Shown here one piece after another: positions 1 to 64,000 of a DNA stretch of 64,000 nucleotides. Source of the DNA: Planctomycetota bacterium (GTDB taxonomy: Bacteria; Planctomycetota; Planctomycetia; Planctomycetales; Planctomycetaceae). How positions within the stretch are numbered: the stretch's first letter is position 1; each line of letters starts with the position of its first letter. The position numbers were made by a program, and so were the translations under genes. The notes below the pieces were generated by a model. That model saw nothing but the letters and a program-made list of their open reading frames with translations. It was not told the origin of the DNA and did no database searches. Location of the stretch: assembly GCA_022600195.1 (NCBI GenBank), contig JAHZKX010000051.1:310001-374000 (forward strand). Direction: 5' to 3'.

Positions 1-1296
1 CTGTTCTCACTGGTGCTGCTGGCAGTGAGCTGGCGGCTCTGGATCCCTCAGACGTTTTTTCCGCAGGTCCCTTTATTTTCTGGGGTCCTGTCTCTGCCTG
101 CCTGGGTAGACTGGCTCACTTTTTTTATGATGTTGATTTCCAGCATCTGTATTCTGGGAGTGGTGTTGGCCTCATGTTTTGGCGTTTCAGAACACAGACC
201 TTTCTTACAACAGGTTTGTGCTGGCGTGTTCTTTTCGGGGTTCCTGATTTCGGTTGTGTTTGACCAACATCGCCTTCAGCCCTGGGCCTATCAGTTTGCG
301 ATAGGATTTCTGATACTGACATTTCTGAAGCCACCGCGCGCCATTCGTCTGTTTCGTTTCTTTGTAATCAGCATTTATTTATACTCGGCACTTTCCAAGT
401 GTGATATCAGTTTTGTGCAGACGTTGGGTCCCCAGTTAGCCGATGGTCTATTTTCAGGAATCGGAATTTCGACCACTTACTGGTCAGATCAGACCATCAG
501 TTTTATTGCTGGCGCCTTTCCCGTTGCAGAATTCCTGATCGCGTTGGGTTTATTCATTCCCCGCACACGCCAATGGACGTTATGGGCGGCAGTGTTGATG
601 CATGTCTGTCTCATTATTGCCGTTGGTCCTTTGGGTTTAAACCATTACAGTGGTGTTCTCATCTGGAATGTGTATTTCATCGTGCAGGACCTGTGTTTGT
701 TTCATTCATTGTTTCAGAAAAACTCTTTGCTCACGCAAAAAGATTCAGTGAATTCAGAAGACCGAGATGTCGACTCGAGTTTGTCGTTCCGTGTCGTTAC
801 GGGTTCTGAACGGGGAGTTTTGCTCATCGTCTGGTTTGTCATGTTGGCTCCCCTGCTGGAACCAACGGGGTATTTTGATCATTGGCCAGCCTGGGGGTTG
901 TATGCGAGCCACCATGATCGTATCACATTGCTCATTGACGAGCAGGCGAAATCCAGTTTGCCTCCTACTTTGCAGCCCTTTGTCGATGGACCCCAGCCAT
1001 TAAGTCGCTGGTGTCGGGTGCGCGTTGATCGCTGGTCGCTTTCCGAACTTGGGGTTCCCATTTATCCACAGGCGCGTTTTCAATTAGGAGTTGCTCTCGC
1101 CATCGGTAGCAATTTGAAACACGATCAGGGAAAAATCGCAGAGCAGCCTCAAATCAAGGTGCTATTTGAAGGGGCCGCTCATCGACTGACGGGCAACCGC
1201 AAAATTAGTGAACATATTGGCCTTCCACAAATTGATCAGCTCACAGATCGTTTTTTGTTGAATGCTGTGCCTCGTCCTTTTCGTGGCGCTGAATAG
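1..1296 (+). CDS. DoxX/MauE-like polytopic membrane protein, 5' end may lie outside the window
   Basis: A 427-residue reading from the first in-frame GTG at 13. The frame is open to the window edge, so the true start may lie upstream. The first 230 residues are a series of hydrophobic helices, including a segment around residues 115-130 reading YLYSALSK and one around 205-220 with GPLGLNHYSGVLIWN. These resemble MauE/DoxX-type redox-associated or HTTM-like membrane proteins. The last 190 residues form a soluble part after one more helix. No catalytic motif is visible. No partner gene can be seen because the window begins here. The family call rests on the helix pattern and short motifs only, and the substrate is unknown. 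Confidence 0.6.
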   Translation: MFSLVLLAVSWRLWIPQTFFPQVPLFSGVLSLPAWVDWLTFFMMLISSICILGVVLASCFGVSEHRPFLQQVCAGVFFSGFLISVVFDQHRLQPWAYQFAIGFLILTFLKPPRAIRLFRFFVISIYLYSALSKCDISFVQTLGPQLADGLFSGIGISTTYWSDQTISFIAGAFPVAEFLIALGLFIPRTRQWTLWAAVLMHVCLIIAVGPLGLNHYSGVLIWNVYFIVQDLCLFHSLFQKNSLLTQKDSVNSEDRDVDSSLSFRVVTGSERGVLLIVWFVMLAPLLEPTGYFDHWPAWGLYASHHDRITLLIDEQAKSSLPPTLQPFVDGPQPLSRWCRVRVDRWSLSELGVPIYPQARFQLGVALAIGSNLKHDQGKIAEQPQIKVLFEGAAHRLTGNRKISEHIGLPQIDQLTDRFLLNAVPRPFRGAE

Positions 1297-1312
1297 TCGA
1301 ACCTTTTCCGTT

Positions 1313-1380
1313 AAAAGCCGTCTGATTTGTATGCGTCGGTTGCAATTCTTCCAGATTCAAAATACAACGGCTTTTCTGGT
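1313..1380 (+). terminator. Possible weak terminator or long-loop hairpin
   Basis: The 9-bp arms AAAAGCCGT (1313-1321) and ACGGCTTTT (1367-1375) flank a 45-nt loop, and a short T-rich tract follows. It sits between the membrane protein gene and dapL. The long loop makes it a poor intrinsic terminator. Confidence 0.25.
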
Positions 1381-1447
1381 TTAGAAAACACTCCTACACA
1401 GGAATTCACCGACACAAGTATTGCATTTTTTTGATTTGAGGCGTGAA

Positions 1448-2680
1448 ATGGCTTTGATAAACGATGATTACCTGAAGCTCAAAGCGGGCTATCTGTTTCC
1501 GGAAATTGCGCGTCGTGTAAACACATTTTGCGACGAGAACCCGAATGCCGCTGTGATAAAACTGGGGATAGGTGATGTGACGGAACCACTTCCAGCAGCG
1601 ATCAGAGAGGCCATGCATGCTGCCATTGATGAGATGGGAGATCGTGGTTCATTTCGTGGCTATGGTCCGGAGCAGGGATATGCATTTCTTCGCGAGGCGA
1701 TTGCCCGGAATGATTATCAGTCGCGTGGTGTCGAGATTTCTGCGGACGAGATATTTGTTTCCGATGGTTCGAAGTGTGATACGGGTAATATTCTGGATAT
1801 TTTTGGTGCGGAGAATAAGGTTGCGGTGACCGACCCTGTTTATCCCGTTTATGTCGATACGAACGTGATGACGGGCCGCACCGGCGCAGCAGATGAGAGT
1901 GGGCGTTATGCAGGTTTAACATACCTGCCAGTCACTGCAGAAAACGATTTCGTACCTTCTCTGCCAGACTCTCCTGTCGATCTGATCTATCTCTGTTATC
2001 CGAATAATCCCACGGGAACTGTTGCGACGAAAGAGACCTTGAAGCAGTGGGTCGATTATGCGAAGGCCCATGGATCTATCATTCTGTTTGACGCTGCCTA
2101 TGAAGGATTCATTACCGACCCGGACATTCCGCATTCTATTTATGAGATTGAAGGCGCCAAAGAGGTTGCGATTGAATTTCGCAGCTTCAGTAAGAATGCC
2201 GGTTTCACAGGAACTCGCTGTGCGTTTACGGTGGTTCCCCAACAGCTCATGGGAAAAACTGCCTCGGGTGAAACGGCGGCAATTCATCCTCTCTGGAATC
2301 GACGCCATTGCACAAAGTTTAATGGTGTTTCTTATATTATTCAGAAAGGCGCAGAAGCCGCTTACTCTGAACAGGGGCAACAGCAGATACAAGCTCTGAT
2401 TGCCTTCTATCTGGAAAATGCCCGCCTGTTGCGTGAAGGCCTGGAGTCGGTTGGTATCTCTGTTTATGGTGGTGTCAATGCTCCCTACGTCTGGCTCAAA
2501 ACACCAGGAGAGTCGAGCAGTTGGGAGTTCTTCGATGAATTGTTACAGAAAGCACATCTTGTGGGGACCCCGGGCAGTGGTTTTGGTGCTTCGGGAGAAG
2601 GTTATTTTCGTCTAAGTGCTTTCAATAGCAGAGATAATATTAACGAAGCGGTTACCCGATTCCAAAAAGTCGTTAGTTAA
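1448..2680 (+). CDS. dapL: LL-diaminopimelate aminotransferase
   Basis: A PLP enzyme of the DapL route. It converts tetrahydrodipicolinate and glutamate directly to LL-diaminopimelate for lysine and peptidoglycan, bypassing the succinylase or acetylase branch. The N-terminus [20 protein letters not shown], the block [12 protein letters not shown], the DPVYPVY motif near residue 130, NNPTG near 190 and the [13 protein letters not shown] block (PLP lysine in SFSK) near 250 are all typical. The start at 1448 gives 410 residues, the usual family length, and follows a GAGG at 1438-1441. An in-frame ATG at 1421 would add nine residues with no support. The gene stands alone. The DapL route is known from chlamydiae, planctomycetes and plants, so it fits the organism. 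Confidence 0.95.
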
Positions 2681-2762
2681 TCAGGAGTTAGCAGCGAGTG
2701 ATTAGCTGTAATGTGTGCACCTGATTTCAGGTCTAATCATTCCATATCGGCTCTCCTTTATA

Positions 2763-2792
2763 TGGACACTCGCCCCGTCACTCTCTTATAAT
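2763..2792 (+). promoter_or_regulatory. Candidate housekeeping promoter for the FKBP gene
   Basis: TGGACA at 2763-2768, an 18-bp spacer and a perfect TATAAT at 2787-2792 lie about 155 bp before the chosen FKBP start. This would give a long 5' leader. The call comes from motif match only. Confidence 0.4.
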
Positions 2793-2950
2793 TGGCTCTT
2801 TGCTACTATCAAAGATCCTCTGTGAAAGAGGACACCATGCAATCCATCATCTGCTCATTCGGTCGGCACTTGCTGCCTGCCGGGTCTCGCCGTCTGGTAT
2901 GGTCACCCCTGTTCAACATGCGTTTCATTATTCACCGAAAGGTTCTTCCT

Positions 2951-3667
2951 ATGTCTAAATGGCATTTCACTGCCTGTTTATGTATTGCATTCTTTGGATG
3001 CTCTCAATTCGTGACGGCTCAGACCGAAAAAGCAAATTCAGGTAAATCGTCTCTCAAAGATCAAAAGCAAAAAGTCAGTTACGGAATTGGTTATAATTTG
3101 GGTCAAAACCTGATGAAGGATGATTTGGGTCTCGATCCACAGATTCTCGTCAAAGGGATTCTGGATGCCATGACCAAACAGAAACCACAAATGACAGAAG
3201 AAGAAATTCGTGCAACATTGGTTGCGTTTCAACAGGAACTGCGATCACAGCAGGAAACAAAGATGAAGCAAGCTGCAGCGGCAAATGTTGCCAAGGGAAA
3301 GCAGTTTCTTGCAGCTAATGCTAAGAAAGAAGGCGTGAAAACAACAAAAAGTGGTCTGCAATATAAAGTGATCAAAAAAGGCACGGGGAAAACTCCCGGC
3401 TTGAATGACAGTGTGACCACACATTATCGGGGAACTCTGATCAACGGAAAAGAGTTTGATAGTTCTTACAAACGAAATCAACCCGCGACGTTTCCTGTCA
3501 AAGGTGTGATCAGTGGCTGGACGGAAGCACTGCAGTTGATGAAAGAGGGCGATAAGTGGCAGCTCTTCATTCCTGGCGATCTGGCTTATGGTTCAAGAGG
3601 ATCTGGTCCTGTTATTGGACCCAACGAAGTTCTCATTTTTGATATTGAGTTGCTCAAGGTAAACTGA
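2951..3667 (+). CDS. Secreted FKBP-type peptidyl-prolyl cis-trans isomerase
   Basis: A prolyl isomerase that should act outside the cytoplasmic membrane. The protein of 238 residues has a signal peptide in the first 24 residues ending near TAQ. An FKBP_N dimerisation segment follows (VSYGIGYNLGQNL to about residue 110, helical and K/Q/A-rich), then a C-terminal FKBP domain (GLQYKVIKKGTGKTP, then GWTEALQLMKEGDKW, IPGDLAYG and GPNEVLIFDIELL). This is the Mip/FkpA layout. The start at 2951 has AAAGG at 2938-2942. The longer reading from 2792 would put 53 residues before the signal peptide and is unlikely. A strong terminator follows, so it is probably monocistronic. Confidence 0.9.
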   Translation: MSKWHFTACLCIAFFGCSQFVTAQTEKANSGKSSLKDQKQKVSYGIGYNLGQNLMKDDLGLDPQILVKGILDAMTKQKPQMTEEEIRATLVAFQQELRSQQETKMKQAAAANVAKGKQFLAANAKKEGVKTTKSGLQYKVIKKGTGKTPGLNDSVTTHYRGTLINGKEFDSSYKRNQPATFPVKGVISGWTEALQLMKEGDKWQLFIPGDLAYGSRGSGPVIGPNEVLIFDIELLKVN

Positions 3668-3705
3668 TTTTACCTCAATAAAAATCTAATAAACGACCTT
3701 ACCGA

Positions 3706-3739
3706 GGCCGGCGCTCTTATTGAGCGTCGGCCTTTTTTT
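3706..3739 (+). terminator. Intrinsic terminator of the FKBP gene
   Basis: An 11-bp GC-rich stem (3706-3716 with 3722-3732, one G-T pair) with a 5-nt loop is followed by seven T. Confidence 0.9.
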
Positions 3740-3949
3740 ATGATCACGTCTGTTGGCATCAATCAACGGCTCTATGAACGGGTCGCGCGGATTTTACTGA
3801 TTTTGACAGGTAGAATTACACTCAAGCATTGGTATTTTTACATGTCAAAGTTCGTTGGTGTGGCATTTTGTAAGCTAAAGTACACGGAGAGTCACTGAAA
3901 TTGTATCGACACACATTCTCCGTTCTTCAGTAATAAAAGTAGATAAGCC

Positions 3950-5044
3950 ATGTCAGATATGAATAGTAGTAATTCACTGCTTATGCAGGAAGCAAACAAA
4001 TCAGGGGCGCATTCCACCTGCTCTGAATGTGGCACGGATGAGCCCTGGGGGCTTTCATCGTGGTGTCCGCAATGCGGCTTCTATCCGAAGCTGGGAAAAT
4101 GTGTGGGTCATTCTGATGTTCAACAGGAAACAGAAACCAAAGCACAGCCTCAAACGATTTGGGAATTAATTCCGGAGTGGGGATGGATTCTTGCGATTGG
4201 TACGATTGCTGCGATCGGCTTAAGTGTTGGCGGACGTTTTTATTGCAGTAGTACTTCTGAATTATGTCTGTGGACAATAACACAAGCGAGTATTGGCCTG
4301 TGTCTCTTTTTGATCGGACATGTCATTGTTTATTTAAATGCAGTCTCAAAGTCATTTGAATTTGGCATGATGAGTATTTTCCTGACACCACTTAAAATCT
4401 GGGGACCGACGATCCGCCGTTTTCCGGCAGGAGCCTGGAAATTAGATATGGCAATCTGGGGGCTGACATTACTGGTGGGTGCATTTGCGATCGTTGGTGG
4501 TTTTGAATTTGATTCATTATTCAAGGACTGGGGCGTCCGGAAACGTGCAAATATCAATCTGGTGGCATCTGTCGTCGACCGTGCGAAGGAATCAGAGGGA
4601 GGAGGTGCGGAGAATCTGGAAGACGCACTAAACGATTTTGCTGGTGGAAGTGAAGAAGAAAAAACGAAGGCAAAGAAAGTGGCTGCCAGTTTACCTGTAG
4701 AAGCGGCACCGAAGCTCATTGAATTTGATTGTTTGCTGGTGGGCTATACCACATTGTCCAACGGCAAGATTGATTCTGTGCTGTTAGCCGCTTCTCATAA
4801 TAAACAATTAGTCTATGCGGGATCCATTTACGCAAGTGATGTTCCTGAAGAAGTGCGGAAAGCCTGGCAGGCTCAACTGCCAAGCTTGAAGCAATCGGCG
4901 CCTTTCGTGAAAATCAATCGGTCAGCAACCTGGTTGAAACCAAAAATCACGCTCAAGGTGGCTTCCAAAGGCTGGGGAGAGACGAATCTACGATTGCTCA
5001 AACCTCAGTTTGTCTCACTCTTGCAGGAAATCAGTCTCGATTAA
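3950..5044 (+). CDS. Zinc-ribbon membrane protein of unknown function
   Basis: A 364-residue protein. It begins with a four-cysteine zinc ribbon (C24-x2-C27, C39-x2-C42). Hydrophobic segments follow at about 65-90, 100-125 and 160-185. A charged stretch rich in E and K comes next (about 205-245), then a soluble alpha/beta C-terminal part with no recognisable motif. The layout suggests a cytoplasmic metal-binding head and a membrane anchor, but I do not recognise the family. The ribosome binding site is weak. It has its own terminator and appears monocistronic. Confidence 0.75.
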   Translation: MSDMNSSNSLLMQEANKSGAHSTCSECGTDEPWGLSSWCPQCGFYPKLGKCVGHSDVQQETETKAQPQTIWELIPEWGWILAIGTIAAIGLSVGGRFYCSSTSELCLWTITQASIGLCLFLIGHVIVYLNAVSKSFEFGMMSIFLTPLKIWGPTIRRFPAGAWKLDMAIWGLTLLVGAFAIVGGFEFDSLFKDWGVRKRANINLVASVVDRAKESEGGGAENLEDALNDFAGGSEEEKTKAKKVAASLPVEAAPKLIEFDCLLVGYTTLSNGKIDSVLLAASHNKQLVYAGSIYASDVPEEVRKAWQAQLPSLKQSAPFVKINRSATWLKPKITLKVASKGWGETNLRLLKPQFVSLLQEISLD

Positions 5045-5079
5045 CTTTTCTTGTCGGGACTATGAAAAAACCGAGTATG

Positions 5080-5110
5080 GCCCTGCTGTATTAACAGCAG
5101 GGCTTTTTTT
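5080..5110 (+). terminator. Intrinsic terminator
   Basis: A perfect 10-bp stem (5080-5089 with 5094-5103) with a 4-nt loop ATTA is followed by seven T. It terminates the zinc-ribbon gene. Confidence 0.93.
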
Positions 5111-5242
5111 ATTTTGCTGTGAAACGGTGACGGTTTCCTGCTCTATCGCCGGTTCTCTGTGTTGGGGGTCTGTTATCCCGGCCCTTGCTTGTTAAAATAG
5201 CAGGAAAGTTATTTCATTCAATAGAATCAGGCGATCAACACC

Positions 5243-6283
5243 ATGAATCCGGAACTGGAACGTTATAGTCGGCAAGTCCTCTTTTCAGAGTTGGGTGAAG
5301 CGGGTCAAACCCGTATGATGCAGGGCCGCGTTTTATTATGTGGATGTGGTGCTCTGGGGACGGTATTAGCAGAGACCCTGGTCAGGGCGGGTGTGGGTCA
5401 TATCAAAATCGTTGATCGTGATTTTGTCGAACTGAGCAATTTGCAGCGACAGGTGCTGTTTGATGAAACGGACGTGGCCGCCAAACTTCCCAAAGCAATC
5501 GCTGCTGTCGAAAAACTGAAAAAGATCAACAGCGAAGTCCAGATCGAGCCTATAGTCGAAGATATTGATCATACTAATATTTTAGCCCTGGCAAAGGATG
5601 TCGATTTAATTCTGGATGGCACAGATAATTTTGAAGTGCGTTATTTGATTAATGATGTGTCACTAGAGCTGGGGATTCCCTGGATCTATTGCGGGTGTAT
5701 TGGCAGCACCGGACAGACGATGACAATTTTGCCAGGTAAGTCTGCCTGTCTGCGTTGTTTAATCGATTCGGCACCAGAGCCGGGCAGCACAGAAACCTGT
5801 GATACTGCGGGAATACTGGGGCCGACTGTCAATGTAATTGCATCTTTGGAAGCCATCAGTGCATTCAAAATTCTTTCGGGACGCGAAGATTTGATCAAGC
5901 CGGTTCTGACGGTCGTTGATGTCTGGGAGGGATCGTTTCGACAGATGAGTGTTGCTGATCTCAGAGAGAAAGCGGGCTGTAAAGCCTGCCATCAGGGAGA
6001 ACGGATCTGGCTGAAAGGAGAGCAAGGTTCGCGTACGACACAATTGTGTGGCAGAAATGCTGTTCAGGTTTCTCCCGCCGAAAAAGGTCGCATCTCATTT
6101 GAAGATCTTGCTGAAAAGCTCGAGCATTCGGGGGCCGTCGAATTTAACGCGTATCTGCTCAGGCTGAATTTGAAAGATCCCGATTATGAAATCAGCCTGT
6201 TTCGTGATGGTCGCGCCATCATAAAAGGCACAGATGACCCCGCAGCCGCAAAAACCATTTACGCTCGCTATATCGGCAGTTAA
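5243..6283 (+). CDS. ThiF/MoeB/HesA-family E1-like adenylyltransferase
   Basis: An enzyme of the ubiquitin-activating E1-like family. It adenylates the C-terminal glycine of a small sulfur-carrier protein (ThiS or MoaD type). The N-terminal RYSRQVLF and nucleotide loop G34-C-G-A-L-G39 are visible. So are the acidic D-R-D around 58-60 with NLQRQVLF after it, the GTDNFEVRYL segment near 130, two zinc cysteine pairs (CLRC near 172, CKAC near 248) and TCDTAGILGP between them. A C-terminal extension of about 70 residues ends in DGRAIIKGTDDPAAAK. No ThiS, MoaD or rhodanese partner lies nearby, so the pathway (thiamine, molybdopterin or another) cannot be told from context. Confidence 0.9.
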   Translation: MNPELERYSRQVLFSELGEAGQTRMMQGRVLLCGCGALGTVLAETLVRAGVGHIKIVDRDFVELSNLQRQVLFDETDVAAKLPKAIAAVEKLKKINSEVQIEPIVEDIDHTNILALAKDVDLILDGTDNFEVRYLINDVSLELGIPWIYCGCIGSTGQTMTILPGKSACLRCLIDSAPEPGSTETCDTAGILGPTVNVIASLEAISAFKILSGREDLIKPVLTVVDVWEGSFRQMSVADLREKAGCKACHQGERIWLKGEQGSRTTQLCGRNAVQVSPAEKGRISFEDLAEKLEHSGAVEFNAYLLRLNLKDPDYEISLFRDGRAIIKGTDDPAAAKTIYARYIGS

Positions 6284-6331
6284 GTAATGGGGCACGTGAG
6301 GGTCGCGTCAAATTGCACATTTTTAATAACG

Positions 6332-7846
6332 CTATTTGATCTCAGACTGATGTGCCAGGAACGACTGGACCATCTCTTTGCGAATTCTCAATAACAGATT
6401 TTTGGATAACAGCGAGGAATGGTTTTTACCTGGATGAATTTCCACAACGGAATGACCGCCTAAATGATCAAGCGAATTTTTAAGTAACATGGTTGCGCCT
6501 TCGAGGTAAAACGTATCTTGATCACCCATGAAAACATGAATTTTACCATCGAGTTGCGGTAAGAGTTGCTTCCAATTGTTTTCAAGGATTAACCGGATGT
6601 CATAAGCCTTCCAGGTTTCTGCTACATTTGGATTGATGTTCCCCGTTTCTCGATCATACAGTTTCATGGGTGCGCCATCTTTTCCACGGGGGCTGAAAAC
6701 GGCTTCAAAACTTCGCAGTTGACCGCCGTGTCCGAGCACATGTTCCATTTTGGAAAAAGACTCGTACCATAAAATGGGCTCCTGTTTCATACGGGCGATG
6801 GGTCGGGCTTGCTTTGACTCATTGCGGTACATGTTATCGTTGCGATCATAGAGATTGATTTGCTGGAAGTCTCGAAAGTCGACCGGGTCGGGGGCGGTGC
6901 TCCAGGTCCCTCCAAATGTGTCCGGGTAGGTGACTTGTAACCAGAGTGAAGACCAGCCTCCCGAAGAATGTCCCGTTAAAAATCGGGCGCGTTGATGTGG
7001 GATGGCGCGGTAAGTTTTTTCCAGTTCGGGCAGGAATTCGGTGGTGAGGGCTTTACCGACAGGGCCGTTATTAGCAGAGTCTGCAAAAACATGATGTCCC
7101 CAGCGACATCGAGGATTCAGAAAAACACGAATAAATTCCACGTCATCTTCGTTTTTTTCGGAGACAGGGGTCTCTCTGCGTCCCCGAAAATGGTCGCCAC
7201 CAAAACCGGGGATGGAATAGACCGTGGGGTACTTTCTCTGATTCTGGAGATAGTAACTTTGTGGTAAAAGAACGGTGGCTTCGAGGTATGTGTCACGGCC
7301 ATGGAATTCCGAGAGGAGCGCGGAGCGCACTTTGATGAGTTTACTCCAGCGAGTATTTTTAAAAGTTTTTCGTGGTACCAGTTTGTCAATAATGAAGAGG
7401 GGCGTTTTCTGGTTCCTGTCTGTCGGAACGGAGACGACCTGACTGAATCCGTTGCCGGGCGCGGTGCCAATGTTAGGTTCGAGGTCGTTGAAGCGCGCGA
7501 CAGCCTGGGCGCGATACTTTGCCAGATTCATCTCTGCGAGTGGTTTTGGGAACGAGAGTAAGTTTTTTGATTTGGGTGTGAAATCAAGGATCTCTCCTGG
7601 TTGCCAGTTCACCACATCCCGACTGAGAAACATTTCAGGCTGGAACCAGGACGGTCCCATACGGGGTTCTCGTTGAGAACGGGTAAAAATAAGATACACT
7701 CGGCCTGTAAAAGGCTGATTATGCACGGATTCATCAAATCGGACCTGAAATGTATTTTCAGATGCATGTGATTCCGCTAAGACAAGCAGAGAGAGGCTTA
7801 ATGCCCACAAGAGAGTCAGGACGCAAAACCGAAATTGTTGAATCAT
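6332..7846 (-). CDS. Secreted alpha/beta-hydrolase esterase (esterase D / enterochelin-esterase type)
   Basis: A 504-residue exported hydrolase. The signal peptide covers about residues 1-29, cleaved near SHA. A non-catalytic beta-rich region runs to about 180. The hydrolase domain then begins with TYLEATVLLPQSYY and KYPTVYSIPGFGG (oxyanion region). The nucleophile elbow is G-H-S294-S-G. FMGDQDTFY probably carries the acid and HPGKNHSSLL the histidine. This is the arrangement of the putative-esterase (Pfam PF00756) family. The substrate is unknown and could be a feruloyl or acetyl ester or a siderophore. It is convergent with the ThiF gene and faces slyX across a short gap. Confidence 0.85.
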   Translation of the reverse strand: MIQQFRFCVLTLLWALSLSLLVLAESHASENTFQVRFDESVHNQPFTGRVYLIFTRSQREPRMGPSWFQPEMFLSRDVVNWQPGEILDFTPKSKNLLSFPKPLAEMNLAKYRAQAVARFNDLEPNIGTAPGNGFSQVVSVPTDRNQKTPLFIIDKLVPRKTFKNTRWSKLIKVRSALLSEFHGRDTYLEATVLLPQSYYLQNQRKYPTVYSIPGFGGDHFRGRRETPVSEKNEDDVEFIRVFLNPRCRWGHHVFADSANNGPVGKALTTEFLPELEKTYRAIPHQRARFLTGHSSGGWSSLWLQVTYPDTFGGTWSTAPDPVDFRDFQQINLYDRNDNMYRNESKQARPIARMKQEPILWYESFSKMEHVLGHGGQLRSFEAVFSPRGKDGAPMKLYDRETGNINPNVAETWKAYDIRLILENNWKQLLPQLDGKIHVFMGDQDTFYLEGATMLLKNSLDHLGGHSVVEIHPGKNHSSLLSKNLLLRIRKEMVQSFLAHQSEIK

Positions 7847-7962
7847 GTTAAATCAGGCCCCAGGTTATTTCATTGCAGAAGTCGGTGGAACGAAAACCCT
7901 GTCTAAATCATAACCTATAAACTCAATAAGAAAAGTAGAATCAGTGAAAGGTACTTACCAAA

Positions 7963-8196
7963 ATGAGTGATAAGCTACCCACGCAGGAAGAACTGTTATC
8001 TCGTTTAAAAGAGGTAGAATCCATTTTAATGCACGTTCAACATGAGGTTGAACAGTTAAATGATGCCATTTTGAAACGAAACTCGGAAGTAGATCGACTG
8101 AATAAAACATTGAAACTTCTCGATTCGCGCCTCGGTGTTCTGGAGGAGGAAGATGAGGGTCACGGTCCTGAGTTTGAAAAACCACCCCATTATTGA
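7963..8196 (+). CDS. slyX: SlyX-family coiled-coil protein
   Basis: A 77-residue protein that is almost wholly a coiled coil (heptads from about residue 8 to 62). It ends in the P-P-H-Y tail typical of SlyX. The biochemical role of SlyX is not known. The start at 7963 has AAAGG about ten bases before. The only near neighbour on the same strand is the sulfatase, 137 bp downstream. Confidence 0.85.
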   Translation: MSDKLPTQEELLSRLKEVESILMHVQHEVEQLNDAILKRNSEVDRLNKTLKLLDSRLGVLEEEDEGHGPEFEKPPHY

Positions 8197-8333
8197 TGGA
8201 ATGCTGTCAGATTATTTACACGATGTACTCTCAGGCAAATCCCGATCTCACTTGAAAAAACGGTGATGATGATTCATGCTTTAAGGAAGAGTTTATCGCA
8301 ATTTGTATTTCGTTTCCGTGAAAGGCGTTTCTC

Positions 8334-9812
8334 ATGCGTCAGATGATTTCAGGTGGATTCAAGGGCTGGCTTGTTTTTCTGCTCTGTCTCTGTAGTGCCA
8401 CAATGCTAAACGCTGCGGACCAGGACCAGCCAAACGTGGTGATTATCATGACCGATAATCATGGCGAATGGACTTTGGGCTGTTATGGAAATAAAGATAT
8501 CAAAACGCCGCACATAGATCAGCTGGCGAAAGAGGGAACCCTATTCACACGCGCCTTTGCCAACAATGCGGTCTGTTCTCCGACCAGAGCCACGTTTCTC
8601 ACGGGATTAATGCCTTGTCAGCATGGGGTGCATTGTTACCTCCGGCCGCGCATTCAAACGGGACCCGAATCATTCAATACCCTGGAAGAGTTCCAGTCAA
8701 TTCCGCAGGTCCTGCATGATGCAGGTTATGTTTGCGGGTTGTCTGGTAAATGGCATCTGGGTGATAACCTTTATCCACAGGAAGGATTTTCCTACTGGAT
8801 CACCAAACCGCATGGCAGTAGCCAGGGTTTTTATAATCAGAAGGTGATCGAAGACGAGAAAATTCGCGACGAACCGACTTATCTCACGGATCTGTGGACT
8901 CAACATGGTGTCAAATTCATCAAGCAGAATCAGGAGAAACCCTTCTTTCTGTTTCTGGCTTACAATGGTCCTTATGGGTTAGGGTCAGCCATGAAGGAGC
9001 CGATCAAAAATCGGTTTAAAACAGAATATGAAAAGAAGACGTTTCCCTCCTTCCCCAGAGAAAAGGCACAGCCCTGGAACTTCAATTATGGTGACTGGAT
9101 CGGTGACTTGGGGATCATTCGTAAGTATGCGGCTGAAGTATCAGCCGTGGATGATGGTGTAGGCCAGATCATGCAAACACTGAAAGAGTTGGGACTGCGC
9201 GAGAATACGCTGGTCATTTTCACAGCCGATCAGGGGTTGGCTGGCGGTCACAGCGGCTATTGGGGAATGGGCGATCATACCCGGCCCTTGACGGCGTTTG
9301 ACTGGACAATGAGTATTCCGCTCATTTTTTCACAACCGGGAAAAGTCGTTTCGGGAGCCAGGCAGGAGATGCTCGTAGCGAATTATGATGTGTATCCTAC
9401 CCTGCTCAACTATTTGGGATTGGAGGAGAAAATTCCCGCTCAGCCAGCAACGCCAGGGCGCAATTTTGCACCCGTTCTCAAAGGCGAACAGATTCCCTGG
9501 TCGGAAGTGATGTTTTATGAATTTGAAAATGTGCGCGCGATTCGGACGAAAGACTGGAAATATATCGAACGTTTTCGAGAAACTCCGAATGAACTCTATG
9601 ATCTGGTTCAAGATCCCGGTGAAAGAAAGAACCTGATCGACAATTCGAAATTCAGCCAGCAGCATAAAAAACTCAAGCAGAGAATGGATCGTTTCTTTGC
9701 AAAATACGCTGATCCCAAATGGGATATCTGGGATGGTGGCAAATCAAAAACGGTCCTGATGTCGAAGAAACTATTTCCCGAGTCCTACCTCTATTTACCT
9801 TCCTCAAAGTAG
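8334..9812 (+). CDS. Secreted type I sulfatase (formylglycine-dependent)
   Basis: Hydrolyses sulfate esters, probably of algal or other polysaccharides, outside the cytoplasm. It has 492 residues with a signal peptide at 1-28. The alkaline-phosphatase-fold start VVIIMTDNHGEW contributes metal-binding D41. The maturation motif is C81-S-P-T-R85-ATFLTG, whose cysteine becomes formylglycine. The second metal region is FTADQG...GMGDH, and the C-terminal typical block is IRTKDWKYIERF followed by NELYDLVQDPGERKNL. The first metal motif is D-N rather than the more common D-D, as in some planctomycete sulfatases. No FGE maturase gene is in the window. Confidence 0.93.
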   Translation: MRQMISGGFKGWLVFLLCLCSATMLNAADQDQPNVVIIMTDNHGEWTLGCYGNKDIKTPHIDQLAKEGTLFTRAFANNAVCSPTRATFLTGLMPCQHGVHCYLRPRIQTGPESFNTLEEFQSIPQVLHDAGYVCGLSGKWHLGDNLYPQEGFSYWITKPHGSSQGFYNQKVIEDEKIRDEPTYLTDLWTQHGVKFIKQNQEKPFFLFLAYNGPYGLGSAMKEPIKNRFKTEYEKKTFPSFPREKAQPWNFNYGDWIGDLGIIRKYAAEVSAVDDGVGQIMQTLKELGLRENTLVIFTADQGLAGGHSGYWGMGDHTRPLTAFDWTMSIPLIFSQPGKVVSGARQEMLVANYDVYPTLLNYLGLEEKIPAQPATPGRNFAPVLKGEQIPWSEVMFYEFENVRAIRTKDWKYIERFRETPNELYDLVQDPGERKNLIDNSKFSQQHKKLKQRMDRFFAKYADPKWDIWDGGKSKTVLMSKKLFPESYLYLPSSK

Positions 9813-10129
9813 AGACAGTCAGCGGAGTTAGTCCTTCGCATCCGAACAGTCTCGCCTCGTTTTTCGGGCGGAATAATCGCTAAAATCGGCATAATCGGAA
9901 ATTCCATTTTTCGCTATGTAGATTCTCTACGTTATCAGGCGATTCGTTTTTGCATGACTCCATTCACCGACTTACTCTGAATGTGTCGGAGTGTTTGAGT
10001 GAAATGCCCCTCTTCTGCAAAATCTCAAAGCGAGTCAGGCAAAAAGTGGCATTAATGTGGGCCTGTCTTTCCGATACGTATTTTAACGATCCGTTTTGAA
10101 AGTTTGAGCACAACCAGGAGGTACGTGCC
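9813..10129. other. Intergenic gap with no recognised gene
   Basis: It holds the 5' leader of the desaturase gene and ends with a strong AGGAGG at 10116-10121. Three short AATCGnnA-like repeats occur around 9880-9905. No terminator or RNA gene is recognised. Confidence 0.5.
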
Positions 10130-11179
10130 ATGTCGGTAACACATTTTACCGCTAAAGAAATTTGCGATCTCGAAGTAAAGTCAACAACGCCCCGTTTCTT
10201 ACATTCCCCGTTTGGTACGGTTGCGATTCTGGCATTGGCATTTCAATGGCCTTCCAGCGCCTGGTATTTCCAGGTAGGGTGGACGCTCATTGCCGCTTAC
10301 AGCATGTTCTGCTGGTCAAGCTGCTTTCACGAAACATCTCATCAGGGCATTTGCGGAAAATGCTGGGTTAGTATCTGGTTAGGACGCGCCATTGGCACGA
10401 TGCTGTTTGTTTCCTATACCGCATATCGCGAGTCGCACATTCGTCATCATGCTTACCTGAATAAGCCCGGTGATTGGGAATTGTGGCCTTATTCCGATCC
10501 GAAAACATCACTCACGTTTCGTCGCATTTTCTGCTGGTTGGAGCTTCCCTTCGGATTTCTTACTTCTCCCTTTGTTTACAGTCGCATGTGTTTCAGTAAA
10601 AACACTCCGGTGAAAAATCCGGAAGTCATGAAAGCCATGCGGATCGAATATGCCGTCATGGCGATAGTCTGGGCGTCGATTCTGGGCACAGTTGCCTGGT
10701 TCTCTCTCTGGAAGCCTTTTATCGTTGCCTGGGTGATTCCGCATTGGGTTGCCAGTGTGATCCAGACCTTTCGGAAATATACCGAACACCTGGGAATGCA
10801 AAGCTATGACCCTTTGCTGGGAACCCGTACCGTGATTGGTACCAGCTTTATTACGCGTCTCTGCACTTACATCAATTTTGATATCTTCGTGCATGGTCCT
10901 CATCATCGTCACCCTAAAATTGCTCACAATAAACTGGTCGCGAAGATGGATACTTACCAGGAGGATAATCCTGAGACTCAGTATCCTGTCTTTACGACGT
11001 ATATGTCAGCTATCAGACACACGATTCCCGCACTTTGGAATCCGGGAGTGGGTATGAATGTAGGAGCCCCTGCCCCGAAAAAAGAAAAATGGCTGGGAGC
11101 TGATAATTTCGTAACAGATGTAGCCAGGGAAATTCTGGCTGATCGTGATATTGCGAAACCTCATCGTCCATCACATTGA
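10130..11179 (+). CDS. Membrane fatty acid desaturase / hydroxylase-family protein
   Basis: A di-iron integral membrane enzyme, probably introducing a double bond (or hydroxyl) into a lipid acyl chain. Of 349 residues, helices lie at about 28-62, 80-98 and 170-215. The three histidine boxes are H67-E-T-S-H71, H103-I-R-H-H107, and HGPHHRHP near 255, with the order and spacing of the FA_desaturase family. The start at 10130 follows AGGAGG nine bases before. It is followed by a strong terminator. Carotenoid or sterol oxidase activity in the same superfamily cannot be excluded. Confidence 0.85.
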   Translation: MSVTHFTAKEICDLEVKSTTPRFLHSPFGTVAILALAFQWPSSAWYFQVGWTLIAAYSMFCWSSCFHETSHQGICGKCWVSIWLGRAIGTMLFVSYTAYRESHIRHHAYLNKPGDWELWPYSDPKTSLTFRRIFCWLELPFGFLTSPFVYSRMCFSKNTPVKNPEVMKAMRIEYAVMAIVWASILGTVAWFSLWKPFIVAWVIPHWVASVIQTFRKYTEHLGMQSYDPLLGTRTVIGTSFITRLCTYINFDIFVHGPHHRHPKIAHNKLVAKMDTYQEDNPETQYPVFTTYMSAIRHTIPALWNPGVGMNVGAPAPKKEKWLGADNFVTDVAREILADRDIAKPHRPSH

Positions 11180-11192
11180 ATTTGATCAATCG

Positions 11193-11232
11193 AAAACGCC
11201 CCACAGCTTGCTTAGCGGTGGGGCGTTTTTTT
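11193..11232. terminator. Intrinsic terminator, desaturase gene (possibly bidirectional)
   Basis: A 9-bp stem (11196-11204 with 11218-11226) with an A-run before and seven T after. It lies between convergent genes and could serve both. Confidence 0.9.
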
Positions 11233-11268
11233 ATTGTTGATTCGCGTTGTTCTCGCGCCGTATTTTCA

Positions 11269-12285
11269 TCATCTTCTGAAGCGACGATTGCGGAAAAGGC
11301 GACGACGACGAGGTTCACAACATTCTGAACCGACAGGTTGAGTTTCGTAATCCGGTGTCAGTTCCTTGCGAACTTTTAAGAGCAGTTTTTTACTGGCTTT
11401 GATGCCCGCAGATTCGTCGAGCTCTTTGCCTTCGTATTCAATGCCCACATAGCCGTGATAGCCGGCGTCCATCACAATTTTCATCATCTTCACATAGTCT
11501 GTTTTGGTCTCGTTGCCCGCTTTGTCAAAATTATGCGTTTTGGCACTGACGGCTTTCGCGTACGGCATTAGTTCTTTGACCCCTTTGTAGCGGTCATATT
11601 CTTCACCCGTTTTGCGATCAAGGACGAAGTTTCCGAAATCGGGCAGTGTTCCGCATCCGGGGAGATTGACCATCTTCATGACCCCCGCCAGCCAGGCACC
11701 GTTGGATGAGAGGCCGCCATGATTTTCCACTAACACATCGATACCAGATTTTGCCGCGAATTCCGTAAGACGACGTAAGCCATCGGCTGCCAGTTTTTGT
11801 TGTTCCTGATAGCTGCCATTGCTGCGTGCATTCACGCGGATCGAGTGGCAGCCCAGAGTTTTTGCAGCGTCAACCCACTGGTGATGATTTTTGATTGCCT
11901 GCGTCCGTTTTTTGGCATTGGGATCACCCAGGGCCCCTTCCCCGTCAATCATGATCAGCAGATTTTTTACGCCGACATCAGAGGCCCGCTGATTCATTTG
12001 CGCGAGGTATTTTGCATCACGGGCTTTGTCTTTAAAGAATTGATTCACATATTCGACAGCCGAAATACCAAACTCTTCCTTTGTCACTTTGGCAAAGTCG
12101 AGGTTATCCAATTTCCCACCTCTGAGTGCGCGATGCAGAGACCATTGCGCGAGAGAAATTTCGAATAAAGGGTTGTTCGCTGTGGTAGCAGCGAAAGCAG
12201 AACCGGCCCAGCCGGGAAGCGCAATTCCGGCAGTGAATGCGGTTGTCTGTTTCAGGAAGTCACGGCGTGAAGAAATGTGGGACAT
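11269..12285 (-). CDS. Tat-exported sugar phosphate isomerase/epimerase-like TIM-barrel protein
   Basis: A 338-residue protein with a clear twin-arginine leader ([13 protein letters not shown], then a hydrophobic stretch to GSAFA). The body resembles AP-endonuclease-2/xylose-isomerase-like TIM barrels. Metal-type residues appear in VLVENHGG (near 185), TLPDFGNF (near 215), KTHNFD (near 255) and GYVGIEYEG (near 290). The C-terminus is basic and arginine-rich. Such secreted TIM barrels are abundant in planctomycetes and their substrates are mostly unknown. It lies downstream of ahcY on the same strand, but a terminator hairpin separates the two. Confidence 0.8.
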
Positions 12286-12406
12286 GAGGGAATCTTTCTC
12301 TGTTCGTCATGAATGGTTTTGCAGATTGCATTTGCACAGGAAGCACTGTTTCCAGATTATAAAAACTCGTGCGCCAGGAAACAATCAAAGCTATGGGTCG
12401 TGAAAA

Positions 12407-12450
12407 ACAAAACCTCCGAATCACGAGAGCTCATGATTCGGAGGTTTTTT
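12407..12450. terminator. Terminator downstream of ahcY
   Basis: A 13-bp stem (12411-12423 with 12434-12446) with GAGCTC in the loop, flanked by A-rich and T-rich tracts on either side, so it works on either strand. It is placed to end ahcY transcription. Confidence 0.88.
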
Positions 12451-12480
12451 GTTGTCGCAAGACTTGTTGTCAGTGCAATT

Positions 12481-13812
12481 TTAATAGCGATAGTATTCTG
12501 GTTTGTAAGGTCCTTCGACCGGAATTCCCAGATATTCTGCCTGTTGATCTGACAGTTTTGAGAGTTTCACGCCCAGTTTATCCAGGTGCAGGCGAGCGAC
12601 TTCTTCGTCCAGGTGTTTGGGAAGCATGTACACGCCAATTTCGTACTTATCGGTTTCGTTCCAAAGTTCGAGTTGTCCGATGACCTGATTGGTAAAGCTA
12701 TTGGACATCACAAAAGAGGGATGACCTGTGGCACAACCCAGGTTCACCAGGCGGCCTTCCGCGAGCACAATCAGTGCTTTTCCGTCAGGGTACACAAATT
12801 TGTCGACCTGAGGTTTGATTTCAATTTTCTCGATGTCTTTTCGGTTTGTCAGATAAGCAATCTGAATTTCAGAATCGAAGTGTCCGATGTTGCAGATGAT
12901 GGCTTCGTTTTTCATCTGATCCAGATGTTCGCCACGGATGACATCACAGCAACCGGTTGCCGTCACGAAGATATCACCACGGGAGGCGGCATCTTCCATT
13001 GTGGTGACTTCATAACCTTCCATCGCAGCTTGCAATGCACAGATGGGATCGATTTCTGTGACCACGACACGTGCTCCGAGCCCTTTCATGGCGTCGGCAC
13101 ATCCTTTACCGACATCACCGTAGCCACAGACGACTACAACTTTTCCAGCGATCATAATATCGGTGGCTCTTTTGATGCCATCAGCTAATGACTCGCGGCA
13201 ACCATACAGGTTGTCAAACTTGCTCTTGGTGACAGAGTCGTTGACGTTGATAGCGGGGACACCCAGTTTTCCGGCTTCGTGCATTTGATGTAGACGGTGC
13301 ACGCCGGTGGTGGTTTCTTCGGTGAGTCCTTTGATCGTTTTGAGCAGTTCAGGGAACTTTTCATGTACCATGACGGTCAAATCGCCACCGTCGTCAAGAA
13401 TCATATTCAGTGGTTCGCCGTTGGGCCAGAAAATGGTCTGTTCGATGCACCAGTCGAATTCTTCGTCGGACATACCTTTCCAGGCAAAAACAGGAACGCC
13501 GGTTGCAGCAATGGCGGCAGCGGCATGATCCTGTGTGGAAAAGATATTACAACTTGACCAGCGTACTTCGGCGCCCAATGCGGTCAATGTTTCGATTAGC
13601 ACAGCGGTTTGAATCGTCATGTGCAGACAGCCGGCGATGCGCGCCCCTTTGAGTGGCTGCTCTTTGCCGTACTTTTCGCGTAAAGCCATCAAGCCGGGCA
13701 TTTCCGTTTCGGCCAGTTCAATTTCTTTTCGGCCCCAGGCGGCTAAATTCTGAAAGTCCTCATCGTTGTAATCTTTCACTTTATACGGCAGTGAGTTCGC
13801 TTCGGTCGACAT
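12481..13812 (-). CDS. ahcY: Adenosylhomocysteinase (S-adenosylhomocysteine hydrolase)
   Basis: Splits S-adenosylhomocysteine to adenosine and homocysteine in the cytoplasm and uses bound NAD. The 443-residue protein carries the substrate-domain blocks [16 protein letters not shown] and [17 protein letters not shown]. The NAD-binding stretch is [14 protein letters not shown], and the C-terminus is [11 protein letters not shown], typical of the family. The chosen ATG at 13812 follows AAAGG closely, and a TTG at 13818 is in frame. The divergent neighbour metF acts in the same methyl cycle. I found no SAH or SAM riboswitch in the upstream gap. Confidence 0.97.
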
Positions 13813-13818
13813 TCTCAA

Positions 13819-14293
13819 TCCTTTTTTGTTTCAATTGGAGAAAGGGGAGTTTTTGAATTGTAATCAAGCGGAAACCGACTTGAATGATGGCATTATAGTT
13901 GCTTTACTTTAGCAGACAAAATTTTAGACCAATTATTATAATGAAAAGTGCTAATTATTTTCTGCGATGATTCACTGGTTGAGCACAGTTCTTCAACAAT
14001 ATGTGATTGCTGAAGTTATGGCGTTTTTTCTCTATCCGACAACATTAAAATAGAGGCCCTCTGGCTAGCGAGTGGCAGACGAATGTGCCTACAATTTGCG
14101 AGGGTGGCCAACTTCACAGGTCAATAGTTTGTCTCTTCTAAGTGCAAGAGTAGAGAAATCGAACCGGGCTGGCAATAGAAACGGCATCTTTGATAACTTG
14201 CAAAAAGCATAATTTATAGACGAAACGAGATCTGGTCATTAAAAATCAGTATCGGTCCAGCTTTGTTAAACTCTCTTCGGATAAGTAATTAGA
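13819..14293. other. Divergent intergenic region between ahcY and metF
   Basis: About 475 bp without a supported gene. It must contain the promoters of two divergent methyl-cycle genes. A GC-richer block around 14054-14130 (GGCCCTCTGGCTAGC to GGGTGGCC) might fold, but it matches no riboswitch consensus I know. Confidence 0.45.
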
Positions 14294-15169
14294 ATGCGAA
14301 TCAGTGAATTATATCGTTCGGGAACATTTGGTCTTTCCGTGGAAGTGTTTCCGCCCAAGAGTGAAAAGGGCGATGCGATTCTGTTCCAGACGCTGGAAGA
14401 GTTGACTCGCTATCAACCGGCGTTTGTGTCTTGCACGTATGGTGCAGGTGGCTCAACAAGCAAGCGGACCATTGAGCTTTGTAAGATCATTCAAGATCGT
14501 TACCAGACCCCGGCGACCGCGCATTTTACCTGTGTGGTCTCTACTCGTGAGGAACTGATTGAGTGGTTAAGAAATGCTTCTGAAGCCGGTATTGTGAACA
14601 TCATGGCGTTGCGTGGTGATCCTCCTGTCGGTCAGGAAACTTTTGTGCCCGCAGATGGCGGCTTGAGTTACGCGAATGAATTGGTGTCTTTGATTCGGGA
14701 GCATTTTCCCGAGATGGGTGTTGGCGTTGCCGGCTATCCTGAAGTACATCCTGACGCCCCCGATGCAGAAACCGATCTGGCCAATTTGAAACGCAAAGTG
14801 GATGCAGGCGCGGATGCCGTTTATACACAGCTCTTCTTTAACAATGATAAATTTCGTGAATTCAGAGAGCAATGTGCTCAAGCTGGAATTCAGTGTCCGA
14901 TCATTCCCGGCATCATGCCCATCACAGAGTTCAAACGGATTCAGCGCATCACTTCCATGAGCAACTCCGAGCTACCGGTGGAACTCATGGGCAAATTGGA
15001 AGCCGTTCAAGATGACGCAGAGGCACAGTTTGAAATTGGTGTGGAGTTCGCGATCAAGCAGAGCCAGGAACTAATTGATGATGGTGTACCCGGCATTCAT
15101 TTTTACGCGTTAAACCGTTCGCATGCCTGCAAACGTATTTTTGATGCACTCGGTTTTCAGCAAAAATAA
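14294..15169 (+). CDS. metF: 5,10-methylenetetrahydrofolate reductase
   Basis: A flavin enzyme that reduces methylene-THF to methyl-THF for methionine synthesis. Its 291 residues match the short bacterial MetF barrel with no C-terminal regulatory domain. Visible blocks are SVEVFPPKS (start of strand 1), [47 protein letters not shown] and PGIMPI, then [10 protein letters not shown] near the end. It begins with a plain ATG at 14294. The aroE frame starts just downstream. Confidence 0.96.
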
Positions 15170-15218
15170 CAATGGTCTGATTGATCATTTCCATTTTTAT
15201 CCAGAGACAGGGAACAGC

Positions 15219-16079
15219 ATGAGTCAACCGCTCAACTTTAAACAGGAACTGACGGGTGTCTTCGGGCAGCCGATCTCAGAAAACCCATCACAGTGCATGA
15301 TGGAAGCGGCGTACAATGACAAAGGCCTGGAATGGCGCTATCAAAGTATTGAAGTCGCACCTGAGAATCTGGAACAGGCCGTCGGCGGTTTGCGGGCGAT
15401 GGGTTTTCGCGGCGTGAATCTTACGATTCCTCATAAAGTCGAAGTGATTCAATATCTGGATGGTGTCAGCGAAGCGGCTGGGATGATGGGGGCCGTCAAT
15501 TGTATCGTGCTCAAAGGCGATCAACTGATCGGCGAGAACACGGACGGCAAAGGCTTTGTGCAATCGTTAAAAGGGCTGACTGATCCCCAAGGCAAAAAGA
15601 TCGTGATGTTTGGTGCCGGCGGTGCGGCCCGTGCGATTGGTGTCGAAACCGCGCTTGAGGGAGCCGCCGAGATCACGATTGTGAATCGCAGTGCCGATCG
15701 AGGTGAAGCACTTGTGGCGCTATTGAAAGAAAAAACGGGCGTCTCTGCTTCCTTCGTGTTATGGGAGGGAGATTATGTCGTTGCCGACGATGTAGATGTG
15801 GTCATTAACGCCACATCCATCGGCCTGTTCCCTGATGTGGATGCCGTTTTTCCAGTCGATTTTTCATCTCTCAAACCGAATATGATTGTTTCTGATGTGA
15901 TTCCCAATCCGCCGCAAACGCATCTGTTGCGTGAAGCCGCCAAAGTGGGCTGTCAGACTCTGGATGGTCTGGGGATGCTCGTCAATCAGGGCGTGATCGG
16001 TTTTCAACTCTGGACCGGCGTTGATCCTGATCCCAAAGTTATGCGGGCGGCATTGGAAGACGTTTTTGGTGTCGAGTAA
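15219..16079 (+). CDS. aroE: Shikimate dehydrogenase
   Basis: Reduces 3-dehydroshikimate to shikimate with NADPH in the aromatic amino acid pathway. The 286 residues include GQPISENPSQCMMEAAY (substrate Ser-x-Ser replaced by S-E-N-P-S), GVNLTIPHKVEV with the catalytic lysine in PHK, GAVNCIV, ENTDGKGF, the nucleotide loop FGAGGAARA and VINATSIGL. ATG 15219 gives the usual length. An ATG at 15123 would overlap metF and add 32 unrelated residues. It lies 49 bp after metF and may be co-transcribed with it. Confidence 0.94.
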   Translation: MSQPLNFKQELTGVFGQPISENPSQCMMEAAYNDKGLEWRYQSIEVAPENLEQAVGGLRAMGFRGVNLTIPHKVEVIQYLDGVSEAAGMMGAVNCIVLKGDQLIGENTDGKGFVQSLKGLTDPQGKKIVMFGAGGAARAIGVETALEGAAEITIVNRSADRGEALVALLKEKTGVSASFVLWEGDYVVADDVDVVINATSIGLFPDVDAVFPVDFSSLKPNMIVSDVIPNPPQTHLLREAAKVGCQTLDGLGMLVNQGVIGFQLWTGVDPDPKVMRAALEDVFGVE

Positions 16080-16138
16080 GGCATGATGTGGCGCTACTGT
16101 TGAACCCATAGGCATGGTAGCAAAGAAGACAGGGGCTG

Positions 16139-16834
16139 ATGAAAGACTTTCGCGAATATCAGGCCGTGCAACAGGCAGCCAAACAGACGCTGTCTGATAT
16201 CGCCGGCTTTATTTCTCCCTCAGCGACGGAAGAAAGCATTGCTGCTTTTGCGCAGGAGCGACTGGCGGAGTTGGGTTTTCCGGAGACCTGGTATCATGCA
16301 TGTCCGGCTTTCGTTTTGCTGGGGAGTCGGAGTTGTCTCTCCATTTCCGGTCGAGATTATATTCCCGCAACCGAGCCGGTGGGCGAGACGAATCTGATCA
16401 CGGTCGATTTGAGCCCTTGCAGAAGTTCGATCTGGGGAGATTGTGCGCTGTCATTTGTTGTAGAGGATGGTGTAGTGGTAGTGGCTCCTGTTGGCCTGGA
16501 GTTTCAGCGCGGACTTAAACTTGAGGAGAAGTTGCATTTACAACTTCGGCGCTTTGTTACGCCAGATACCACATTTAGCGACCTGTTCGAATTCGCGAAT
16601 GATCTCATCACATCGGAGGGGTATGAGAACCTGGATTTTCTTGGTAATGTTGGCCACAGCATTGCTAAAGACCTGAGTCGTCGTGAGTTCGCTGAGTCTG
16701 GTAATGATTGTTCTCTGGGAAGTGTGAATTGCTTCACCTTCGAGCCTCACATTCGCGAACAAGGTGGACGGTGGGGTTTTAAGCATGAGAATATTTATTA
16801 TTTTGACGAGCATGGTGAAGCCATAGAACTCTAA
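16139..16834 (+). CDS. M24-fold (creatinase / aminopeptidase P-like) metalloprotein, single domain
   Basis: A 231-residue pita-bread-fold protein. All five expected metal ligands are visible in order: D90 (VDLSP), D101 (GDCA), H173 (GHSIA), E202 (FEPHI) and E217 (KHENIYYF). That argues for an active di-metal enzyme rather than a pseudo-enzyme, although the similarity is otherwise low and no N-terminal creatinase domain is present. A dipeptidase, aminopeptidase or Xaa-Pro enzyme are all possible. It follows aroE after 60 bp on the same strand. Confidence 0.7.
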   Translation: MKDFREYQAVQQAAKQTLSDIAGFISPSATEESIAAFAQERLAELGFPETWYHACPAFVLLGSRSCLSISGRDYIPATEPVGETNLITVDLSPCRSSIWGDCALSFVVEDGVVVVAPVGLEFQRGLKLEEKLHLQLRRFVTPDTTFSDLFEFANDLITSEGYENLDFLGNVGHSIAKDLSRREFAESGNDCSLGSVNCFTFEPHIREQGGRWGFKHENIYYFDEHGEAIEL

Positions 16835-16886
16835 GCGAATCTTCACGAGTGACATGTTGAGCAGCGATGTGAGAAAAAGACGACCT

Positions 16887-17318
16887 ATGAAAATCCGCAC
16901 CAAAGTTATTATCTCATTGATCAATCAAGGGCAGGTTTTGCTTTCAGAAGGTTATGATCGGGTACGCGATATTCAATTCTATATTCCCGTCGGTGGGGGT
17001 GTTGAGTTTGGTGAGAGGCTTGAAAAGGCTGCGAAACGCGAATTATTTGAAGAGCTGGGCGTGAAAGACCAGGAGTTAAAGTTCGCCAACTTTCATGAAT
17101 CCCTGTTTGAGTTTCAAGGAATTCCAGAGCATGAAATCATGTTTCATTATGTGTGTCATATCGATAATTCTGTAAGAGCGTCGCTGCCTGCAGAGGGGGT
17201 CGAGTCGAATGGGGAGTGTTTCAAGATCGGCTGGTTTACACGGGAAGCGCTTTCTGCCATTCAGAAGAAAATCGTACCGCCTTCCGTTTACAATGATATC
17301 ATAAACGAACTTTGTTAG
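16887..17318 (+). CDS. NUDIX hydrolase
   Basis: A 143-residue pyrophosphohydrolase for nucleoside-diphosphate-linked substrates. The NUDIX box is intact: GGGVEFGE, then seven residues, then REL-F-EELG-V. ATG 16887 is preferred over 16854 because the fold starts with the strand KVIISLINQGQVLL. It lies 53 bp after the M24 gene. The substrate cannot be told. Confidence 0.88.
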   Translation: MKIRTKVIISLINQGQVLLSEGYDRVRDIQFYIPVGGGVEFGERLEKAAKRELFEELGVKDQELKFANFHESLFEFQGIPEHEIMFHYVCHIDNSVRASLPAEGVESNGECFKIGWFTREALSAIQKKIVPPSVYNDIINELC

Positions 17319-17365
17319 AGAATTCGGGTGAACCAGAAAGTGATACTCATAAAGTAGAGTTTGAA

Positions 17366-17644
17366 ATGAAACCAAGGATCTATGCAGACTTTAATAAATT
17401 GGATAAAGATCGCAATGCCATTCTCGTTTGCCTTGGAACGAAAAATGATTTGGAAGAACAAGACTTAAAACTTGTCAAAGGTCTAGAAGTAACACTTTAT
17501 CAGCCTGATGATGTAGATGAAGAAGGCAACCCTGATTGTTTAGAGGTGGATGCAGTTATTGAGTATGACAGTACCAACAATTTTTGGATTGGTGTTTTTG
17601 AGTGGGAAGAAATGGATTACCGTTCAAGTAATAACAAGAAATAA
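17366..17644 (+). CDS. Small acidic hypothetical protein
   Basis: A 92-residue acidic protein beginning MKPRIYADFNKLD, with a middle LVKGLEVTLYQPDD and the ending FWIGVFEWEEMDY. I do not recognise a named family, but the pattern is one seen among small bacterial hypothetical proteins. ATG 17366 is chosen. An upstream in-frame codon at 17312 overlaps the end of the NUDIX gene. It is probably co-transcribed with the NUDIX gene. Confidence 0.6.
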   Translation: MKPRIYADFNKLDKDRNAILVCLGTKNDLEEQDLKLVKGLEVTLYQPDDVDEEGNPDCLEVDAVIEYDSTNNFWIGVFEWEEMDYRSSNNKK

Positions 17645-17695
17645 ATCTAGCTCAGCACAGCGGCCAAAAAAGGGCTCTGGGACTAGGAATAAAAA

Positions 17696-18127
17696 ATGGC
17701 ACCGTCTCAATTAAATCCTGGTGATACTGTAATTCCCTTAGCAGGTCTGGTTGTTACAACGTCGATTATTTCAGGTGCAATCAATAGTTCGATCATTGTG
17801 TGGCGGTATAATCAGACATGGTTATTTTCTCTGGTTGCTTTTTTTGTTGGCGCTATCTTAAGTTGGTTGATTGCAAAATATATTGGCTTAGTCGTTTTTC
17901 CATCGCAGCAAGAAGGTACCGTTTTTGTGGTAAAGTCTGGCGTTTCGGCTCTTCCACTTACTTTAAAGGCCGCAGTAATTGGGGCTGGGACCGCTGTCAT
18001 TATTTGCGGTTACCTACTTGCTTTTATGCTTGGTGGGACAGTGCTATTGGCTTCTTCATGGTTCCTCATCACAGTGACTTCGATCATTATCGCTGGTTTA
18101 TGGGGCACCTTATCAGCGCTTTTATAA
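17696..18127 (+). CDS. Small integral membrane protein of unknown function
   Basis: 143 residues with four probable transmembrane helices (about 15-35, 40-65, 85-110 and 115-140). The short loops hold no conserved motif I can name. It follows the small acidic gene after 51 bp. A 7-bp inverted repeat (AAACAAG / CTTGTTT) with a long loop, ending in a T-run near 18187, could be a weak terminator. Confidence 0.55.
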   Translation: MAPSQLNPGDTVIPLAGLVVTTSIISGAINSSIIVWRYNQTWLFSLVAFFVGAILSWLIAKYIGLVVFPSQQEGTVFVVKSGVSALPLTLKAAVIGAGTAVIICGYLLAFMLGGTVLLASSWFLITVTSIIIAGLWGTLSALL

Positions 18128-18913
18128 TTACATTAAACAAGGGGTTTCTCTGTTAGCAATTTAGTGATCTAAAGGTGCTTGTTTTTTTCTATTGTTGTGT
18201 GGTTGCCCTGACCGTTTCCTGCTCGCTGCGCTCATCCCGAAATGCATTCGGGACCACCCCATTTTATTTTGATGTGATCTGTGTGGCCCTGATACACTGC
18301 TGGATGTTCATTTGAGTGGAGGTGGGTGATATCGGGTAGAATCTCTGCTCGAGGTATTGTTGTGCTGACGTTTTTTCTACCACAAAAATCTCGAACGACA
18401 CGAAAATCCTGGCTCCCTATTCAGTTTCCTGATCACTGTCGTTGAACACTACGAATTATTGTTGCGAACGGCGCGAGGGAGTCAAGTTCATCCTGGTGTT
18501 CGAACGGTGGTTGAAAGCTGTCGAACCGTGTTTGAACGGTGGTTCAAACGCGTCGAAGCGTGTTCGAAACGCATCGATAAGTTACGAGATATGGGGAACC
18601 GATGACGTTTTATCAGGTGAAGATTTTCAGAACAGAGGGGCTTTTATAGTAGTGAGATCTTCAGTATTCTCAAAAAGCAGTGCTCATAAAACGCATCTCG
18701 CGCGCGACGCTTATAACGCATATTCGCGAAGGACGAGACGTTGTCAAGGGGTGTTTATTCAGCTGTAAAACGAAGAGGGGCAAAAGTGATCACCTCTGAC
18801 GAATTGAATCTGGTCAGCGGCGTCATAAAAGACATGCATTGTGGTTGTCGATATCGTATGATAGTCATTGGTGATCGTGCAATTTTTTCTGGTCGGAATG
18901 AAGTGAGGATGTG
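18128..18913. other. Gene-poor region with degenerate repeats
   Basis: About 790 bp without a convincing gene. It holds a 7-bp-stem hairpin TCCCGAA-ATGCA-TTCGGGA at 18235-18253, the 32-bp repeat array at 18496-18580, and two related AACGCAT...CGCG copies around 18690-18730. A 108-codon reading at 18442-18768 runs through the repeats and has no family features. Confidence 0.6.
18496..18580. repeat. Degenerate 32-bp tandem repeat with hairpin arms
   Basis: Two full copies (18496-18527, 18528-18559) and a partial third (18560-18580) share GTGTTCGAAC / GTGTTTGAAC starts and a TCGAA core. The second copy contains the perfect hairpin GTTTGAAC-GGTG-GTTCAAAC at 18530-18549. Confidence 0.8.
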
Positions 18914-19156
18914 ATGAAACAATCTCAAATACCACGGAAGCAGTACTGGGTTTTGCTGATCATATTTTCGTTGTGCGCGCTTGCGGGCCTTGCGAGTATT
19001 GTCGTGGCCGAACTCTTCATGCCGAATAATGAGGGTGGGAACCTCGGTCGGCAGGCGATGTTTCGCTCTATGGGAGCGGGGACCGTTGCCTGGACCTGTA
19101 TCGCGGTGTGGGCGGGTTACAAGCTGAGAGTGTCCCGATTGTCCAAGGGTAAGTAA
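18914..19156 (+). CDS. Small membrane protein of unknown function
   Basis: 80 residues with two hydrophobic segments (about 10-35 and 55-75), basic at both ends. GAGG at 18905-18908 fits the ATG at 18914 better than the GTG just before it. It is isolated by the repeat region upstream and convergent with scpB. Confidence 0.5.
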   Translation: MKQSQIPRKQYWVLLIIFSLCALAGLASIVVAELFMPNNEGGNLGRQAMFRSMGAGTVAWTCIAVWAGYKLRVSRLSKGK

Positions 19157-19265
19157 TCAGACACCGGCTGCTTTCATCGGTTGAAGACGAGATGGTTGAT
19201 GAATGACAGCTAAACGAATTATTGCTGGGCTCATTTCGATTTTCTTAATGGTGATTCTGGGGAGA

Positions 19266-20099
19266 CTATTTCTGGCTGAGTGATTCGCTGTAGGGTAGTT
19301 CTTCGATGTTTCCCAGTCCGAAGACCTGGAGGAAGCGTGGTGTGGTGATGTATTTGACATCTGCTTTTTTTTGTGCTTCGCGTTCGATGGCGATGAGTTC
19401 TCGTCTTACTAATTGTCTCAAGATGCCGGCGGCTTTTTCTTTGCCGGCTTCGATGATGCGTTCTTTTGTGATGGGCTGGTGGTATGCGACGAGTGCCAAC
19501 ACTTCCAGAGCATCCTGTGAGAGTTTGATTTCTTTCGGGCCAAAGCCAAAGACTCGATTGCGAATGCGTTCGAAATCATGTCTCAGGATGAGGCGGTAGC
19601 CCCCTTCTTCCATACGGAGTTCGTAGGGCCTTGCTTCGTCAATGTATTGACGGTTCAAGTCATCCAGCAGGTCGTCAATGTAGGATGAGGAAAACTCGTC
19701 GTTGAGTAGGGAGCAGAGTTTCTTGGTTGTTAATGGTGCACCGCCTACGAAGAGAGCCGCCTCAATGATCTGCCGGGGAGGAATCCGGGTTTCTCGCTTT
19801 GCCTGTGATTGAGAGCTGGTCTGGTTGGCGGTAGTCTGCGACTGGTTCGAATTTTCGTCGGTCTCTTCTGTTATTTCGGGAAGATCCAGATCGCGTTCCA
19901 CGGCTTCGAGGGCTTCTATAGCGCGATCGAAGTCGGCGTCCAGACTTTCATCGAGGGAATCATTCGACGTAAAGGCAGCTAGAAAATCATCCTCGTTGGA
20001 CAGACTTTCGTTGGCTTCGGGTACTTCTTCTTCCAAGGACACTCCCTCAAATCCTTTCGGGGAATTTCGCAACAGAGGGCGTGAGCAATTCACGCTCAT
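19266..20099 (-). CDS. scpB: Segregation and condensation protein B with an acidic N-terminal extension
   Basis: A kleisin-associated winged-helix subunit of the SMC-ScpAB condensin that works on the nucleoid. The ScpB core starts near residue 110 (PPRQIIEAALFVGGAPLT) and has both winged helices (LSQDALEVLALVAYHQPITK; then GILRQLVRRELIAI and YITTPRFLQVFGL). About 105 residues of acidic, Asn/Gln-rich, probably disordered sequence precede it, making the protein (277 residues) longer than most ScpB. The start is uncertain because no clear ribosome binding site is visible. No scpA is nearby. The zinc-finger membrane gene lies upstream on the same strand. Confidence 0.9.
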   Translation of the reverse strand: MSVNCSRPLLRNSPKGFEGVSLEEEVPEANESLSNEDDFLAAFTSNDSLDESLDADFDRAIEALEAVERDLDLPEITEETDENSNQSQTTANQTSSQSQAKRETRIPPRQIIEAALFVGGAPLTTKKLCSLLNDEFSSSYIDDLLDDLNRQYIDEARPYELRMEEGGYRLILRHDFERIRNRVFGFGPKEIKLSQDALEVLALVAYHQPITKERIIEAGKEKAAGILRQLVRRELIAIEREAQKKADVKYITTPRFLQVFGLGNIEELPYSESLSQK

Positions 20100-20113
20100 T
20101 CGAGACGATGCGA

Positions 20114-20593
20114 TTATTGATTTAACGCCAGTACATAAGACTCCCAATCAGCCTGTTTTTGTAAAGCGGTTTTCAGCTCGGCTGCGTTATTGTGTCTGTT
20201 TGCCTGAAGTTGATCAACCTTTTTTTGGCAACTGGGGCAGTCTGCCAAATGTGCTTCGACTTTTTGGGTCGTTTTCTGATCCAGCAGATTTGCGACATAA
20301 TCTTTGGCTAGCGCGAGGACTTCTGAACAATACAGGCCCCCCGGTCGGTGTTGGTGCTGCTCAGTGATATTTTCCTGGGGAGTTGTGGAAGAGTTTGAGA
20401 GTTGATTCAGGCCGAAAAAACCAATGCCACCGACTACCAGACAGACAGTCGCAATTTCCGCAGCTGAGATCAGATAGCTGATCTGTTTACGTTTTTTCAT
20501 GACTGAGACAAAACGGCCTAAGTCGCCTGGTGTACAGGCTTGCCATTCCGCTTCAGAAGGGTCCTGGTGTTCGGATGGGTTGTTTTTGTTCAT
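20114..20593 (-). CDS. zf-HC2-like zinc-finger membrane protein
   Basis: 159 residues. A short N-terminus, then KKRK (33-36) and one transmembrane helix (about 40-62). An anti-sigma-type zinc cluster follows: C89, H115, C119, C122 in the H-x3-C-x2-C pattern. In ordinary ZAS anti-sigma factors the zinc finger precedes the membrane helix, so this order is reversed. The basic cluster predicts N-in topology and thus an external zinc domain. No sigma factor gene is adjacent. scpB begins 14 bp downstream, so the two may be co-transcribed. Confidence 0.65.
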   Translation of the reverse strand: MNKNNPSEHQDPSEAEWQACTPGDLGRFVSVMKKRKQISYLISAAEIATVCLVVGGIGFFGLNQLSNSSTTPQENITEQHQHRPGGLYCSEVLALAKDYVANLLDQKTTQKVEAHLADCPSCQKKVDQLQANRHNNAAELKTALQKQADWESYVLALNQ

Positions 20594-20762
20594 GTTAAAT
20601 ATTCCTACCGATCATAGTAGGGTCTATGCCTTTTACTTACGGAAAAAATCCTCTGTGTTTTATTATCGTTTTCTTCGCTTCTTTTATCTGTGAAATAGCT
20701 TACAGTTCATTCGAAAGCCTCTTATTTTAAGCTCTGCAGTGTCAGGAGATTGATCTAAATCG

Positions 20763-21518
20763 TTATGCTTCTGCTCCTTTCAGCATGTATTCCCCGGATT
20801 GATCAGGCTTGGCCTTTAACGCGGGAGTGAGTTTAAAATCAATCGTCTGTGCCAGATGCTGAGTTTTTCTTAAAATGATTTGTCGCTTCTGGATATCAAT
20901 ACTGCGTTCATCCTGCATTTCGCCGAGTAGCACGGTAACCGTTTCACGAGTACTGCCGATGATACTGGCCAATTCCTGATGTGAGAGCTTGATGTTAATC
21001 AAAACCCCTTGCTGAGTAAGGCGGCCATATTTTTCGGCTAAATCAAGAAGCAGATATGTCAAGCGATCGCGGTTGGAACGAAACAGTAAGGATTTCAATC
21101 TTTGTTCCACACGTTGACGTCGTAATCCCATCAGTTTCGTCACACCCAAAGAAACCTCTGGATGGTGCTGCATGAGCTCTTGAATCACGTTACCGGGGAT
21201 GCGGAGAATGGTTGATTTCAACATGGCCTCAGCGTATTCTTCGCGCTCGCCTCCGCCTAGTATCGCCAATTCTCCAAAGAGTTCTCCCGGTTCGATCAAC
21301 GCCAGAAGTGCCTGTTTTCCATCTCCGGTAATGTGATAGAGTTTGATTCGTCCTGCGAGAAGCAGAAATACAGAATCGCTGCTTTCCGTAGGCAGGTATA
21401 CCAGATTTCCACGTCCAAACTGGCGCACGGAAGAGTTTTGCTCAACTTGCGCGATTTGATCCTGGCTCAGCCGTTCAAACAAATCACAATTCTTCAGATA
21501 CCAGAAATTTTTGTCCAT
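20763..21518 (-). CDS. Crp/Fnr-family transcriptional regulator
   Basis: A 251-residue regulator. The N-terminal cyclic-nucleotide-binding-type beta barrel shows GNLVYLPTESSDSVFLLLAGRIKLY and the GELFGELAILGGGEREEYAEA loop. A dimerisation helix and a C-terminal winged helix (LSHQELASIIGSTRETVTVLLGEM) follow. There is no Fnr-type cysteine cluster. The effector is unknown. ATG 21518 is chosen because the barrel begins soon after. Direct repeats lie about 100 bp upstream. Confidence 0.92.
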   Translation of the reverse strand: MDKNFWYLKNCDLFERLSQDQIAQVEQNSSVRQFGRGNLVYLPTESSDSVFLLLAGRIKLYHITGDGKQALLALIEPGELFGELAILGGGEREEYAEAMLKSTILRIPGNVIQELMQHHPEVSLGVTKLMGLRRQRVEQRLKSLLFRSNRDRLTYLLLDLAEKYGRLTQQGVLINIKLSHQELASIIGSTRETVTVLLGEMQDERSIDIQKRQIILRKTQHLAQTIDFKLTPALKAKPDQSGEYMLKGAEA

Positions 21519-21612
21519 ACAGACGAACCTTATCCCTATTCTGTCGAACAGGCGATGGCAGTAATAAACCGTCAGTGGCAACAAGCCCAAAAAATGTAAT
21601 CAGTGAAATGGT

Positions 21613-21641
21613 ATTATATAAGTAACTGTAATATATAAGTA
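21613..21641 (-). promoter_or_regulatory. TATATAAGTA direct repeats and TATAAT box upstream of the Crp-like gene
   Basis: TATATAAGTA occurs at 21615-21624 and 21632-21641, 17 bp apart. On the minus strand TATAAT (21613-21618) lies at a suitable distance before the regulator. This could be an AT-rich promoter or an autoregulatory site. Confidence 0.35.
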
Positions 21642-21734
21642 TCGAAGTCTCTTTGAGAACCCCCGATCGAGTGAATCGAATCATTTTTCTATTGAGTCGA
21701 TGGCAGAATCACTGTTTGCAACAGGAAAATACTG

Positions 21735-22424
21735 TCAAATAGACTGTTTTTTCAAGATTTCTGTCACAATTTGTCGGGGCGCTCCAATGTCCAGAACGTG
21801 CACGGTGCCCGTGTATTGTCTGGATTCAGGCAAAGAAAATCCTCGTTTCTCTGCCACAAAAGTCGCTGTCTCCTGAGCAATGATGCAGTCCCCCAAAGGC
21901 AATCCTGTATCGCAGTCGAGTCCGGAGGGGAGGTCAATGGCTAGTTTTTTTCCGGCAGCATCATTGATGAATTGAATGGCCTTCGAGAATGGCGGACGGA
22001 TTTTTCCCTGAACTCCGGTTCCCAGTAAGGCGTCTACAATCCAGTCTGCCTCCTTAAGGAAATCGCAGAAGACATCCGGATGGGATAAATCAGGGTCACA
22101 ATGGAGGGGAATCCCCATACGTGCGGCAACTTGATAGTTAATGGCGGCATCTCCCCGGAGTTGATCGGGGTTGGTCAGTAGATAGATTTGCACAGGAATG
22201 CCGGCGTTATCCAGATGGCGTGCGATGACAAATCCATCTCCTCCATTATTGCCTTTGCCTGCACAGATTTTGACGGGTCCGGTCGTATTGAATGCCATGA
22301 GCAATTCAAATACGCTGCGTCCGGCGTTTTCCATGAGTGCGATGCCTGGAAGCCCGAACTCCTCAATGGTTCGTTGATCCACACTGCGGACTTCCTCACG
22401 GCTCAGTCGTTCAATTGGAGACAT
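21735..22424 (-). CDS. nnrE: NAD(P)H-hydrate epimerase
   Basis: Repairs damaged NAD(P)H by interconverting the R and S forms of NAD(P)H hydrate. Its 229 residues are the YjeF-N domain only. They show IALMENAGRS, the CAGKGNNGGDGFVIARHL nucleotide loop, VDALLGTGVQG and AIDLPSGLDCDTG. The dehydratase (YjeF-C, NnrD) half found fused in E. coli is absent and not visible nearby. The start at 22424 is preferred. An in-frame codon at 22466 adds 14 residues. Confidence 0.92.
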   Translation of the reverse strand: MSPIERLSREEVRSVDQRTIEEFGLPGIALMENAGRSVFELLMAFNTTGPVKICAGKGNNGGDGFVIARHLDNAGIPVQIYLLTNPDQLRGDAAINYQVAARMGIPLHCDPDLSHPDVFCDFLKEADWIVDALLGTGVQGKIRPPFSKAIQFINDAAGKKLAIDLPSGLDCDTGLPLGDCIIAQETATFVAEKRGFSLPESRQYTGTVHVLDIGAPRQIVTEILKKQSI

Positions 22425-22628
22425 TTTTCCCTCGTCAGACGGATCAGATGTATCTGCCAGAATCAAAAAAGGGTGAAAAATCGATCAAAGTAAGTTTATA
22501 AACAGCGGTTACGGGGTTTTCATTGGATTGGAATTAAATTACGATCTCAAAAACGAGTAGCGCTTTTACTCGACTTATGAAAAAGTAACAGACTTCGACT
22601 CCAATAGAATACTTCTGGAGAGTCACTT

Positions 22629-23435
22629 GTGATAGATGAATATTCTGACCGATGGGCTCTGATTACGGGTGCTTCATCCGGAATCGGCTTAGAATTTGCG
22701 CACCGTCTTGCAGCACGCGGCATGCATCTGGTATTGACGGCACGTCGTCAGGAGCAGTTGGAAGAGCTGTCTTCAGAATTATTGACCCGTCATGGCACTA
22801 AGACAGAAGTGATTGTACTGGATCTTTCTGAACAGGAAGCGCCGCAGCAATTATATGAAGAAGTCAAGCGTCGTGGGGTGCAGGTCGAGTTGTTAATTAA
22901 TAACGCCGGTTTCAGTGTGGTGTCTGATATTGCTGCTACTGATCGGGAACGTGTGATGCAGATGGTGCGGCTCAACATGGGCGCCTTGACCGAGCTGACT
23001 TACTTCTATTTGCCGGAGATGATGGAGCGGGGTCATGGTGCAATTATCAATATCGCCTCCGTAGCAGCATTCCAGCCAGTGGCTTATATGTCTTCTTATG
23101 CAGCCAGCAAAAGTTATGTGTTGCATTTTAGTGAAGGTCTCTGGGCCGAAGCACGTGACAAAGGTGTGACGGTGTCGGCGCTTTGTCCGGGTACCACACA
23201 GACCGAATTTTTTGATGTGGCTGGCGTGGAAGGCTGGCTCAAAAAACACCGATTCCAGACTGTCGACCAGGTGGTCAAAACGGGCATCAAGGCGATGGAG
23301 AAAAAGAGGCAGTATTCTGTCTCTGGATGGGGCAATTACTTCCTGTCGCTATTGGTTCGCATAGCAACCAGACGGACCGTGGTTGTGGAGTCGATGAAGT
23401 ATTTTCGTCCGAAGCCACAAAAAGAGAAGAAATAG
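22629..23435 (+). CDS. Short-chain dehydrogenase/reductase
   Basis: A classical SDR of 268 residues with the cofactor loop G14-A-S-S-G-I-G20. An acidic/basic region follows strand 2 (TARR, suggesting NADP preference), then NNAG near 91. The catalytic residues are S144 and Y157-x3-K161. It begins with GTG at 22629 after GGAG. The C-terminal [13 protein letters not shown] region is typical of SDRs annotated as YqjQ/DltE-like, but the substrate is unknown. It is upstream of rpsN on the same strand, but a promoter-like element sits between. Confidence 0.88.
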
Positions 23436-23529
23436 GGTACAAAAACACATGTCCTTTGTGTGTTGCCTTCCATTTCAGTTCTGTTTGATGCTTATTTGAC
23501 GGATTTTGTTTTGAAAGCAGCCCGGCTAG

Positions 23530-23559
23530 TTGACGGTGTGCCGCAAAACCCAGTATAAC
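23530..23559 (+). promoter_or_regulatory. Candidate promoter of rpsN
   Basis: TTGACG at 23530-23535, an 18-bp spacer and TATAAC at 23554-23559. It would give a short leader of about 30 nt. Confidence 0.5.
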
Positions 23560-23598
23560 AGTCGTTCCCAATTTTGGAATTTCGGAGAAGGTATATAG

Positions 23599-23868
23599 AT
23601 GGCTTCCAAGTCAAAGATTGAAAAACAAAAGAGAAACGCAAAGCTTGTAGCGAAGTATGCTGAAAAACGAGCAGAACTGATCGCCAAAGGCGATTATGCA
23701 GGTCTGGCAAAATTGCCACGTAGTTCCAGCAAAACACGTATCCGTCGTTTATGTCAGTTGACGGGTCGTCCACGTGGTAACTACCGCAAGTTCCAGATCT
23801 CTCGTATTGCATTACGAGATATGGCTTTAGATGGTTTAATTCCCGGCATGAAGAAATCAAGCTGGTAA
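23599..23868 (+). CDS. rpsN: 30S ribosomal protein S14
   Basis: An 89-residue protein of the small subunit head. The [22 protein letters not shown] block and C-terminal GMKKSSW are diagnostic. It lacks the CxxC..CxxC zinc site, so it is the zinc-free (C-minus) form. GGAGAAGG precedes the ATG. It is separate from the spc operon and followed after 114 bp by rpsR, a different arrangement from Escherichia coli. Confidence 0.97.
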
Positions 23869-23965
23869 GCTGGCATTTGTAATGAGATTGAAGATTGGTC
23901 TTCAATTCGCGCCAGCAATTTAAAAACAGCGTCGCCCCAATTTGGGTGTCCCATGTAACGACGCT
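23869..23965 (+). ncRNA. Two stem-loops between rpsN and rpsR (candidate cis-regulatory leader)
   Basis: Hairpin 1: GCTGGC (23869-23874) pairs with GCCAGC (23911-23916) and encloses an 8-bp stem (23887-23894 with 23899-23906) with loop TTGG. Hairpin 2: AGCGTCG (23928-23934) pairs with CGACGCT (23959-23965) around a CCC/GGG-rich loop. It ends just before the rpsR ribosome binding site. No T-run follows, so these are not plain terminators. Confidence 0.5.
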
Positions 23966-23982
23966 TTACAGAGGAAAACAAA

Positions 23983-24264
23983 ATGTCAGTCGGTTTATCG
24001 CGAAAAGAGATTGTCAAGCGACGGAAAAAACGAGCACGTCTAAAAAAGAAGCTCAAATGCCGGTTCTGTCCTGATGGAAATATTCCCCGTCCCGTATATG
24101 TTGATTACAAGGATCTGAGAACCCTGCGTTCTCTCCTGGATCGTGAAGGACGCATTTTACCTCGCCGTCGTACTGGTACTTCAGCCTTATATCAGCGAGC
24201 AGTCCGCCGTGCCGTATTACGAGCCCGATTCATCGGTTTGCTGTCTTTCGTAGCGGAAGACTAA
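23983..24264 (+). CDS. rpsR: 30S ribosomal protein S18
   Basis: A 93-residue S18. The conserved core ([31 protein letters not shown], then [17 protein letters not shown]) identifies it. The N-terminus is basic with a single CRFC pair at about 26-29. S18 normally binds 16S rRNA next to S6, but no rpsF is visible here. Ribosome binding site GAGG at 23971-23974. A strong terminator follows. Confidence 0.93.
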
Positions 24265-24281
24265 TCGACCCGCATTCGAAC

Positions 24282-24316
24282 AAAAATAGGCCCTGGATTT
24301 TTCCAGGGCCTATTTT
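24282..24316 (+). terminator. Terminator after rpsR
   Basis: The arms AATAGGCCCTGGA and TCCAGGGCCTATT with a short T loop end in a T-run. A classical stem. Confidence 0.93.
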
Positions 24317-24407
24317 ATGCGCGTGAAACTTTGAATATGGCTTGATAGTGACGAGCGAGTATCAGATTTCAAATGACCGCATAAAAGCAGTCTTTTTCCC
24401 GCAGGGC

Positions 24408-24917
24408 TTACCAGTGCAGTCCGGTGGGAAAGGAATCGGTTTGAAACTCATCAAACAAGCTGGGATCATGTTTTTGATTTTGATCCAGCGTCGCTTCCGC
24501 ACAGGATTCTTCGGTTTCCCAGATCACGACTTTCACCGCCTGGACCCCGAGTTCGTCCAGTAAACCAGGGCAGACTTCCTCGAGTAAGTATCTTGCCATA
24601 TTTTCTGCGGTGGGATTGTAGGGAAGCACAAAGTATTTGGTGGGTTCGACCATGCGGATGGCATTCAAGCCGTTCTCGTCTTCGATATTCAGCAGAAATC
24701 CGTGGTCCCAGTTTTCGTCAATCCAGCCTTTCAGCAGGGATTTTAACTGCGCGAAGTCAATGATTCGTCCCACGGCATCAGTTTCGGGGCCGGTTACATA
24801 AAAGTCAGCGACGTAATTATGACCGTGAAAAAACTGGCATTTTCCTTCATGGCGAAATAATCGGTGTCCCGCATTAAACTTGACCCGACGCATGATTGTC
24901 ATACCCATGATACTCAC
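24408..24917 (-). CDS. queD: 6-pyruvoyl-tetrahydropterin synthase / 6-carboxytetrahydropterin synthase family (QueD)
   Basis: A zinc enzyme acting on dihydroneopterin triphosphate in queuosine or pterin synthesis. Visible features are FNAGHRLF and CQFFHGHNY (zinc histidines), VGRIIDFAQLK, WDHGFLL and NPTAENMARYL, with VVIWETEESCA at the C-terminus. All three zinc histidines and the catalytic cysteine are present. The likely start is the GTG at 24917 or ATG at 24908. It ends the hisI - ceramidase-like - queD run. No queC, queE or folE is visible. Confidence 0.9.
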   Translation of the reverse strand: MSIMGMTIMRRVKFNAGHRLFRHEGKCQFFHGHNYVADFYVTGPETDAVGRIIDFAQLKSLLKGWIDENWDHGFLLNIEDENGLNAIRMVEPTKYFVLPYNPTAENMARYLLEEVCPGLLDELGVQAVKVVIWETEESCAEATLDQNQKHDPSLFDEFQTDSFPTGLHW

Positions 24918-24956
24918 TCGACCTCTTGATTGACTTAGAATACTTCTAAAAAATTG

Positions 24957-26360
24957 TTAACTGTCCAATAGAGACTTCATGCCCTGTGTCATAACGGCGT
25001 CTATTTCAGGGTCACAGAAGGCAACACTCACTTCGTAGCCACCTGTCGGATATTCTTCAGCGACAGGAATATACCACGGGCCACCATCTCCATAAGCGGC
25101 CGTCGCAATAAACTGATCGGGTTGAATGCTCTGGGCGCGTAGTTGATATTCGATAAAGCTCTCTGCAGGCAGGTGCAGTGTTTTGATGTCGTTGATCTGT
25201 AATGAACTCAGCGTGATCGGAATTTTTTTCTGAACCCGCTGCAGCCAGGCAAGCATATAGGAGGGGCGATTACGATTGACCACACTGCTGGCCTTATTGG
25301 AGATCGTTTTCTTTAATGCCTCTTCCTGAAACGTGTTTCTTACCGGAGGGAGAATGTCGTGTGTTTTCCACGTCACGTGTCCGATGGGTTCTGGTTTTAA
25401 TTGCTTTTCTGAAGCAATCATGCCGTCGTAAATCCGCTTTGCGAGAATGGCACGCATTTCATGGGAACCGTCGTTGTATTTTCCTGCAGAAATATTTCCT
25501 GCACAGCCTGTAAAATAAATGTGAGTGCAACCGGGTTCTTCCTGTTGACGTTGTTTTCGGGCGATGCCGGTAAAATCACTGCTGACACGGCCGTCGCCGT
25601 AATAACTCATTGGGTGAGTTGAATAATAATGGGATGAAACCAGCTTTTTATCTTTGTTATAAAAGGCGATCGTTTTGAGCCAGGGGTCGATGGTTCCTTC
25701 GGTCATGCCGCGTAGTCTTTCATCTTTGCAACTACTACCCCGCATGCGTAGGATCTTACCATTTTTGTCGCGATCAATTCGACGGTTTGAGGCGACCTTT
25801 AATACTTTACCCTGACTGTGTGCAATGTGTGTCACGGGTTCTGCTCTGGGTATTGCCGTGGCGACTGCTTTACGAGCTTTATCCAGACAGGTATTGAAGA
25901 AGTCGAGTTCGACAATATGTGGCAAATCGCCTTGTTCGAGCACAATTTGCTCGGCATTCAGGCAGGCAAAGGGTGCATTATGTTGATGAACACACTGCAC
26001 GGCCACACGGTCGATGGTTGTGCCGGCTGCTTCTGCCAATGCCTTGCGCCAGGCGATGTGGGCGTCGTTTAGCAGGCCTGTCCAGTCGACCGCACAGACG
26101 ACGATTGGTTTACCTGCACCCAGCAGAACATATCCGATTGATTCCAGTGAATCATCGTAGCCGACAACTGGTTTAATCCAGCCGCCGCACAGCGAATGCC
26201 CTTTGGGTGGTGAAACGTCAAAGCGAAATGGGGCAATATGTAAATTCGGATTGCGGGTCGTTTCTTGACGATTTGCAAATGCCCAATCATCGAGAGCAAA
26301 CGTACTTCCGGTCGCAGCCAATGATGCAGCTAAAAAATCGCGTCGACTGAAATGGCTCAT
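24957..26360 (-). CDS. Tat-exported neutral/alkaline ceramidase-like protein
   Basis: 467 residues with a Tat leader (FSRRDFLAASLAATGS). The body resembles the N-terminal domain of neutral ceramidase: PPKGHSLCGG, VAVQCVHQHNAPF (metal-binding histidines), SHYYSTHPMSYYGDG and FTGCAGNISAGKYND. The presence of H-x-H-N and THP suggests a zinc hydrolase. The ceramidase substrate is inferred from the family, and planctomycete paralogues may act on something else. It lies between hisI and queD on one strand with gaps of 25 and 39 bp, so it is probably co-transcribed. Confidence 0.75.
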   Translation of the reverse strand: MSHFSRRDFLAASLAATGSTFALDDWAFANRQETTRNPNLHIAPFRFDVSPPKGHSLCGGWIKPVVGYDDSLESIGYVLLGAGKPIVVCAVDWTGLLNDAHIAWRKALAEAAGTTIDRVAVQCVHQHNAPFACLNAEQIVLEQGDLPHIVELDFFNTCLDKARKAVATAIPRAEPVTHIAHSQGKVLKVASNRRIDRDKNGKILRMRGSSCKDERLRGMTEGTIDPWLKTIAFYNKDKKLVSSHYYSTHPMSYYGDGRVSSDFTGIARKQRQQEEPGCTHIYFTGCAGNISAGKYNDGSHEMRAILAKRIYDGMIASEKQLKPEPIGHVTWKTHDILPPVRNTFQEEALKKTISNKASSVVNRNRPSYMLAWLQRVQKKIPITLSSLQINDIKTLHLPAESFIEYQLRAQSIQPDQFIATAAYGDGGPWYIPVAEEYPTGGYEVSVAFCDPEIDAVMTQGMKSLLDS

Positions 26361-26385
26361 GATTCACCTGTATTGGTTACATTGA

Positions 26386-26868
26386 TTACAGTTTGGTTGG
26401 ATTTGGAGCATCTCCGTAGACCTCTTTCGGGTCAAACACTTTTTCTGTCTCTGTAAATTGTAACTCAAGTCCTTTGTCATTCATCTCCGAACTTACAGGA
26501 ACGCGTCGGTAAAAGCAGGACCGATAGCCCACGTGGCAACTGGCGCCACCCTGAACATCGACGCGGAGCCAGATGGTATCCTGGTCATCATCGATCAGCA
26601 GTGCTTTCACTTTTTGAACAAGGCCACTGGTAGCTCCTTTGTGCCAAAGCACTTGTCGGCTTCGGCTCCAATAGACGGCTTCCCCCAGTTCAATTGTTTT
26701 CTTCAGAGCTTCTTCATTCATATAGGCATGCATCAGCAATTCGCCGGAAGCAAAATCGGTGGTGACAACCGGAATCAAACCGTCCTTATCAAATTTAGGT
26801 GCCAGTTCATTTCCTTCTTCAACTTGTTCGATTGATGCCCGTTCAGCAAACTGAATTCCATCTGACAT
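26386..26868 (-). CDS. hisI: Phosphoribosyl-AMP cyclohydrolase
   Basis: Opens the purine ring of phosphoribosyl-AMP in histidine synthesis. A 160-residue stand-alone domain with no HisE fusion. Motifs are [14 protein letters not shown], the acidic [11 protein letters not shown] (magnesium and zinc ligands) and [13 protein letters not shown] (zinc cysteines). The N-terminal 30 residues are variable. It is the first gene of the run with the ceramidase-like gene and queD. Confidence 0.95.
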
Positions 26869-27422
26869 AATTTGTCTTTCCTCACTTCTTTGTGGTCTTT
26901 ATCTGATCGTGGAAAAAATCTCCACTTATTAATTGTCTTTCTGGGTTATTTGACTCTCTGAGCACGAGAAGATTTCGCAAGCCCGGAGACAAAACAGCAT
27001 AGCCGGATATATCATACGCAAAGGATGACGTCAGCCCCATCGTTTGAGATACTGTTCAAGCGGAAATTGGGAGATTTCCTGCCTGTGGGTCCGGTTTTTC
27101 ATGTTTAAAATGGTAAACCGAATGGAGAGACAGGTCAGCTGATTCAGCGGGAAAATTAAGAGGTTTCATGGAATAATCGGCGTTTGAGCCAAGAACGATA
27201 TACATGCGCAACCTAAAATAAAACAGGGATGGTGTGTTCCTAATTCGTCTATGACTAACTGGACGAGATTCCCATGAAGAAGTTCGCTGTTTTTTACAAC
27301 CATGAATTGTGATTTGACTGGTAGAGGCCTTTTTGAATTTTGGGGTGATCGAGATTACGGGAGTGCGACAACGAAGCAGGTAAACAACCCTCACAGCCCT
27401 CAATTCCAAGCTAGAGAAAGCA
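26869..27422. other. Intergenic region without a supported gene
   Basis: About 554 bp between two minus-strand genes. Both strands have short open readings, none with family features. It presumably holds the hisI promoter and the end of the WYL transcript. No hairpin with a T-run is seen. Confidence 0.5.
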
Positions 27423-28397
27423 CTAGGAATGATAAATCTGTGACATGTTTGAAATACGTTCCTTCACCAGATCACGAAACGAACGAGGTGAAAGAACTTC
27501 TACACGATCGCCGAAACTTAAAGCCCAATCCGCGATGTGCTCCAGGCTGTCTACTTCGGCACGAAATTCAATCGCGCCCCCCTTTAGTTTCCTGATCTCC
27601 TGCGAGGGATCCCAGCACATCAGAGAGACAGATTCGGCAACGCTACTTTCAAAACGAAGTTTCACCTGATGAGATTTGCGTGAATGTTGGATTGGATCCC
27701 AGGAATGGGAAAGATATCGGGACGAATTGAATCGGGATGGTTTCTTAAAAGTTTCATCCAGGATTTCGGTTTTTAGTATTTTCAAAATCGGAAAGGCTTT
27801 AATTCCGCGGTCGAGAGAAGATCGCCCGACCACAAACCACTGGTGATTCGAATACAAAATATGATAAGGGCTGAGCATTGTAGAGACAGATTTCTGTTCT
27901 TTAGAGCCGGCAAATTGGACTCTGATATTCTTTTTTTCAATGGCTGCTTTGTACAGATTTTTGTAGTGAATCGTATTGCGAATTGTGGGGTTAATGGGAG
28001 GCAACCAGATCGAAATAGACTGGGCTGCATTGATGACATTTTCCCGCAATGTATCAGGCAAACTGTTCAGGACCTTGGTTGACGCCGATCGGGCAAGTTG
28101 ATGCATCGGCAATCCCGCGATGGCTTTGTCAAGGTCTTGACAGATCACGAGCAATGCCAGAACTTCTTCGGATGTTAAGTCCTTGAAGGGCATAATGGTT
28201 CGCCAGGGAAGAGTATATCCCTGTTTGACATTGTCATACAGGACATAGATTCCAGATTCCTGAAGCGTACTCAGGTCTCGAAATACGGTTCTGCGACTGA
28301 CCTCACACTCTCTTGCGAGATGCGCGGAATTATAAACTCGTCCCGACTGTAACAGGGCAATCAGTTTCAGGAGACGATGTATTCGTCCAACCACCAT
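27423..28397 (-). CDS. HTH-WYL transcriptional regulator (YafY family)
   Basis: 324 residues. The N-terminal winged helix (RIHRLLKLIALLQSGRVYNSAHLARECEVSRRTVFRDL) is an HTH_11/DeoR type. A WYL-type sensory domain follows (HILYSNHQWFVVGRS near 175) and a WCX extension at the C-terminus (FGDRVEVLSPRSFRDLV). WYL domains bind nucleic acid or small ligands. Some act in CRISPR, phage-defence or DNA-damage regulation, but no such genes are near. Its target is unknown. Confidence 0.88.
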   Translation of the reverse strand: MVVGRIHRLLKLIALLQSGRVYNSAHLARECEVSRRTVFRDLSTLQESGIYVLYDNVKQGYTLPWRTIMPFKDLTSEEVLALLVICQDLDKAIAGLPMHQLARSASTKVLNSLPDTLRENVINAAQSISIWLPPINPTIRNTIHYKNLYKAAIEKKNIRVQFAGSKEQKSVSTMLSPYHILYSNHQWFVVGRSSLDRGIKAFPILKILKTEILDETFKKPSRFNSSRYLSHSWDPIQHSRKSHQVKLRFESSVAESVSLMCWDPSQEIRKLKGGAIEFRAEVDSLEHIADWALSFGDRVEVLSPRSFRDLVKERISNMSQIYHS

Positions 28398-28760
28398 TGA
28401 TTATCTTTTGAATGCTTCCCACAAGCCTGTTTCGTGGCGGGATTTCAAACCCGAAAATCCGGTTGGATTGTATGTCGATCATTCAGGAGAATAAGTTTCG
28501 AAAACAAACCAACACTTGCAAAACAATAATCGATGGAGATGGGCATCGATACGAATTCATTGCGAATGAGTATGAGAGACGGTGGTCTTTTCAATCGCAG
28601 ACTACTTTAAAACTTAGCATGTTAAAGCGACAAAAAGTGGCTGAAATCAATTTGGAATAAAAAAAGGTGGAATGCCTGATTCATCAACCTGTGAAAGCTG
28701 TATTATCAGAATAACACAACTCTGAAGGCAGGTTTTCTAGCCTAAAAAACTGGTGGCAGG
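28398..28760. other. Gap between TolC-like and WYL genes, with one uncertain small ORF
   Basis: Holds the WYL promoter region and a possible 62-residue ORF on the plus strand (28472-28660; listed separately). Confidence 0.4.
28472..28660 (+). CDS. Possible small hypothetical protein
   Basis: 62 residues reading MSIIQENKF to VAEINLE with a GDGHRYEF centre. The codon pattern is plausible, but there is no clear ribosome binding site and I recognise no family. It may be noise. Confidence 0.25.
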   Translation: MSIIQENKFRKQTNTCKTIIDGDGHRYEFIANEYERRWSFQSQTTLKLSMLKRQKVAEINLE

Positions 28761-31037
28761 TTATTCTTCCAGATCCAAATTGTTCACGGAATCAGAGATC
28801 GGCAGTTCATCTTGTGGTGCCAAAATCCGACGGACCTCTGGTAAGGGAGGCGCTTCTTCGGCTCCAACTAATACCTTAACAGTTTCTTCTGTGTTCGTGG
28901 TTGCAAAAGGATTATTGTTTTCGGGTTCGACAATTTCCAGACTGGCCTCAGTATCAATGTTGGCTGCAGGAACTGGCGGTGCGTAATCCGGGTCTGTTTC
29001 CGGTTCAGGCACTGGTAAAATATCTGGTATCAGGCCATCCTGTTCAGATGAGAACGAAGTTCCCTCTTCTTCAGGCTTTAAGCCCACTTCACCCACATAT
29101 CCTGCTGCTACAAATGGTTCTGGCTTGCTTTGAAGTTTGTGAGCATCAACGCCGTGGGTTCTGGCCCAGGCGCGTCTGATCGCTTGCTGATAGGCTACCG
29201 GATTCCATTCCCCTTCCATTAAATGGATATTGTTGTGTTTTAGCAACGTGCCTTTCCATTTGTGGAGATTTTTAATCGCTACATTATAAGAAATCAGAGA
29301 GCGATAATATTCCGTTTCCGCTGCCGCCAGACTGGATTGGGCACGTAGCAGAGTGTCAAGCGTCGTGGTACCTGCCTGGACTTCAGCTTCAAACAGTTCT
29401 GTCCGTCTTCGTGCAGCACGCCAACGATTAAAATTAGATTGGGCAGTGGCGTAATTCTTGGTCAGGTCCTGAAACGTAATCGCCAATTCCTGGCTAACAT
29501 CCATTTCCTGAGCGTTCAGAATGGCACGGGCTTTCGACAATCGAAACTCAAGATTTTCAACCTGAGCATGAGCCGAACGGAAGCCAAGTGGTACACTGAA
29601 TTCCCAACCAATGGTCCAGCTGTCTTGATTATTGTTTAAAAGTGTTCCATAGGCGCTGTGTAAGCCCTGGCTGGTGACACCATCTGTATTTTTCTGGCTG
29701 AGTAGACGATCACCAAAACCGTTCACTTGATAACTGGAAACCAGATCCAGTCGAGGCTTGGTCAGGCTGGTTGCGGCCATTCGTTGAAATTCAAGGCTCT
29801 TGATGTTCCATTTTTGTTTTCGCAATTCAACCCGGTGAACCAGTCCTTCTGTCAGACACATACTCCAGTCAGGAGTGAATTCTGCTGAGACAGGGTCATC
29901 AATGGGACGGATAATTTTACCATCATTGACGGGCAGGCCCACCAGTCGACGAAACCGACTTTCTGCTGTGTAAATATCGCTACGTGTGGCCTGGACCAAT
30001 GATTGCGTTTCAAACAGGCGGTCTTTGGCCTGAGCTTCGTCTGCAGGTTTAAAGTTTCTTGTACCGCCGGCTTCCAGTTTTGCTTTTGCCTCGCGCCAAC
30101 TACGTAATGCAGAATTACGGGCGACCACCTGTGTGTCGTACAAACGATAGGCCAGATAGAGTTGCCAATAGCTCTCTTCAATATCGGAGACAAGGTTGCG
30201 TACATTTTTTTCGAAGTCTGCCAGCGCCAGATCATTGTTGATTCTGGCGATGACGACACCTTGACTAACACCAGTAATTCCCGTAAATCCAGAACCAATA
30301 GGACCGGCAATCCGGGTGTAATCTACGCCTGCTCCTGCCAGGAAGGGTTGACGATAGGAAGCGCCAAAGTTGCCGGCATAGTTCGATGGAAATAACTGAC
30401 TGCCCGCATTACTGCCTGTATAATTCCAGTTATGCGAAATGGCAAATTGCCCGCCATTGGCAAATGTTTTTGCGAGTCCAGATTGAAATTGTCCGGTTTC
30501 CTGAGTCAAAGTCCCGCCTGGAACGCCTCCAAAAAACGGGCTATTTTGAACCTGTTCCGAGCGGCCCCAGAGCATGTTTGCTGTAAAGGTAGTATCAAAT
30601 GCAGAGAGAGCGGCTTCGACACCCCGTGATCCACCCAACAGGACGTTTGTTTCCTGTATTGAAGGGTCAAAAATTGAAGGAGTCCCATCCGGATTATTGA
30701 GCAGCCCATTGCCGTTTGTTCCCAGCGACCCTGCCACACGAATCACTTCACTATTTGACAAACCAAGGTGAACTGCTTCCATCAGGGGCAAATCCCAGAT
30801 TTCATCCTGCGATCGATCTGCTAATGTGCGAGGTTTTCCCGAGAATGTAATTTCTTCCGGGGTCTCTTCAAAAACAGCGGGGTACTCAATTTTTGTGGCA
30901 ACGTCTTCATAATACTGAAGCTCTTTCTCACCCAGATAATGCAGGTCCGTATCGGTTCCGAGACCGTGACAACCTACCAGTTGGCTGGTGATTAAGCATC
31001 CACAAAAAAAATGGTGTAACTTCTGACGCAGGTTCAT
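28761..31037 (-). CDS. TolC-like outer membrane efflux lipoprotein
   Basis: 758 residues. ATG 31037 leads into a lipoprotein signal (hydrophobic stretch to L-V-G-C, about residue 23). An N-terminal beta/linker segment (to about 190) is followed by a TolC/outer-membrane-efflux repeat. Two alpha-helical halves (about 270-390 and 510-620) carry the TolC-like LEFRLSKARAIL and SLAAAETEYYRSLISYNVAIKNL helices. A Pro/Glu-rich tail of about 120 residues ends the protein. It should form a trimeric outer-membrane export channel. No inner-membrane pump or adaptor gene is adjacent. Confidence 0.8.
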   Translation of the reverse strand: MNLRQKLHHFFCGCLITSQLVGCHGLGTDTDLHYLGEKELQYYEDVATKIEYPAVFEETPEEITFSGKPRTLADRSQDEIWDLPLMEAVHLGLSNSEVIRVAGSLGTNGNGLLNNPDGTPSIFDPSIQETNVLLGGSRGVEAALSAFDTTFTANMLWGRSEQVQNSPFFGGVPGGTLTQETGQFQSGLAKTFANGGQFAISHNWNYTGSNAGSQLFPSNYAGNFGASYRQPFLAGAGVDYTRIAGPIGSGFTGITGVSQGVVIARINNDLALADFEKNVRNLVSDIEESYWQLYLAYRLYDTQVVARNSALRSWREAKAKLEAGGTRNFKPADEAQAKDRLFETQSLVQATRSDIYTAESRFRRLVGLPVNDGKIIRPIDDPVSAEFTPDWSMCLTEGLVHRVELRKQKWNIKSLEFQRMAATSLTKPRLDLVSSYQVNGFGDRLLSQKNTDGVTSQGLHSAYGTLLNNNQDSWTIGWEFSVPLGFRSAHAQVENLEFRLSKARAILNAQEMDVSQELAITFQDLTKNYATAQSNFNRWRAARRRTELFEAEVQAGTTTLDTLLRAQSSLAAAETEYYRSLISYNVAIKNLHKWKGTLLKHNNIHLMEGEWNPVAYQQAIRRAWARTHGVDAHKLQSKPEPFVAAGYVGEVGLKPEEEGTSFSSEQDGLIPDILPVPEPETDPDYAPPVPAANIDTEASLEIVEPENNNPFATTNTEETVKVLVGAEEAPPLPEVRRILAPQDELPISDSVNNLDLEE

Positions 31038-31764
31038 GTATCTATCCTTAAAGACATGAACGTCGATTATGATTACAAAGTGCTTATTTATAACCACTTA
31101 GGGTTCATAATCGATTGAACTTTAGGGGAGAATTCACCAACAGTCGATGACAGTCATGATGATGAGACGCGCTCTGCAGCGCACGACAATCTGCCTGGTT
31201 GGTAAAATCACTACATTCGGTATCGGCTGTTTAATCGTTACAACTTGACTTTTTTGGCGATTGGTCACAATTCAACGGTTTTTGAGTATGCAGCCCGAAT
31301 TCTTTGTAACGTTTTTCCAACATGTCCTTTAGAAGAATGCCTTTGCCAGCAGTGTTTTGTTCAATGAAATCACTCAAAATGGTAGTGAATGTCTGGAATT
31401 CATGCCGATTTCAGCAACAAACCACTGCTCTGCCAGTATTAATCTCCTGAATCCGCAGGAAGTGAGGGACCCCGACCTGGTGCGGAATTCGATAATTGGA
31501 ACATCCTATTCGAGGTCAGAGTTATCGGGTAATTGTTGTCTCGGCGTGGCCACATGATTGGCTTGAAAAGTGAACGCTGGTCATCTCGTATAGTTGAAAA
31601 GCGAATTCTGTTTTGATACGGTCACTGCTTGCCTGTTAACTATCTCGCTTAATATCAACCAGCATGGCCTTTGGTTTCAAGAGTCAGCAGGCTTGTCGCA
31701 TAGAATTCATGCACTTGAGAACCTGGTCGCATTCCCTTTTTTGTCAGAAGTATTTGAGGAAACG
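31038..31764. other. Divergent intergenic region between tolC-like and isocitrate-dehydrogenase genes
   Basis: About 730 bp. It contains GCGCT-CTGC-AGCGC (31169-31182) and an ACAGTCGATGACAGTCATGATGATGAG tract just before it. There is a possible TTGACT -35 at 31244. No gene is recognised. Confidence 0.5.
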
Positions 31765-32937
31765 ATGTATAAAGTCACTTTAATTCCGGGAGATGGAGTT
31801 GGACCGGAAATCGCGGAAGCTACCCGAAAATGTGTTGATGCGACTGGAGTCAAAATTGACTGGGATGTCCAGGAATGTGGTATCGAAGTTATTGAAGCTG
31901 AAGGCAGTGTTCCCGACCGGGTGATGGAATCGATTCGATCCAACAAAGTTGCCTTGAAAGCGCCGATTACCACACCAATTGGAAAAGGGTTCCGCAGTGT
32001 GAATGTATTCCTGCGACAGGAACTGGGCCTGTATGCCTGCATTCGTCCCTGCAAAACTTATAAAGGGGTACGAACTTATTTCGAAGATTCAAATGTCGAT
32101 TTAGTCGTTGTTCGAGAAAACACAGAAGACTTGTATGCGGGTGTTGAATTTCAAGCGGGTGAGGAAAACACGGCATCATTGATCAAAGTGATTAACGAAT
32201 ATGCTACTGGCAAAAAAATCAACACGCCTCTCGACGAAACTGGCGTCAGTATCAAGCCGATGTCTTATCAGGGAACACGCGATATCTGTAACTACGGCTT
32301 TAAATATGCTGTAGATAATAAACGCAAAACGGTCACTTCGATCTGTAAAGCCAATATTATGAAGTTTACAGATGGTCTGTGGTACGATGAGACCCGAGCT
32401 GTTGCTAAAGCATACGGTGCTAAATTTGAGTGGGAAGATCTTGCTGAAGGTGTCGAGGCAGATCCAAAGCTGGCAGGAATCGCTACCGACTGTGGCGGAA
32501 GCATCGAATACAATGAACGCCTGATTGACAACATGTGTATGCAGCTGGTTCAAAAACCAGAACTGTATGACGTGCTGATCACATCCAATTTGTATGGCGA
32601 TATTCTGAGTGATTTGTGTGCTGGTTTAGTAGGAGGCCTGGGTGTTGCCCCTGGTTCCAATATTGGTCCGGAGTCAGCCATCTTTGAAGCGACCCACGGT
32701 TCTGCTCCCAAATACAAGGGACAGAACAAAGTGAATCCGGTTGCCTTGATTCTGTCTGGTAAAATGATGCTGGACTATCTCGGCGAACATGAAGCTGCTG
32801 CCAAGTTGGATCAGGCTGTTGCCGATGTGATTGAAGAAGGCAAAGACGTGACTTACGATCTGAAAGATGATCGCAACGATCCCACGGCCGTGGGAACACA
32901 GGAAATGGCGGAAGCCATCTGCAAAAAGATGCAGTAA
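31765..32937 (+). CDS. NAD-dependent isocitrate dehydrogenase family protein
   Basis: 390 residues of the isocitrate/isopropylmalate dehydrogenase family. Typical blocks are [34 protein letters not shown] (substrate arginines), [54 protein letters not shown] and [15 protein letters not shown]. The REN-TED and NLYGD patterns fit NAD-isocitrate dehydrogenase better than isopropylmalate dehydrogenase, and homoisocitrate or tartrate enzymes are close relatives. ATG 31765 follows GAGGA. The extended in-frame start at 31594 is unlikely. Confidence 0.88.
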
Positions 32938-32964
32938 ATCCTGAGACACAACAAAATTTCAATA

Positions 32965-33006
32965 AAGCGATGCAGAGCTGTTTCGACGCTCTGCATCGCT
33001 TTTTTT
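32965..33006 (+). terminator. Terminator after the isocitrate dehydrogenase gene
   Basis: A 13-bp stem AGCGATGCAGAGC / GCTCTGCATCGCT (32966-32978 with 32988-33000), a 9-nt loop and a T-run. Confidence 0.93.
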
Positions 33007-33353
33007 CGGAAGCACATTTCATGAACTCCTTATGGTTATAGTGCTCGCGGCAGCCATGCTTCACCAATATCGTGTCACCGAAATCAGCCGTCAGCCCTGC
33101 TCCAACCTGCTGGCAGAGTGAAGCCCTTCAAAGACTTACGGCAAATCTGATTTTTCTATTCCTATCTACGGGGAGTTTAATATCGGTTTTTTTTCGAAAG
33201 TTTCAATTATTGCCGCCAAGTCCCGTTCGAAAGTACGCTTGAGATGATGTGCAGACGGAATGTCGACCCTGCAGCGGGGACGCGTCTCAATTTGAAAAGT
33301 CCTGTACGGCTTTCGAAAACAATATTCTTTACCGATCAATCAGAGGAGTGGCT
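33007..33353. other. Intergenic gap
   Basis: About 350 bp upstream of the RDD gene, ending with GAGGAG. Nothing recognisable apart from a T8 tract at 33187. Confidence 0.4.
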
Positions 33354-34121
33354 ATGAATCCCAACGGGCTCTGCCGGAAATTGCAAATTTCTGAACAACA
33401 GTTGTCAAAAATCTGCCTGCATCTGGGAATGACCATTCCCGACCAAGGGGACGGAGAATTCAACCCCGCGGAAATCGATCGCCTTCAGACCTTTGTGGCA
33501 AAGAAACGGTCAGCTGCTAATCAAAAAAAACAGGTGGTGCGACAGAAACAGGCCGTAGTTCAGCAGTCGACAACCGGAAACAGCGTTCCCGTACCTGCTG
33601 TGGAAGTCGCGCGTTCGAATTCCAGCCCCACCCCGTCTCATCCCCAGGCTACGGTGAGTTTCCCTGAAGAGAACTCAGCCGGTATAGTGAACTCGGCCAG
33701 TGCAACGGAGGAGGCCAGTACGGGGCGACGTGCCTGCGCCTACATTATCGATTGCCTGGCCACATTTCTGCTTGTCCCCTTTGTCTTTGTACCCATACTG
33801 GGGCTGATCATCATTGGCGTATTTCTGTTAGCCTACTGGCTGTTGCGGGATGTGGCCGGATCCAGTCCCGGAAAACTGCTTCTGGGAATGCGCGTGGTTC
33901 ATAACAGTGGCGATGAATACAGTGTGGGGCCGCGGATCATGCGCAATCTTCCGCTCTCGATCGGGCCTTTGTTACTTTGTATTCCGATCATCGGAGTATT
34001 CATCGGCTCTCCCGTCGCCATTATCATGGTGCTTACCGAAGTGATCATGCTGTTAGCGACAGGCAGGCGCCTCGGCGACCGACTGGCCGATACTTCGGTC
34101 AATATGGTTCCGAAACTCTAG
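33354..34121 (+). CDS. RDD-family membrane protein with a linker and N-terminal helical domain
   Basis: 255 residues. An N-terminal helical domain (NGLCRKLQISEQQLSKICLHLGM, about residues 3-50) may bind something small. A low-complexity Q/P/S linker follows (about 60-120), then an RDD domain with four hydrophobic segments. The RDD signatures are RRACAYIIDCL, SPGKLLLGMRVV and RRLGDRLADT. The N-terminal part resembles a helix-turn-helix-like fold, but I cannot confirm DNA binding. RDD proteins are of uncertain function (some are transporters). GAGGAG precedes the ATG. Confidence 0.82.
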   Translation: MNPNGLCRKLQISEQQLSKICLHLGMTIPDQGDGEFNPAEIDRLQTFVAKKRSAANQKKQVVRQKQAVVQQSTTGNSVPVPAVEVARSNSSPTPSHPQATVSFPEENSAGIVNSASATEEASTGRRACAYIIDCLATFLLVPFVFVPILGLIIIGVFLLAYWLLRDVAGSSPGKLLLGMRVVHNSGDEYSVGPRIMRNLPLSIGPLLLCIPIIGVFIGSPVAIIMVLTEVIMLLATGRRLGDRLADTSVNMVPKL

Positions 34122-34266
34122 CTCTCATCCGCATCTGCGCTTCCGTCCGGTGAAGAGTGGCGTGGATCTTCAGACAATTCTTTTCTTGCTCGGATGCTGT
34201 TACAGTAGACGGTATTACGAGCCTGGATTGGTCCAGGCAAATTCAAATCGAAAATCCTGGGTTAAT

Positions 34267-35607
34267 ATGATGACAGAATCTACAGCGTGGAAATCGGCAG
34301 TTTGCAAAGCCATCGATGGGCGGCGGGATGACATCATCAACATCGGCGAATCGATCATGGATGCGCCGGAGTTGGGATTTAAGGAAACGCAAACCGCCGA
34401 GCGAGTGAAACAAACTTTCGATCAAGTCGGTCTCACATTCGAGGACGGTCTCGCGATAACGGGGGTCAAGGCCGTGTTGCGAGGAGCGAAGGAGGGGCCC
34501 ACAATTGCTCTGATGGGTGAATTAGACGCATTGCAGGTACCCGATCATCCACGCGCAGACCCGACTTCCAGTGCAGCGCACGCCTGCGGGCATAACGCAC
34601 AAATCGCCGGACTGATGGGGGCGGCAATGGCGCTCACAGACACAGGGATCGCTGAACACCTTGCCGGCAATATTGTTTTCTTTGCCGTGCCCGCAGAAGA
34701 GTATGTGGAGATCAATTACCGGATCGGATTAGTCAAGGAAGGAAAAAATTCCTTTCTGACCGGCAAGCAGGAACTCATTAAACTCGGTCACTTTGATGAG
34801 ATCGACATGGCCGTCATGATCCATTCAACAAGCCCGGAGGTGAGCGAAGGCAGCATGGGGATTGCCCCTTCTTCGAATGGCTTCCTCGCCAAGAACATTC
34901 GCTTTCTGGGGAAAGCATCTCATGCTGGAATCTTTCCCGAACGTGGAGTCAATGCTCTTTATGCGGCACAGCTTGCTTTGAGTGCGATCAATGCGCAGCG
35001 AGAAACGTTTCGTGATCAGGATTGCGTCCGCATACATCCCATCATTACAAAAGGCGGCGATCTCGTGAACATTATTCCGGCAGAAGTTTGCATGGAAACG
35101 TACGTTCGCGCGAAGACGCCTGATGCGATTCTCGACGCTTCACATAAAGTTGACCGCGCGTTGCGTGGCGCTGCCATGGCGTTGGGATGCAAGGTGGAAA
35201 TTGAAACCGTACCGGGAAATCTTCCGCTGCGTAACGATCCCGAACTTGCGGAAATCTTTCGTGACACAGCGGGAGCAGTCCTGGGTGAAGAGAACTATCG
35301 CGACTACCCACACAGTGGTGGATCAACCGATGCGGGTGATCTCAGTCAAATCATGCCCGTGTTGCATCCAATGATGACTGGCGCCGCGGGAGCACATCAC
35401 CAGATTGACTGGTGCATTGCCGATCATGAGAGTGGATATATCGCCCCTGCAAAAACGCTCGCAATGATGGCTGTTGACTTGCTCAGCAACGATGCCGCCA
35501 AGGCGCGAGGAATCCTCAGCAAAAACAGCCCGGCAATGTCGAAGGCAGAATACCTGGAACGCCAAACATCTATCTTCCAGACTGAACTATATGATGGCAC
35601 GAAGTGA
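34267..35607 (+). CDS. M20-family amidohydrolase
   Basis: A 446-residue di-metal amidohydrolase of the M20D type (N-acyl amino acid or aminobenzoyl-glutamate-like substrates). Metal and catalytic blocks are LMGELDAL, SSAAHACGHNAQ (with H and C ligands), PAEEYVEINYR (acid/base E-E) and SHAGIFPERGVNALYAA. In the C-terminal part GDLVNIIPAEV, DYPHSGGSTDAGDLS and HHQID are seen. ATG 34267 is chosen, because the upstream in-frame codon at 34150 adds an unlikely cysteine-rich leader. No signal peptide is obvious, so it may be cytoplasmic. Confidence 0.88.
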   Translation: MMTESTAWKSAVCKAIDGRRDDIINIGESIMDAPELGFKETQTAERVKQTFDQVGLTFEDGLAITGVKAVLRGAKEGPTIALMGELDALQVPDHPRADPTSSAAHACGHNAQIAGLMGAAMALTDTGIAEHLAGNIVFFAVPAEEYVEINYRIGLVKEGKNSFLTGKQELIKLGHFDEIDMAVMIHSTSPEVSEGSMGIAPSSNGFLAKNIRFLGKASHAGIFPERGVNALYAAQLALSAINAQRETFRDQDCVRIHPIITKGGDLVNIIPAEVCMETYVRAKTPDAILDASHKVDRALRGAAMALGCKVEIETVPGNLPLRNDPELAEIFRDTAGAVLGEENYRDYPHSGGSTDAGDLSQIMPVLHPMMTGAAGAHHQIDWCIADHESGYIAPAKTLAMMAVDLLSNDAAKARGILSKNSPAMSKAEYLERQTSIFQTELYDGTK

Positions 35608-35764
35608 GATCTACGATTTTGGTTCGGAGGAATACAAAAAATCTCTGACGTGAAGGCTAACGAAATGTCTTGGCATCAAGTCCAAAAACTGGTGGACACA
35701 GGTCGAAGATTTGATACGATGGATTTCACAACCTCGCCTCATTGTCCCGCCACTGGAGTCTTTT

Positions 35765-37126
35765 ATGCCTGATTCTTTTTTGCGTTCACATGTCTCTGAT
35801 TCACTGTCTCGCCGTGATTTGTTAAAGATGGGGGCGGCTGCGATGGCTGGTACTGCGGGTTTGGACTGGTCACAATCTGAGTTGGAAGCAGCTGACAGCA
35901 AACGGCCACAGGTCGCGGGGATCTTCACGCAATTCTTTTATTGCTCGCATGCTTACCATATTTTTCATCCCTTTTTAGGTCCTTACCTCTTCAATGGGAA
36001 ATTGCTTCAACCACAGTGTGATGTCGTTTCACTGTATGGCGATCAATTTAAGGAGGGGGATCTTTCGCGGGGTGTCGCGAAAAAATATGATCTCCCGTTT
36101 TATAAAACGATTGGCGAGGCCTTACGTCGGGGAGGCGATGAATTGGCAGTCGACGCAGTTCTCTCAATTGGTGAGCACGGCGATTATCCCGATACCAAAT
36201 ATGGACAGACTATGTATCCCCGCAAGCGGTTTTTTGATGAAATCGTAGAGGTAATGAAACAGTCCAATCGGTTTGTGCCCGTTTTCAGCGACAAACATTT
36301 TTCCTATCGTTGGGACTGGGCACGCGAAATGTATGACACTTCGCGCAAATATGAGTTCCCCATGATGGTGGGAAGTTCGGTTCCCCTGGCGCAAAGGACC
36401 ATTCCTCTGGAAATTCCCTCTGGCACAGAACTGGAAGATGCTGTTTCCATTCACGGTGGACCCATCGAAAAATACGATATCCACGGCCTGGAAGTCTTGC
36501 AATCGATGGTGGAGTTTCGCAAAGGGGGTGAGACAGGTATATCGGCGGTTCAGTTTTTAAAGGGCGATGATCTGATTAAAGCGGGGCGCGAAGGACGTTG
36601 GTCGATGAAGTTGGCAGAAGTGGCGATGCAAGCCGAGCTGGGAAAAAGCAAACGCGGGCTGTTTGATCCAATCAACAAAGAAGGTACCAGCGAACCGCAT
36701 GGAATTCTGCTGGAATACAAAGATGGTTTTCGCGCGACGATGCTCAAGATTGGTACGAATGGTGTTCGCTGGAATTTTGCCTGTCAGATCAAAGGTGAAT
36801 CAAAACCCAAGGCAACCACATTTTTCCCGGGTCCCTGGGGGAACCGAAATTTATTCCGTGCCTTTTCACATGCCATTCAACATTTATTTGTGCATAAGGA
36901 AGAACCTTATCCTTGCGAAAGAACGCTGTTGATGACGGGCGTGCTGGATGCCGCCATGCACTCCTATTTTGAAAAAGGACAGGCGCTGATGACAACGCCC
37001 CAGCTGGAGTTTGCCTACAAGCCAAAGAATTTCAATCAATTCCGCGAAATGGGTAGTTCCTGGGACGTGATTACGAAAGAGATGCCTTTGCCCCAGGATT
37101 TTGTGGAGGCTGATCCCCAGCCCTGA
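35765..37126 (+). CDS. Tat-exported protein of unknown function
   Basis: 453 residues with a twin-arginine leader (LSRRDLLKMGAAAMAGTAG). The body shows AGIFTQFFYCSHAYHIFHPFLGPYLF near 55, VLSIGEHGDYPDTKYGQTMYPRKRFFDE near 140, and a C-terminal domain with GPWGNRNLFRAF. It belongs to a secreted family common in planctomycetes whose chemistry is unknown. It may be an oxidoreductase-like protein of sugar metabolism, but no cofactor motif is clear. It stands between the M20 gene and apgM on the same strand with gaps above 150 bp. Confidence 0.7.
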   Translation: MPDSFLRSHVSDSLSRRDLLKMGAAAMAGTAGLDWSQSELEAADSKRPQVAGIFTQFFYCSHAYHIFHPFLGPYLFNGKLLQPQCDVVSLYGDQFKEGDLSRGVAKKYDLPFYKTIGEALRRGGDELAVDAVLSIGEHGDYPDTKYGQTMYPRKRFFDEIVEVMKQSNRFVPVFSDKHFSYRWDWAREMYDTSRKYEFPMMVGSSVPLAQRTIPLEIPSGTELEDAVSIHGGPIEKYDIHGLEVLQSMVEFRKGGETGISAVQFLKGDDLIKAGREGRWSMKLAEVAMQAELGKSKRGLFDPINKEGTSEPHGILLEYKDGFRATMLKIGTNGVRWNFACQIKGESKPKATTFFPGPWGNRNLFRAFSHAIQHLFVHKEEPYPCERTLLMTGVLDAAMHSYFEKGQALMTTPQLEFAYKPKNFNQFREMGSSWDVITKEMPLPQDFVEADPQP

Positions 37127-37297
37127 TCAGCGTCCGTTTTCCGCTCAATTCAGGAAATGCGGTTCCTGAAACAGGTCGTGTTATAATTTCATGACTCGGG
37201 ATACTTGCAGGAGGATCACAAATGCGGGATATTGAAGAGAACATAGTTCTTTTCATTTCCCGTTTCCTGATCCTGCCCGAGAGTTAGTGTCTCCAAG

Positions 37298-38512
37298 ATG
37301 AAATATGTGCTTGTAATTCCAGATGGTTGTGCGGATGAACCGCAGGCAGAGTTGGGTGGCAAGACCCCATTGCAGGCGGCTCGCATCCCTCACATGGATA
37401 CGATTGTCTCGCAGGGAATTCTAGGGAGAACCGACACTGTGCCGGCATCAATGCCTTCAGGCAGCGATGTGGGAACGATGAGTCTGTTTGGTTACGATCC
37501 TCTGGTTTACCATACCGGGCGTGCTCCTCTCGAAGCGGCCGCTCAGGGAATTGAGCTTGGTCCGCATGACTGGGCGATCCGTTGTAATTTCGTGACCATT
37601 ACGAAAGACAACATGGCGAGCTTTACCGCGTCACAGCTTCCCAATGATGTGGGTGAAGAACTAATCGGTCTGCTTCAGGAAATGACGGCCAATAATGCTC
37701 AATGGGAATTTCACCAGGGAGTCAGTTATCGCAACTTGCTGGTCTACCGGGCACAAAATGCAGAAGACCAGCCTTTTGATTCAGGAACATCGACGACGCC
37801 CCCGCATGATCTAACCGATCAGACAGTCCTGCAAGACCTTCCTTCGGGCAAAGGAAGTGAGCTGTTACTGGACCTGATGGAACGCAGCAAAAAACTGTTC
37901 TTGAAATCAGACAAAAATCAAAAACGTGCAGATGGTCAGCCAGCGGCGACGCAGATCTGGTTATGGGGACAGGGTAGCAGGCCGGCTCTCAAACCCTTTC
38001 AGGAACAGTTTGGTAAATCGGGGGCGGTGATCACAGCCGTCGACTTGTTGCGCGGATTGGGAAGCTTGCTGGGCTGGGATATCATTGAGGTAGAGGGAGC
38101 CACAGGGTATACGGATACAGATTATGCAGCGAAAGGACGTGCAGCGATTGAAACTCTGGAGAAATCAGAATTCGTCGTCGTGCATGTCGAAGCGACTGAT
38201 GAGGCTTCACACGAAGGAGAAGCACAGGAAAAAGTGAAGGCTCTGGAAAACATTGATGAGCATATCGTCGGCCCGGTACACGACTACCTGAAACAGCAAG
38301 GTGAATATCGCATCTTAGTCTGTCCCGATCATCCCACGTTTTTGAGAACAAAGACACATAGCCATGGTTATGTACCCTTCGGAATTTGTGGCACTCAGGT
38401 GCGCCCCGATCAGGCGAAATGCTATGATGAAATCACGGCCAGCGCCAGTAATCTGCTGTTGCCGAAAGGGCATCAACTCATGCCATTCTTTTTCGGAACG
38501 TTGACGAAATAG
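37298..38512 (+). CDS. apgM: Cofactor-independent phosphoglycerate mutase, archaeal ApgM type
   Basis: Interconverts 2- and 3-phosphoglycerate with a phosphoserine intermediate and two metals. The 404 residues match the ApgM group, which is shorter than the bacterial GpmI. Features are LVIPDGCADEP (first metal D), TVPASMPSGSDVGTMSLFGYDP (catalytic serine in G-S-D-V), GRAPLEAAAQGIEL, HVEATDEASHEGE and CPDHPTFLRTKTHSHGYVPFG (metal histidines). ATG 37298 is a confident start. A good terminator follows. Confidence 0.94.
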   Translation: MKYVLVIPDGCADEPQAELGGKTPLQAARIPHMDTIVSQGILGRTDTVPASMPSGSDVGTMSLFGYDPLVYHTGRAPLEAAAQGIELGPHDWAIRCNFVTITKDNMASFTASQLPNDVGEELIGLLQEMTANNAQWEFHQGVSYRNLLVYRAQNAEDQPFDSGTSTTPPHDLTDQTVLQDLPSGKGSELLLDLMERSKKLFLKSDKNQKRADGQPAATQIWLWGQGSRPALKPFQEQFGKSGAVITAVDLLRGLGSLLGWDIIEVEGATGYTDTDYAAKGRAAIETLEKSEFVVVHVEATDEASHEGEAQEKVKALENIDEHIVGPVHDYLKQQGEYRILVCPDHPTFLRTKTHSHGYVPFGICGTQVRPDQAKCYDEITASASNLLLPKGHQLMPFFFGTLTK

Positions 38513-38521
38513 CCCATCCAG

Positions 38522-38564
38522 AAAAAAAGGGTAAGCCCAATAGATTCAGGCTTACCCTTTTTTA
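38522..38564. terminator. Terminator of apgM
   Basis: GGGTAAGCC / GGCTTACCC arms (38529-38537 with 38549-38557) with flanking A and T tracts. It also faces the convergent ferritin-like gene and may serve both. Confidence 0.9.
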
Positions 38565-38580
38565 TTGTGAGGTGATGCTC

Positions 38581-39006
38581 TTATAAAGGCCAGTCACAGA
38601 GAATACGTTCGACTTCTTCTGCATGGCCACTTTCATCGCGGACCATGTCTTCCAGTTGGACGGCCATACCTTTGTCACCAAACTCATCTGCTTCCACAGC
38701 ACGTTTGGTGTAGCCTATTGTAGCAGCTCTTTCAGCTACCAATACAGCTTCCAGCATTTCTCGATTCGTACTTGCCTCGGCTACTTTCGTGGGAACAGTG
38801 GTTGGTTCTCCTCCCAATGCCACAATTTTATTTGCCAGATATTGGGCGTGCATTTGCTCGTCAGGTACTTCTGCAAGGAAAAACTGTGTCAACTGTGGTC
38901 GATACGGCCCCGTGGCTTTCGCAGCATAAGTAGTATATTGAATAATGGCAGATAGCTCGTTCGCCAGATCCTGATTCAGATTAGCTATCATCGTTTCCTT
39001 GTCCAT
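38581..39006 (-). CDS. Ferritin-like four-helix protein (bacterioferritin/Dps-like)
   Basis: 141 residues predicted as a four-helix bundle with carboxylate/histidine iron ligands: E17 in NELSAIIQY, an E-x-x-M-H-A motif in VPDEQMHAQY, an E in helix 3 (VLVAERAATIGY) and the final E-x2-H-like motif GHAEEVERIL. It could store iron or protect against oxidative stress. AGGAG precedes the ATG. Its relation to true Bfr (heme methionine) is not clear. Confidence 0.82.
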   Translation of the reverse strand: MDKETMIANLNQDLANELSAIIQYTTYAAKATGPYRPQLTQFFLAEVPDEQMHAQYLANKIVALGGEPTTVPTKVAEASTNREMLEAVLVAERAATIGYTKRAVEADEFGDKGMAVQLEDMVRDESGHAEEVERILCDWPL

Positions 39007-39395
39007 CGTTTTCTCCTGAAGTTTGAAAATAAGGTCGATCTGTGATCTACTTATCAGTAGTTGTGATCATGTTTTATCGTTTAAGGAAAACATTCGATTA
39101 CGCGAATTATACAGCATTGAGAAGCGGAATAAAATGCAACGTTGTGATCTGGGAAGAAGCAGAGTGATAGGGCTGAGCGGAACGCCTCTTTTTCAAAATT
39201 TGTTCATGCCGCAATCAGTGAACAATCCCAATCTTCCGGCAATCAACCTTTGAATCAGGCAGGTTGTGTAGAATTTCGGGGTTCTTTTTGAGTGGGTCAT
39301 GGACTATGATTATGTTTAGCGTGTTTTACAAGTTATCTTGATCACGTGCATAATTTGAGTGTTAACCATTTCTTGATATCAACGGGGAGAATTAA
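39007..39395. other. Intergenic region
   Basis: About 390 bp between divergent genes with no supported gene. An AACAATCCCAATC tract and several A/T tracts are present, and the end carries GGGGAGA for the next gene. Confidence 0.4.
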
Positions 39396-39755
39396 GTGTC
39401 TGACTGGGTTGAACCTCTGGGAATGAGAATTCTCATTCGTAAAGATGAAAGTCGGCAGACGACAAAGGGAGGGATTGTACTTCCTGATAAAGCGGAGATT
39501 CCAAACATTACCGGACGCGTAGTGGAAATCAGCGTGCAAATTGAGCGGGATGATGATTTTCCGATCAAAAAATACGACAAAGTACTCTTCAATCCCAGTG
39601 ATGCCATTCCCGTGGATTTTGAACCGGATAATGTGTTATTCGTTGTACCGATCGAAGATGTGGTTGCCGTCTTTCGTCGAGGCGAATCGAAAAGTGATGA
39701 ATTGTTTTCTGCAGAAGAACAAGACATAGAAGATCCCGATGAATGGGAAGAATGA
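39396..39755 (+). CDS. GroES-like co-chaperonin, solitary copy with acidic tail
   Basis: 119 residues of the Cpn10 fold. PLGMRILIRKDESRQTTKGGIVLPDKAE covers the mobile-loop region, and KYDKVLFNPSDAIPVDFE and LFVVPIEDVVAVF follow. The C-terminus is acidic (SKSDELFSAEEQDIEDPDEWEE) and not usual for GroES. It starts with GTG after GGGGAG. No groEL is adjacent, so it is probably an extra paralogue. The mobile-loop sequence lacks the canonical IVL motif at the expected place, though GGIVLPD is present. Confidence 0.8.
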   Translation: MSDWVEPLGMRILIRKDESRQTTKGGIVLPDKAEIPNITGRVVEISVQIERDDDFPIKKYDKVLFNPSDAIPVDFEPDNVLFVVPIEDVVAVFRRGESKSDELFSAEEQDIEDPDEWEE

Positions 39756-39812
39756 CGGGTGCTGGTAAGTGTCATCTTCGGTCCATTTCGGTGATTGATC
39801 TGCGTGTATGTT

Positions 39813-40913
39813 CTAACTGGTTTTGTTCGTCACGTTAATTTCTTCCACCAGGCTGGCACGTTGATATCCTTCTGGGATTGTGTCCAGGTTTCGGTAAGCG
39901 ACCAGTTCCGCGACGATACTCAGAGCAATTTCTGGAACGGTCTGAGAGCCGATGTCGAAACCGAGGGGTGCATGAACCTTTGCCAGTGCCTCGCGTGGTG
40001 TACCCGAACGTAGCAGGTCTTCGAAGATCAACTTGACTTTTCGCCTGCTGCCAATCATGCCGATGTATCGTGCAGGCGATTCTGCCAGATGTCCCAACGC
40101 TTCTTCATCATGATTATGTCCGCGTGTGACAATGATAATGAAAGTGTCCCGGTTGACAGAAAAATCAGAGAGAGCCATATCGAAGCTTCCGACGATCAAT
40201 TGCTTTGCAGTGGGGAAGCGTTCAGAATTACAGAATTCCTGACGGTCATCGACGGCAATGATTTCAAACCCAACGTCGTTTGCGAGTTCTGCTACTTTCT
40301 GGCCAATATGTCCACAACCAACGACTACCAATTGGCATGTTTGATGAAAGGTCAGGTAGGCGATGTTAGAACTGACATAGGGTCTTGGTCGGTTTTGGAT
40401 CGGTTTGAGCCCATTCCATAAATGTGCCGGTGGTTCCTGCTGGCCCCGCCAGGCAACAATTTTGGAATTCGCATCAATCAAATACCGGTCTGATTCACTA
40501 CCACCTCCCTCGGCCTCCGGTTTAATGACGATGGCTTCCGTGCAGCCCTGATCACCTGCCAATAGTTGCTGCAGGGCTTTGAAGTATTGCAAATCTTCCT
40601 CTGTTGTGATGGGATCCACAAGCACTTTCATGCGTCCACCACAAATCAGCCCATCGTCCCAGCCGTAGTCATTGTCGAGTTGGAAGGTCATGATTTCGGG
40701 TGCAGCAGCATCAATCAGTCGCAAGGCGCGCCGTTTGACCTCAGCTTCGACACAGCCTCCTCCCAGTGTTCCGATCTGAGAACCATCGCGAAAGATGAGC
40801 ATTGCAGCCCCTGGTTTTTGAGGGGTCGATCCGCGTGTTTCTACCAGACAGGTATAGCAAACGGGCTGATTCTGTTGGACTGCTTTTTCCAGTTCCAGTA
40901 ATAAATTACGCAT
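39813..40913 (-). CDS. XdhC/CoxI-family molybdoenzyme accessory protein
   Basis: 366 residues. Members insert or protect a sulfurated molybdenum cofactor for xanthine dehydrogenase-type enzymes. The N-terminal XdhC domain (TRGSTPQKPGAAMLIF, GTLGGGCVEAEVKRRA) and C-terminal Rossmann-type domain (LVVVGCGHIGQKVAELA, and IGMIGSRRK) are both present. No xdhA/B or coxL genes are visible. It is 11 bp downstream of the EboE-like gene, and the two are probably co-transcribed. Confidence 0.85.
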   Translation of the reverse strand: MRNLLLELEKAVQQNQPVCYTCLVETRGSTPQKPGAAMLIFRDGSQIGTLGGGCVEAEVKRRALRLIDAAAPEIMTFQLDNDYGWDDGLICGGRMKVLVDPITTEEDLQYFKALQQLLAGDQGCTEAIVIKPEAEGGGSESDRYLIDANSKIVAWRGQQEPPAHLWNGLKPIQNRPRPYVSSNIAYLTFHQTCQLVVVGCGHIGQKVAELANDVGFEIIAVDDRQEFCNSERFPTAKQLIVGSFDMALSDFSVNRDTFIIIVTRGHNHDEEALGHLAESPARYIGMIGSRRKVKLIFEDLLRSGTPREALAKVHAPLGFDIGSQTVPEIALSIVAELVAYRNLDTIPEGYQRASLVEEINVTNKTS

Positions 40914-40924
40914 GGTTGATTACT

Positions 40925-42103
40925 TTAGTCAATTTCTGAGAGCGTTTTCAAGAGTTTTTGGGCCGCCTGCAGCTCGCGCGTTAATCCTTCGACCAGTGTC
41001 GGCTTCTGATCGTCGGGTAAGACTTCCCAAGTGTAGGTTTCCACTTCCAGATGTGGTGCATAATCGAGTTCTTTAACAGTCGCCAGAGCATGCCTCAATT
41101 CTTGATAAGTCGTTCCCAATGGTCCCAGGGAGACGGCATCAATGGGCACATGAAAATGAACCCGCAATTTTTTTGTATCTTTGATACGGGGATCGGGAGC
41201 CAATAAAAATTTGCGGGTTAAATCCACAATCCGATAAAGGTCCCCATTTTTTAAAGATCCAATTGTTTGATGCAAATAGCGAGGTTCAGCATATTGTGCG
41301 AGCTGTATTCGCCCGGCTTCATTTTCCCACGGATTGGTAAGTTCGATGGCGTTCGAGATGTGAATTTTATTGATTCGTATTTCGGCGTGTGTGATTTGCC
41401 GGATCGAGCCGGGAATATCTTCAAATTCAACAGCCTGATGGCAGATATCATAGCAGGCTCCCAAATATTCTCTGACGATCCCCAGTAATTGTTTTTTTGC
41501 AGCCCTTTCATACAATCGTTCGAAAAACACAATCAGTTCATGTGTGAATTCAATCACGCAAAAGGGCTCTGGCTCGATTGCCAGGCGAATGGTTCTGCCG
41601 GTTTCCTCTTTCAACGCATTGAGAAACGTTGCCAGCTCGATTAATTGTTCAACGCACGTTTCGCTGAAATCAGCGGCATGTTCAAATTGTTTGAATCCCA
41701 GCGGTACCGTAGAGATACTGCCTTCCGTATCTTCAGGCAACAATGCGGCAAGAACTCGTGCACAACCTTTCGTGTATTCCAGCCTTTCCGGGTCCGACCA
41801 GTCTGGCAAATACACATTTTCTTTTACCCGATCGCTGTGAAAGTTTCCAAAGGGAAATGCATTCAACGTGTAACAGGTCAAATTTCGTTTGTGAATTTCT
41901 TCTGCAAAGCGGATGTGTCCATCCGGCGTGGCGAGAATCTCTTTAATGACAGGCTCCGCCAACCAGAGACCAGCGGCAAGCGGGGCGCCTAACTGTTGTT
42001 GAATCGGAATCGTAAACTCGTCGAGTTTTTGTAAGATTTCTGCAACGGTCAAACCTGGATGCACATTAGTGCAATAACTCAAAGGCAATGAATTCAGCGT
42101 CAT
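40925..42103 (-). CDS. eboE: EboE-like TIM-barrel protein (metabolite traffic protein)
   Basis: 392 residues resembling EboE of the Ebo cluster. It opens with SYCTNVHPGLTVAEILQKL. CYTLNAFPFGNFHSDRVKENVYLPDW and RVLAALLPEDTEGSISTVPL follow, then LAIEPEPF, and GACYDICHQAVEFE gives metal-type residues. The Ebo proteins move or process a precursor in cyanobacteria and others. Here the remaining ebo genes are missing, and it precedes an XdhC gene. Start ATG 42103 after GAGGAAG. The assignment to EboE is from motif memory. Confidence 0.75.
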   Translation of the reverse strand: MTLNSLPLSYCTNVHPGLTVAEILQKLDEFTIPIQQQLGAPLAAGLWLAEPVIKEILATPDGHIRFAEEIHKRNLTCYTLNAFPFGNFHSDRVKENVYLPDWSDPERLEYTKGCARVLAALLPEDTEGSISTVPLGFKQFEHAADFSETCVEQLIELATFLNALKEETGRTIRLAIEPEPFCVIEFTHELIVFFERLYERAAKKQLLGIVREYLGACYDICHQAVEFEDIPGSIRQITHAEIRINKIHISNAIELTNPWENEAGRIQLAQYAEPRYLHQTIGSLKNGDLYRIVDLTRKFLLAPDPRIKDTKKLRVHFHVPIDAVSLGPLGTTYQELRHALATVKELDYAPHLEVETYTWEVLPDDQKPTLVEGLTRELQAAQKLLKTLSEID

Positions 42104-42428
42104 AAAACTTCCTCAGAGGGCCTCATCTCGGTAGTTTGCAGATAGTTTATCAAAGGAAATGGTTTACGAACGACTTCAATCATAACCGAGTCAAATCTGC
42201 GGACTACCTGTGAATGACATTTCCCGAAAAGATTCAGGTTGTGCATCAAAAATTCTCACGAAGTCAACTTGTGTTAACTTGTAAGTTTAGCGACGATAAC
42301 CACTACATACCTGCATGAAAACAGACAAAAATGGGTTTCTCTCAAACTCTATGAGAAACTTTTTGTTATGCTGCGTGTTTAGTACAAGCGGGTAATACAC
42401 CCCCGAAGATGGGAGTCTGAATTCAGTC
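42104..42428. other. Divergent region upstream of the ECF sigma gene
   Basis: About 325 bp between the EboE-like gene and the ECF sigma gene. It holds the hairpin at 42335-42364 and an ECF-like -35/-10 pair. See findings. Confidence 0.5.
42335..42364 (+). terminator. Terminator-like hairpin within the sigma gene leader
   Basis: GTTTCTC (42335-42341) pairs with GAGAAAC (42353-42359) followed by five T, about 65 nt before the sigma factor start. It could attenuate, or belong to an upstream transcript. Confidence 0.45.
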
Positions 42429-43046
42429 GTGGTTACTACGGAAATCTTGAACTCACCTTATTTGCGAGATCCTGACGTGCAATTGATGTTGCGCGCCAAG
42501 GAAGGAGATGAAGGTGCGTTCACTGAGCTGGTAGCCGCCTATCAGGACCGTATTGTCGGAATATTTTGTCATCTATTGCGAAATCAGGAAGCAGCGGAAG
42601 ATCTGGCCCAGGAAGTATTTTTGCGGATCTATCGATCGCGTGCGAAATATGAACCCAAGGCCAAATTTTCCACCTGGCTATTTCGGATTGCCAATAATCT
42701 GGCCAGCAACCTGCGAAGAAATAAAGGGCGACGGAAAGAAGTCAATCTCAATCCACACGATACAGGTCCTTTGGGTATCAGACCAGAAGAGCAGTTATTG
42801 ATGGAGAAATCGGGATTGATGCCAGCCCGGCAGGCTGGTCTGAAAGAGACTCAGGCGGTTGTTCGTCAGGCACTGGAGACACTCAATGAGCGACAACAGA
42901 TGGCGGTGCTGTTGCATAAGTTTGAAGGCATGAGTTACGCAGATATCGGAATTGCCATGAAGCTGTCCGAAGCGGCTGTGAAATCATTGTTGTCAAGAGC
43001 CCGGGAAAATTTACGGGTTCAACTCGAAAAGCATATTAACGGTTAA
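42429..43046 (+). CDS. ECF-family RNA polymerase sigma factor
   Basis: 205 residues. Region 2 is DEGAFTELVAAYQDRIVGIFCHLL with LAQEVFLRIYRS and FSTWLFRIANNLASNLRR (-10 recognition). Region 4 is QALETLNERQQMAVLLHKFEGMSYADIGIAMKLSEAAVKSLLSRAREN, a helix-turn-helix for the -35 box. It starts with GTG. The downstream anti-sigma-like gene lies 30 bp away, as expected for an ECF sigma/anti-sigma pair. Confidence 0.93.
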   Translation: MVTTEILNSPYLRDPDVQLMLRAKEGDEGAFTELVAAYQDRIVGIFCHLLRNQEAAEDLAQEVFLRIYRSRAKYEPKAKFSTWLFRIANNLASNLRRNKGRRKEVNLNPHDTGPLGIRPEEQLLMEKSGLMPARQAGLKETQAVVRQALETLNERQQMAVLLHKFEGMSYADIGIAMKLSEAAVKSLLSRARENLRVQLEKHING

Positions 43047-43076
43047 GTCGAAACAAATTTCTGATAGAGTCCTCAG

Positions 43077-43607
43077 ATGAAAAAAGAGCAGAAAGAACAG
43101 GAACTCGAAAAGCTGGTTGCTTATCTCGATGGCGAGGTCAGCGAACAGGAAGCGATTGAAGTGGAGCAGTCACTTTCGCGCGATGAAGAAGTGCGCGTGC
43201 GCGTGGACTCTCTGGAACGGACCTGGCAATTGTTGGACAGACTTCCCATTGCGAAAGCCTCGGAGGAGTTCACGAATAATACGCTCTCCACGATCAAAAC
43301 CATTCAGTTGGAAGCGCAGGCTTTAGAAGACCAGAACCGGTCTGGTTTTTCGATGAGTAAAAAAACGCAAGAGCAACTTCGTAAAGCGACTGTCGCTGGA
43401 GGCTGGATCATTGGTTTGGCATGCTCAATTTTCTTCGGATATATGATTACCAATCAATGGGTTCCAGAAGAGTCGGAACCCTTGCTTTCAGAGTTATCGT
43501 TTATCGAGAACCTGGATACCTATTCGGAAGTACAAAGCCTGGAATTTTTGGAAGAGTTGCAGCATTCAGGAACATTCAATGAAACCGCGCAGCAGAAAAG
43601 TAGATAA
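43077..43607 (+). CDS. Anti-sigma factor-like membrane protein
   Basis: 176 residues. The N-terminus is a helical domain typical of membrane anti-sigma factors (LEKLVAYLDGEVSEQEAIEVEQSLSRDEEV), without the ZAS cysteines. A helix near 105-123 (GGWIIGLACSIFFGYMI) spans the membrane. The C-terminal about 50 residues would be outside. It probably sequesters the sigma factor just upstream. Its end overlaps the next gene by 29 bp. Confidence 0.8.
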   Translation: MKKEQKEQELEKLVAYLDGEVSEQEAIEVEQSLSRDEEVRVRVDSLERTWQLLDRLPIAKASEEFTNNTLSTIKTIQLEAQALEDQNRSGFSMSKKTQEQLRKATVAGGWIIGLACSIFFGYMITNQWVPEESEPLLSELSFIENLDTYSEVQSLEFLEELQHSGTFNETAQQKSR

Positions 43608-44889
43608 GAGGCAATCCGACAGAGCTTCTGAGGCTGTAAGCCGGGAATCGGCTTTGTGGCCTGTATTGTTGCGCGCCGTAGGTCTTGGTGTGGGAACGGT
43701 TCTCTTTGTGATGATCTTGTTGGGAGCAACGGGTCAGGATGAAGATCGCGCAGGCACGAACCGCAAAAAAATAGAATCCATGACATCGTCAGAACGTGCA
43801 CAGTTAAAACGCAATTACGAAAAGTTTCAAAAGCTGTCTGCTCAGGACAAACAGCGATTTCGAGAAATTCATGCAGCGACGCGGAATCAGCCAGAATTGA
43901 ATCAGGTCATGCGTTCTTATTGTAACTGGGTGAAAACGTTGTCTCCCTGGGAGCAGGAAGATTTGCGCAACGCGAAAACCCCACAGGAGCGAATGGATTT
44001 GATTCGCAAATTCCGTTCTCATGGCAATCAAGCAAATCGCCGCGGTAGTCGATCTGATTATTTTATTTTAAGAATGCTAGAGATCAATTTTCGAGATCCG
44101 CGCATGATGTTTCTCTTGAGGAATTCGACGCTACCGCCGGATCTCTATAAAGAAGTGATCGATCTTATTGAGCGAAGCCTGCCGCGTTCGGTGGAATATC
44201 CCAAGCCGAAAGAGTCATTATCTGAATTTGAGCGTTCTCTGGCTGTTTTAAAAACAGCGACAGCACTGAATCATCCTAAAGAACAAGAGAACCAAAACGG
44301 ATCCACCTGGCTTTCCGCAGATGTCAGAAAAGGAATTTTCGAACTGTGGAATGAAAATAAATTTTTGTTCCGAGATTCAGGCGAGCAACGCAAGCCAAGA
44401 CCGATTCCCCGCGAAGAAAATCAACAAAAGATGTTATCAATCTTTTTGGCGAAAGGGTTAATTAATCAGTTAGTCAAATCTGTCAAACAAGACCTGGATC
44501 AGCACAGCCCGTCTGATGATGCACTGCAGAAATTTTTTGAGACGGGATTAGATACCAAAGCCAAAGATTACCTGATGAAGTATCCACCAGATGAAATGCA
44601 GGATAAATTGAAGTATCTCTACTTACAGAAAAATCAACCTGCAGAGGTCAGAAAAATAATTAAGGTAAAATCGGCAGAGTTCAATACTTTGGTTCCCCAA
44701 TTATTTCGTGGGATCAATATGAAAGGACCCGGCTTTGATAATCCGTTCAAGCGTGGAAGCAAAGACCGGATGCAGAATATGAAAGATCGCCGCAAGAATG
44801 GTCCCCAAGATCGTGGAGACCGTCCTTCTCGCGAGCGAAAACCGGGTCAAGGACCTCTTGGCAAACCGCGAAAACGTCCTGATGCTTGA
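43579..44889 (+). CDS. Membrane protein of the ECF operon with a long helical domain
   Basis: 436 residues. The basic N-terminus is followed by one transmembrane segment (about 29-48, LLRAVGLGVGTVLFVMILLG). A long, mostly helical, charged external domain follows, with DUF3106-like pieces (SERAQLKRNYEKFQKLSAQDKQRFREIHAATR and LSPWEQEDLRNAKTPQERMDLIRKF). The C-terminus is Pro/Arg-rich. The 29-bp overlap with the anti-sigma gene suggests translational coupling. Its function is unknown, perhaps a stress-sensing partner. Confidence 0.75.
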   Translation: MKPRSRKVDKRQSDRASEAVSRESALWPVLLRAVGLGVGTVLFVMILLGATGQDEDRAGTNRKKIESMTSSERAQLKRNYEKFQKLSAQDKQRFREIHAATRNQPELNQVMRSYCNWVKTLSPWEQEDLRNAKTPQERMDLIRKFRSHGNQANRRGSRSDYFILRMLEINFRDPRMMFLLRNSTLPPDLYKEVIDLIERSLPRSVEYPKPKESLSEFERSLAVLKTATALNHPKEQENQNGSTWLSADVRKGIFELWNENKFLFRDSGEQRKPRPIPREENQQKMLSIFLAKGLINQLVKSVKQDLDQHSPSDDALQKFFETGLDTKAKDYLMKYPPDEMQDKLKYLYLQKNQPAEVRKIIKVKSAEFNTLVPQLFRGINMKGPGFDNPFKRGSKDRMQNMKDRRKNGPQDRGDRPSRERKPGQGPLGKPRKRPDA

Positions 44890-45026
44890 AAAGCAGGGCG
44901 AAATCCTGTCTCATAGGGCCTGACACAAGATCAGAAACCCACCCATCATCCGTACGATTTTGCGCATTCTAATATGATGTGTATAATTTTCCGGTTGCTA
45001 TCTTTCATTGAAACAGGAGCAATTCC

Positions 45027-45761
45027 ATGTTGCGGTTCCTAGTATCAGCCAGTCTGTTGACAGGACTTATGTTGTTTTCATTCGCTGAAATTCAATCTCT
45101 TGGGGCCCAGGATCCCGCGCCTCTGAAAACACTCAAAAAAGGAGAGGTTCCGCAGAAAATGCAGGGACTACCTTTGCTGTTTCACGAAAATTTTGAATCG
45201 GGAAATTCCAAACATTGGGAGCCTACGGACGACAAAGCCTGGAAAGTCATTCATCAGGGAGACAACCACGCTTTCAGTCTCATCAAGAAAAAAAGTAATT
45301 ATAAACCACCGGTTCGCTCGCCTTATAATCGTGCGTTATTGAAAAATATTTCGGTTAGTGATTTCCTGTTGGATGTGAAATTACAGTCTACGATTCCCGA
45401 TTATGGACATCGATCTTTATGCCTGTTTTTTGGATACCAGGATAACGCTCATTTTTATTATGTGCATTTCGGAAAAAAGATGGATGATCACGCCAACCAG
45501 ATTTTTATTGTTAATGGTAAACCTCGTACCAAGATTTCTACAAAGACCACCGCCGGTACGAACTGGGATGATGAATGGCATCACGCGCGTGTTGTTCGCG
45601 ATACCAAATCTGGTTCCATCAAAATATATTTTGATGATATGCAGGAGCCGGTCATGACAGCGAATGACAAAACATTTTTATCGGGACGAGTGGGGATTGG
45701 TTCGTTCGACGATACCGGCAATTTTGATGAGATTCTCCTGTTCGGTAAAAAAGTCGAATAA
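45027..45761 (+). CDS. Secreted LamG/DUF1080-like beta-sandwich protein
   Basis: 244 residues with a signal peptide (about 1-28, ending at LGAQ). A concanavalin-like sandwich is suggested by FHENFESGNSKHWEPTDDKAWK at the start and WHHARVVRDTKSGSIKIYFDDMQEPV near 190, with GRVGIGSFDDTGNFDEI at the end. This is the 3-keto-disaccharide hydrolase (DUF1080)-like layout of planctomycetes, so it might act on or bind a carbohydrate. A hydrolase gene follows after 76 bp. Confidence 0.72.
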   Translation: MLRFLVSASLLTGLMLFSFAEIQSLGAQDPAPLKTLKKGEVPQKMQGLPLLFHENFESGNSKHWEPTDDKAWKVIHQGDNHAFSLIKKKSNYKPPVRSPYNRALLKNISVSDFLLDVKLQSTIPDYGHRSLCLFFGYQDNAHFYYVHFGKKMDDHANQIFIVNGKPRTKISTKTTAGTNWDDEWHHARVVRDTKSGSIKIYFDDMQEPVMTANDKTFLSGRVGIGSFDDTGNFDEILLFGKKVE

Positions 45762-45837
45762 ACACGGCATCAAACGATACGAACTTATTTGTCATAGAAA
45801 ATCACCGGTTTCACTTTCACCGATCAGGATCAGAATA

Positions 45838-48201
45838 ATGCGATTCCCTGCCCTGCTTCTCGTTACGTTTTTGTTCGTATATTTTCCTTCTCTGGTTTCT
45901 GCGCAAGCGCTGGAGTTTCCTGAAGTGCTGCCGGGGACCAAACCTCTGAAGTTGACGGTACCTCTTGACGAACATATGGTGGCAGGCATCGATCGTTATG
46001 CGTTGAATGCATTGGCAAAGTCACCGGCCTTACGTCCCCAAAAATGGCACTATGATTTCAGCAGTCATGCAGCTTTTGTTGATAGTATCAAGGAAAATCG
46101 GAACCGATTCAAATCGATCATCGGAGCCGTTGATCCTCGTGTGGCTGGACCGGGATTTGAATTATTGACGACGACAGAAGGTCAGTCTGTCATAGCGGAA
46201 TGTCCTCAGTTTAAAGTGCATGTTGTTCAATGGCGCGTGTTGGATGGAATGACGGCGGCGGGACTCTTATTGCAGCCAAACGGTGCCATCAAAGCACGTG
46301 TGGTTGCTTTGCCTGATGCTGACTGGACACCTGAAATGTTTATCGGACTGAAACCCGGCGTTCCCAAGTCGGCGCAAATTCCACTGATGCTGGCTGCATC
46401 GGGAATTCAGGTGGTGATCCCCACGCTCATCAGTCGGGATTCTGATTTCTCTGGTCATCCGAACGTTTATTATTCCAATCAGTCGCACCGGGAATTTATC
46501 TATCGAATGTCGTTCGAAATGGGACGCCATGTAATAGGCTATGAAGTACAAAAAGTGATGGCTGCCGTCGATCAGTTTGAACGATTGGATAAAAAAAATC
46601 GTCGCATTTTACCGATAGGAGTCGTTGGCGTTGGTGAAGGCGCCTTATTAGCTTTATTCAGCGGGGCCGCCGATTATCGAATTAAATCGACCTGGGTCGC
46701 TGGATATTTTCAAGAGCGTGAAAATGTCTGGCAGGAACCTATTTATCGAAATGTCTGGAGCCAGCTCACAGAGTTTGGGGATGCGGAAATTGCTTCGATG
46801 ATCGCGCCACGATCATGTTTAATCGAAGCTTGTTCTGTTCCCGTTGTTGACGGGCCACCAAAGGCCAAAAAAGGGATCAGGGCGACGGCTGCTCCTGGAG
46901 TAATTCAAGTGGCGTCACCAGATTCGGTACGTGCTGAATTTCAGCGCGTGGTGCCTGTATTTGAACAACTGGGACTGAAGGAAAATTTGACACTTGTCTT
47001 TTCCGGTGATGGCACGGACCCCGCAGGATCAAATCAAGCCCGACAACGTTTTTTGTTTGATTTGAGAATCAGAATGAATAAGAAACGTCCATTGCCGATT
47101 GAGTTGAAGCGGGTTGCCAACGGGATTGTCATTGATCCCGTTGCTCGACAACAGCAGCAGTTTAATGAAATGAATGAGTTCACTCAGGAGGTACTCAACA
47201 AGTCTGCCCGGTATCGTGACAAAGAATGGCAGCCTGGAAAATATAAGTCCGTCGAACTGTGGGAAAAAGATTCTGATCGTCTGCGTTCGAAAGTGTATGA
47301 CGAGTTGATTGGTCGGATTCCCGATCCCACAACGGCTGTTCCATTGAATGTCAAAACACGAAAAGTGATTCAGCACGCACAATACCAGGCATATGAAGTC
47401 ATGTTGGATGTGTTTCCCGAAGTCGTTGCCGGTGGAATTTTACTGGTTCCCAATGATCTCAAACCGGGAGAGCAACGTCCGGTTATAGTCTGCCAGCATG
47501 GTCTGGAAGGCACACCGATGGATACGATTGTTTCAGAAGGAAGGTCATATGGGTATTACAAAGCCTTTAGTGAGCAACTGGTGAAAAAAGGTCTTATTGT
47601 GTATGCACCGCAGAATCCGTATCGAGGTACCGATCGCTTTCGTACACTTCAACGAAAATCCAACCCGATGCAGCGTTCGCTCTATAGTTATATCATTCCT
47701 CAGCATGAACGTACTCTGACCTGGCTTGATTCGCTTCCGTTTGTTGACGGCAAGCGAATTGGTTTTTACGGACTTTCTTATGGAGGTAAAACAGCCGTTC
47801 GTGTGCCTCCGTTCGTAAAACAATATGTATTTTCCATTTGCTCAGCTGACTTTAACGAGTGGGTACGGAAAAATGCGGACAGTTCCAGTCGTTATAGTTA
47901 TGTGTTTGGTGGTGAATACGAAATCTTCGAATGGAATATGGGCCATGTTGCAAACTATGCAGAGCTTTCGTATTTGATGGCCCCGCGGCCCTTCATGGTG
48001 GAACGCGGACACGATGACGGAGTTGCCCCCGATGAATGGGTGGCAGCTGAATACGCCAAAGTACGAAGATTTTATGTGCAGATGGGAATTGGAGAGCGAA
48101 CGGAGATTGAATTCTTTGATGGACCACATACCATCAACGGAAACAATACGTTTGCCTTTATTCTTCGAAATCTAAATTGGCCCGAATCAGTTAAAAAGTG
48201 A
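45838..48201 (+). CDS. Secreted tandem alpha/beta-hydrolase protein (acetyl-xylan-esterase type)
   Basis: 787 residues with a signal peptide (1-22). The N-terminal half (to about 400) has the hydrolase fold features AAGLLLQPN and PTLISRDS, and an elbow region GVVGVGEGALLAL where the nucleophile position holds G266 rather than Ser. The C-terminal half has VCQHGLEGTPMDT, and the true elbow GFYGLSYGGKTAV (S647), then RPFMVERGHDDGVAP and FFDGPHTING for acid and base. So one active and one probably dead domain. The family is close to AXE1 esterases. ATG 45838 is preferred to the in-frame start at 45664, which overlaps the LamG-like gene. Confidence 0.8.
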   Translation: MRFPALLLVTFLFVYFPSLVSAQALEFPEVLPGTKPLKLTVPLDEHMVAGIDRYALNALAKSPALRPQKWHYDFSSHAAFVDSIKENRNRFKSIIGAVDPRVAGPGFELLTTTEGQSVIAECPQFKVHVVQWRVLDGMTAAGLLLQPNGAIKARVVALPDADWTPEMFIGLKPGVPKSAQIPLMLAASGIQVVIPTLISRDSDFSGHPNVYYSNQSHREFIYRMSFEMGRHVIGYEVQKVMAAVDQFERLDKKNRRILPIGVVGVGEGALLALFSGAADYRIKSTWVAGYFQERENVWQEPIYRNVWSQLTEFGDAEIASMIAPRSCLIEACSVPVVDGPPKAKKGIRATAAPGVIQVASPDSVRAEFQRVVPVFEQLGLKENLTLVFSGDGTDPAGSNQARQRFLFDLRIRMNKKRPLPIELKRVANGIVIDPVARQQQQFNEMNEFTQEVLNKSARYRDKEWQPGKYKSVELWEKDSDRLRSKVYDELIGRIPDPTTAVPLNVKTRKVIQHAQYQAYEVMLDVFPEVVAGGILLVPNDLKPGEQRPVIVCQHGLEGTPMDTIVSEGRSYGYYKAFSEQLVKKGLIVYAPQNPYRGTDRFRTLQRKSNPMQRSLYSYIIPQHERTLTWLDSLPFVDGKRIGFYGLSYGGKTAVRVPPFVKQYVFSICSADFNEWVRKNADSSSRYSYVFGGEYEIFEWNMGHVANYAELSYLMAPRPFMVERGHDDGVAPDEWVAAEYAKVRRFYVQMGIGERTEIEFFDGPHTINGNNTFAFILRNLNWPESVKK

Positions 48202-48431
48202 TTTGACTGGTTCTGGTTTCCCGATTAAAAAAGATCGTTCGTACACATGCGTATTCCGTGATTAATGTGTATATTAAAAAAATGCGCTGTTATGTAAAAA
48301 GGCAGCGTTATAGGCAGAATTCAGTGGTCATAATCTCATATATTTCTGGTTTTGTGAGCACTCTGCGAAGTCATGTTATGGGCGAAAGCTCATTTCTCAC
48401 AGGCTGATCTATTCCTAATGGGCTATCAAAA

Positions 48432-49358
48432 ATGAGCAAAGTTTCTACAGATTCACAGGAAGAACCCCAGGAATCAACGCTGGAAACAGATATCAAAGCG
48501 CTCAAAGAAATCAGCGCTAATTTGAAAATGGACTATAACGGCAATATCGCACAAGTCTCATTTTCAGGTTCCAAGCTAGTCGATGCAGGGTTGGTCTATC
48601 TCGGTCGTTTGGTAAAACTTCGAAAGCTGGACTTGTCCGGTTCCAAAGTTACCGACGAGGGAATGGTCCATATTAAGCCTTTGAAAAGCTTACGTGAAGT
48701 TACGCTGCATGGGATCCCCGTTTCAGATACTGGTTTGGCGGAATTCAAAAAATTGACCAATCTGGAAGTGCTCAATCTTTCGCGCACCAAGGTCACAGAT
48801 GCCGGTTTGAAACACTTGAAGGGATTGGAAAATCTGAAAGAGCTCTTTCTCACCGGATTGGAAATTACCGATGCTGGATTGGCTCATATTGCTGGTCTGA
48901 AGAGTCTGGAGACGTTAGGTCTTTCTGAAACGCAGATTTCTGATGAAGCCCTTTCGCATGTAAAGGGTTTGAAAAAATTGCGAGTACTTTTGCTGCGTGA
49001 TACACATATCTCAGATGCTGGTCTCAAGCAAATTAAAGGACTGACCCGCTTGCAGCGACTCTGGATACGCAATACAGACGTGACAGACGACGGAATGAAA
49101 TATTTGGCGAAGATGAAAGATATGGAATGGTTGGAACTGAATGATACTGAGGTGAGCAATGCCGGAATCACGGAGATAAAAGTGCTTGAGAATATCGTAG
49201 ATATGAATCTGCGGAACACCAATGTGAATGATAAATGTATTCCATCACTCAAAAAGATGAAAAATCTGGGCACGCTTTATATTGACGGTTCGGAAATCAC
49301 AGAAGAGGGAATCGCGAAGCTCGAAAAAGCACTCCCTTACTGTCGCATTGAAAAATAG
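48432..49358 (+). CDS. Leucine-rich-repeat protein without a signal peptide
   Basis: 308 residues, of which about 60-300 are about ten LRRs of 24 residues each in the planctomycete style (LxxLxLSxTxVTDAGLxxLKGL). The first 55 residues are charged and do not look like a signal peptide. It may be a cytoplasmic protein-binding scaffold. It stands alone with a weak ribosome binding site and is convergent with the epimerase gene. Confidence 0.85.
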   Translation: MSKVSTDSQEEPQESTLETDIKALKEISANLKMDYNGNIAQVSFSGSKLVDAGLVYLGRLVKLRKLDLSGSKVTDEGMVHIKPLKSLREVTLHGIPVSDTGLAEFKKLTNLEVLNLSRTKVTDAGLKHLKGLENLKELFLTGLEITDAGLAHIAGLKSLETLGLSETQISDEALSHVKGLKKLRVLLLRDTHISDAGLKQIKGLTRLQRLWIRNTDVTDDGMKYLAKMKDMEWLELNDTEVSNAGITEIKVLENIVDMNLRNTNVNDKCIPSLKKMKNLGTLYIDGSEITEEGIAKLEKALPYCRIEK

Positions 49359-49380
49359 TTGTTGGCCTCCCGCGTTTGTT

Positions 49381-50148
49381 TCAGGCATAAGTCGATTCTG
49401 GCGGAATGGGCTGGTCCTCAGTTCCCATTTCAAAACCCAGTTCTTCGGGAATCAAAGAGGGCTGATAACCCAGTATTTTCTGGGCTTTGCTTAGATCCCA
49501 GCGACGCTTCGAGCTTTCTCCCACAATGGTAATCACTTCACAACCCTCAATTTCAGCCGTAAGCGATTTTTGGAAAGCCTGCATCAGATCGGGGAAGGGA
49601 ACCCATTGAGGACGGAGTGGGTGAGATTTCCATAGAGGTTGTTCCAGGTCGATGGGTTTGGGAATGCGCAAGCAGACGATCGACATTCCAAACGCGTGCG
49701 CATAATGTGCACACATTACTTCACACAGTTGTTTCGTCAGTGCATACGAGCCTACCGGCTTCGGGTCGGCATCGGATTCAATCCACTCTGGTGCCTGATA
49801 GCCGAGAACCGTCATCACTGTGCTGGTAAAGACGAATCGCTTCACACCAGCGTCTCGGGCTGCTTCGAGCAGGTTGAACGTTCCTTTTACATTGACGTCG
49901 AAACGTTTCCCGTTCAGGTCATCCCCTTCCATAGGGCCTTCATCGGCCTGTTTTGCCAGATGGATCACGGCATCAACGCCCTGTATGGCGGCGCGTGTTT
50001 GTGTCGCGTCGGTGATATCCAGGGCGATAAAGCGTGGATCATTTTCATCCGGGTGAATGTCACCCAGAATCAATTCATCGTCTGTATTCCAATGGCGTGC
50101 GAAGTAGCGACCTACATAACCTGCCGCACCTGTGATTAACACTCTCAT
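49381..50148 (-). CDS. NAD-dependent epimerase/dehydratase family protein
   Basis: 255 residues from the ATG at 50148 (a GTG at 50160 is in frame). The Rossmann start RVLITGAAGYVGRYFA holds the G-x2-G-x2-G motif. VDAVIHLAKQ, FTSTVMTVLGY (catalytic S/T) and YALTK (Y-x3-K) follow. A short extended SDR for NDP-sugars, or perhaps a non-sugar reductase. It lies downstream of the dipeptidase on the same strand and may be co-transcribed. Confidence 0.87.
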   Translation of the reverse strand: MRVLITGAAGYVGRYFARHWNTDDELILGDIHPDENDPRFIALDITDATQTRAAIQGVDAVIHLAKQADEGPMEGDDLNGKRFDVNVKGTFNLLEAARDAGVKRFVFTSTVMTVLGYQAPEWIESDADPKPVGSYALTKQLCEVMCAHYAHAFGMSIVCLRIPKPIDLEQPLWKSHPLRPQWVPFPDLMQAFQKSLTAEIEGCEVITIVGESSKRRWDLSKAQKILGYQPSLIPEELGFEMGTEDQPIPPESTYA

Positions 50149-50187
50149 ATTGGGGCTCACTCAGAGGGAAATCGATCTCGTGTTGTT

Positions 50188-51540
50188 TCAGGAAAATGAC
50201 TGCTCACAAACCCGCAAAATATTCCCGCCAATAATTTTTTGAATGTCGGAATCAGAGTATCCACGTTGAACCAGACCGACGGTAAATAAAGGCCAATTTG
50301 TCCAGGAAACACTGATCCGCATATTTGGTGTTTCGACGAACGGATCAGCGGGCCACAAGCTGCGCCAGGCTGTTCGAGAGCGCGGAGCGCGGGGGACTTT
50401 CTTGCGTTCCAATGCGCCATTCCGTGATGAATAAGCCACATCGGTGCCGATGGCAATATGGTCAATGCCAAATTTTTTCACGACATAATCGACGTGGTCT
50501 AAGAGCGCGCTGATATCGCCCTTACCTCCCAGATATCGGGGAATACAGCAGATGCCGATCAGGCCTCCGGTATCGGCGATGGCTTTAATGACGTTATCCG
50601 GTTTGCTGCGAATATGGTGATGCAGACTGGCGCACGTGGTATGACTGGCGACAACGGGACGATCTGAAACTTGCGCGGTTTCCAGACTGGTCTGCCATCC
50701 GGAATGTGCCACATCCGGGATGATTCCCAGCCGATTCATTTCTGCGACCACGGTCCTGCCAAAGTCACTTAAGCCCGCGTTAGCCGGTTCGGCACAGCCA
50801 TCGCCGAGCATATTGCGTCGATTGTAAGTCATATGCATCATGCGAATGCCCAGTTGGTAAAAAATCTGCATGTATTTCATTTCGTCGGTCGTGGTGACCC
50901 ACTGTTGAGTCAGAGGAACGCCATTTCCTGTGAGATACAAACAGTGGCGACCTTCTTTTTTGGCCTGTTGAATGTCAGCGGGAGTCACTGCCTTTGATAC
51001 AAAGTCGGCGAGCATGTCTGTTGTATAAGTGAAACGTGCCAGTCGCTTGACCAGTGTTAGAGGGTCCTGCCCTTCTTCGCCGGCGTTTTGAAAGATACAA
51101 GTGACGCCGGCAGCATCGAAGGCTTCCTTGAATTCGCGTTGCTCTGCCGGGTCGGTAACACAGCGTGTCATTGACATGTCTTCTCGCATGTCCTTGAGCT
51201 CCGCTGGTGAAGCATTTTCTTTGATGGCCGCAGCCAGCCGGTCCCCGTCAACGGCGGCCCGCGGTGCAAAGCCATAAGAGTCAAACACCAGTGAATCTGC
51301 ATGCAGCTGGAGTCCATGCTCCAGTTGTTTTGGCGTAGGCTTTAAAATATCAAGTGCCACTTTTCTCGCATGTAAGATCGTATCATTCTGAATAGGCTTT
51401 TGTTTTTTTGGTGTGGCAGACGCATGTTGTTTGTCTTCAGCGGCTGTCAATTCTGATGCCGCCGCTGCTCCTAATCCGGTGGTAGCTGCTGCACCCAGTG
51501 AGGTACTCAGAAATGAACGCCGGTTGATTGAATTGCTCAT
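50188..51540 (-). CDS. Tat-exported membrane dipeptidase-like M19 peptidase
   Basis: 450 residues. The N-terminus is a twin-arginine leader (NRRSFLSTSLGAAATTG). The peptidase M19 (renal dipeptidase) metal residues appear in GIIPDVAHSGW, PVVASHTTCASLHHHIRSKPD and IAIGTDVAYSSRNG, with LVFDSYGF at the N-side. It probably hydrolyses dipeptides or D-amino acid-containing peptides outside the membrane. ATG 51540 leads straight into the leader. It lies between the Rieske-PSP1 gene and the epimerase. Confidence 0.83.
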   Translation of the reverse strand: MSNSINRRSFLSTSLGAAATTGLGAAAASELTAAEDKQHASATPKKQKPIQNDTILHARKVALDILKPTPKQLEHGLQLHADSLVFDSYGFAPRAAVDGDRLAAAIKENASPAELKDMREDMSMTRCVTDPAEQREFKEAFDAAGVTCIFQNAGEEGQDPLTLVKRLARFTYTTDMLADFVSKAVTPADIQQAKKEGRHCLYLTGNGVPLTQQWVTTTDEMKYMQIFYQLGIRMMHMTYNRRNMLGDGCAEPANAGLSDFGRTVVAEMNRLGIIPDVAHSGWQTSLETAQVSDRPVVASHTTCASLHHHIRSKPDNVIKAIADTGGLIGICCIPRYLGGKGDISALLDHVDYVVKKFGIDHIAIGTDVAYSSRNGALERKKVPRAPRSRTAWRSLWPADPFVETPNMRISVSWTNWPLFTVGLVQRGYSDSDIQKIIGGNILRVCEQSFS

Positions 51541-51643
51541 GATGAATTCCATTGGTCGGGGAAGTTAATGTTGTTGTGGCAAGTCTCTCGCTCCTGCTTT
51601 GCATCGTTGTAGCAGGGATACATTCAGGAACGTCATTTCATTT

Positions 51644-52504
51644 TTAACCGCAGCCACATCCGCCACTGGAACAACCTGACGCAGCGGGTGTTTCATCGAC
51701 GGGGTGAAATATAATTCGCCAGGGATAATTGGCGTTGAGCTCCTGAGCGAGAATTTCCAAAGCGGGCATCCGGCTGCCCAGATAATACAGAACAACCGTT
51801 TGTTGATCAAACAATTGCTCACAGTCAATGATTTCAGAAGGCATCCCCCGTTCCTGAATGAGTTTCTGGCAATCCTGGAAGACGGGGGCGGTCACATCTT
51901 CCTGACGGGAGAGTGTCTGTTGGTCTGTTGGAGTGAATTCTCGCAGGATTGTGCCTGCTGAGGGAACAGGATTTTCCTGCATACTGACTGAGGAAAGAAT
52001 TTCTCCGACCTCTTCTCCGCGACTGGTTTTTAAGATCACTCGTTCGCGGTGTGCATAAACGGCGTTCTCTTCTGCTGAGAATTGATCGACCCACCCCATG
52101 GAGCCATAGCGAACCAGAAAAGGATTTTGAGGGATGTCTGGCTCCTCAATCGTGGACGCGTCCAACAGTAACACGCCGGATTCTACTTTGAGTTCATAGC
52201 GAGTCAGAGGAAATTCGGGAAAGTCAAAGCATTCCCCCGTAGCTACATCAAAACTCCAGTCATGCAATGGGCAGCTGACTTCGGTGCCAGATCCCTCCCC
52301 TGCGATCAGTGAGGCGCCCTGATGCGGACAAGAATCATCGACAGCATAAAATTTTCCGAGCTGAAGATCGTCAACGACATGGAACACCGCAATCTCGGTG
52401 CCCTTGATCGAATATGATTTACGATCACCGGGAGAAATTTCTGAAGCCTCTCCCAGTTCTATCCAGTTTGTCATTTGCGTTGTTCCATAGTCAAAATCAG
52501 ACAT
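51644..52504 (-). CDS. Rieske [2Fe-2S] domain fused to a PSP1/RicT-like domain with a Cys-rich tail
   Basis: About 286 residues. In numbering from the first in-frame GTG (52510), residues 15-120 form a Rieske ferredoxin domain with the iron ligands C61-P-H63 and C80-P-L-H83. Residues 135-270 resemble the PSP1 C-terminal domain (RicT/YaaT): RVILKTSRGEEVGEIL, FQDCQKLIQERGMPSEIIDCEQLFDQQTVVLYYLG, and the AQELNANYPWRIIFHPVD ending. The tail is GCSSGGCGCG. Bacillus RicT works with RicA/RicF, which carry Fe-S clusters. So a redox-linked regulator of RNA processing is conceivable, but it is an inference. No signal peptide. Starts at 52510 (GTG), 52504 (ATG) and 52474 (ATG) are all possible. Confidence 0.75.
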   Translation of the reverse strand: MSDFDYGTTQMTNWIELGEASEISPGDRKSYSIKGTEIAVFHVVDDLQLGKFYAVDDSCPHQGASLIAGEGSGTEVSCPLHDWSFDVATGECFDFPEFPLTRYELKVESGVLLLDASTIEEPDIPQNPFLVRYGSMGWVDQFSAEENAVYAHRERVILKTSRGEEVGEILSSVSMQENPVPSAGTILREFTPTDQQTLSRQEDVTAPVFQDCQKLIQERGMPSEIIDCEQLFDQQTVVLYYLGSRMPALEILAQELNANYPWRIIFHPVDETPAASGCSSGGCGCG

Positions 52505-52599
52505 CGCCACTCTGGCTGTTGATTCAATTTTATTATATGCTCAATAGGTAATCATACCGTTATATCATCAAAGTATCTTCCTGCAGAGAAAAAACCTTT

Positions 52600-53142
52600 A
52601 TGGCTGTGCGACATATATTACTGGACATGGATGGCGTGATCTCTGATTTTATGGGATCGATCCTGGAGTTGCATGGTCAGGGGCATTTGGCCGAGAACTG
52701 GCCTGAGGGAGAGGCAGATTACGCGGGTGTGACGGGCATGACGAAAGACGAATTCTGGAAACCCGTTGACGCTTTGGGAGGCCGGTTCTGGAAAGAGTTT
52801 CCCCCTTATCCGTGGTTGAATGAGCTACTCGTACTGCTGAAACAGACGGCTCCCTTTACGATTAGCACTTCTCCCAGCCGCAGTGCTGCCTGTGCCTCGG
52901 CCAAAGTGGAATGGCTGCGACAGCATTTTCAAGAACCACATTTCATGGACTTCATGATCGGCACTCAAAAGTATCTATTGGCAAAACCGGATGTGGTGTT
53001 GATTGACGATCAGCATAAGAATGTAGATTTGTTTCGGGAACATGGGGGGCAGGCGATTCTGTTTCCCCAGCCCTGGAATACAAATTTTGCCATCAGTGAC
53101 AAAATCGGATATGTCAGATCCGAGCTGGAAAAGATGCAATAA
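52600..53142 (+). CDS. HAD-type 5'(3')-deoxyribonucleotidase-like phosphatase
   Basis: 180 residues. The HAD nucleophile is in LLDMDGVISDFMGS (first D) and the second motif is FTISTSPSRSAA. A LIDDQHKNVDLFREHGGQAILF segment gives the acidic motif IV. The length and the cap-like WPEGEADYAGVTGM segment fit 5'-nucleotidase C (NT5C) type proteins. It should dephosphorylate nucleotides. It is divergent from the Rieske-PSP1 gene. Confidence 0.85.
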   Translation: MAVRHILLDMDGVISDFMGSILELHGQGHLAENWPEGEADYAGVTGMTKDEFWKPVDALGGRFWKEFPPYPWLNELLVLLKQTAPFTISTSPSRSAACASAKVEWLRQHFQEPHFMDFMIGTQKYLLAKPDVVLIDDQHKNVDLFREHGGQAILFPQPWNTNFAISDKIGYVRSELEKMQ

Positions 53143-53463
53143 ACCGCATAACAGCCGTAGTTCTGCTTACAGATGAGTGTACAGATGATTGCTTTTGCGA
53201 TAAAGGGTAGTTTTTGCCACTCAGTGAAGGTATTCTAGAGTGTGTTTCGTAAATAAAGTTGTTAAATGGAAGTTGACGAATAGGGAATATAAGCGACAAT
53301 ATATATAAGCGGGCACCCGGATGATAGAAGAGATAGTGCTATCAGGGTTGCTTATGTGATTTGTGTGTCTGCTATTAACACCTTCCTGACATTCCTCGTA
53401 GCACTGCTACTGCCAAGCCTCACAGCGTATCCTTACCTATCAATATTGGGATAGAACATCGAG
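53143..53463. promoter_or_regulatory. Leader region of the DUF1549/DUF1501 operon
   Basis: About 320 bp. TTGACG at 53273-53278 and two direct copies of ATATAAGCG (53287-53295 and 53303-53311) precede the gene, and GATAG-TG-CTATC forms a small hairpin near 53331. These are candidate promoter or operator elements. No gene is seen. Confidence 0.4.
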
Positions 53464-55926
53464 ATGAAGTCTCTAATCTATCAATGCATCAGTTGTCTGA
53501 TATTTCTTTCTGCGCTTTCGGTGCAGGCAGCGGATGCTCCTCTAAAATCATCACAGCTTTCAGCCTATCCAGCAAAAGTTCAGTTGAATGGCAATCGAGC
53601 CAGGCAGCAATTATTGGTGACGGTTCTCAAAGAGAATCAACCTCTGGATTATACTCGAGACGTTCAGTTTAAGTCTGATCAGCCCGCCATAGTTCAGGTC
53701 AGCGCTGCAGGGGTGATTCTGCCTGTTTCCAACGGTTCCACTACCATCACAGTTTCAAATGGTGCGCAAAAAATTAAAGTTCCCGTCGAAGTGAAAGACT
53801 TTGACCAAAGGGTTCTGATTGATTTCGAGCGCGACGTGCATCCCATGTTTTCCCGATTTCACTGTAATGGTGGTTCGTGTCATGGGAAACAACGTGGTCA
53901 GGGTGGATTTCAATTATCCATGTTTGCTTTCGATCCCGAATTTGATTATGGCGCGCTTACGAAAGAATCGCGCGGAAGACGTGCCTCTCCACTGGCACCG
54001 GATCAGAGTCTCGTTTTGCTGAAGGGCGCCGGGAAAGTTCCCCACGGCGGAGGTAAGAAATTACCTGAGAACAGCAGGTATTATCATATTCTCGAACAGT
54101 GGATCGCGGAGGGTGCGACACGTGCGGTTGCCGAGACACCGAAACTTGTCAAGATTTCGGCAGAGCCAACCGAGCGGATCATGCAGCCCAAAACAAAACA
54201 GCAGATGGTGGTCACCGCGCATTACAGCGATGGTTCCACGCGAGATATCACCGATCTCGCGGAATATATGTCGAGTGAAAGTGTCTATGTCTCCGTGGAC
54301 GAACATGGTTTGGTCACCGCTGGCTCACTGATGGGTGAGGCCTCGATCATGGCCCGTTATTTAGGAAATTTTGCTTCACTGAGTGTAACGGTTCCTTCGA
54401 AGAATTCTGTACCCGACAGTTATTATGCCAAGTTGCCTCGCAACAATTTTATCGATGGTCTGGTTTGGGATAAGCTCAAAAAATATGGTCTCAAGCCTTC
54501 TGAGCCAGTGAATGATGCCACGTTCCTGCGACGCGTCTCTCTGGACATCATTGGTCGAACTCCCACGGCAGAAGAAGCCCGTGCGTTTTTACAAGATAGC
54601 TCTCCGAACAAGCGCGAGCGACTGATTGATTATTTTCTTGAGCAACCGGAGTTTGGTGATCACTGGGCTAATAAATGGGCTGATATGTTAAGGCCAAACC
54701 CATATCATGTGGGCATCAAAACCGTGTTAAATTATGATGCTTGGATTCGACGATCATTCCACCAGAACAAGCCCCTCGATCAGTTCACGCGTGAATTACT
54801 GACTGCTAAGGGAGGGACGTGGCATAACGGTGCAGTTACCATGTTTCGTGATCGTCGCAAACCTGAAGAACTCACAACGATTGTCAGCCAACTGTTTCTG
54901 GGAATTCGCTTGAGCTGTGCCCAGTGTCACCATCACCCTTCAGAAGTCTGGGGGCAGGACGATTTCTATAGCTTTGCAGCTTACTTTGCAAAATTGGGTC
55001 GAAAGGGCCGCGGAATTTCCGCACCAATTTCAGGCTCAGAGGAAATGGTCTTTACATCAAATTCGGGAAGTGTGAGGCACCCACTGACAAATGAGGTACT
55101 CGCGCCGAGGCCATTGTTTGGCAAAGTCCCTGAACTCAAACCGAACCAGGATCCTCGTGAAATTCTGGCTGACTGGATTATTTCACCACAGAATCATTTC
55201 TTTGGCGAAGTGAGTGCGAACCGTATCTGGGCTGATCTCATGGGCCGCGGAATTGTGGAACCGATTGATGATTTTCGCGAAAGTAATCCTCCCACCAATG
55301 GACCATTGGTGAAGGCTTTGGGGAAACATTTCCGGGACATGAAATTCGATCAAAAGGAATACATTAAAACGATTCTCAGCTCATATGTTTACAGTTTAAG
55401 TTCCCTGCCCAATGAGACCAATGTGGGTGATAGCCGCAATTATTCGCGATTTTACAGACAACGTTTGCGAGCAGAAGTTTTGCTGGACAGCATCAGTGAA
55501 GTGATTGGCGTTCCCGATTCATTCTTAGCGATGCCCGCAAATTCAACCGCGAAGCAGCTATGGACACATCGGGTGAGCTCGGTCTTTCTGGATTCATTTG
55601 GGCGCCCCGATCCGAATCAGGATCCTCCTTGTGAACGAACTACGGAAACGACAGTCGTGCAGGTTCTGCACATGATGAACTCGCGCGAAATGTATTCTCG
55701 CATTCAATCACCAGAGGGAAACAGTGCCAAATGGGCAAAAAGTAAAATGACCCCCGATCAAATATTGGAAGAATTATATCTGACGGCTTATTCACGTTAT
55801 CCGACAATGGAAGAAAAACGACTGGGGCGTTCCCTGTTTGAAAAGGAAAAAGCCAATCGTCAGCAAATCATTGAAGATCTGATGTGGGCGCTATTGAATA
55901 CTCCGGAATACCTTTTCAAAAATTAG
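53464..55926 (+). CDS. Secreted BIG2 / DUF1549 / DUF1553 protein with CxxCH-type motifs
   Basis: 820 residues with a signal peptide (1-23). Two Ig-like BIG2 segments (about 30-110 and 215-315) flank a region with CNGGSCH (C-x4-C-H near 140). DUF1549 then starts at DFLRRVSLDI-like NDATFLRRVSLDIIGRTPTAEE (near 360), with CAQCHHHP near 480. DUF1553 begins at NQDPREILADWI (near 565) and ends with NTPEYLFKN. Cytochrome-like CxxCH motifs suggest heme or metal binding in PSCyt-like domains. It is the first gene of a three-gene operon with DUF1501 and PPC proteins. Confidence 0.9.
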   Translation: MKSLIYQCISCLIFLSALSVQAADAPLKSSQLSAYPAKVQLNGNRARQQLLVTVLKENQPLDYTRDVQFKSDQPAIVQVSAAGVILPVSNGSTTITVSNGAQKIKVPVEVKDFDQRVLIDFERDVHPMFSRFHCNGGSCHGKQRGQGGFQLSMFAFDPEFDYGALTKESRGRRASPLAPDQSLVLLKGAGKVPHGGGKKLPENSRYYHILEQWIAEGATRAVAETPKLVKISAEPTERIMQPKTKQQMVVTAHYSDGSTRDITDLAEYMSSESVYVSVDEHGLVTAGSLMGEASIMARYLGNFASLSVTVPSKNSVPDSYYAKLPRNNFIDGLVWDKLKKYGLKPSEPVNDATFLRRVSLDIIGRTPTAEEARAFLQDSSPNKRERLIDYFLEQPEFGDHWANKWADMLRPNPYHVGIKTVLNYDAWIRRSFHQNKPLDQFTRELLTAKGGTWHNGAVTMFRDRRKPEELTTIVSQLFLGIRLSCAQCHHHPSEVWGQDDFYSFAAYFAKLGRKGRGISAPISGSEEMVFTSNSGSVRHPLTNEVLAPRPLFGKVPELKPNQDPREILADWIISPQNHFFGEVSANRIWADLMGRGIVEPIDDFRESNPPTNGPLVKALGKHFRDMKFDQKEYIKTILSSYVYSLSSLPNETNVGDSRNYSRFYRQRLRAEVLLDSISEVIGVPDSFLAMPANSTAKQLWTHRVSSVFLDSFGRPDPNQDPPCERTTETTVVQVLHMMNSREMYSRIQSPEGNSAKWAKSKMTPDQILEELYLTAYSRYPTMEEKRLGRSLFEKEKANRQQIIEDLMWALLNTPEYLFKN

Positions 55927-55980
55927 ACCCCCTACCCTGACAGTTAAGTTTATTTTTACGACAAAAATACAGGACTAGAA

Positions 55981-57318
55981 ATGATGAACGTTTCAAAGAA
56001 TTGTAATGGAATTACCAGACGGAATTGCCTGCAGCTTGGCCTGGGCGCCATGACAGGTTTGGGAATGGTCGATCTGTTACGTTTGCAGGGAATAGCCAAA
56101 GGGACTTCCGCTCAGCAGCCCAAAGCCAAGGCTAAAAGCGTGATTCTGATCTGGATGGACGGCGGGCCTTCTCACTATGAAACGTTTGACCCCAAACCAG
56201 ATGCACCTGTGGAAATTCGAGGGGAATTTAACCCTATTTCGACGAAGGTTCCCGGAGTTCAATTTTCTCAGCTTATGACACGCTTGGCTTCGATCTCTGA
56301 TAAGTTTTCGATACTGCGTTCGATACGTCATAACCAGGGAAATCATGGTGCGGGCAATCACTACATGATGACAGGAGCACCGCCACGTATTCCTGTGGGC
56401 TGTGGTTCCTTTGTCAGTTTTCACCCTAGTATGGGGTCTGTCGTCGCGCACGAAAAACCAACAATCAATAACTTGCCAGCATACTTTTCCATGCCCAGGA
56501 TGTCGCGTTCCGGGGGCCCCAACTTCCTGGGTGCTAAATTTGCTCCCTTTGTCGTATCTGATAATCCGAATAACAAAGGTTTCCGTGTTCGCGACCTGGC
56601 GTTACCCAACGGATTGACTGATGACCGCTATCAAACCCGCCGTGATTTACGGCAACAGGTGGATCAGCTGAAGCGCATTAAAGACAAAGTCGCCGGTGAT
56701 CCGGTGATGAATCTGGATGAATATTACGAACAGGGTTTCAGCCTGGTTGCTTCCACCGAGGCACAAAAGGCATTTGAAGTAGATGGCGAATCAGCAGAGC
56801 TACGAGATAAATATGGCCGCACTCCTTTCGGTCAACGCGCGTTACTTGCCCGTCGACTTTCAGAAGCAGGTGTCCCCTTCATTACCCTCTATGAAGGTGG
56901 ATGGGACAGCCATGGCGGCTTATTCAAATCATTCAGGAGTCGCATGCCTGCTTTCGAAAATACGATCGCCACGTTGATCGAAGATCTGGATGAGCGCGGT
57001 TTGCTGGATACGACAATGGTCTTGGCACTAGGCGAATTTGGTCGCACTCCGAAAATCAACGCGGGCGGCGGTCGTGACCATTGGTCAAACGCGATGTCTG
57101 TTTTGATGGCCGGTGGTGGAACTCCCGGCGGTCTCGCTCTGGGAGCGACAGACAAAGCCGGTTATTCTGCCGTGGAACGTGTTCTCTCCCCCGAAAATTT
57201 TGTCTCGACCATTTACACCAAAATGGGCATCGATCCTGACAAAGTTTTATATACGCCGGAAGGGCGGCCCTCGCATCTGGTCAGCGATCCGACTCCGATT
57301 CCCGAGTTATTCGCATAA
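55981..57318 (+). CDS. DUF1501 protein with Tat-like leader
   Basis: 445 residues. A leader with twin arginine (TRRNCLQLGLGAMTGLG) is followed by the DUF1501 body, which has an alkaline-phosphatase/sulfatase-like fold. Features are VILIWMDGGPSHYETFDPKP (metal D), SQLMTRLASISDKFSILRS, HNQGNHGAGNHYMMTG and GEFGRTPKINAGGGRDHWSNAMSV with metal histidine and aspartate. The pairing with a DUF1549/DUF1553 protein immediately upstream is a planctomycete hallmark. The pair's chemistry is not established. Confidence 0.93.
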   Translation: MMNVSKNCNGITRRNCLQLGLGAMTGLGMVDLLRLQGIAKGTSAQQPKAKAKSVILIWMDGGPSHYETFDPKPDAPVEIRGEFNPISTKVPGVQFSQLMTRLASISDKFSILRSIRHNQGNHGAGNHYMMTGAPPRIPVGCGSFVSFHPSMGSVVAHEKPTINNLPAYFSMPRMSRSGGPNFLGAKFAPFVVSDNPNNKGFRVRDLALPNGLTDDRYQTRRDLRQQVDQLKRIKDKVAGDPVMNLDEYYEQGFSLVASTEAQKAFEVDGESAELRDKYGRTPFGQRALLARRLSEAGVPFITLYEGGWDSHGGLFKSFRSRMPAFENTIATLIEDLDERGLLDTTMVLALGEFGRTPKINAGGGRDHWSNAMSVLMAGGGTPGGLALGATDKAGYSAVERVLSPENFVSTIYTKMGIDPDKVLYTPEGRPSHLVSDPTPIPELFA

Positions 57319-57350
57319 ACCTTTAGACCCTGATTGAGAATGATTTAACG

Positions 57351-59045
57351 ATGTCATCTACCGCTCGGATTCTGTCTACTGTTGTCTCGATGTCGTTGGT
57401 TTTCAGTCTGATCACTCAAGTCACAGCGGCACCTCCCAGTGTGCGTTATCTTAATCCCGCGGGGGGACAGGTTGGTCAGAAGGTTAATGTCACTGTCGAT
57501 AAAACTTTGGGAACCGCGCCGGTTTCTGTCTGGACATCGGCTCCCGGTTTGAAGGTTGTGATTCCGGAGAAACCAGCCAAAGGTAAGGAAAAACAGTTTT
57601 CGATCCAAATTGATGCAAAGGCCCGCCCTGGCCTGTATTGGCTGAGGTTTCATAATGCGGAAGGTGCTTCGGGAATCCGTCCGTTTGTAGTGGGTACACT
57701 TCCTGAGCAATCCGAAACCGAACCCAACAATGATCTGGCTCACGCACAAAAATATAAACAGCCGAGCGTCACCATCAACGGCGTGTTATCCAAAAGCGGC
57801 GATGTCGATACGTATCAGGTTGTACTGAAAAAGGGAGAGACGTTGGTCGCTTCACTCACTGCCAACGAGCAGTTGGGTTCTCCCATGGATGGCGTGCTTC
57901 AAATTCTCAATCATCGGGGAACCGTACTTTCCCATATCGATGACACACTCTGGTTCGATCCACGCATTGTGTTTACCGCTCCTGCGGACGGCACTTATTA
58001 TATCAGAACATTTGCGTTTCCCGCAGACCCGAACAGCACGATCCGGTTTGCCGGCGCTGCTTCTTACGTCTATCGATTAACCCTTTCAACGGGGCCTTTT
58101 GTCGATCATAGTTTGCCGCTCGCCCACCATTATGAGACTGCCAAACCGGTAACATTGGAAGGCTGGAATCTGACTGACAGTCTCAAATCATTGCGGCCTG
58201 TAGCAGAGCATTCTGATGACAAGGCGCTGGTCAGTCATCCTCAGTTGGCGAATTGGCTGAAAATTCCACTCAGTCCTCACCCGGTTTTGCTGGAATCCAA
58301 GCAGAGCCAACAGGAAAAGGGACAGTTGCTTTCTACTCCCAGCAGTGTAACTGGAAAAATTTCAGAGTCGGAAGAGATCGACGTTTATCGATTCAACGCA
58401 AAGAAAGGGGAAAGCCTGACGTTTCAGGTCGACTCGCATGCGTTGGGTTATCCGTTGGATGCTCATCTAAAACTGTTTGACGCCAAAGGCAAACTGCTGA
58501 AAGAGATCGATGATCCGATACGGAATTATTTCGATGCACGCTTAATCTACAAAATTCCCGCTGATGGCGAATATCAATTACATGTGACTGACCGTTTTCA
58601 ACACGGCGGTTTTCGTTATGTCTACCTGTTGACGATCGAACCCACGACAACCGATTTCAAACTGCAGACGTCGGCAGAACAATACACGCTCACAACTGGT
58701 GGGAAGCCACTAGAGATTGAAGTCACGATTAATCGTTTGAGCCCTCGTTTCAGTGATGACATTGAAATCAGTCTGGTCGGTCTGCCGAAAGGGGTCACTT
58801 GTAAGCCGATCATTTCCAAAGTCAAAGAGAAGACCGAGAAGTCAGTCAAATTGAAGTTGGAAGCCAAGCCAGATACGGTATTTCAGGGGCCTCTCGAAAT
58901 CAAAGGCACCAGTCTGAAAGACAAAACAAAGACGCATCTCGCGACTGCAGTCATTAAAGGCATCAGTCCCAAACGCAATACGGCGCGTCCCAAACCAGAC
59001 CTACAACTGCCTTACCTCTGGTTGACGATCAAGAAAAAGAAGTAA
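57351..59045 (+). CDS. Secreted PPC-domain (bacterial pre-peptidase C-terminal) protein
   Basis: 564 residues with a signal peptide (about 1-27). An N-terminal Ig-like domain (SVRYLNPAGGQVGQKVNVTV) leads to two PPC beta-sandwich domains, one at about 120-240 (SETEPNNDLAHAQ and GDVDTYQVVLKKGETLVASLTA) and one at about 325-430 (ESEEIDVYRFNAKKGESLTFQVDS). A C-terminal sandwich domain then ends in a basic lysine-rich tail. It has no enzyme motif and may bind polymer or act with the two genes upstream, which end 32 bp before it. Confidence 0.85.
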   Translation: MSSTARILSTVVSMSLVFSLITQVTAAPPSVRYLNPAGGQVGQKVNVTVDKTLGTAPVSVWTSAPGLKVVIPEKPAKGKEKQFSIQIDAKARPGLYWLRFHNAEGASGIRPFVVGTLPEQSETEPNNDLAHAQKYKQPSVTINGVLSKSGDVDTYQVVLKKGETLVASLTANEQLGSPMDGVLQILNHRGTVLSHIDDTLWFDPRIVFTAPADGTYYIRTFAFPADPNSTIRFAGAASYVYRLTLSTGPFVDHSLPLAHHYETAKPVTLEGWNLTDSLKSLRPVAEHSDDKALVSHPQLANWLKIPLSPHPVLLESKQSQQEKGQLLSTPSSVTGKISESEEIDVYRFNAKKGESLTFQVDSHALGYPLDAHLKLFDAKGKLLKEIDDPIRNYFDARLIYKIPADGEYQLHVTDRFQHGGFRYVYLLTIEPTTTDFKLQTSAEQYTLTTGGKPLEIEVTINRLSPRFSDDIEISLVGLPKGVTCKPIISKVKEKTEKSVKLKLEAKPDTVFQGPLEIKGTSLKDKTKTHLATAVIKGISPKRNTARPKPDLQLPYLWLTIKKKK

Positions 59046-59117
59046 GCATTCTCAGAGCTTGCCAGAGCAAAGCATTCTCTCTCAGCACCATGTATCATTG
59101 TCAATCGATGGGCTGTG

Positions 59118-59348
59118 TCAAAAGATGCTGTAAATCACGATTTGAATTGCCAAAGCGAGGCAGGCCCATATTTTCAAGTTTTGATACCAGTGAGTCGCAT
59201 TGTCCGGTGTCGTGGTTTCCCGTGGTAGCCGTAAGACCCACAAAAAGACGGCAATCAAAGTTCCCAAAAACAGGGCGCGCACACACCAGAGTGGAATCTG
59301 AACAACCAGGTCACGAATGAAATTACCGATATGATGGAGAGGCGTCAT
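59118..59348 (-). CDS. Small membrane protein coupled to the sodium symporter
   Basis: 76 residues with two hydrophobic segments (about 18-42 and 58-75). Its ATG at 59348 overlaps the symporter stop by four bases (ATGA), and GGAGGC precedes it, so the two genes are translationally coupled on the minus strand. The layout resembles the small partner of PanF/YhdT-type sodium symporters, but I cannot assign the family. Confidence 0.75.
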   Translation of the reverse strand: MTPLHHIGNFIRDLVVQIPLWCVRALFLGTLIAVFLWVLRLPRETTTPDNATHWYQNLKIWACLALAIQIVIYSIF

Positions 59349-60943
59349 GCTTGCCTCCTTTTTGGTTTTGTGCCGAAGACCAGGCCCTCAATTTTTTCTG
59401 ATGGCTCAGGCTTCGTGAGAAAACTGATGATGACAATCAGAGAGAATGAGACCACAAAGGCCCAGATCGAAAAGTACAGAAACGGTTCTGAAATCTGGAA
59501 CAGGGGATCAATATCCAGCCATGTATAAACGGCTTCCTGATTCAGTGTAAACAGAGTGATTGAGAAACAGACTCCTACTATGAAACCAACAAAGGCGGCG
59601 ATCCCGGTTGCCCGTTTCCATAACAGACCGGTTAATAAAATCGCCAACGCGGGTCCCTGGAAGAACGCCATTAATGTCTGGAAGATCGTATAAATACCTT
59701 CGCTTCGTTTCATTAGAAAGAACGAAAAACCAATCGCCCAGAATACAAGTAGCAGTGTCACGATGCGGCCGATCTTCAAGAGAGATTGATCACTGGCATC
59801 TCTGCGATAAAAGCGTTTGTAAAAGTCGTTGGTCACAATCGTTGAAGCGGAGTTGAGATAAGAATCAATGCTGGACATTAAAGCCGCCAGAAACGCGGCC
59901 AGGAACAGGCCTTTCAAACCGACCGGTAGCAAATGCGAAATCAACTCGGGAAACGCCTGATCTCCGTCTGTCAGTTCCGGGAATTTCACAAACGCGATTA
60001 AGCCGGGTACTGCAACAACAACGGGAATCAGATTTTTTAATAACGCCCCCCAGACATAGGCGGCTTTCGCATCAAATTCACTCTTTGCACCCAGTGATCT
60101 CTGCACAATGGCCTGATTGCCGATCCAGTATGCGGGGCTCAAAATCAAAGCCAGCCCAAAGAAAATTCCCGTCCAGGGGAAGGGCGTGTCCGCATCAGCG
60201 GGCAGGATGAGTGAGGTATGCAGTTCGTTCTGTGCTGTATTGAGTGTTTGTTGTTCGGCCGCGGATTCGGCTTGTTTCTGCCTCTGTATTTGCTCTTGCT
60301 GTTTGATTTTGGTGTGAAACTGTTCGATACCACCGAGATCAATGATGCCCAATACCAGCACCAGCAGACAGCCACCAATCATGATCAGGCATTGAATCAT
60401 GTCTGTATAAACGACTGCTGCCAGACCACCTGAAATCGTATAGACGCCGACCAGAAATGCGGTGAGATAAATACATTGATTGACGGTCAAACCCAGATGC
60501 ACGTGCATCATTTTCGCGGAAGCCAGTAGCATGATTCCCAGATTACAAGCCATGAAAATAATCCAGCAGACAGCGAGTGCAGAGCGGACCGCGACATTAA
60601 ATCGACGTTCCATATATTCCGGGATCGTGTAAACGCCACTCCGCCAGAAGAAGGGAATGAACACAAACGCTCCGATAATCATGGCCGGGACACAGCCGAT
60701 CCACTCAAAGTTTCCAACGGCCAATCCATGCTGATATGCGGCGCCACCAGTACCGACAATGTCGACGGCACCGATATCGGTTGCGACCAGTGACATGCCG
60801 ATGGCCCACCAGGGAAGTCGTCGACCGGCCAGAAAGTAATCGGAACCGGTCTTGATTTTGGAGCCGATATACAGACCCAATGCCAGTGTTCCAATCAGAT
60901 AAGCCAGAATGATGGCATAATCGAGAGATGCCAAAGTTTGCAT
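59345..60943 (-). CDS. Sodium:solute symporter (SSS family)
   Basis: 532 residues, about 13 transmembrane helices. Typical SSS features are YIGSKIKTGSDYFLAGRRLPWWAIGMSLVATDIGAVD near the N-terminus, YTISGGLAAVVYTDMIQ near 160, and GLFLAAFLAALMSSIDSYLNSASTIVTNDFYKRFYR near 350 (sodium site region). It cotransports an organic solute with sodium, but the substrate (sugar, acid or amino acid) cannot be told. ATGA overlap with the small membrane gene downstream. Confidence 0.92.
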   Translation of the reverse strand: MQTLASLDYAIILAYLIGTLALGLYIGSKIKTGSDYFLAGRRLPWWAIGMSLVATDIGAVDIVGTGGAAYQHGLAVGNFEWIGCVPAMIIGAFVFIPFFWRSGVYTIPEYMERRFNVAVRSALAVCWIIFMACNLGIMLLASAKMMHVHLGLTVNQCIYLTAFLVGVYTISGGLAAVVYTDMIQCLIMIGGCLLVLVLGIIDLGGIEQFHTKIKQQEQIQRQKQAESAAEQQTLNTAQNELHTSLILPADADTPFPWTGIFFGLALILSPAYWIGNQAIVQRSLGAKSEFDAKAAYVWGALLKNLIPVVVAVPGLIAFVKFPELTDGDQAFPELISHLLPVGLKGLFLAAFLAALMSSIDSYLNSASTIVTNDFYKRFYRRDASDQSLLKIGRIVTLLLVFWAIGFSFFLMKRSEGIYTIFQTLMAFFQGPALAILLTGLLWKRATGIAAFVGFIVGVCFSITLFTLNQEAVYTWLDIDPLFQISEPFLYFSIWAFVVSFSLIVIISFLTKPEPSEKIEGLVFGTKPKRRQA

Positions 60944-61079
60944 TGTTGATTTACCTTTGTACGCGTTTCATATCTTTGAAAACAGCGATCTCTCTCATTG
61001 TTTGAAATTCTGAACAACAGAGAGACTTTCATACGATACAGCGGTTGAATCAAAAAATCGACTGTTCTGCTATTGAAAG

Positions 61080-61841
61080 TCAGGGTTTCTTTTTCTCTAG
61101 AATCGCTTTAATTTGAGGGATCAAAAGATCAGCCACCATCTTCTGGCCTTTTGTATTGGGGTGCATTCCATCGGATAAGAGATCATCGGCTGACTGGCCG
61201 GGCTGTTTCGCATAGTTTTCAAAAGCCGCATAAACATCGACGAGTGGCACTGTTTCTTCTCTCGCGATTTTTTGAACCGTTGGAAGATATTTTTTGAGAG
61301 TGACATTAAATCCATCCGGATTCTTTGCATCATAAGGCGGCTTGTTGTAGAGCTGCTTGGTTTTCACATTCCAGCGCATGGAATTAGGAGTCATCAGGAT
61401 GACGGAAATGTTTTTCTTTTTCAAAGTTCGAATCATGGAGCGCAGATTGGCTTCATATTTTTCATTGGAAACACGCGATCTGGTCTCAGGTGGATTTTTC
61501 CACACATCAATGGCCGAATCATTAATTCCGAATTGAATCACCACGAGATCGGGTCGATGGCGTAACACATCTTTTTCAAAACGCGCTTTCGCTTGCTCCG
61601 TATTATTTCCCCCAATTCCAGAATTGATCACTTTGACGGGAAAACCCAACTGTGGGAGTTCTTTCGCAAGAATCTTTGAATACACGTTCAGCGGCCCACG
61701 AGTTGCCGTCGTGGAATCACCAAATGTGACGATGGTGAATTGTTCTGTCGGCTTTTTCTCTGCTGCCTGCAGCGAAGGACAAAGCAGACTTCCTATAATC
61801 AGTGAGAAGCAGGGTATGAAAGATACAGCACGGTAAAACAT
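61080..61841 (-). CDS. Secreted SGNH/GDSL hydrolase
   Basis: 253 residues with a signal peptide (1-27). The GDS nucleophile block (IVTFGDSTTATRG), the glycine block (GIGGNNTEQAK), the asparagine block in VIQFGINDSAID and the C-terminal DGMHPNTKG (catalytic Asp and His) are all visible. It should hydrolyse an ester, for example an acetyl group of a polysaccharide. AGGA precedes the ATG. Confidence 0.92.
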   Translation of the reverse strand: MFYRAVSFIPCFSLIIGSLLCPSLQAAEKKPTEQFTIVTFGDSTTATRGPLNVYSKILAKELPQLGFPVKVINSGIGGNNTEQAKARFEKDVLRHRPDLVVIQFGINDSAIDVWKNPPETRSRVSNEKYEANLRSMIRTLKKKNISVILMTPNSMRWNVKTKQLYNKPPYDAKNPDGFNVTLKKYLPTVQKIAREETVPLVDVYAAFENYAKQPGQSADDLLSDGMHPNTKGQKMVADLLIPQIKAILEKKKP

Positions 61842-61904
61842 GGAGAACAGTCCTGTCTGTGATGCAATAATATTGAGTTGTCTAACATGCAGGCAAGCAA
61901 CTTC

Positions 61905-62390
61905 TTAAAACAGAGCGGCGATACCACGTTCACGGCGACAGCTGGAGAGTTGCGCCAGATGAAAGCCGACATGGCTAGTTAGTATATGCGCCAGCAGTTG
62001 CCCGTTCGTTTCAATGGCTGTGCCGTGCAACAGTTCGACCGGATGAGGTTGTGCCATTGCTACTGCATCCGCGTTGGCCGCCAATGTTCTCAATGTTTCG
62101 TAAGCACTCGTAATCGCATCGATCAGCACTTCACACGTCAAGCTTGTGTCCGGCTGAACTTCATCACTCGATCCGGGGCCAAACTGGGGAGCCCATTTAG
62201 GATGCGTCAAGCTCCCTCCCAGAAACGTCTGTCCCATTTCACCAACAATCGCGAGGTGACCCAGAATCCAGACCGGAGGATGTCCATGCCCTTGCCCCGG
62301 CGTAAAGAGATACTCCGCAGGTAAATCCGCCATCATGGTTGCGAGCTGATCCAACAGGAATTGGTTGAGTGTGATTTCATTTTCAAACAT
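61905..62390 (-). CDS. DinB-superfamily four-helix metalloprotein
   Basis: 161 residues. DinB metal histidines appear in WILGHLAIVGE near 45 and LTSHVGFHLAQLSSCRR near 140. The family includes thiol transferases (bacillithiol, mycothiol dependent). Which thiol is used here is unknown. ATG 62390 is preferred over 62444. The gene is on the same strand as the SGNH hydrolase but transcribed toward it from 63 bp away. Confidence 0.82.
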   Translation of the reverse strand: MFENEITLNQFLLDQLATMMADLPAEYLFTPGQGHGHPPVWILGHLAIVGEMGQTFLGGSLTHPKWAPQFGPGSSDEVQPDTSLTCEVLIDAITSAYETLRTLAANADAVAMAQPHPVELLHGTAIETNGQLLAHILTSHVGFHLAQLSSCRRERGIAALF

Positions 62391-62696
62391 GCATTGAATC
62401 TCTCTGAGTAACAGGAATGTTCTGTGCTGATGACCATTGTTCATCTTCGATCAATGATACAATTTTCAGGATCAGGTAGCCAGCAGAAAACAGGCCTTCT
62501 CAACTTGGATAAACCGGAGAAATTCTCATTTCTGAGTCGAGAGCAATTACGAAAGATAAATGGTATTTTTCAGGGAAAGAGGTTAGTCAAAGTTGCCGGT
62601 TGAACTTACATCGGCAATAGTGTGTCTCTGATAAATAGTGCTTCTAAGCACTTTTTTCAACAGCTTACGATAATCATATTTTATAAGAATAAATCG

Positions 62697-63227
62697 ATGC
62701 GTCGTTTAACGATTCACAATCCCAACAAGAAGCTGAGAGGATTACGTCGCCATTTTCGTGCTCTTAGAAGGTGGGCCAATCTAATCAAAAATACACGAGA
62801 GATTGAATACGGGGAGAAATATCACAATATCAAAGTTCCCATCCCTCTTTCAATCATAGAAGGACCAAAGACGCGCCCTAAAATCCAAGCCGATGTTATC
62901 AAAGAACTGCTAAATGCAGCCAGAAATTTGGCGGGTCAAGCCCCTCCTGCTAACTGTTCATTTTATCGTATCGCTGTGCTGTTGAGTTTTCCATCAATGT
63001 TTGCCAGTGAAGTCACTGAATTTTTTGACGAGGAATATTTTAAGCGGTTCGTTTATGAGAACGGACTTCCAGACGCTCATAGTCCCAGCCAACAGTTTTT
63101 CATTAAGATTCCTCCAGAATTCGATATTGAGTGTGGTCGTCGCGTATCTGTCGAGGATGAGGAGTATAACTACGTGAGTAACGATTGGACGATCACTTCA
63201 TCAAAACCACATACTCCGGTAGAGTAA
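62697..63227 (+). CDS. DUF3916-like hypothetical protein
   Basis: 176 residues starting MRRLTIHNPNKKLRG with a basic N-terminus and a core with AVLLSFPSMFASEVTEFFDEEYFKRF and QQFFIKIPPEFDIECG. It resembles DUF3916 proteins, which have no known function. ATG 62697 is chosen because the upstream codons at 62622 encode a hydrophobic run unlike the family. It stands alone. Confidence 0.6.
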   Translation: MRRLTIHNPNKKLRGLRRHFRALRRWANLIKNTREIEYGEKYHNIKVPIPLSIIEGPKTRPKIQADVIKELLNAARNLAGQAPPANCSFYRIAVLLSFPSMFASEVTEFFDEEYFKRFVYENGLPDAHSPSQQFFIKIPPEFDIECGRRVSVEDEEYNYVSNDWTITSSKPHTPVE

Positions 63228-63273
63228 ATTCTTCCAACATCTGTTGTCCAATATATAAAAGGGGATTTGAAAT

Positions 63274-63354
63274 ATGTGTTCTCCTTTCAAACCTAGACTT
63301 GAAGTTGCTGAGAACAATCCTGACCCGGACGGCAACTGGTCTGTATGGCGGTAG
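63274..63354 (+). CDS. Possible 26-residue small ORF
   Basis: Reads MCSPFKPRLEV to NPDPDGNWSVWR and is preceded by AGGGGA nine bases upstream. It is too short to assign and may be chance. Confidence 0.2.
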   Translation: MCSPFKPRLEVAENNPDPDGNWSVWR

Positions 63355-63448
63355 GGGGGTGATGGTAGTCGGTTCCTGATTGAAAAGGGATTGCCAGAAA
63401 AATTCGCGATTCGCTCAAGTGTGATAGAGACAGTAGGTCTAAAATAAA

Positions 63449-63480
63449 AAAGGGCTGGAAGCCCAAGCTTCCAACCCTTA
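63449..63480. terminator. Terminator-like hairpin (better on the minus strand)
   Basis: AGGGCTGGAAG (63451-63461) pairs with CTTCCAACCCT (63468-63478) with one C-A mismatch. The A-rich tract at 63441-63450 becomes a T-run on the minus strand, so it could end the sulfatase transcript coming from the right edge. Confidence 0.6.
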
Positions 63481-63800
63481 TAAGTACGAAGTACTCCTGT
63501 TGGTGTAACACTTACAATCTGGTCACAAGATTCGCATCCGACTACTCAGACTGTGACGTCTGTCTTGGGTTCACCAGCCGCGGCTTGCTTCCAGTTTTAT
63601 TGTTATACACACTTTATTCGGCAACGAAAAGACGGAAACTTAAACAGTCGCAGCAAATTCTTTTTCAGAAACAGCGTGCCAGAAAAATATCCGTCAGTAT
63701 TTCACTGAATGTTAAAATTGATCCATTCGAACTGCAAACATTTGAAGATACTTTGATACGTTTTGTTTTTGTCTGGAACGATTCACATTCTCAAATCACG

Positions 63801-64000
63801 TTACAATTCCGGGATGGGATCGTCCTCTTTGATGTCGACTTCTTCCCAGTTTGCTTTGCCGTTTTCGTAACGCAGAATACGATGCTTGCTGCCGGGTGCG
63901 GGTTTTTCATTGATTTTAGGTAGCCAGGCTCGGTGTTCTTTGATCAATTTCGCGAACCTGGGATCATTACTCAGGTTTTTCCATTCAGCGGGATCCTGCT
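63801..64000 (-). CDS. C-terminal end of a second sulfatase (gene continues beyond the window)
   Basis: Reading the minus strand from the edge gives a 65-residue C-terminus starting QDPAEWKNLSNDPRF, with KLIKEHRAWLP and ending EDDPIPEL and a TAA at 63803-63801. This DP-x-E-W-x-N-L-x-N-D-P end matches C-termini of planctomycete arylsulfatases. The 5' end is missing, so no signal peptide or active site can be seen. A plus-strand reading over the same bases (63585-63923) is a shadow. Confidence 0.65.
   Translation of the reverse strand, partial: QDPAEWKNLSNDPRFAKLIKEHRAWLPKINEKPAPGSKHRILRYENGKANWEEVDIKEDDPIPEL

Follow-up and report, generated by a model that had tools for sequence, protein, structure and literature searches.

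RicT (YaaT) is a PSP1-family protein (NF041131/PF04468) that binds RNase Y stably in Bacillus subtilis, and its iron-sulfur clusters are needed for this binding (PMC10470536). Six cysteines of the B. subtilis protein (C161, C166, C167, C198, C203 and C204) serve as ligands for cluster 1 and also contribute to cluster 2 (PMC6751060). Oxygen sensitivity has been described for the Ric clusters, whose role is not settled; the Ric authors name redox sensing, and also the assembly or repair of clusters, as possible roles to consider (PMC6751060). The window, a 64,000-nucleotide stretch of a Planctomycetota contig (JAHZKX010000051.1, positions 310,001 to 374,000), encodes a protein in which a Rieske [2Fe-2S] ferredoxin domain is joined to a RicT-type PSP1 module. 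No description of a Rieske fusion with PSP1 or YaaT was found in the open-access literature searched, and domain-database entries may exist. Each domain is known by itself; what appears to be new is that they are combined, and repeatedly so.

The fusion gene occupies 51644..52504 on the minus strand, with an ATG at 52504, a stop codon at 51644-51646 and 286 encoded residues. A GTG at 52510 lies in frame two codons upstream, and the residue numbers of an earlier, sequence-only reading of this DNA count from it. A second ATG at 52474 encodes the methionine of an MTNW motif (residue 11 in ATG numbering). The same protein is carried by MAGs named Gimesia (95% identity for L104), so the genus of the window is almost certainly Gimesia. 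In many Gimesia orthologues the MTNW methionine is the first residue, and the true start may therefore be 52474. The gene is flanked downstream on the same strand by a Tat-signal membrane dipeptidase gene (M19, 50188-51552) and on the other side by a divergent NT5C-type nucleotidase gene (52600-53142), both kept as neighbors within the genus only.

The Rieske domain (residues 13-98; 52211..52468, minus strand) matches PF00355 with E = 9.3e-19 and 67.6 bits against a cutoff of 20.3, which bears out the Rieske assignment of the sequence-only reading. In ATG numbering the ligands are C59 and H61 in the first pair (C-P-H, 52322..52330, minus strand) and C78 and H81 in the second (C-P-L-H, 52262..52273, minus strand), and the C-x-H...C-x2-H pattern is intact in 42/42 distinct fusion proteins read. 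The nearest proteins in both sequence and fold are dioxygenase ferredoxins. Foldseek matched the Rieske half to the 3-nitrotoluene dioxygenase ferredoxin 5bok with a TM score of 0.89 over the target, an rmsd of 1.7 Å and E = 4e-9, and the two share 35% identity. The Rieske ligands and fold are common to the window protein, the ferredoxins of aromatic dioxygenases (5bok, 2qpz) and NirD. The window protein differs from these in being fused to PSP1 and in having no adjoining oxygenase, reductase or nirB gene. Identity as NirD (TIGR02378) was rejected because the score of 57.5 bits falls under the curated cutoff of 74.65.

The PSP1/RicT-like region spans residues about 127-271 (51692..52126, minus strand). 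Within it, residues 185-266 (51707-51952, minus strand) match PF04468 with E = 3.9e-10 and 40.4 bits against a cutoff of 27, so the PSP1 domain proposed from the sequence is present. Each half also matches its own Pfam family when searched alone, the search that the sequence-only reading had suggested. The NF041131 RicT model aligns with residues 155-276 at 39.0 bits in the whole protein and 41.4 bits in the isolated half, below its cutoff of 70. The window protein and RicT have in common the PSP1 fold, the T-x-RG-x-E-x-G-x-(V/I)L and D-x-E-x-L motifs, a helix cysteine and an association with Fe-S chemistry. Cys212 (51869..51871, minus strand; alignment column C88) is the PSP1-family cysteine, conserved in at least 90% of 74 aligned sequences, RicT among them. 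Unlike RicT, the window protein has neither the six cluster cysteines (C-x4-CC...C-x4-CC) nor the RicT C-terminal region, and it carries a Rieske domain at its N terminus and a Cys tail of its own. True RicT identity was rejected on the subthreshold NF041131 score and the missing cluster cysteines. A separate canonical RicT is encoded elsewhere in the same genome, and this second PSP1 protein has all six cluster cysteines. On these results the PSP1 half of the window protein is a paralogue of RicT and not RicT itself. Read by eye from the translations, the locus L049:6244-10895 apparently has the canonical RicT gene after lipB, lipA, a small gene resembling lipoyl carriers and holB, with a small conserved gene following it, in a lipB-lipA-holB-ricT-like cluster.

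The sequence-only reading had also noted a Cys-rich tail, and GCSSGGCGCG (51647..51676, minus strand) indeed closes the protein with Cys 278, 283 and 285. The tail is predicted to be disordered, with pLDDT <50 for residues 273-286. At least three cysteines are found in the last 30 residues of 35/37 forward (Rieske-PSP1) fusions. The tail is not essential to every fusion, since the G452 fusion does not have one. Structure modeling, which the sequence-only reading had suggested for the contact between domains, gave two well-modeled domains (pLDDT 83 for the whole fusion, with the N terminus and tail disordered), but their relative orientation is not fixed by the model (pTM 0.60). The PSP1 region modeled by itself reached a pLDDT of 88 and a pTM of 0.79. 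A sequence search found no solved PSP1 or RicT structure. Comparison of the modeled PSP1 core with KH-II RNA-binding folds gave Z = 8.8 for RbfA (84 residues, 3.7 Å) and Z = 8.0 for NusA2, values near the Z of 8 that the tool's own note calls borderline, and the Foldseek E-values against KH-like folds were no better than 0.08.

The two modules are also found joined in the opposite order. In f78, a distant planctomycete family, 5/5 genomes from five genera encode proteins in which the Rieske domain comes C-terminally after a full-length RicT; like the window protein they hold both modules in one chain with intact Rieske ligands, and unlike it they keep all six C-x4-CC...C-x4-CC cysteines (5/5). 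In a search of 392 genomes from the phylum, the Rieske part was covered, at the threshold applied, by these five f78 proteins and no others. The PSP1 tree places the RicT-Rieske proteins within the RicT clade and the window PSP1 outside it. The two architectures are independent, and the modules were joined at least twice; the grounds for this are the order of the domains, the PSP1 tree and the retained RicT cysteines. A third event is likely but not proven: the PSP1 half of the G430 fusion groups with the clade of short, bioB-linked PSP1 proteins described below (support 97/78), and the Rieske-half tree (94 columns, mostly without resolved branches) is too short to confirm it. The RicT-Rieske gene (L048, L010, L175, L176, L177), unlike the window gene, sits directly after ispG (5/5) and usually before nuoB (4/5), both of which are iron-sulfur protein genes. 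The sequence-only reading had conjectured that the fusion couples redox state to the RicT complex. That a second, independent fusion involves RicT itself strengthens a redox link to the RicT family, although the window half is a paralogue. That proteins of the RicT family have been joined more than once to a one-electron carrier suggests that electrons are exchanged, and the fusions are natural single-chain constructs for the measurement of such exchange.

RNase Y is encoded in the window genome (PF12072, E = 1.7e-36). No RicA/RicF-type Com_YlbF protein (PF06133) was matched in this genome at E ≤0.1 in a search that was positive for the B. subtilis control. The Bacillus complex as such is therefore not in the genome. 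A count over 199 genomes from the class gave 167 with both PSP1 and RNase Y, 4 with PSP1 only, 8 with RNase Y only and 20 with neither, unlisted rows of the table having been filled by subtraction. The association (Fisher P = 2e-17) ignores shared ancestry, and the absences are spread over many genera. The co-occurrence is evidence that RicT and RNase Y are linked beyond Firmicutes as well. For the fused paralogue it has little weight, because it is carried by canonical RicT, and the tie of the paralogue to RNase Y is one that we infer.

We propose, with a probability of roughly 0.4, that the Rieske-PSP1 protein is a soluble two-domain redox adaptor with RNase Y as its most probable partner. 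The N-terminal Rieske ferredoxin domain would hold a [2Fe-2S] cluster and take up or give one electron, and the C-terminal RicT-type PSP1 module would dock on the partner through the PSP1 fold. Beside this module, the short Cys tail may bind a cluster, a thiol partner or, presumably, metal. The redox state of the Rieske domain would gate the PSP1 module, either in its docking or in the condition of its thiol/metal site, and putative electron flow between the halves would allow electron supply to be read out as adaptor activity. The partner would be the partner of RicT, in a genome where RicT and RNase Y are present and RicA/RicF were not detected. RNase Y is the first choice because RicT binds it with a requirement for its clusters, because PSP1 tracks RNase Y across genomes, and because of the likeness, at a borderline Z, of the PSP1 core to KH-II RNA-binding folds. 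Against an RNase Y adaptor stand the lack of any neighbor that recurs beside the fusion across genera, the borderline Z, the domain orientation that the model does not fix, the tailless G452 fusion, the absent cluster cysteines and the bioB linkage of the nearest unfused relatives.

These relatives are short PSP1 proteins without a Rieske domain. They share with the window protein a short PSP1 module without the RicT cysteines and a Cys-rich C terminus, and differ from it in their tail of about eight cysteines (GCGPGCGTEEA..GGC..C..CAVA.AC) and in their genomic setting. On the genome contigs, the short PSP1 genes divergently adjoin bioB in 34/39 loci; bioB lies on the opposite strand within the flank, with <350 bp between the ORFs in most of the 34. 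Three of the five loci without a bioB neighbor are on contigs of <6 kb. The neighbor is a Radical_SAM plus BATS protein by Pfam and bioB by NCBIfam. An independent coordinate check of class-wide searches placed the pair in 25 genomes of six families. The gene for the short tailed PSP1 may serve biotin synthase as an accessory or be co-regulated with it, and the linkage raises a second idea, that PSP1 proteins help iron-sulfur enzymes. Pairs of this kind occur across Pirellulales and relatives (L103-L145), including Blastopirellula marina (L107), Botrimarina hoheduenensis (L118) and Adhaeretor mobilis (L129). Of 29 intergenic regions that separate bioB from the short PSP1 gene, 14 contain the heptamer CTTGGCA (or its complement), perhaps a shared promoter or operator element; in shuffled sequence no 7-mer occurred in more than 8. 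One contig (G406, C1:6571376-6573224) has a PSP1 gene that scores like canonical RicT about 0.7 kb downstream of bioB.

Nearly as likely as the RNase Y adaptor is a role in iron-sulfur maturation or electron supply, a possibility that we hold tentatively. PSP1 and the Cys tail would carry sulfur, iron or a cluster to enzymes, BioB above all, and the Rieske domain would supply the electron for cluster assembly or enzyme reduction. BioB spends its own auxiliary [2Fe-2S] cluster. Besides both sets of bioB pairs, the placement of the G430 fusion in the bioB-linked clade and the ispG and nuoB neighbors of the RicT-Rieske genes argue for this role, as does the cluster assembly or repair function to be considered for Ric proteins (PMC6751060). 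However, the Rieske-PSP1 fusions of the window's family are not themselves beside bioB, which is on another contig in the window genome. The bioB gene occurs in genomes that have no PSP1 gene at all, two PSP1 genes occur in several genomes in which bioB gave no hit, and the divergent pair may reflect shared regulation only. The short relatives are linked to bioB and not to RNA-processing genes, so that the RNA-related role raised by the sequence-only reading stays conjectural and faces a serious rival.

An ordinary Rieske ferredoxin serving an unlinked reductase or oxygenase, with PSP1 as a docking or stabilizing module only, is improbable. In its favor are the closeness of the Rieske half to dioxygenase ferredoxins in sequence and fold and its subthreshold resemblance to NirD. 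Dioxygenase-type Rieske ferredoxins usually share an operon with their own reductase or oxygenase; no such gene lies beside the window gene or recurs beside the other fusions. This explanation also leaves unaccounted for the repeated joining of the Rieske domain to the same rare partner in both orders. The redox adaptor with RNase Y as partner is retained as the first choice. More broadly, and speculatively, the PSP1/RicT proteins of Planctomycetota may be a family of redox-wired adaptors through which electron or Fe-S status is connected either to RNA processing by RNase Y or to the upkeep of BioB-type enzymes. In such a family the Rieske domain would act as the dedicated electron port, acquired at least twice and in opposite orders, and Bacillus RicT would use its clusters for this same redox function.

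The distribution of the forward fusion bears on whether the architecture is real. Counted from query ranges, hits spanning both halves were found in 40/170 genomes of the family, representing 12 genera. The same architecture, at 70-95% identity, is present in 16/17 genomes of the window's genus; in the 17th, a 76%-complete assembly, the hit covers the PSP1 half only. The fusion is in the same frame in closed single-contig genomes and in many independent assemblies. Within the genus, dN/dS is 0.04-0.21 in the Rieske half and the PSP1 half, and purifying selection acts on both. An artefact of assembly or sequencing, or a chance fusion in decay, has nothing in its favor beyond the rarity of the architecture and is refuted by this conservation and selection. 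Both outcomes that the sequence-only reading had set out against itself, a second half without a PSP1 match and two genes joined by a sequencing error, are excluded.

Synteny around the fusion is conserved within the genus, and no convincing recurring neighbor was found across genera. CTP synthase genes in the flanks of three genera and a DUF7133/cytochrome c protein in those of two were each read as probable coincidence. A scan of the collection gave matches only in Planctomycetota, a weak limit because one short pattern was used. One more Rieske-PSP1 fusion was found outside the family in the same class (G452). At this locus (L075:7103-9000) the tailless fusion comes just after another PSP1 gene, on its downstream side, whose product has the long Cys tail; an unassigned 145-residue ORF separates the two, and the parts are thus split over two genes.

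Follow-up and report, generated by a model that had tools for sequence, protein, structure and literature searches.

A small protein co-encoded with an SGLT-like symporter probably carries a split-off TM13

The window, a 64,000-nucleotide stretch of DNA from a Planctomycetota bacterium (assembly GCA_022600195.1, contig JAHZKX010000051.1, positions 310,001 to 374,000), encodes an SGLT-like SSS (SLC5) symporter followed directly by a small two-helix membrane protein (Table 1). Profile comparisons and gene neighborhoods suggest that the C-terminal helix TM13 of this symporter was probably split off, and that it is now supplied in trans on a two-helix subunit which would complete or stabilize a Na+/sugar symporter.

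The gene pair and its conservation

A preliminary description of the locus had recognized the upstream gene as encoding an SSS symporter and had pointed to an ATGA overlap and a strong ribosome-binding site before the small gene. Indeed, the large protein matches PF00474 (E 1.9e-73, 248 bits against a cut-off of 22.8) and TIGR00813 (E 6e-91, 305.5 bits against a cut-off of 184), the ATG of the small gene (59348-59346) and the TGA of the symporter gene (59347-59345) both lie within the ATGA, and AGGAGG stands shortly before the ATG. The overlap is more than chance, because a single-sequence search recovered 22 loci from 59 related genomes and all of them share it. From the overlap and the ribosome-binding site, the preliminary description had suggested that the two proteins may be required in a fixed ratio.

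Table 1 Features of the gene pair and its surroundings in the window
Feature	Position	Strand	Basis
Small two-helix membrane protein gene, 76 aa	59118..59348	minus	ORF list; kept as a gene in 22/59 relatives
TM2' (second membrane helix; residues 52-75), putative counterpart of TM13 in symporters of the SGLT/YidK type	59124..59195	minus	hhalign
First membrane helix TM1', residues 20-40, predicted out-to-in	59229..59291	minus	AlphaFold2; direction from charges around the loop
Short N-terminal helix, residues 3-16	59301..59342	minus	AlphaFold2
ATGA stop/start overlap of symporter and small gene	59345..59348	minus	Sequence; same in 22/22 loci
SSS (SLC5) symporter gene, SGLT-like, 532 aa, ends after TM12	59345..60943	minus	PF00474, AlphaFold2
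AGGAGG ribosome-binding site of small gene, 5 bases before ATG	59354..59359	minus	Sequence
TM12, last membrane helix of symporter, residues 488-509	59417..59482	minus	AlphaFold2
GDSL/SGNH-type hydrolase gene upstream of symporter	61080..61841	minus	PF13472, E 2.5e-29

The small gene occurs in 22 of the 59 related genomes, including 15 of the 17 of the same genus with the window's own counted, and these are the same 22 that have a symporter of at least 57% identity (in two pieces in G025 and G031, cut at a contig end in G015). Two genomes with symporters of 44-45% identity, G044 and G048, carry a divergent small gene downstream which the single-sequence search missed. Neither the small gene nor the symporter is present in G011, a genome of the same genus rated 100% complete, or in G005 (76% complete), and the closest symporter relative in G011 is a paralogue at 36% identity. 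In the window's genome, one of the 11 SSS genes has a small neighbor of this family, a count for which L143 was read, the downstream stretch of L141 being short.

Across 392 genomes of the phylum, a profile of the small family (A2, best 14 or fewer candidates per genome) finds 24 genomes, and a symporter profile (A5, best three or fewer candidates per genome) gives 23 matches at 517-808 bits, with the next match at 390 bits. All 23 symporter-profile genomes are among the 24 small-profile genomes, the extra one being G154, whose contig begins inside an SSS gene. The small gene lies directly downstream of each of the 23 symporters at or above 517 bits, and behind none of the seven that were read among the next eight matches. 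Two genomes of the genus of G020, G191 and G245, both rated 100% complete, lack symporter and small gene alike. Absence of the small gene beside orthologous symporters of close relatives, for which the preliminary description had proposed to look, was not seen in the 59 related genomes or at the 23 clade symporters from the 392 genomes. The constant pairing, in 23/23 symporters of the clade and in 22/22 genomes at 57% identity or more, supports its suggestion that the small protein may be an auxiliary subunit.

The pairing extends to distant bacteria. A search of 84,980 species with patterns derived from four divergent family members (A3) gave 102 stretches, 60 of them coding for a relative of the small protein. 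These loci come from Planctomycetota, Aminicenantes, Acidobacteria, Spirochaetes, KSB1, WOR-3, Eisenbacteria, Chitinispirillaceae and Gammaproteobacteria; nearly all are from metagenome bins, Candidatus Uabimicrobium amorphum (L077) being a complete chromosome, and a few duplicate genomes already counted (e.g. L077 and L043). Fifty-eight small genes lie directly behind an SSS-like ORF, which is present only by its end in L047, and in the other two loci, L070 and L089, the small gene stands at the very beginning of the contig. With script-chosen start codons, 40 of the 58 overlap the symporter gene and 54 start no more than 15 bases from its end. Moreover, pairwise identities of the large and small proteins are correlated over 53 loci (r 0.89), the highest value in 1000 permutations being 0.12. 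As judged from the genomes, the small protein is a constant partner of the symporter.

The symporter and its surroundings

The best PDB sequence match of the window symporter is human SGLT1 (E 1.4e-70). Its AlphaFold2 model (pLDDT 87.7; this and the model of the small protein are single chains) has the SGLT2- and SGLT1-MAP17 complexes as best Foldseek matches (8hb0_A, SGLT2, E 5.3e-25) and the LeuT-like SSS fold (7wmv_A, SGLT1, Z 41.4, rmsd 2.6, 517 residues aligned), and VIA-align 2 placed CHT1, SiaT and SGLT in a tie at Z 41-43. The alignments extend over residues 20-570 of SGLT1 (7wmv_A) and 3-517 of vSGLT (3dh4_A). For three chains of SGLT2, the low-confidence tail of the model was placed on the M13 region, carrying the alignment up to residue 638-642. 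The structures of CHT1, SiaT and NIS, which are not known to have a TM13, match the model well at a length of 470-520 residues, suggesting that TM13 is not needed for the fold.

In the window symporter, E80, Y272, W273, K303 and Q422 stand at the positions of hSGLT1 E102, Y290, W291, K321 and Q457, while two positions lining the sugar site of hSGLT1 differ, with D56 for N78 and D61 for H83. Among the partnered symporters, the K321 equivalent is kept in 83/83 and the Q457 equivalent in 82/83. E102, H83 and K321 of hSGLT1 are sugar-site positions; N78, Y290, W291 and Q457 are named in PMC10203128. Within the 60 pattern loci, a galactokinase gene (galK) is found near the symporter in at least four and GalT in at least three (Pfam-checked in L053, L066 and L068), and a GH9 glycosidase gene in at least five (Pfam-checked in L050), these counts being lower bounds because the flanks are 3 kb or less. 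The galactose genes are found only beside distant relatives of the window pair. By these sequence features, the substrate is likely a sugar or sugar derivative.

As to gene order, the galactokinase gene of L053 (324-1487) directly precedes the symporter, and GalT and galactokinase genes lie behind the module in L066 and L068 (about 3954-6108) and, by tblastn, in L076. In the window, the GDSL/SGNH hydrolase gene is probably in the same transcription unit as the symporter. By tblastn it is found beside the symporter in 14 of the 15 same-genus loci, although the match in L115 covers only 38 aa at a contig edge and L121 ends within the symporter. The hydrolase perhaps trims an acylated sugar before uptake.

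Many of the related loci contain further genes. Behind the first small gene, another one with two helices is present in 38/60 loci and also in L043, L129 and L130 (e.g. L050 from about 3307 on, L056 and L066). This second small gene gave sub-threshold Pfam matches only, for five members, and of 40 genomes related to the window's, G044 and G048 alone have it, next to the symporter. The third small gene, compared with TM13, reached a probability of 8%. A fourth gene of about 190 aa (L053:3365-3943, L055:3537-4094), with the motifs YIPYYLF and GEIQGIRMRRVFL and no Pfam match, is present in 23/60 loci according to tblastn with the L053 protein, weakly so in L092. In L052, a second SSS-like ORF of 663 aa with a long tail (4053-6044) lies a kilobase behind the module.

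Relation of the small protein to TM13

The small protein of the window reads THWYQNLKIWACLALAIQIVIYSIF. In its AlphaFold2 model (mean pLDDT 88), the last two of the three helices are hydrophobic, and conservation is concentrated where the second membrane helix begins, the sequence there being W-R-D-L-R-I-W-A in the wider family and W-Y-Q-N-L-K-I-W-A in the window. The preliminary description could not assign a family, and neither could our searches: the best Pfam match of the window protein at E up to 10 is Synaptobrevin at E 0.084, and NCBIfam gives no match. When 36 members of the small family were compared with Pfam at E 0.01, DUF4405 (PF14358) matched two (best E 5.8e-5; the window protein has no match to it), DUF3429 one and GtrA one, and NCBIfam returned one conjugation family for one member (E 0.009). 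In addition, the best PDB match of the family profile is a designed protein at E 1.4, Foldseek with the small protein model found nothing below E 3.4, and the L048 small protein has no match in plasmid records.

The small gene and a built-in TM13 strictly exclude each other. The tail of the window symporter has 11 aa past the profile end without a hydrophobic helix, i.e. no TM13 in the same chain. From 181 SSS-like ORFs, we kept 128 with usable C-termini, dropping those with an open 3' end, with the same last 200 residues or not reaching profile position 440; 88 of them have the small gene behind and 40 do not. In all 88 partnered symporters, the tail after TM12/core profile is at most 29 aa and contains no hydrophobic helix (highest 19-residue mean 0.15). 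The pairing of these 88 is partly by construction, because most were found via the small gene, but their tails are not. The partnerless SSS proteins closest by score (L136, L131, L171, L133, L198, L132 and others) carry a C-terminal helix, and the seven partnerless matches read below 517 bits all have a longer tail that includes a hydrophobic stretch, with a 19-residue mean of 2.06-2.79 in six and a weak 1.32 in L257; the tail of partnerless L260 reads TPWHQNLLVWYAVAAFGMVACYVVFS. Distant partnerless SSS subfamilies (PanF, ActP and PutP-like) are often without a C-terminal helix, and in a set of 148 ORFs, for which redundancy was judged on the last 150 residues, 35 of the 60 partnerless proteins have a hydrophobic tail.

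The small family is also similar to TM13 itself. Aligned by hhalign, its profile matches the C-terminal segment of 31 TM13-bearing symporters with a probability of 88% (E 3.2e-6, score 31.5), in an alignment with TM12-TM13 of 60 columns which reaches the last residue. For comparison, 23 other symporter segments gave at most 3.6% and a score of 16.2, 100 block-wise column shuffles at most 16.5, and the reversed profile 10.0. The TM2' half-profile alone matches TM13 alone at 92% (E 7e-7); when TM2' was compared with all hydrophobic segments, TM13 scored 23.2 and 17.9 and the other 112 at most 12.5, and the helices of the partnered symporters scored at most 14.6 against TM13 over 109 segments. 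In a replicate with six other symporters, from which L259 was excluded as the same gene as L198, the whole profile scored 30.3 on the C-terminal segment (81%, E 1.2e-5) and 20.5 on the next of 26 segments. Speaking against homology, controls on the TM13 segment came close, E. coli YjcH alone scoring 21.8 (31%) and the DUF485 profile 21.1 (17%), and the window's small protein alone scored only 18.6 (16%). The result is clear by profile against profile only: a scan of the 40 partnerless symporters with the small-protein HMM (L085 and L089 excluded) was weak, with TM12-TM13 of YidK best at 9.0 bits (i-E 0.011), TM13 of L133 at 5.2 bits, and a best segment other than TM13 in most of the 40. The similarity to TM13 spans 27 columns, that is, one helix. 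The match is specific but short, and we put most weight on it together with the trade-off.

The idea that TM1' is a copy of TM12 was dropped, its half-profile fitting several helices equally well with no specific match. No natural fusion of symporter and small gene was seen; the long open frames in L027 and L028 represent other frames of GC-rich DNA. In a tree of 81 SSS proteins cut at TM12 (quick method, unrooted), a single branch (SH-aLRT 97) sets the 41 partnered symporters apart from the others; the simplest interpretation is that the split arose once. The tree neighbor of this group is L132, on a long branch, with a built-in TM13 reading ALWRRPIFWAYAVAIVFVALNLYFW.

Known partners of SSS symporters and alternative explanations

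SGLT1/2, vSGLT and E. coli YidK share the SSS core with the window symporter and have TM13 built in, whereas the window symporter ends after TM12 and a second, small protein carries the TM13-like helix. For human SGLTs, PMC9616851 and PMC10203128 describe that MAP17 (PDZK1IP1) touches M13 and that SGLT2 requires MAP17 for uptake. MAP17 must run out-to-in, because in PMC9616851 a nanobody was fused behind its residue 57 and GFP placed in an intracellular SGLT1 loop. Both MAP17 and the window's partner are small membrane proteins linked to an SGLT, and TM1' probably runs out-to-in as MAP17 does; the window's partner differs in bearing a TM13-like helix as well, and no sequence relation is claimed.

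In E. coli, YjcH-ActP (DUF485) and YhdT-PanF (DUF997) likewise combine an SSS symporter with a short two-helix partner and have a stop/start overlap, but their small gene is upstream, their symporters belong to other SSS subfamilies and no family match was found. DUF485 (PF04341) does not match the window protein (E up to 10) or the 36 members (E up to 0.01) and has a profile-profile probability of 1%; DUF997/YhdT has no Pfam match to the window protein or the 36 members either, and YhdT alone reaches 2% against the small profile. The comparison with PanF and YhdT made in the preliminary description therefore holds as a functional parallel and not as a resemblance to the small family, and its remark that the small gene, unlike YhdT, sits downstream is correct, YhdT being upstream of panF in E. 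coli. DUF4212 (PF13937), by its name presumably a sodium/substrate symporter small subunit, is similar in kind but differs in having no Pfam match to the window protein or the 36 members; it occurs in 2/40 relatives and is absent from the window's genome. An independent case of a small partner is found in the window's genome, where a DUF485 gene lies 147 bases before another SSS gene (L141, G000:C83, about 198260-200500). In the open-licence literature, we found no description of this small family or pair, and the words subunit, accessory, YhdT and YjcH are absent from the SSS review PMC7918813. SSS symporters with small partners are known; the present case differs in a family unmatched by the profiles searched, a gene located downstream and a partner symporter without TM13.

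That such partners of other families exist (YhdT-PanF, YjcH-ActP) fits an independent origin of the small protein, as a separate accessory subunit comparable to the DUF485, DUF997 and DUF4212 partners and MAP17, which would stabilize or target the symporter, with TM13 lost and the likeness of TM2' convergent. The DUF485 controls with scores of 21-22 on the TM13 segment and the lack of a counterpart of TM1' in the symporter point the same way. However, we consider this explanation unlikely, given the strict mutual exclusion of small gene and built-in TM13 and an alignment that is in register to the C-terminal end with two symporter sets and well above 112 and 109 non-TM13 segments. Far less probable still is a programmed frameshift yielding one long protein with built-in TM13: the ATGA overlap would permit a shift into the small frame, but 18/58 loci have no gene overlap, with gaps of +1 to +121 by script-chosen starts, and each small gene starts at an ATG or GTG of its own, with a purine-rich ribosome-binding site in the majority of 14 upstream stretches.

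The small protein might also act briefly on the symporter, as a regulator or quality-control factor and not as a stable subunit, which we regard as quite improbable. The match of the CHT1, SiaT and NIS structures to the symporter model is in line with such a role, as these three are not known to have a small partner. MAP17 is reported in PMC10203128 to raise hSGLT2 surface expression. Against a brief action, the constant pairing and coupled start codons favor a standing partner in near-equal amount, without proving one. Finally, M13 of a bacterial SGLT may have been detached and joined to the end of a MAP17-like helix, with TM2' at the M13 site and TM1' at the MAP17 site, a possible but doubtful scenario; if true, the small subunit would be a natural merger of M13 and an accessory helix, and the MAP17 requirement of SGLT2 could be studied in a simple bacterial model.

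For the preferred explanation, a split-off TM13 acting in trans, we propose that in an ancestor of the symporter clade TM13 was separated into its own gene directly behind the large gene, so that TM2' would be the detached C-terminal helix and TM1' an addition. Translational coupling would let both chains be made together and join in the membrane, where TM2' may pack at the position that TM13 takes in a full-length SGLT, on the side of the transporter that moves less. Given the basic residues in front of it, which are expected to remain inside, TM2' would span the membrane in-to-out like TM13, and TM1' out-to-in. In physical contact with the large subunit, the small one would hold it in shape or aid its insertion, allowing uptake of a sugar or sugar-like solute with Na+; by analogy, it likely stabilizes or helps insert the large subunit and is not part of the moving core.

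If true, the split would clearly exemplify the transfer of a transporter helix to a subunit of its own that is always encoded alongside, and a family of small membrane proteins, unassigned and spread over several phyla, would gain a partner and a structural place. Moreover, the role of the peripheral C-terminal helix of SGLT2 and its accessory protein would become testable in bacteria, which is relevant because, to our knowledge, other SSS transporters have neither.
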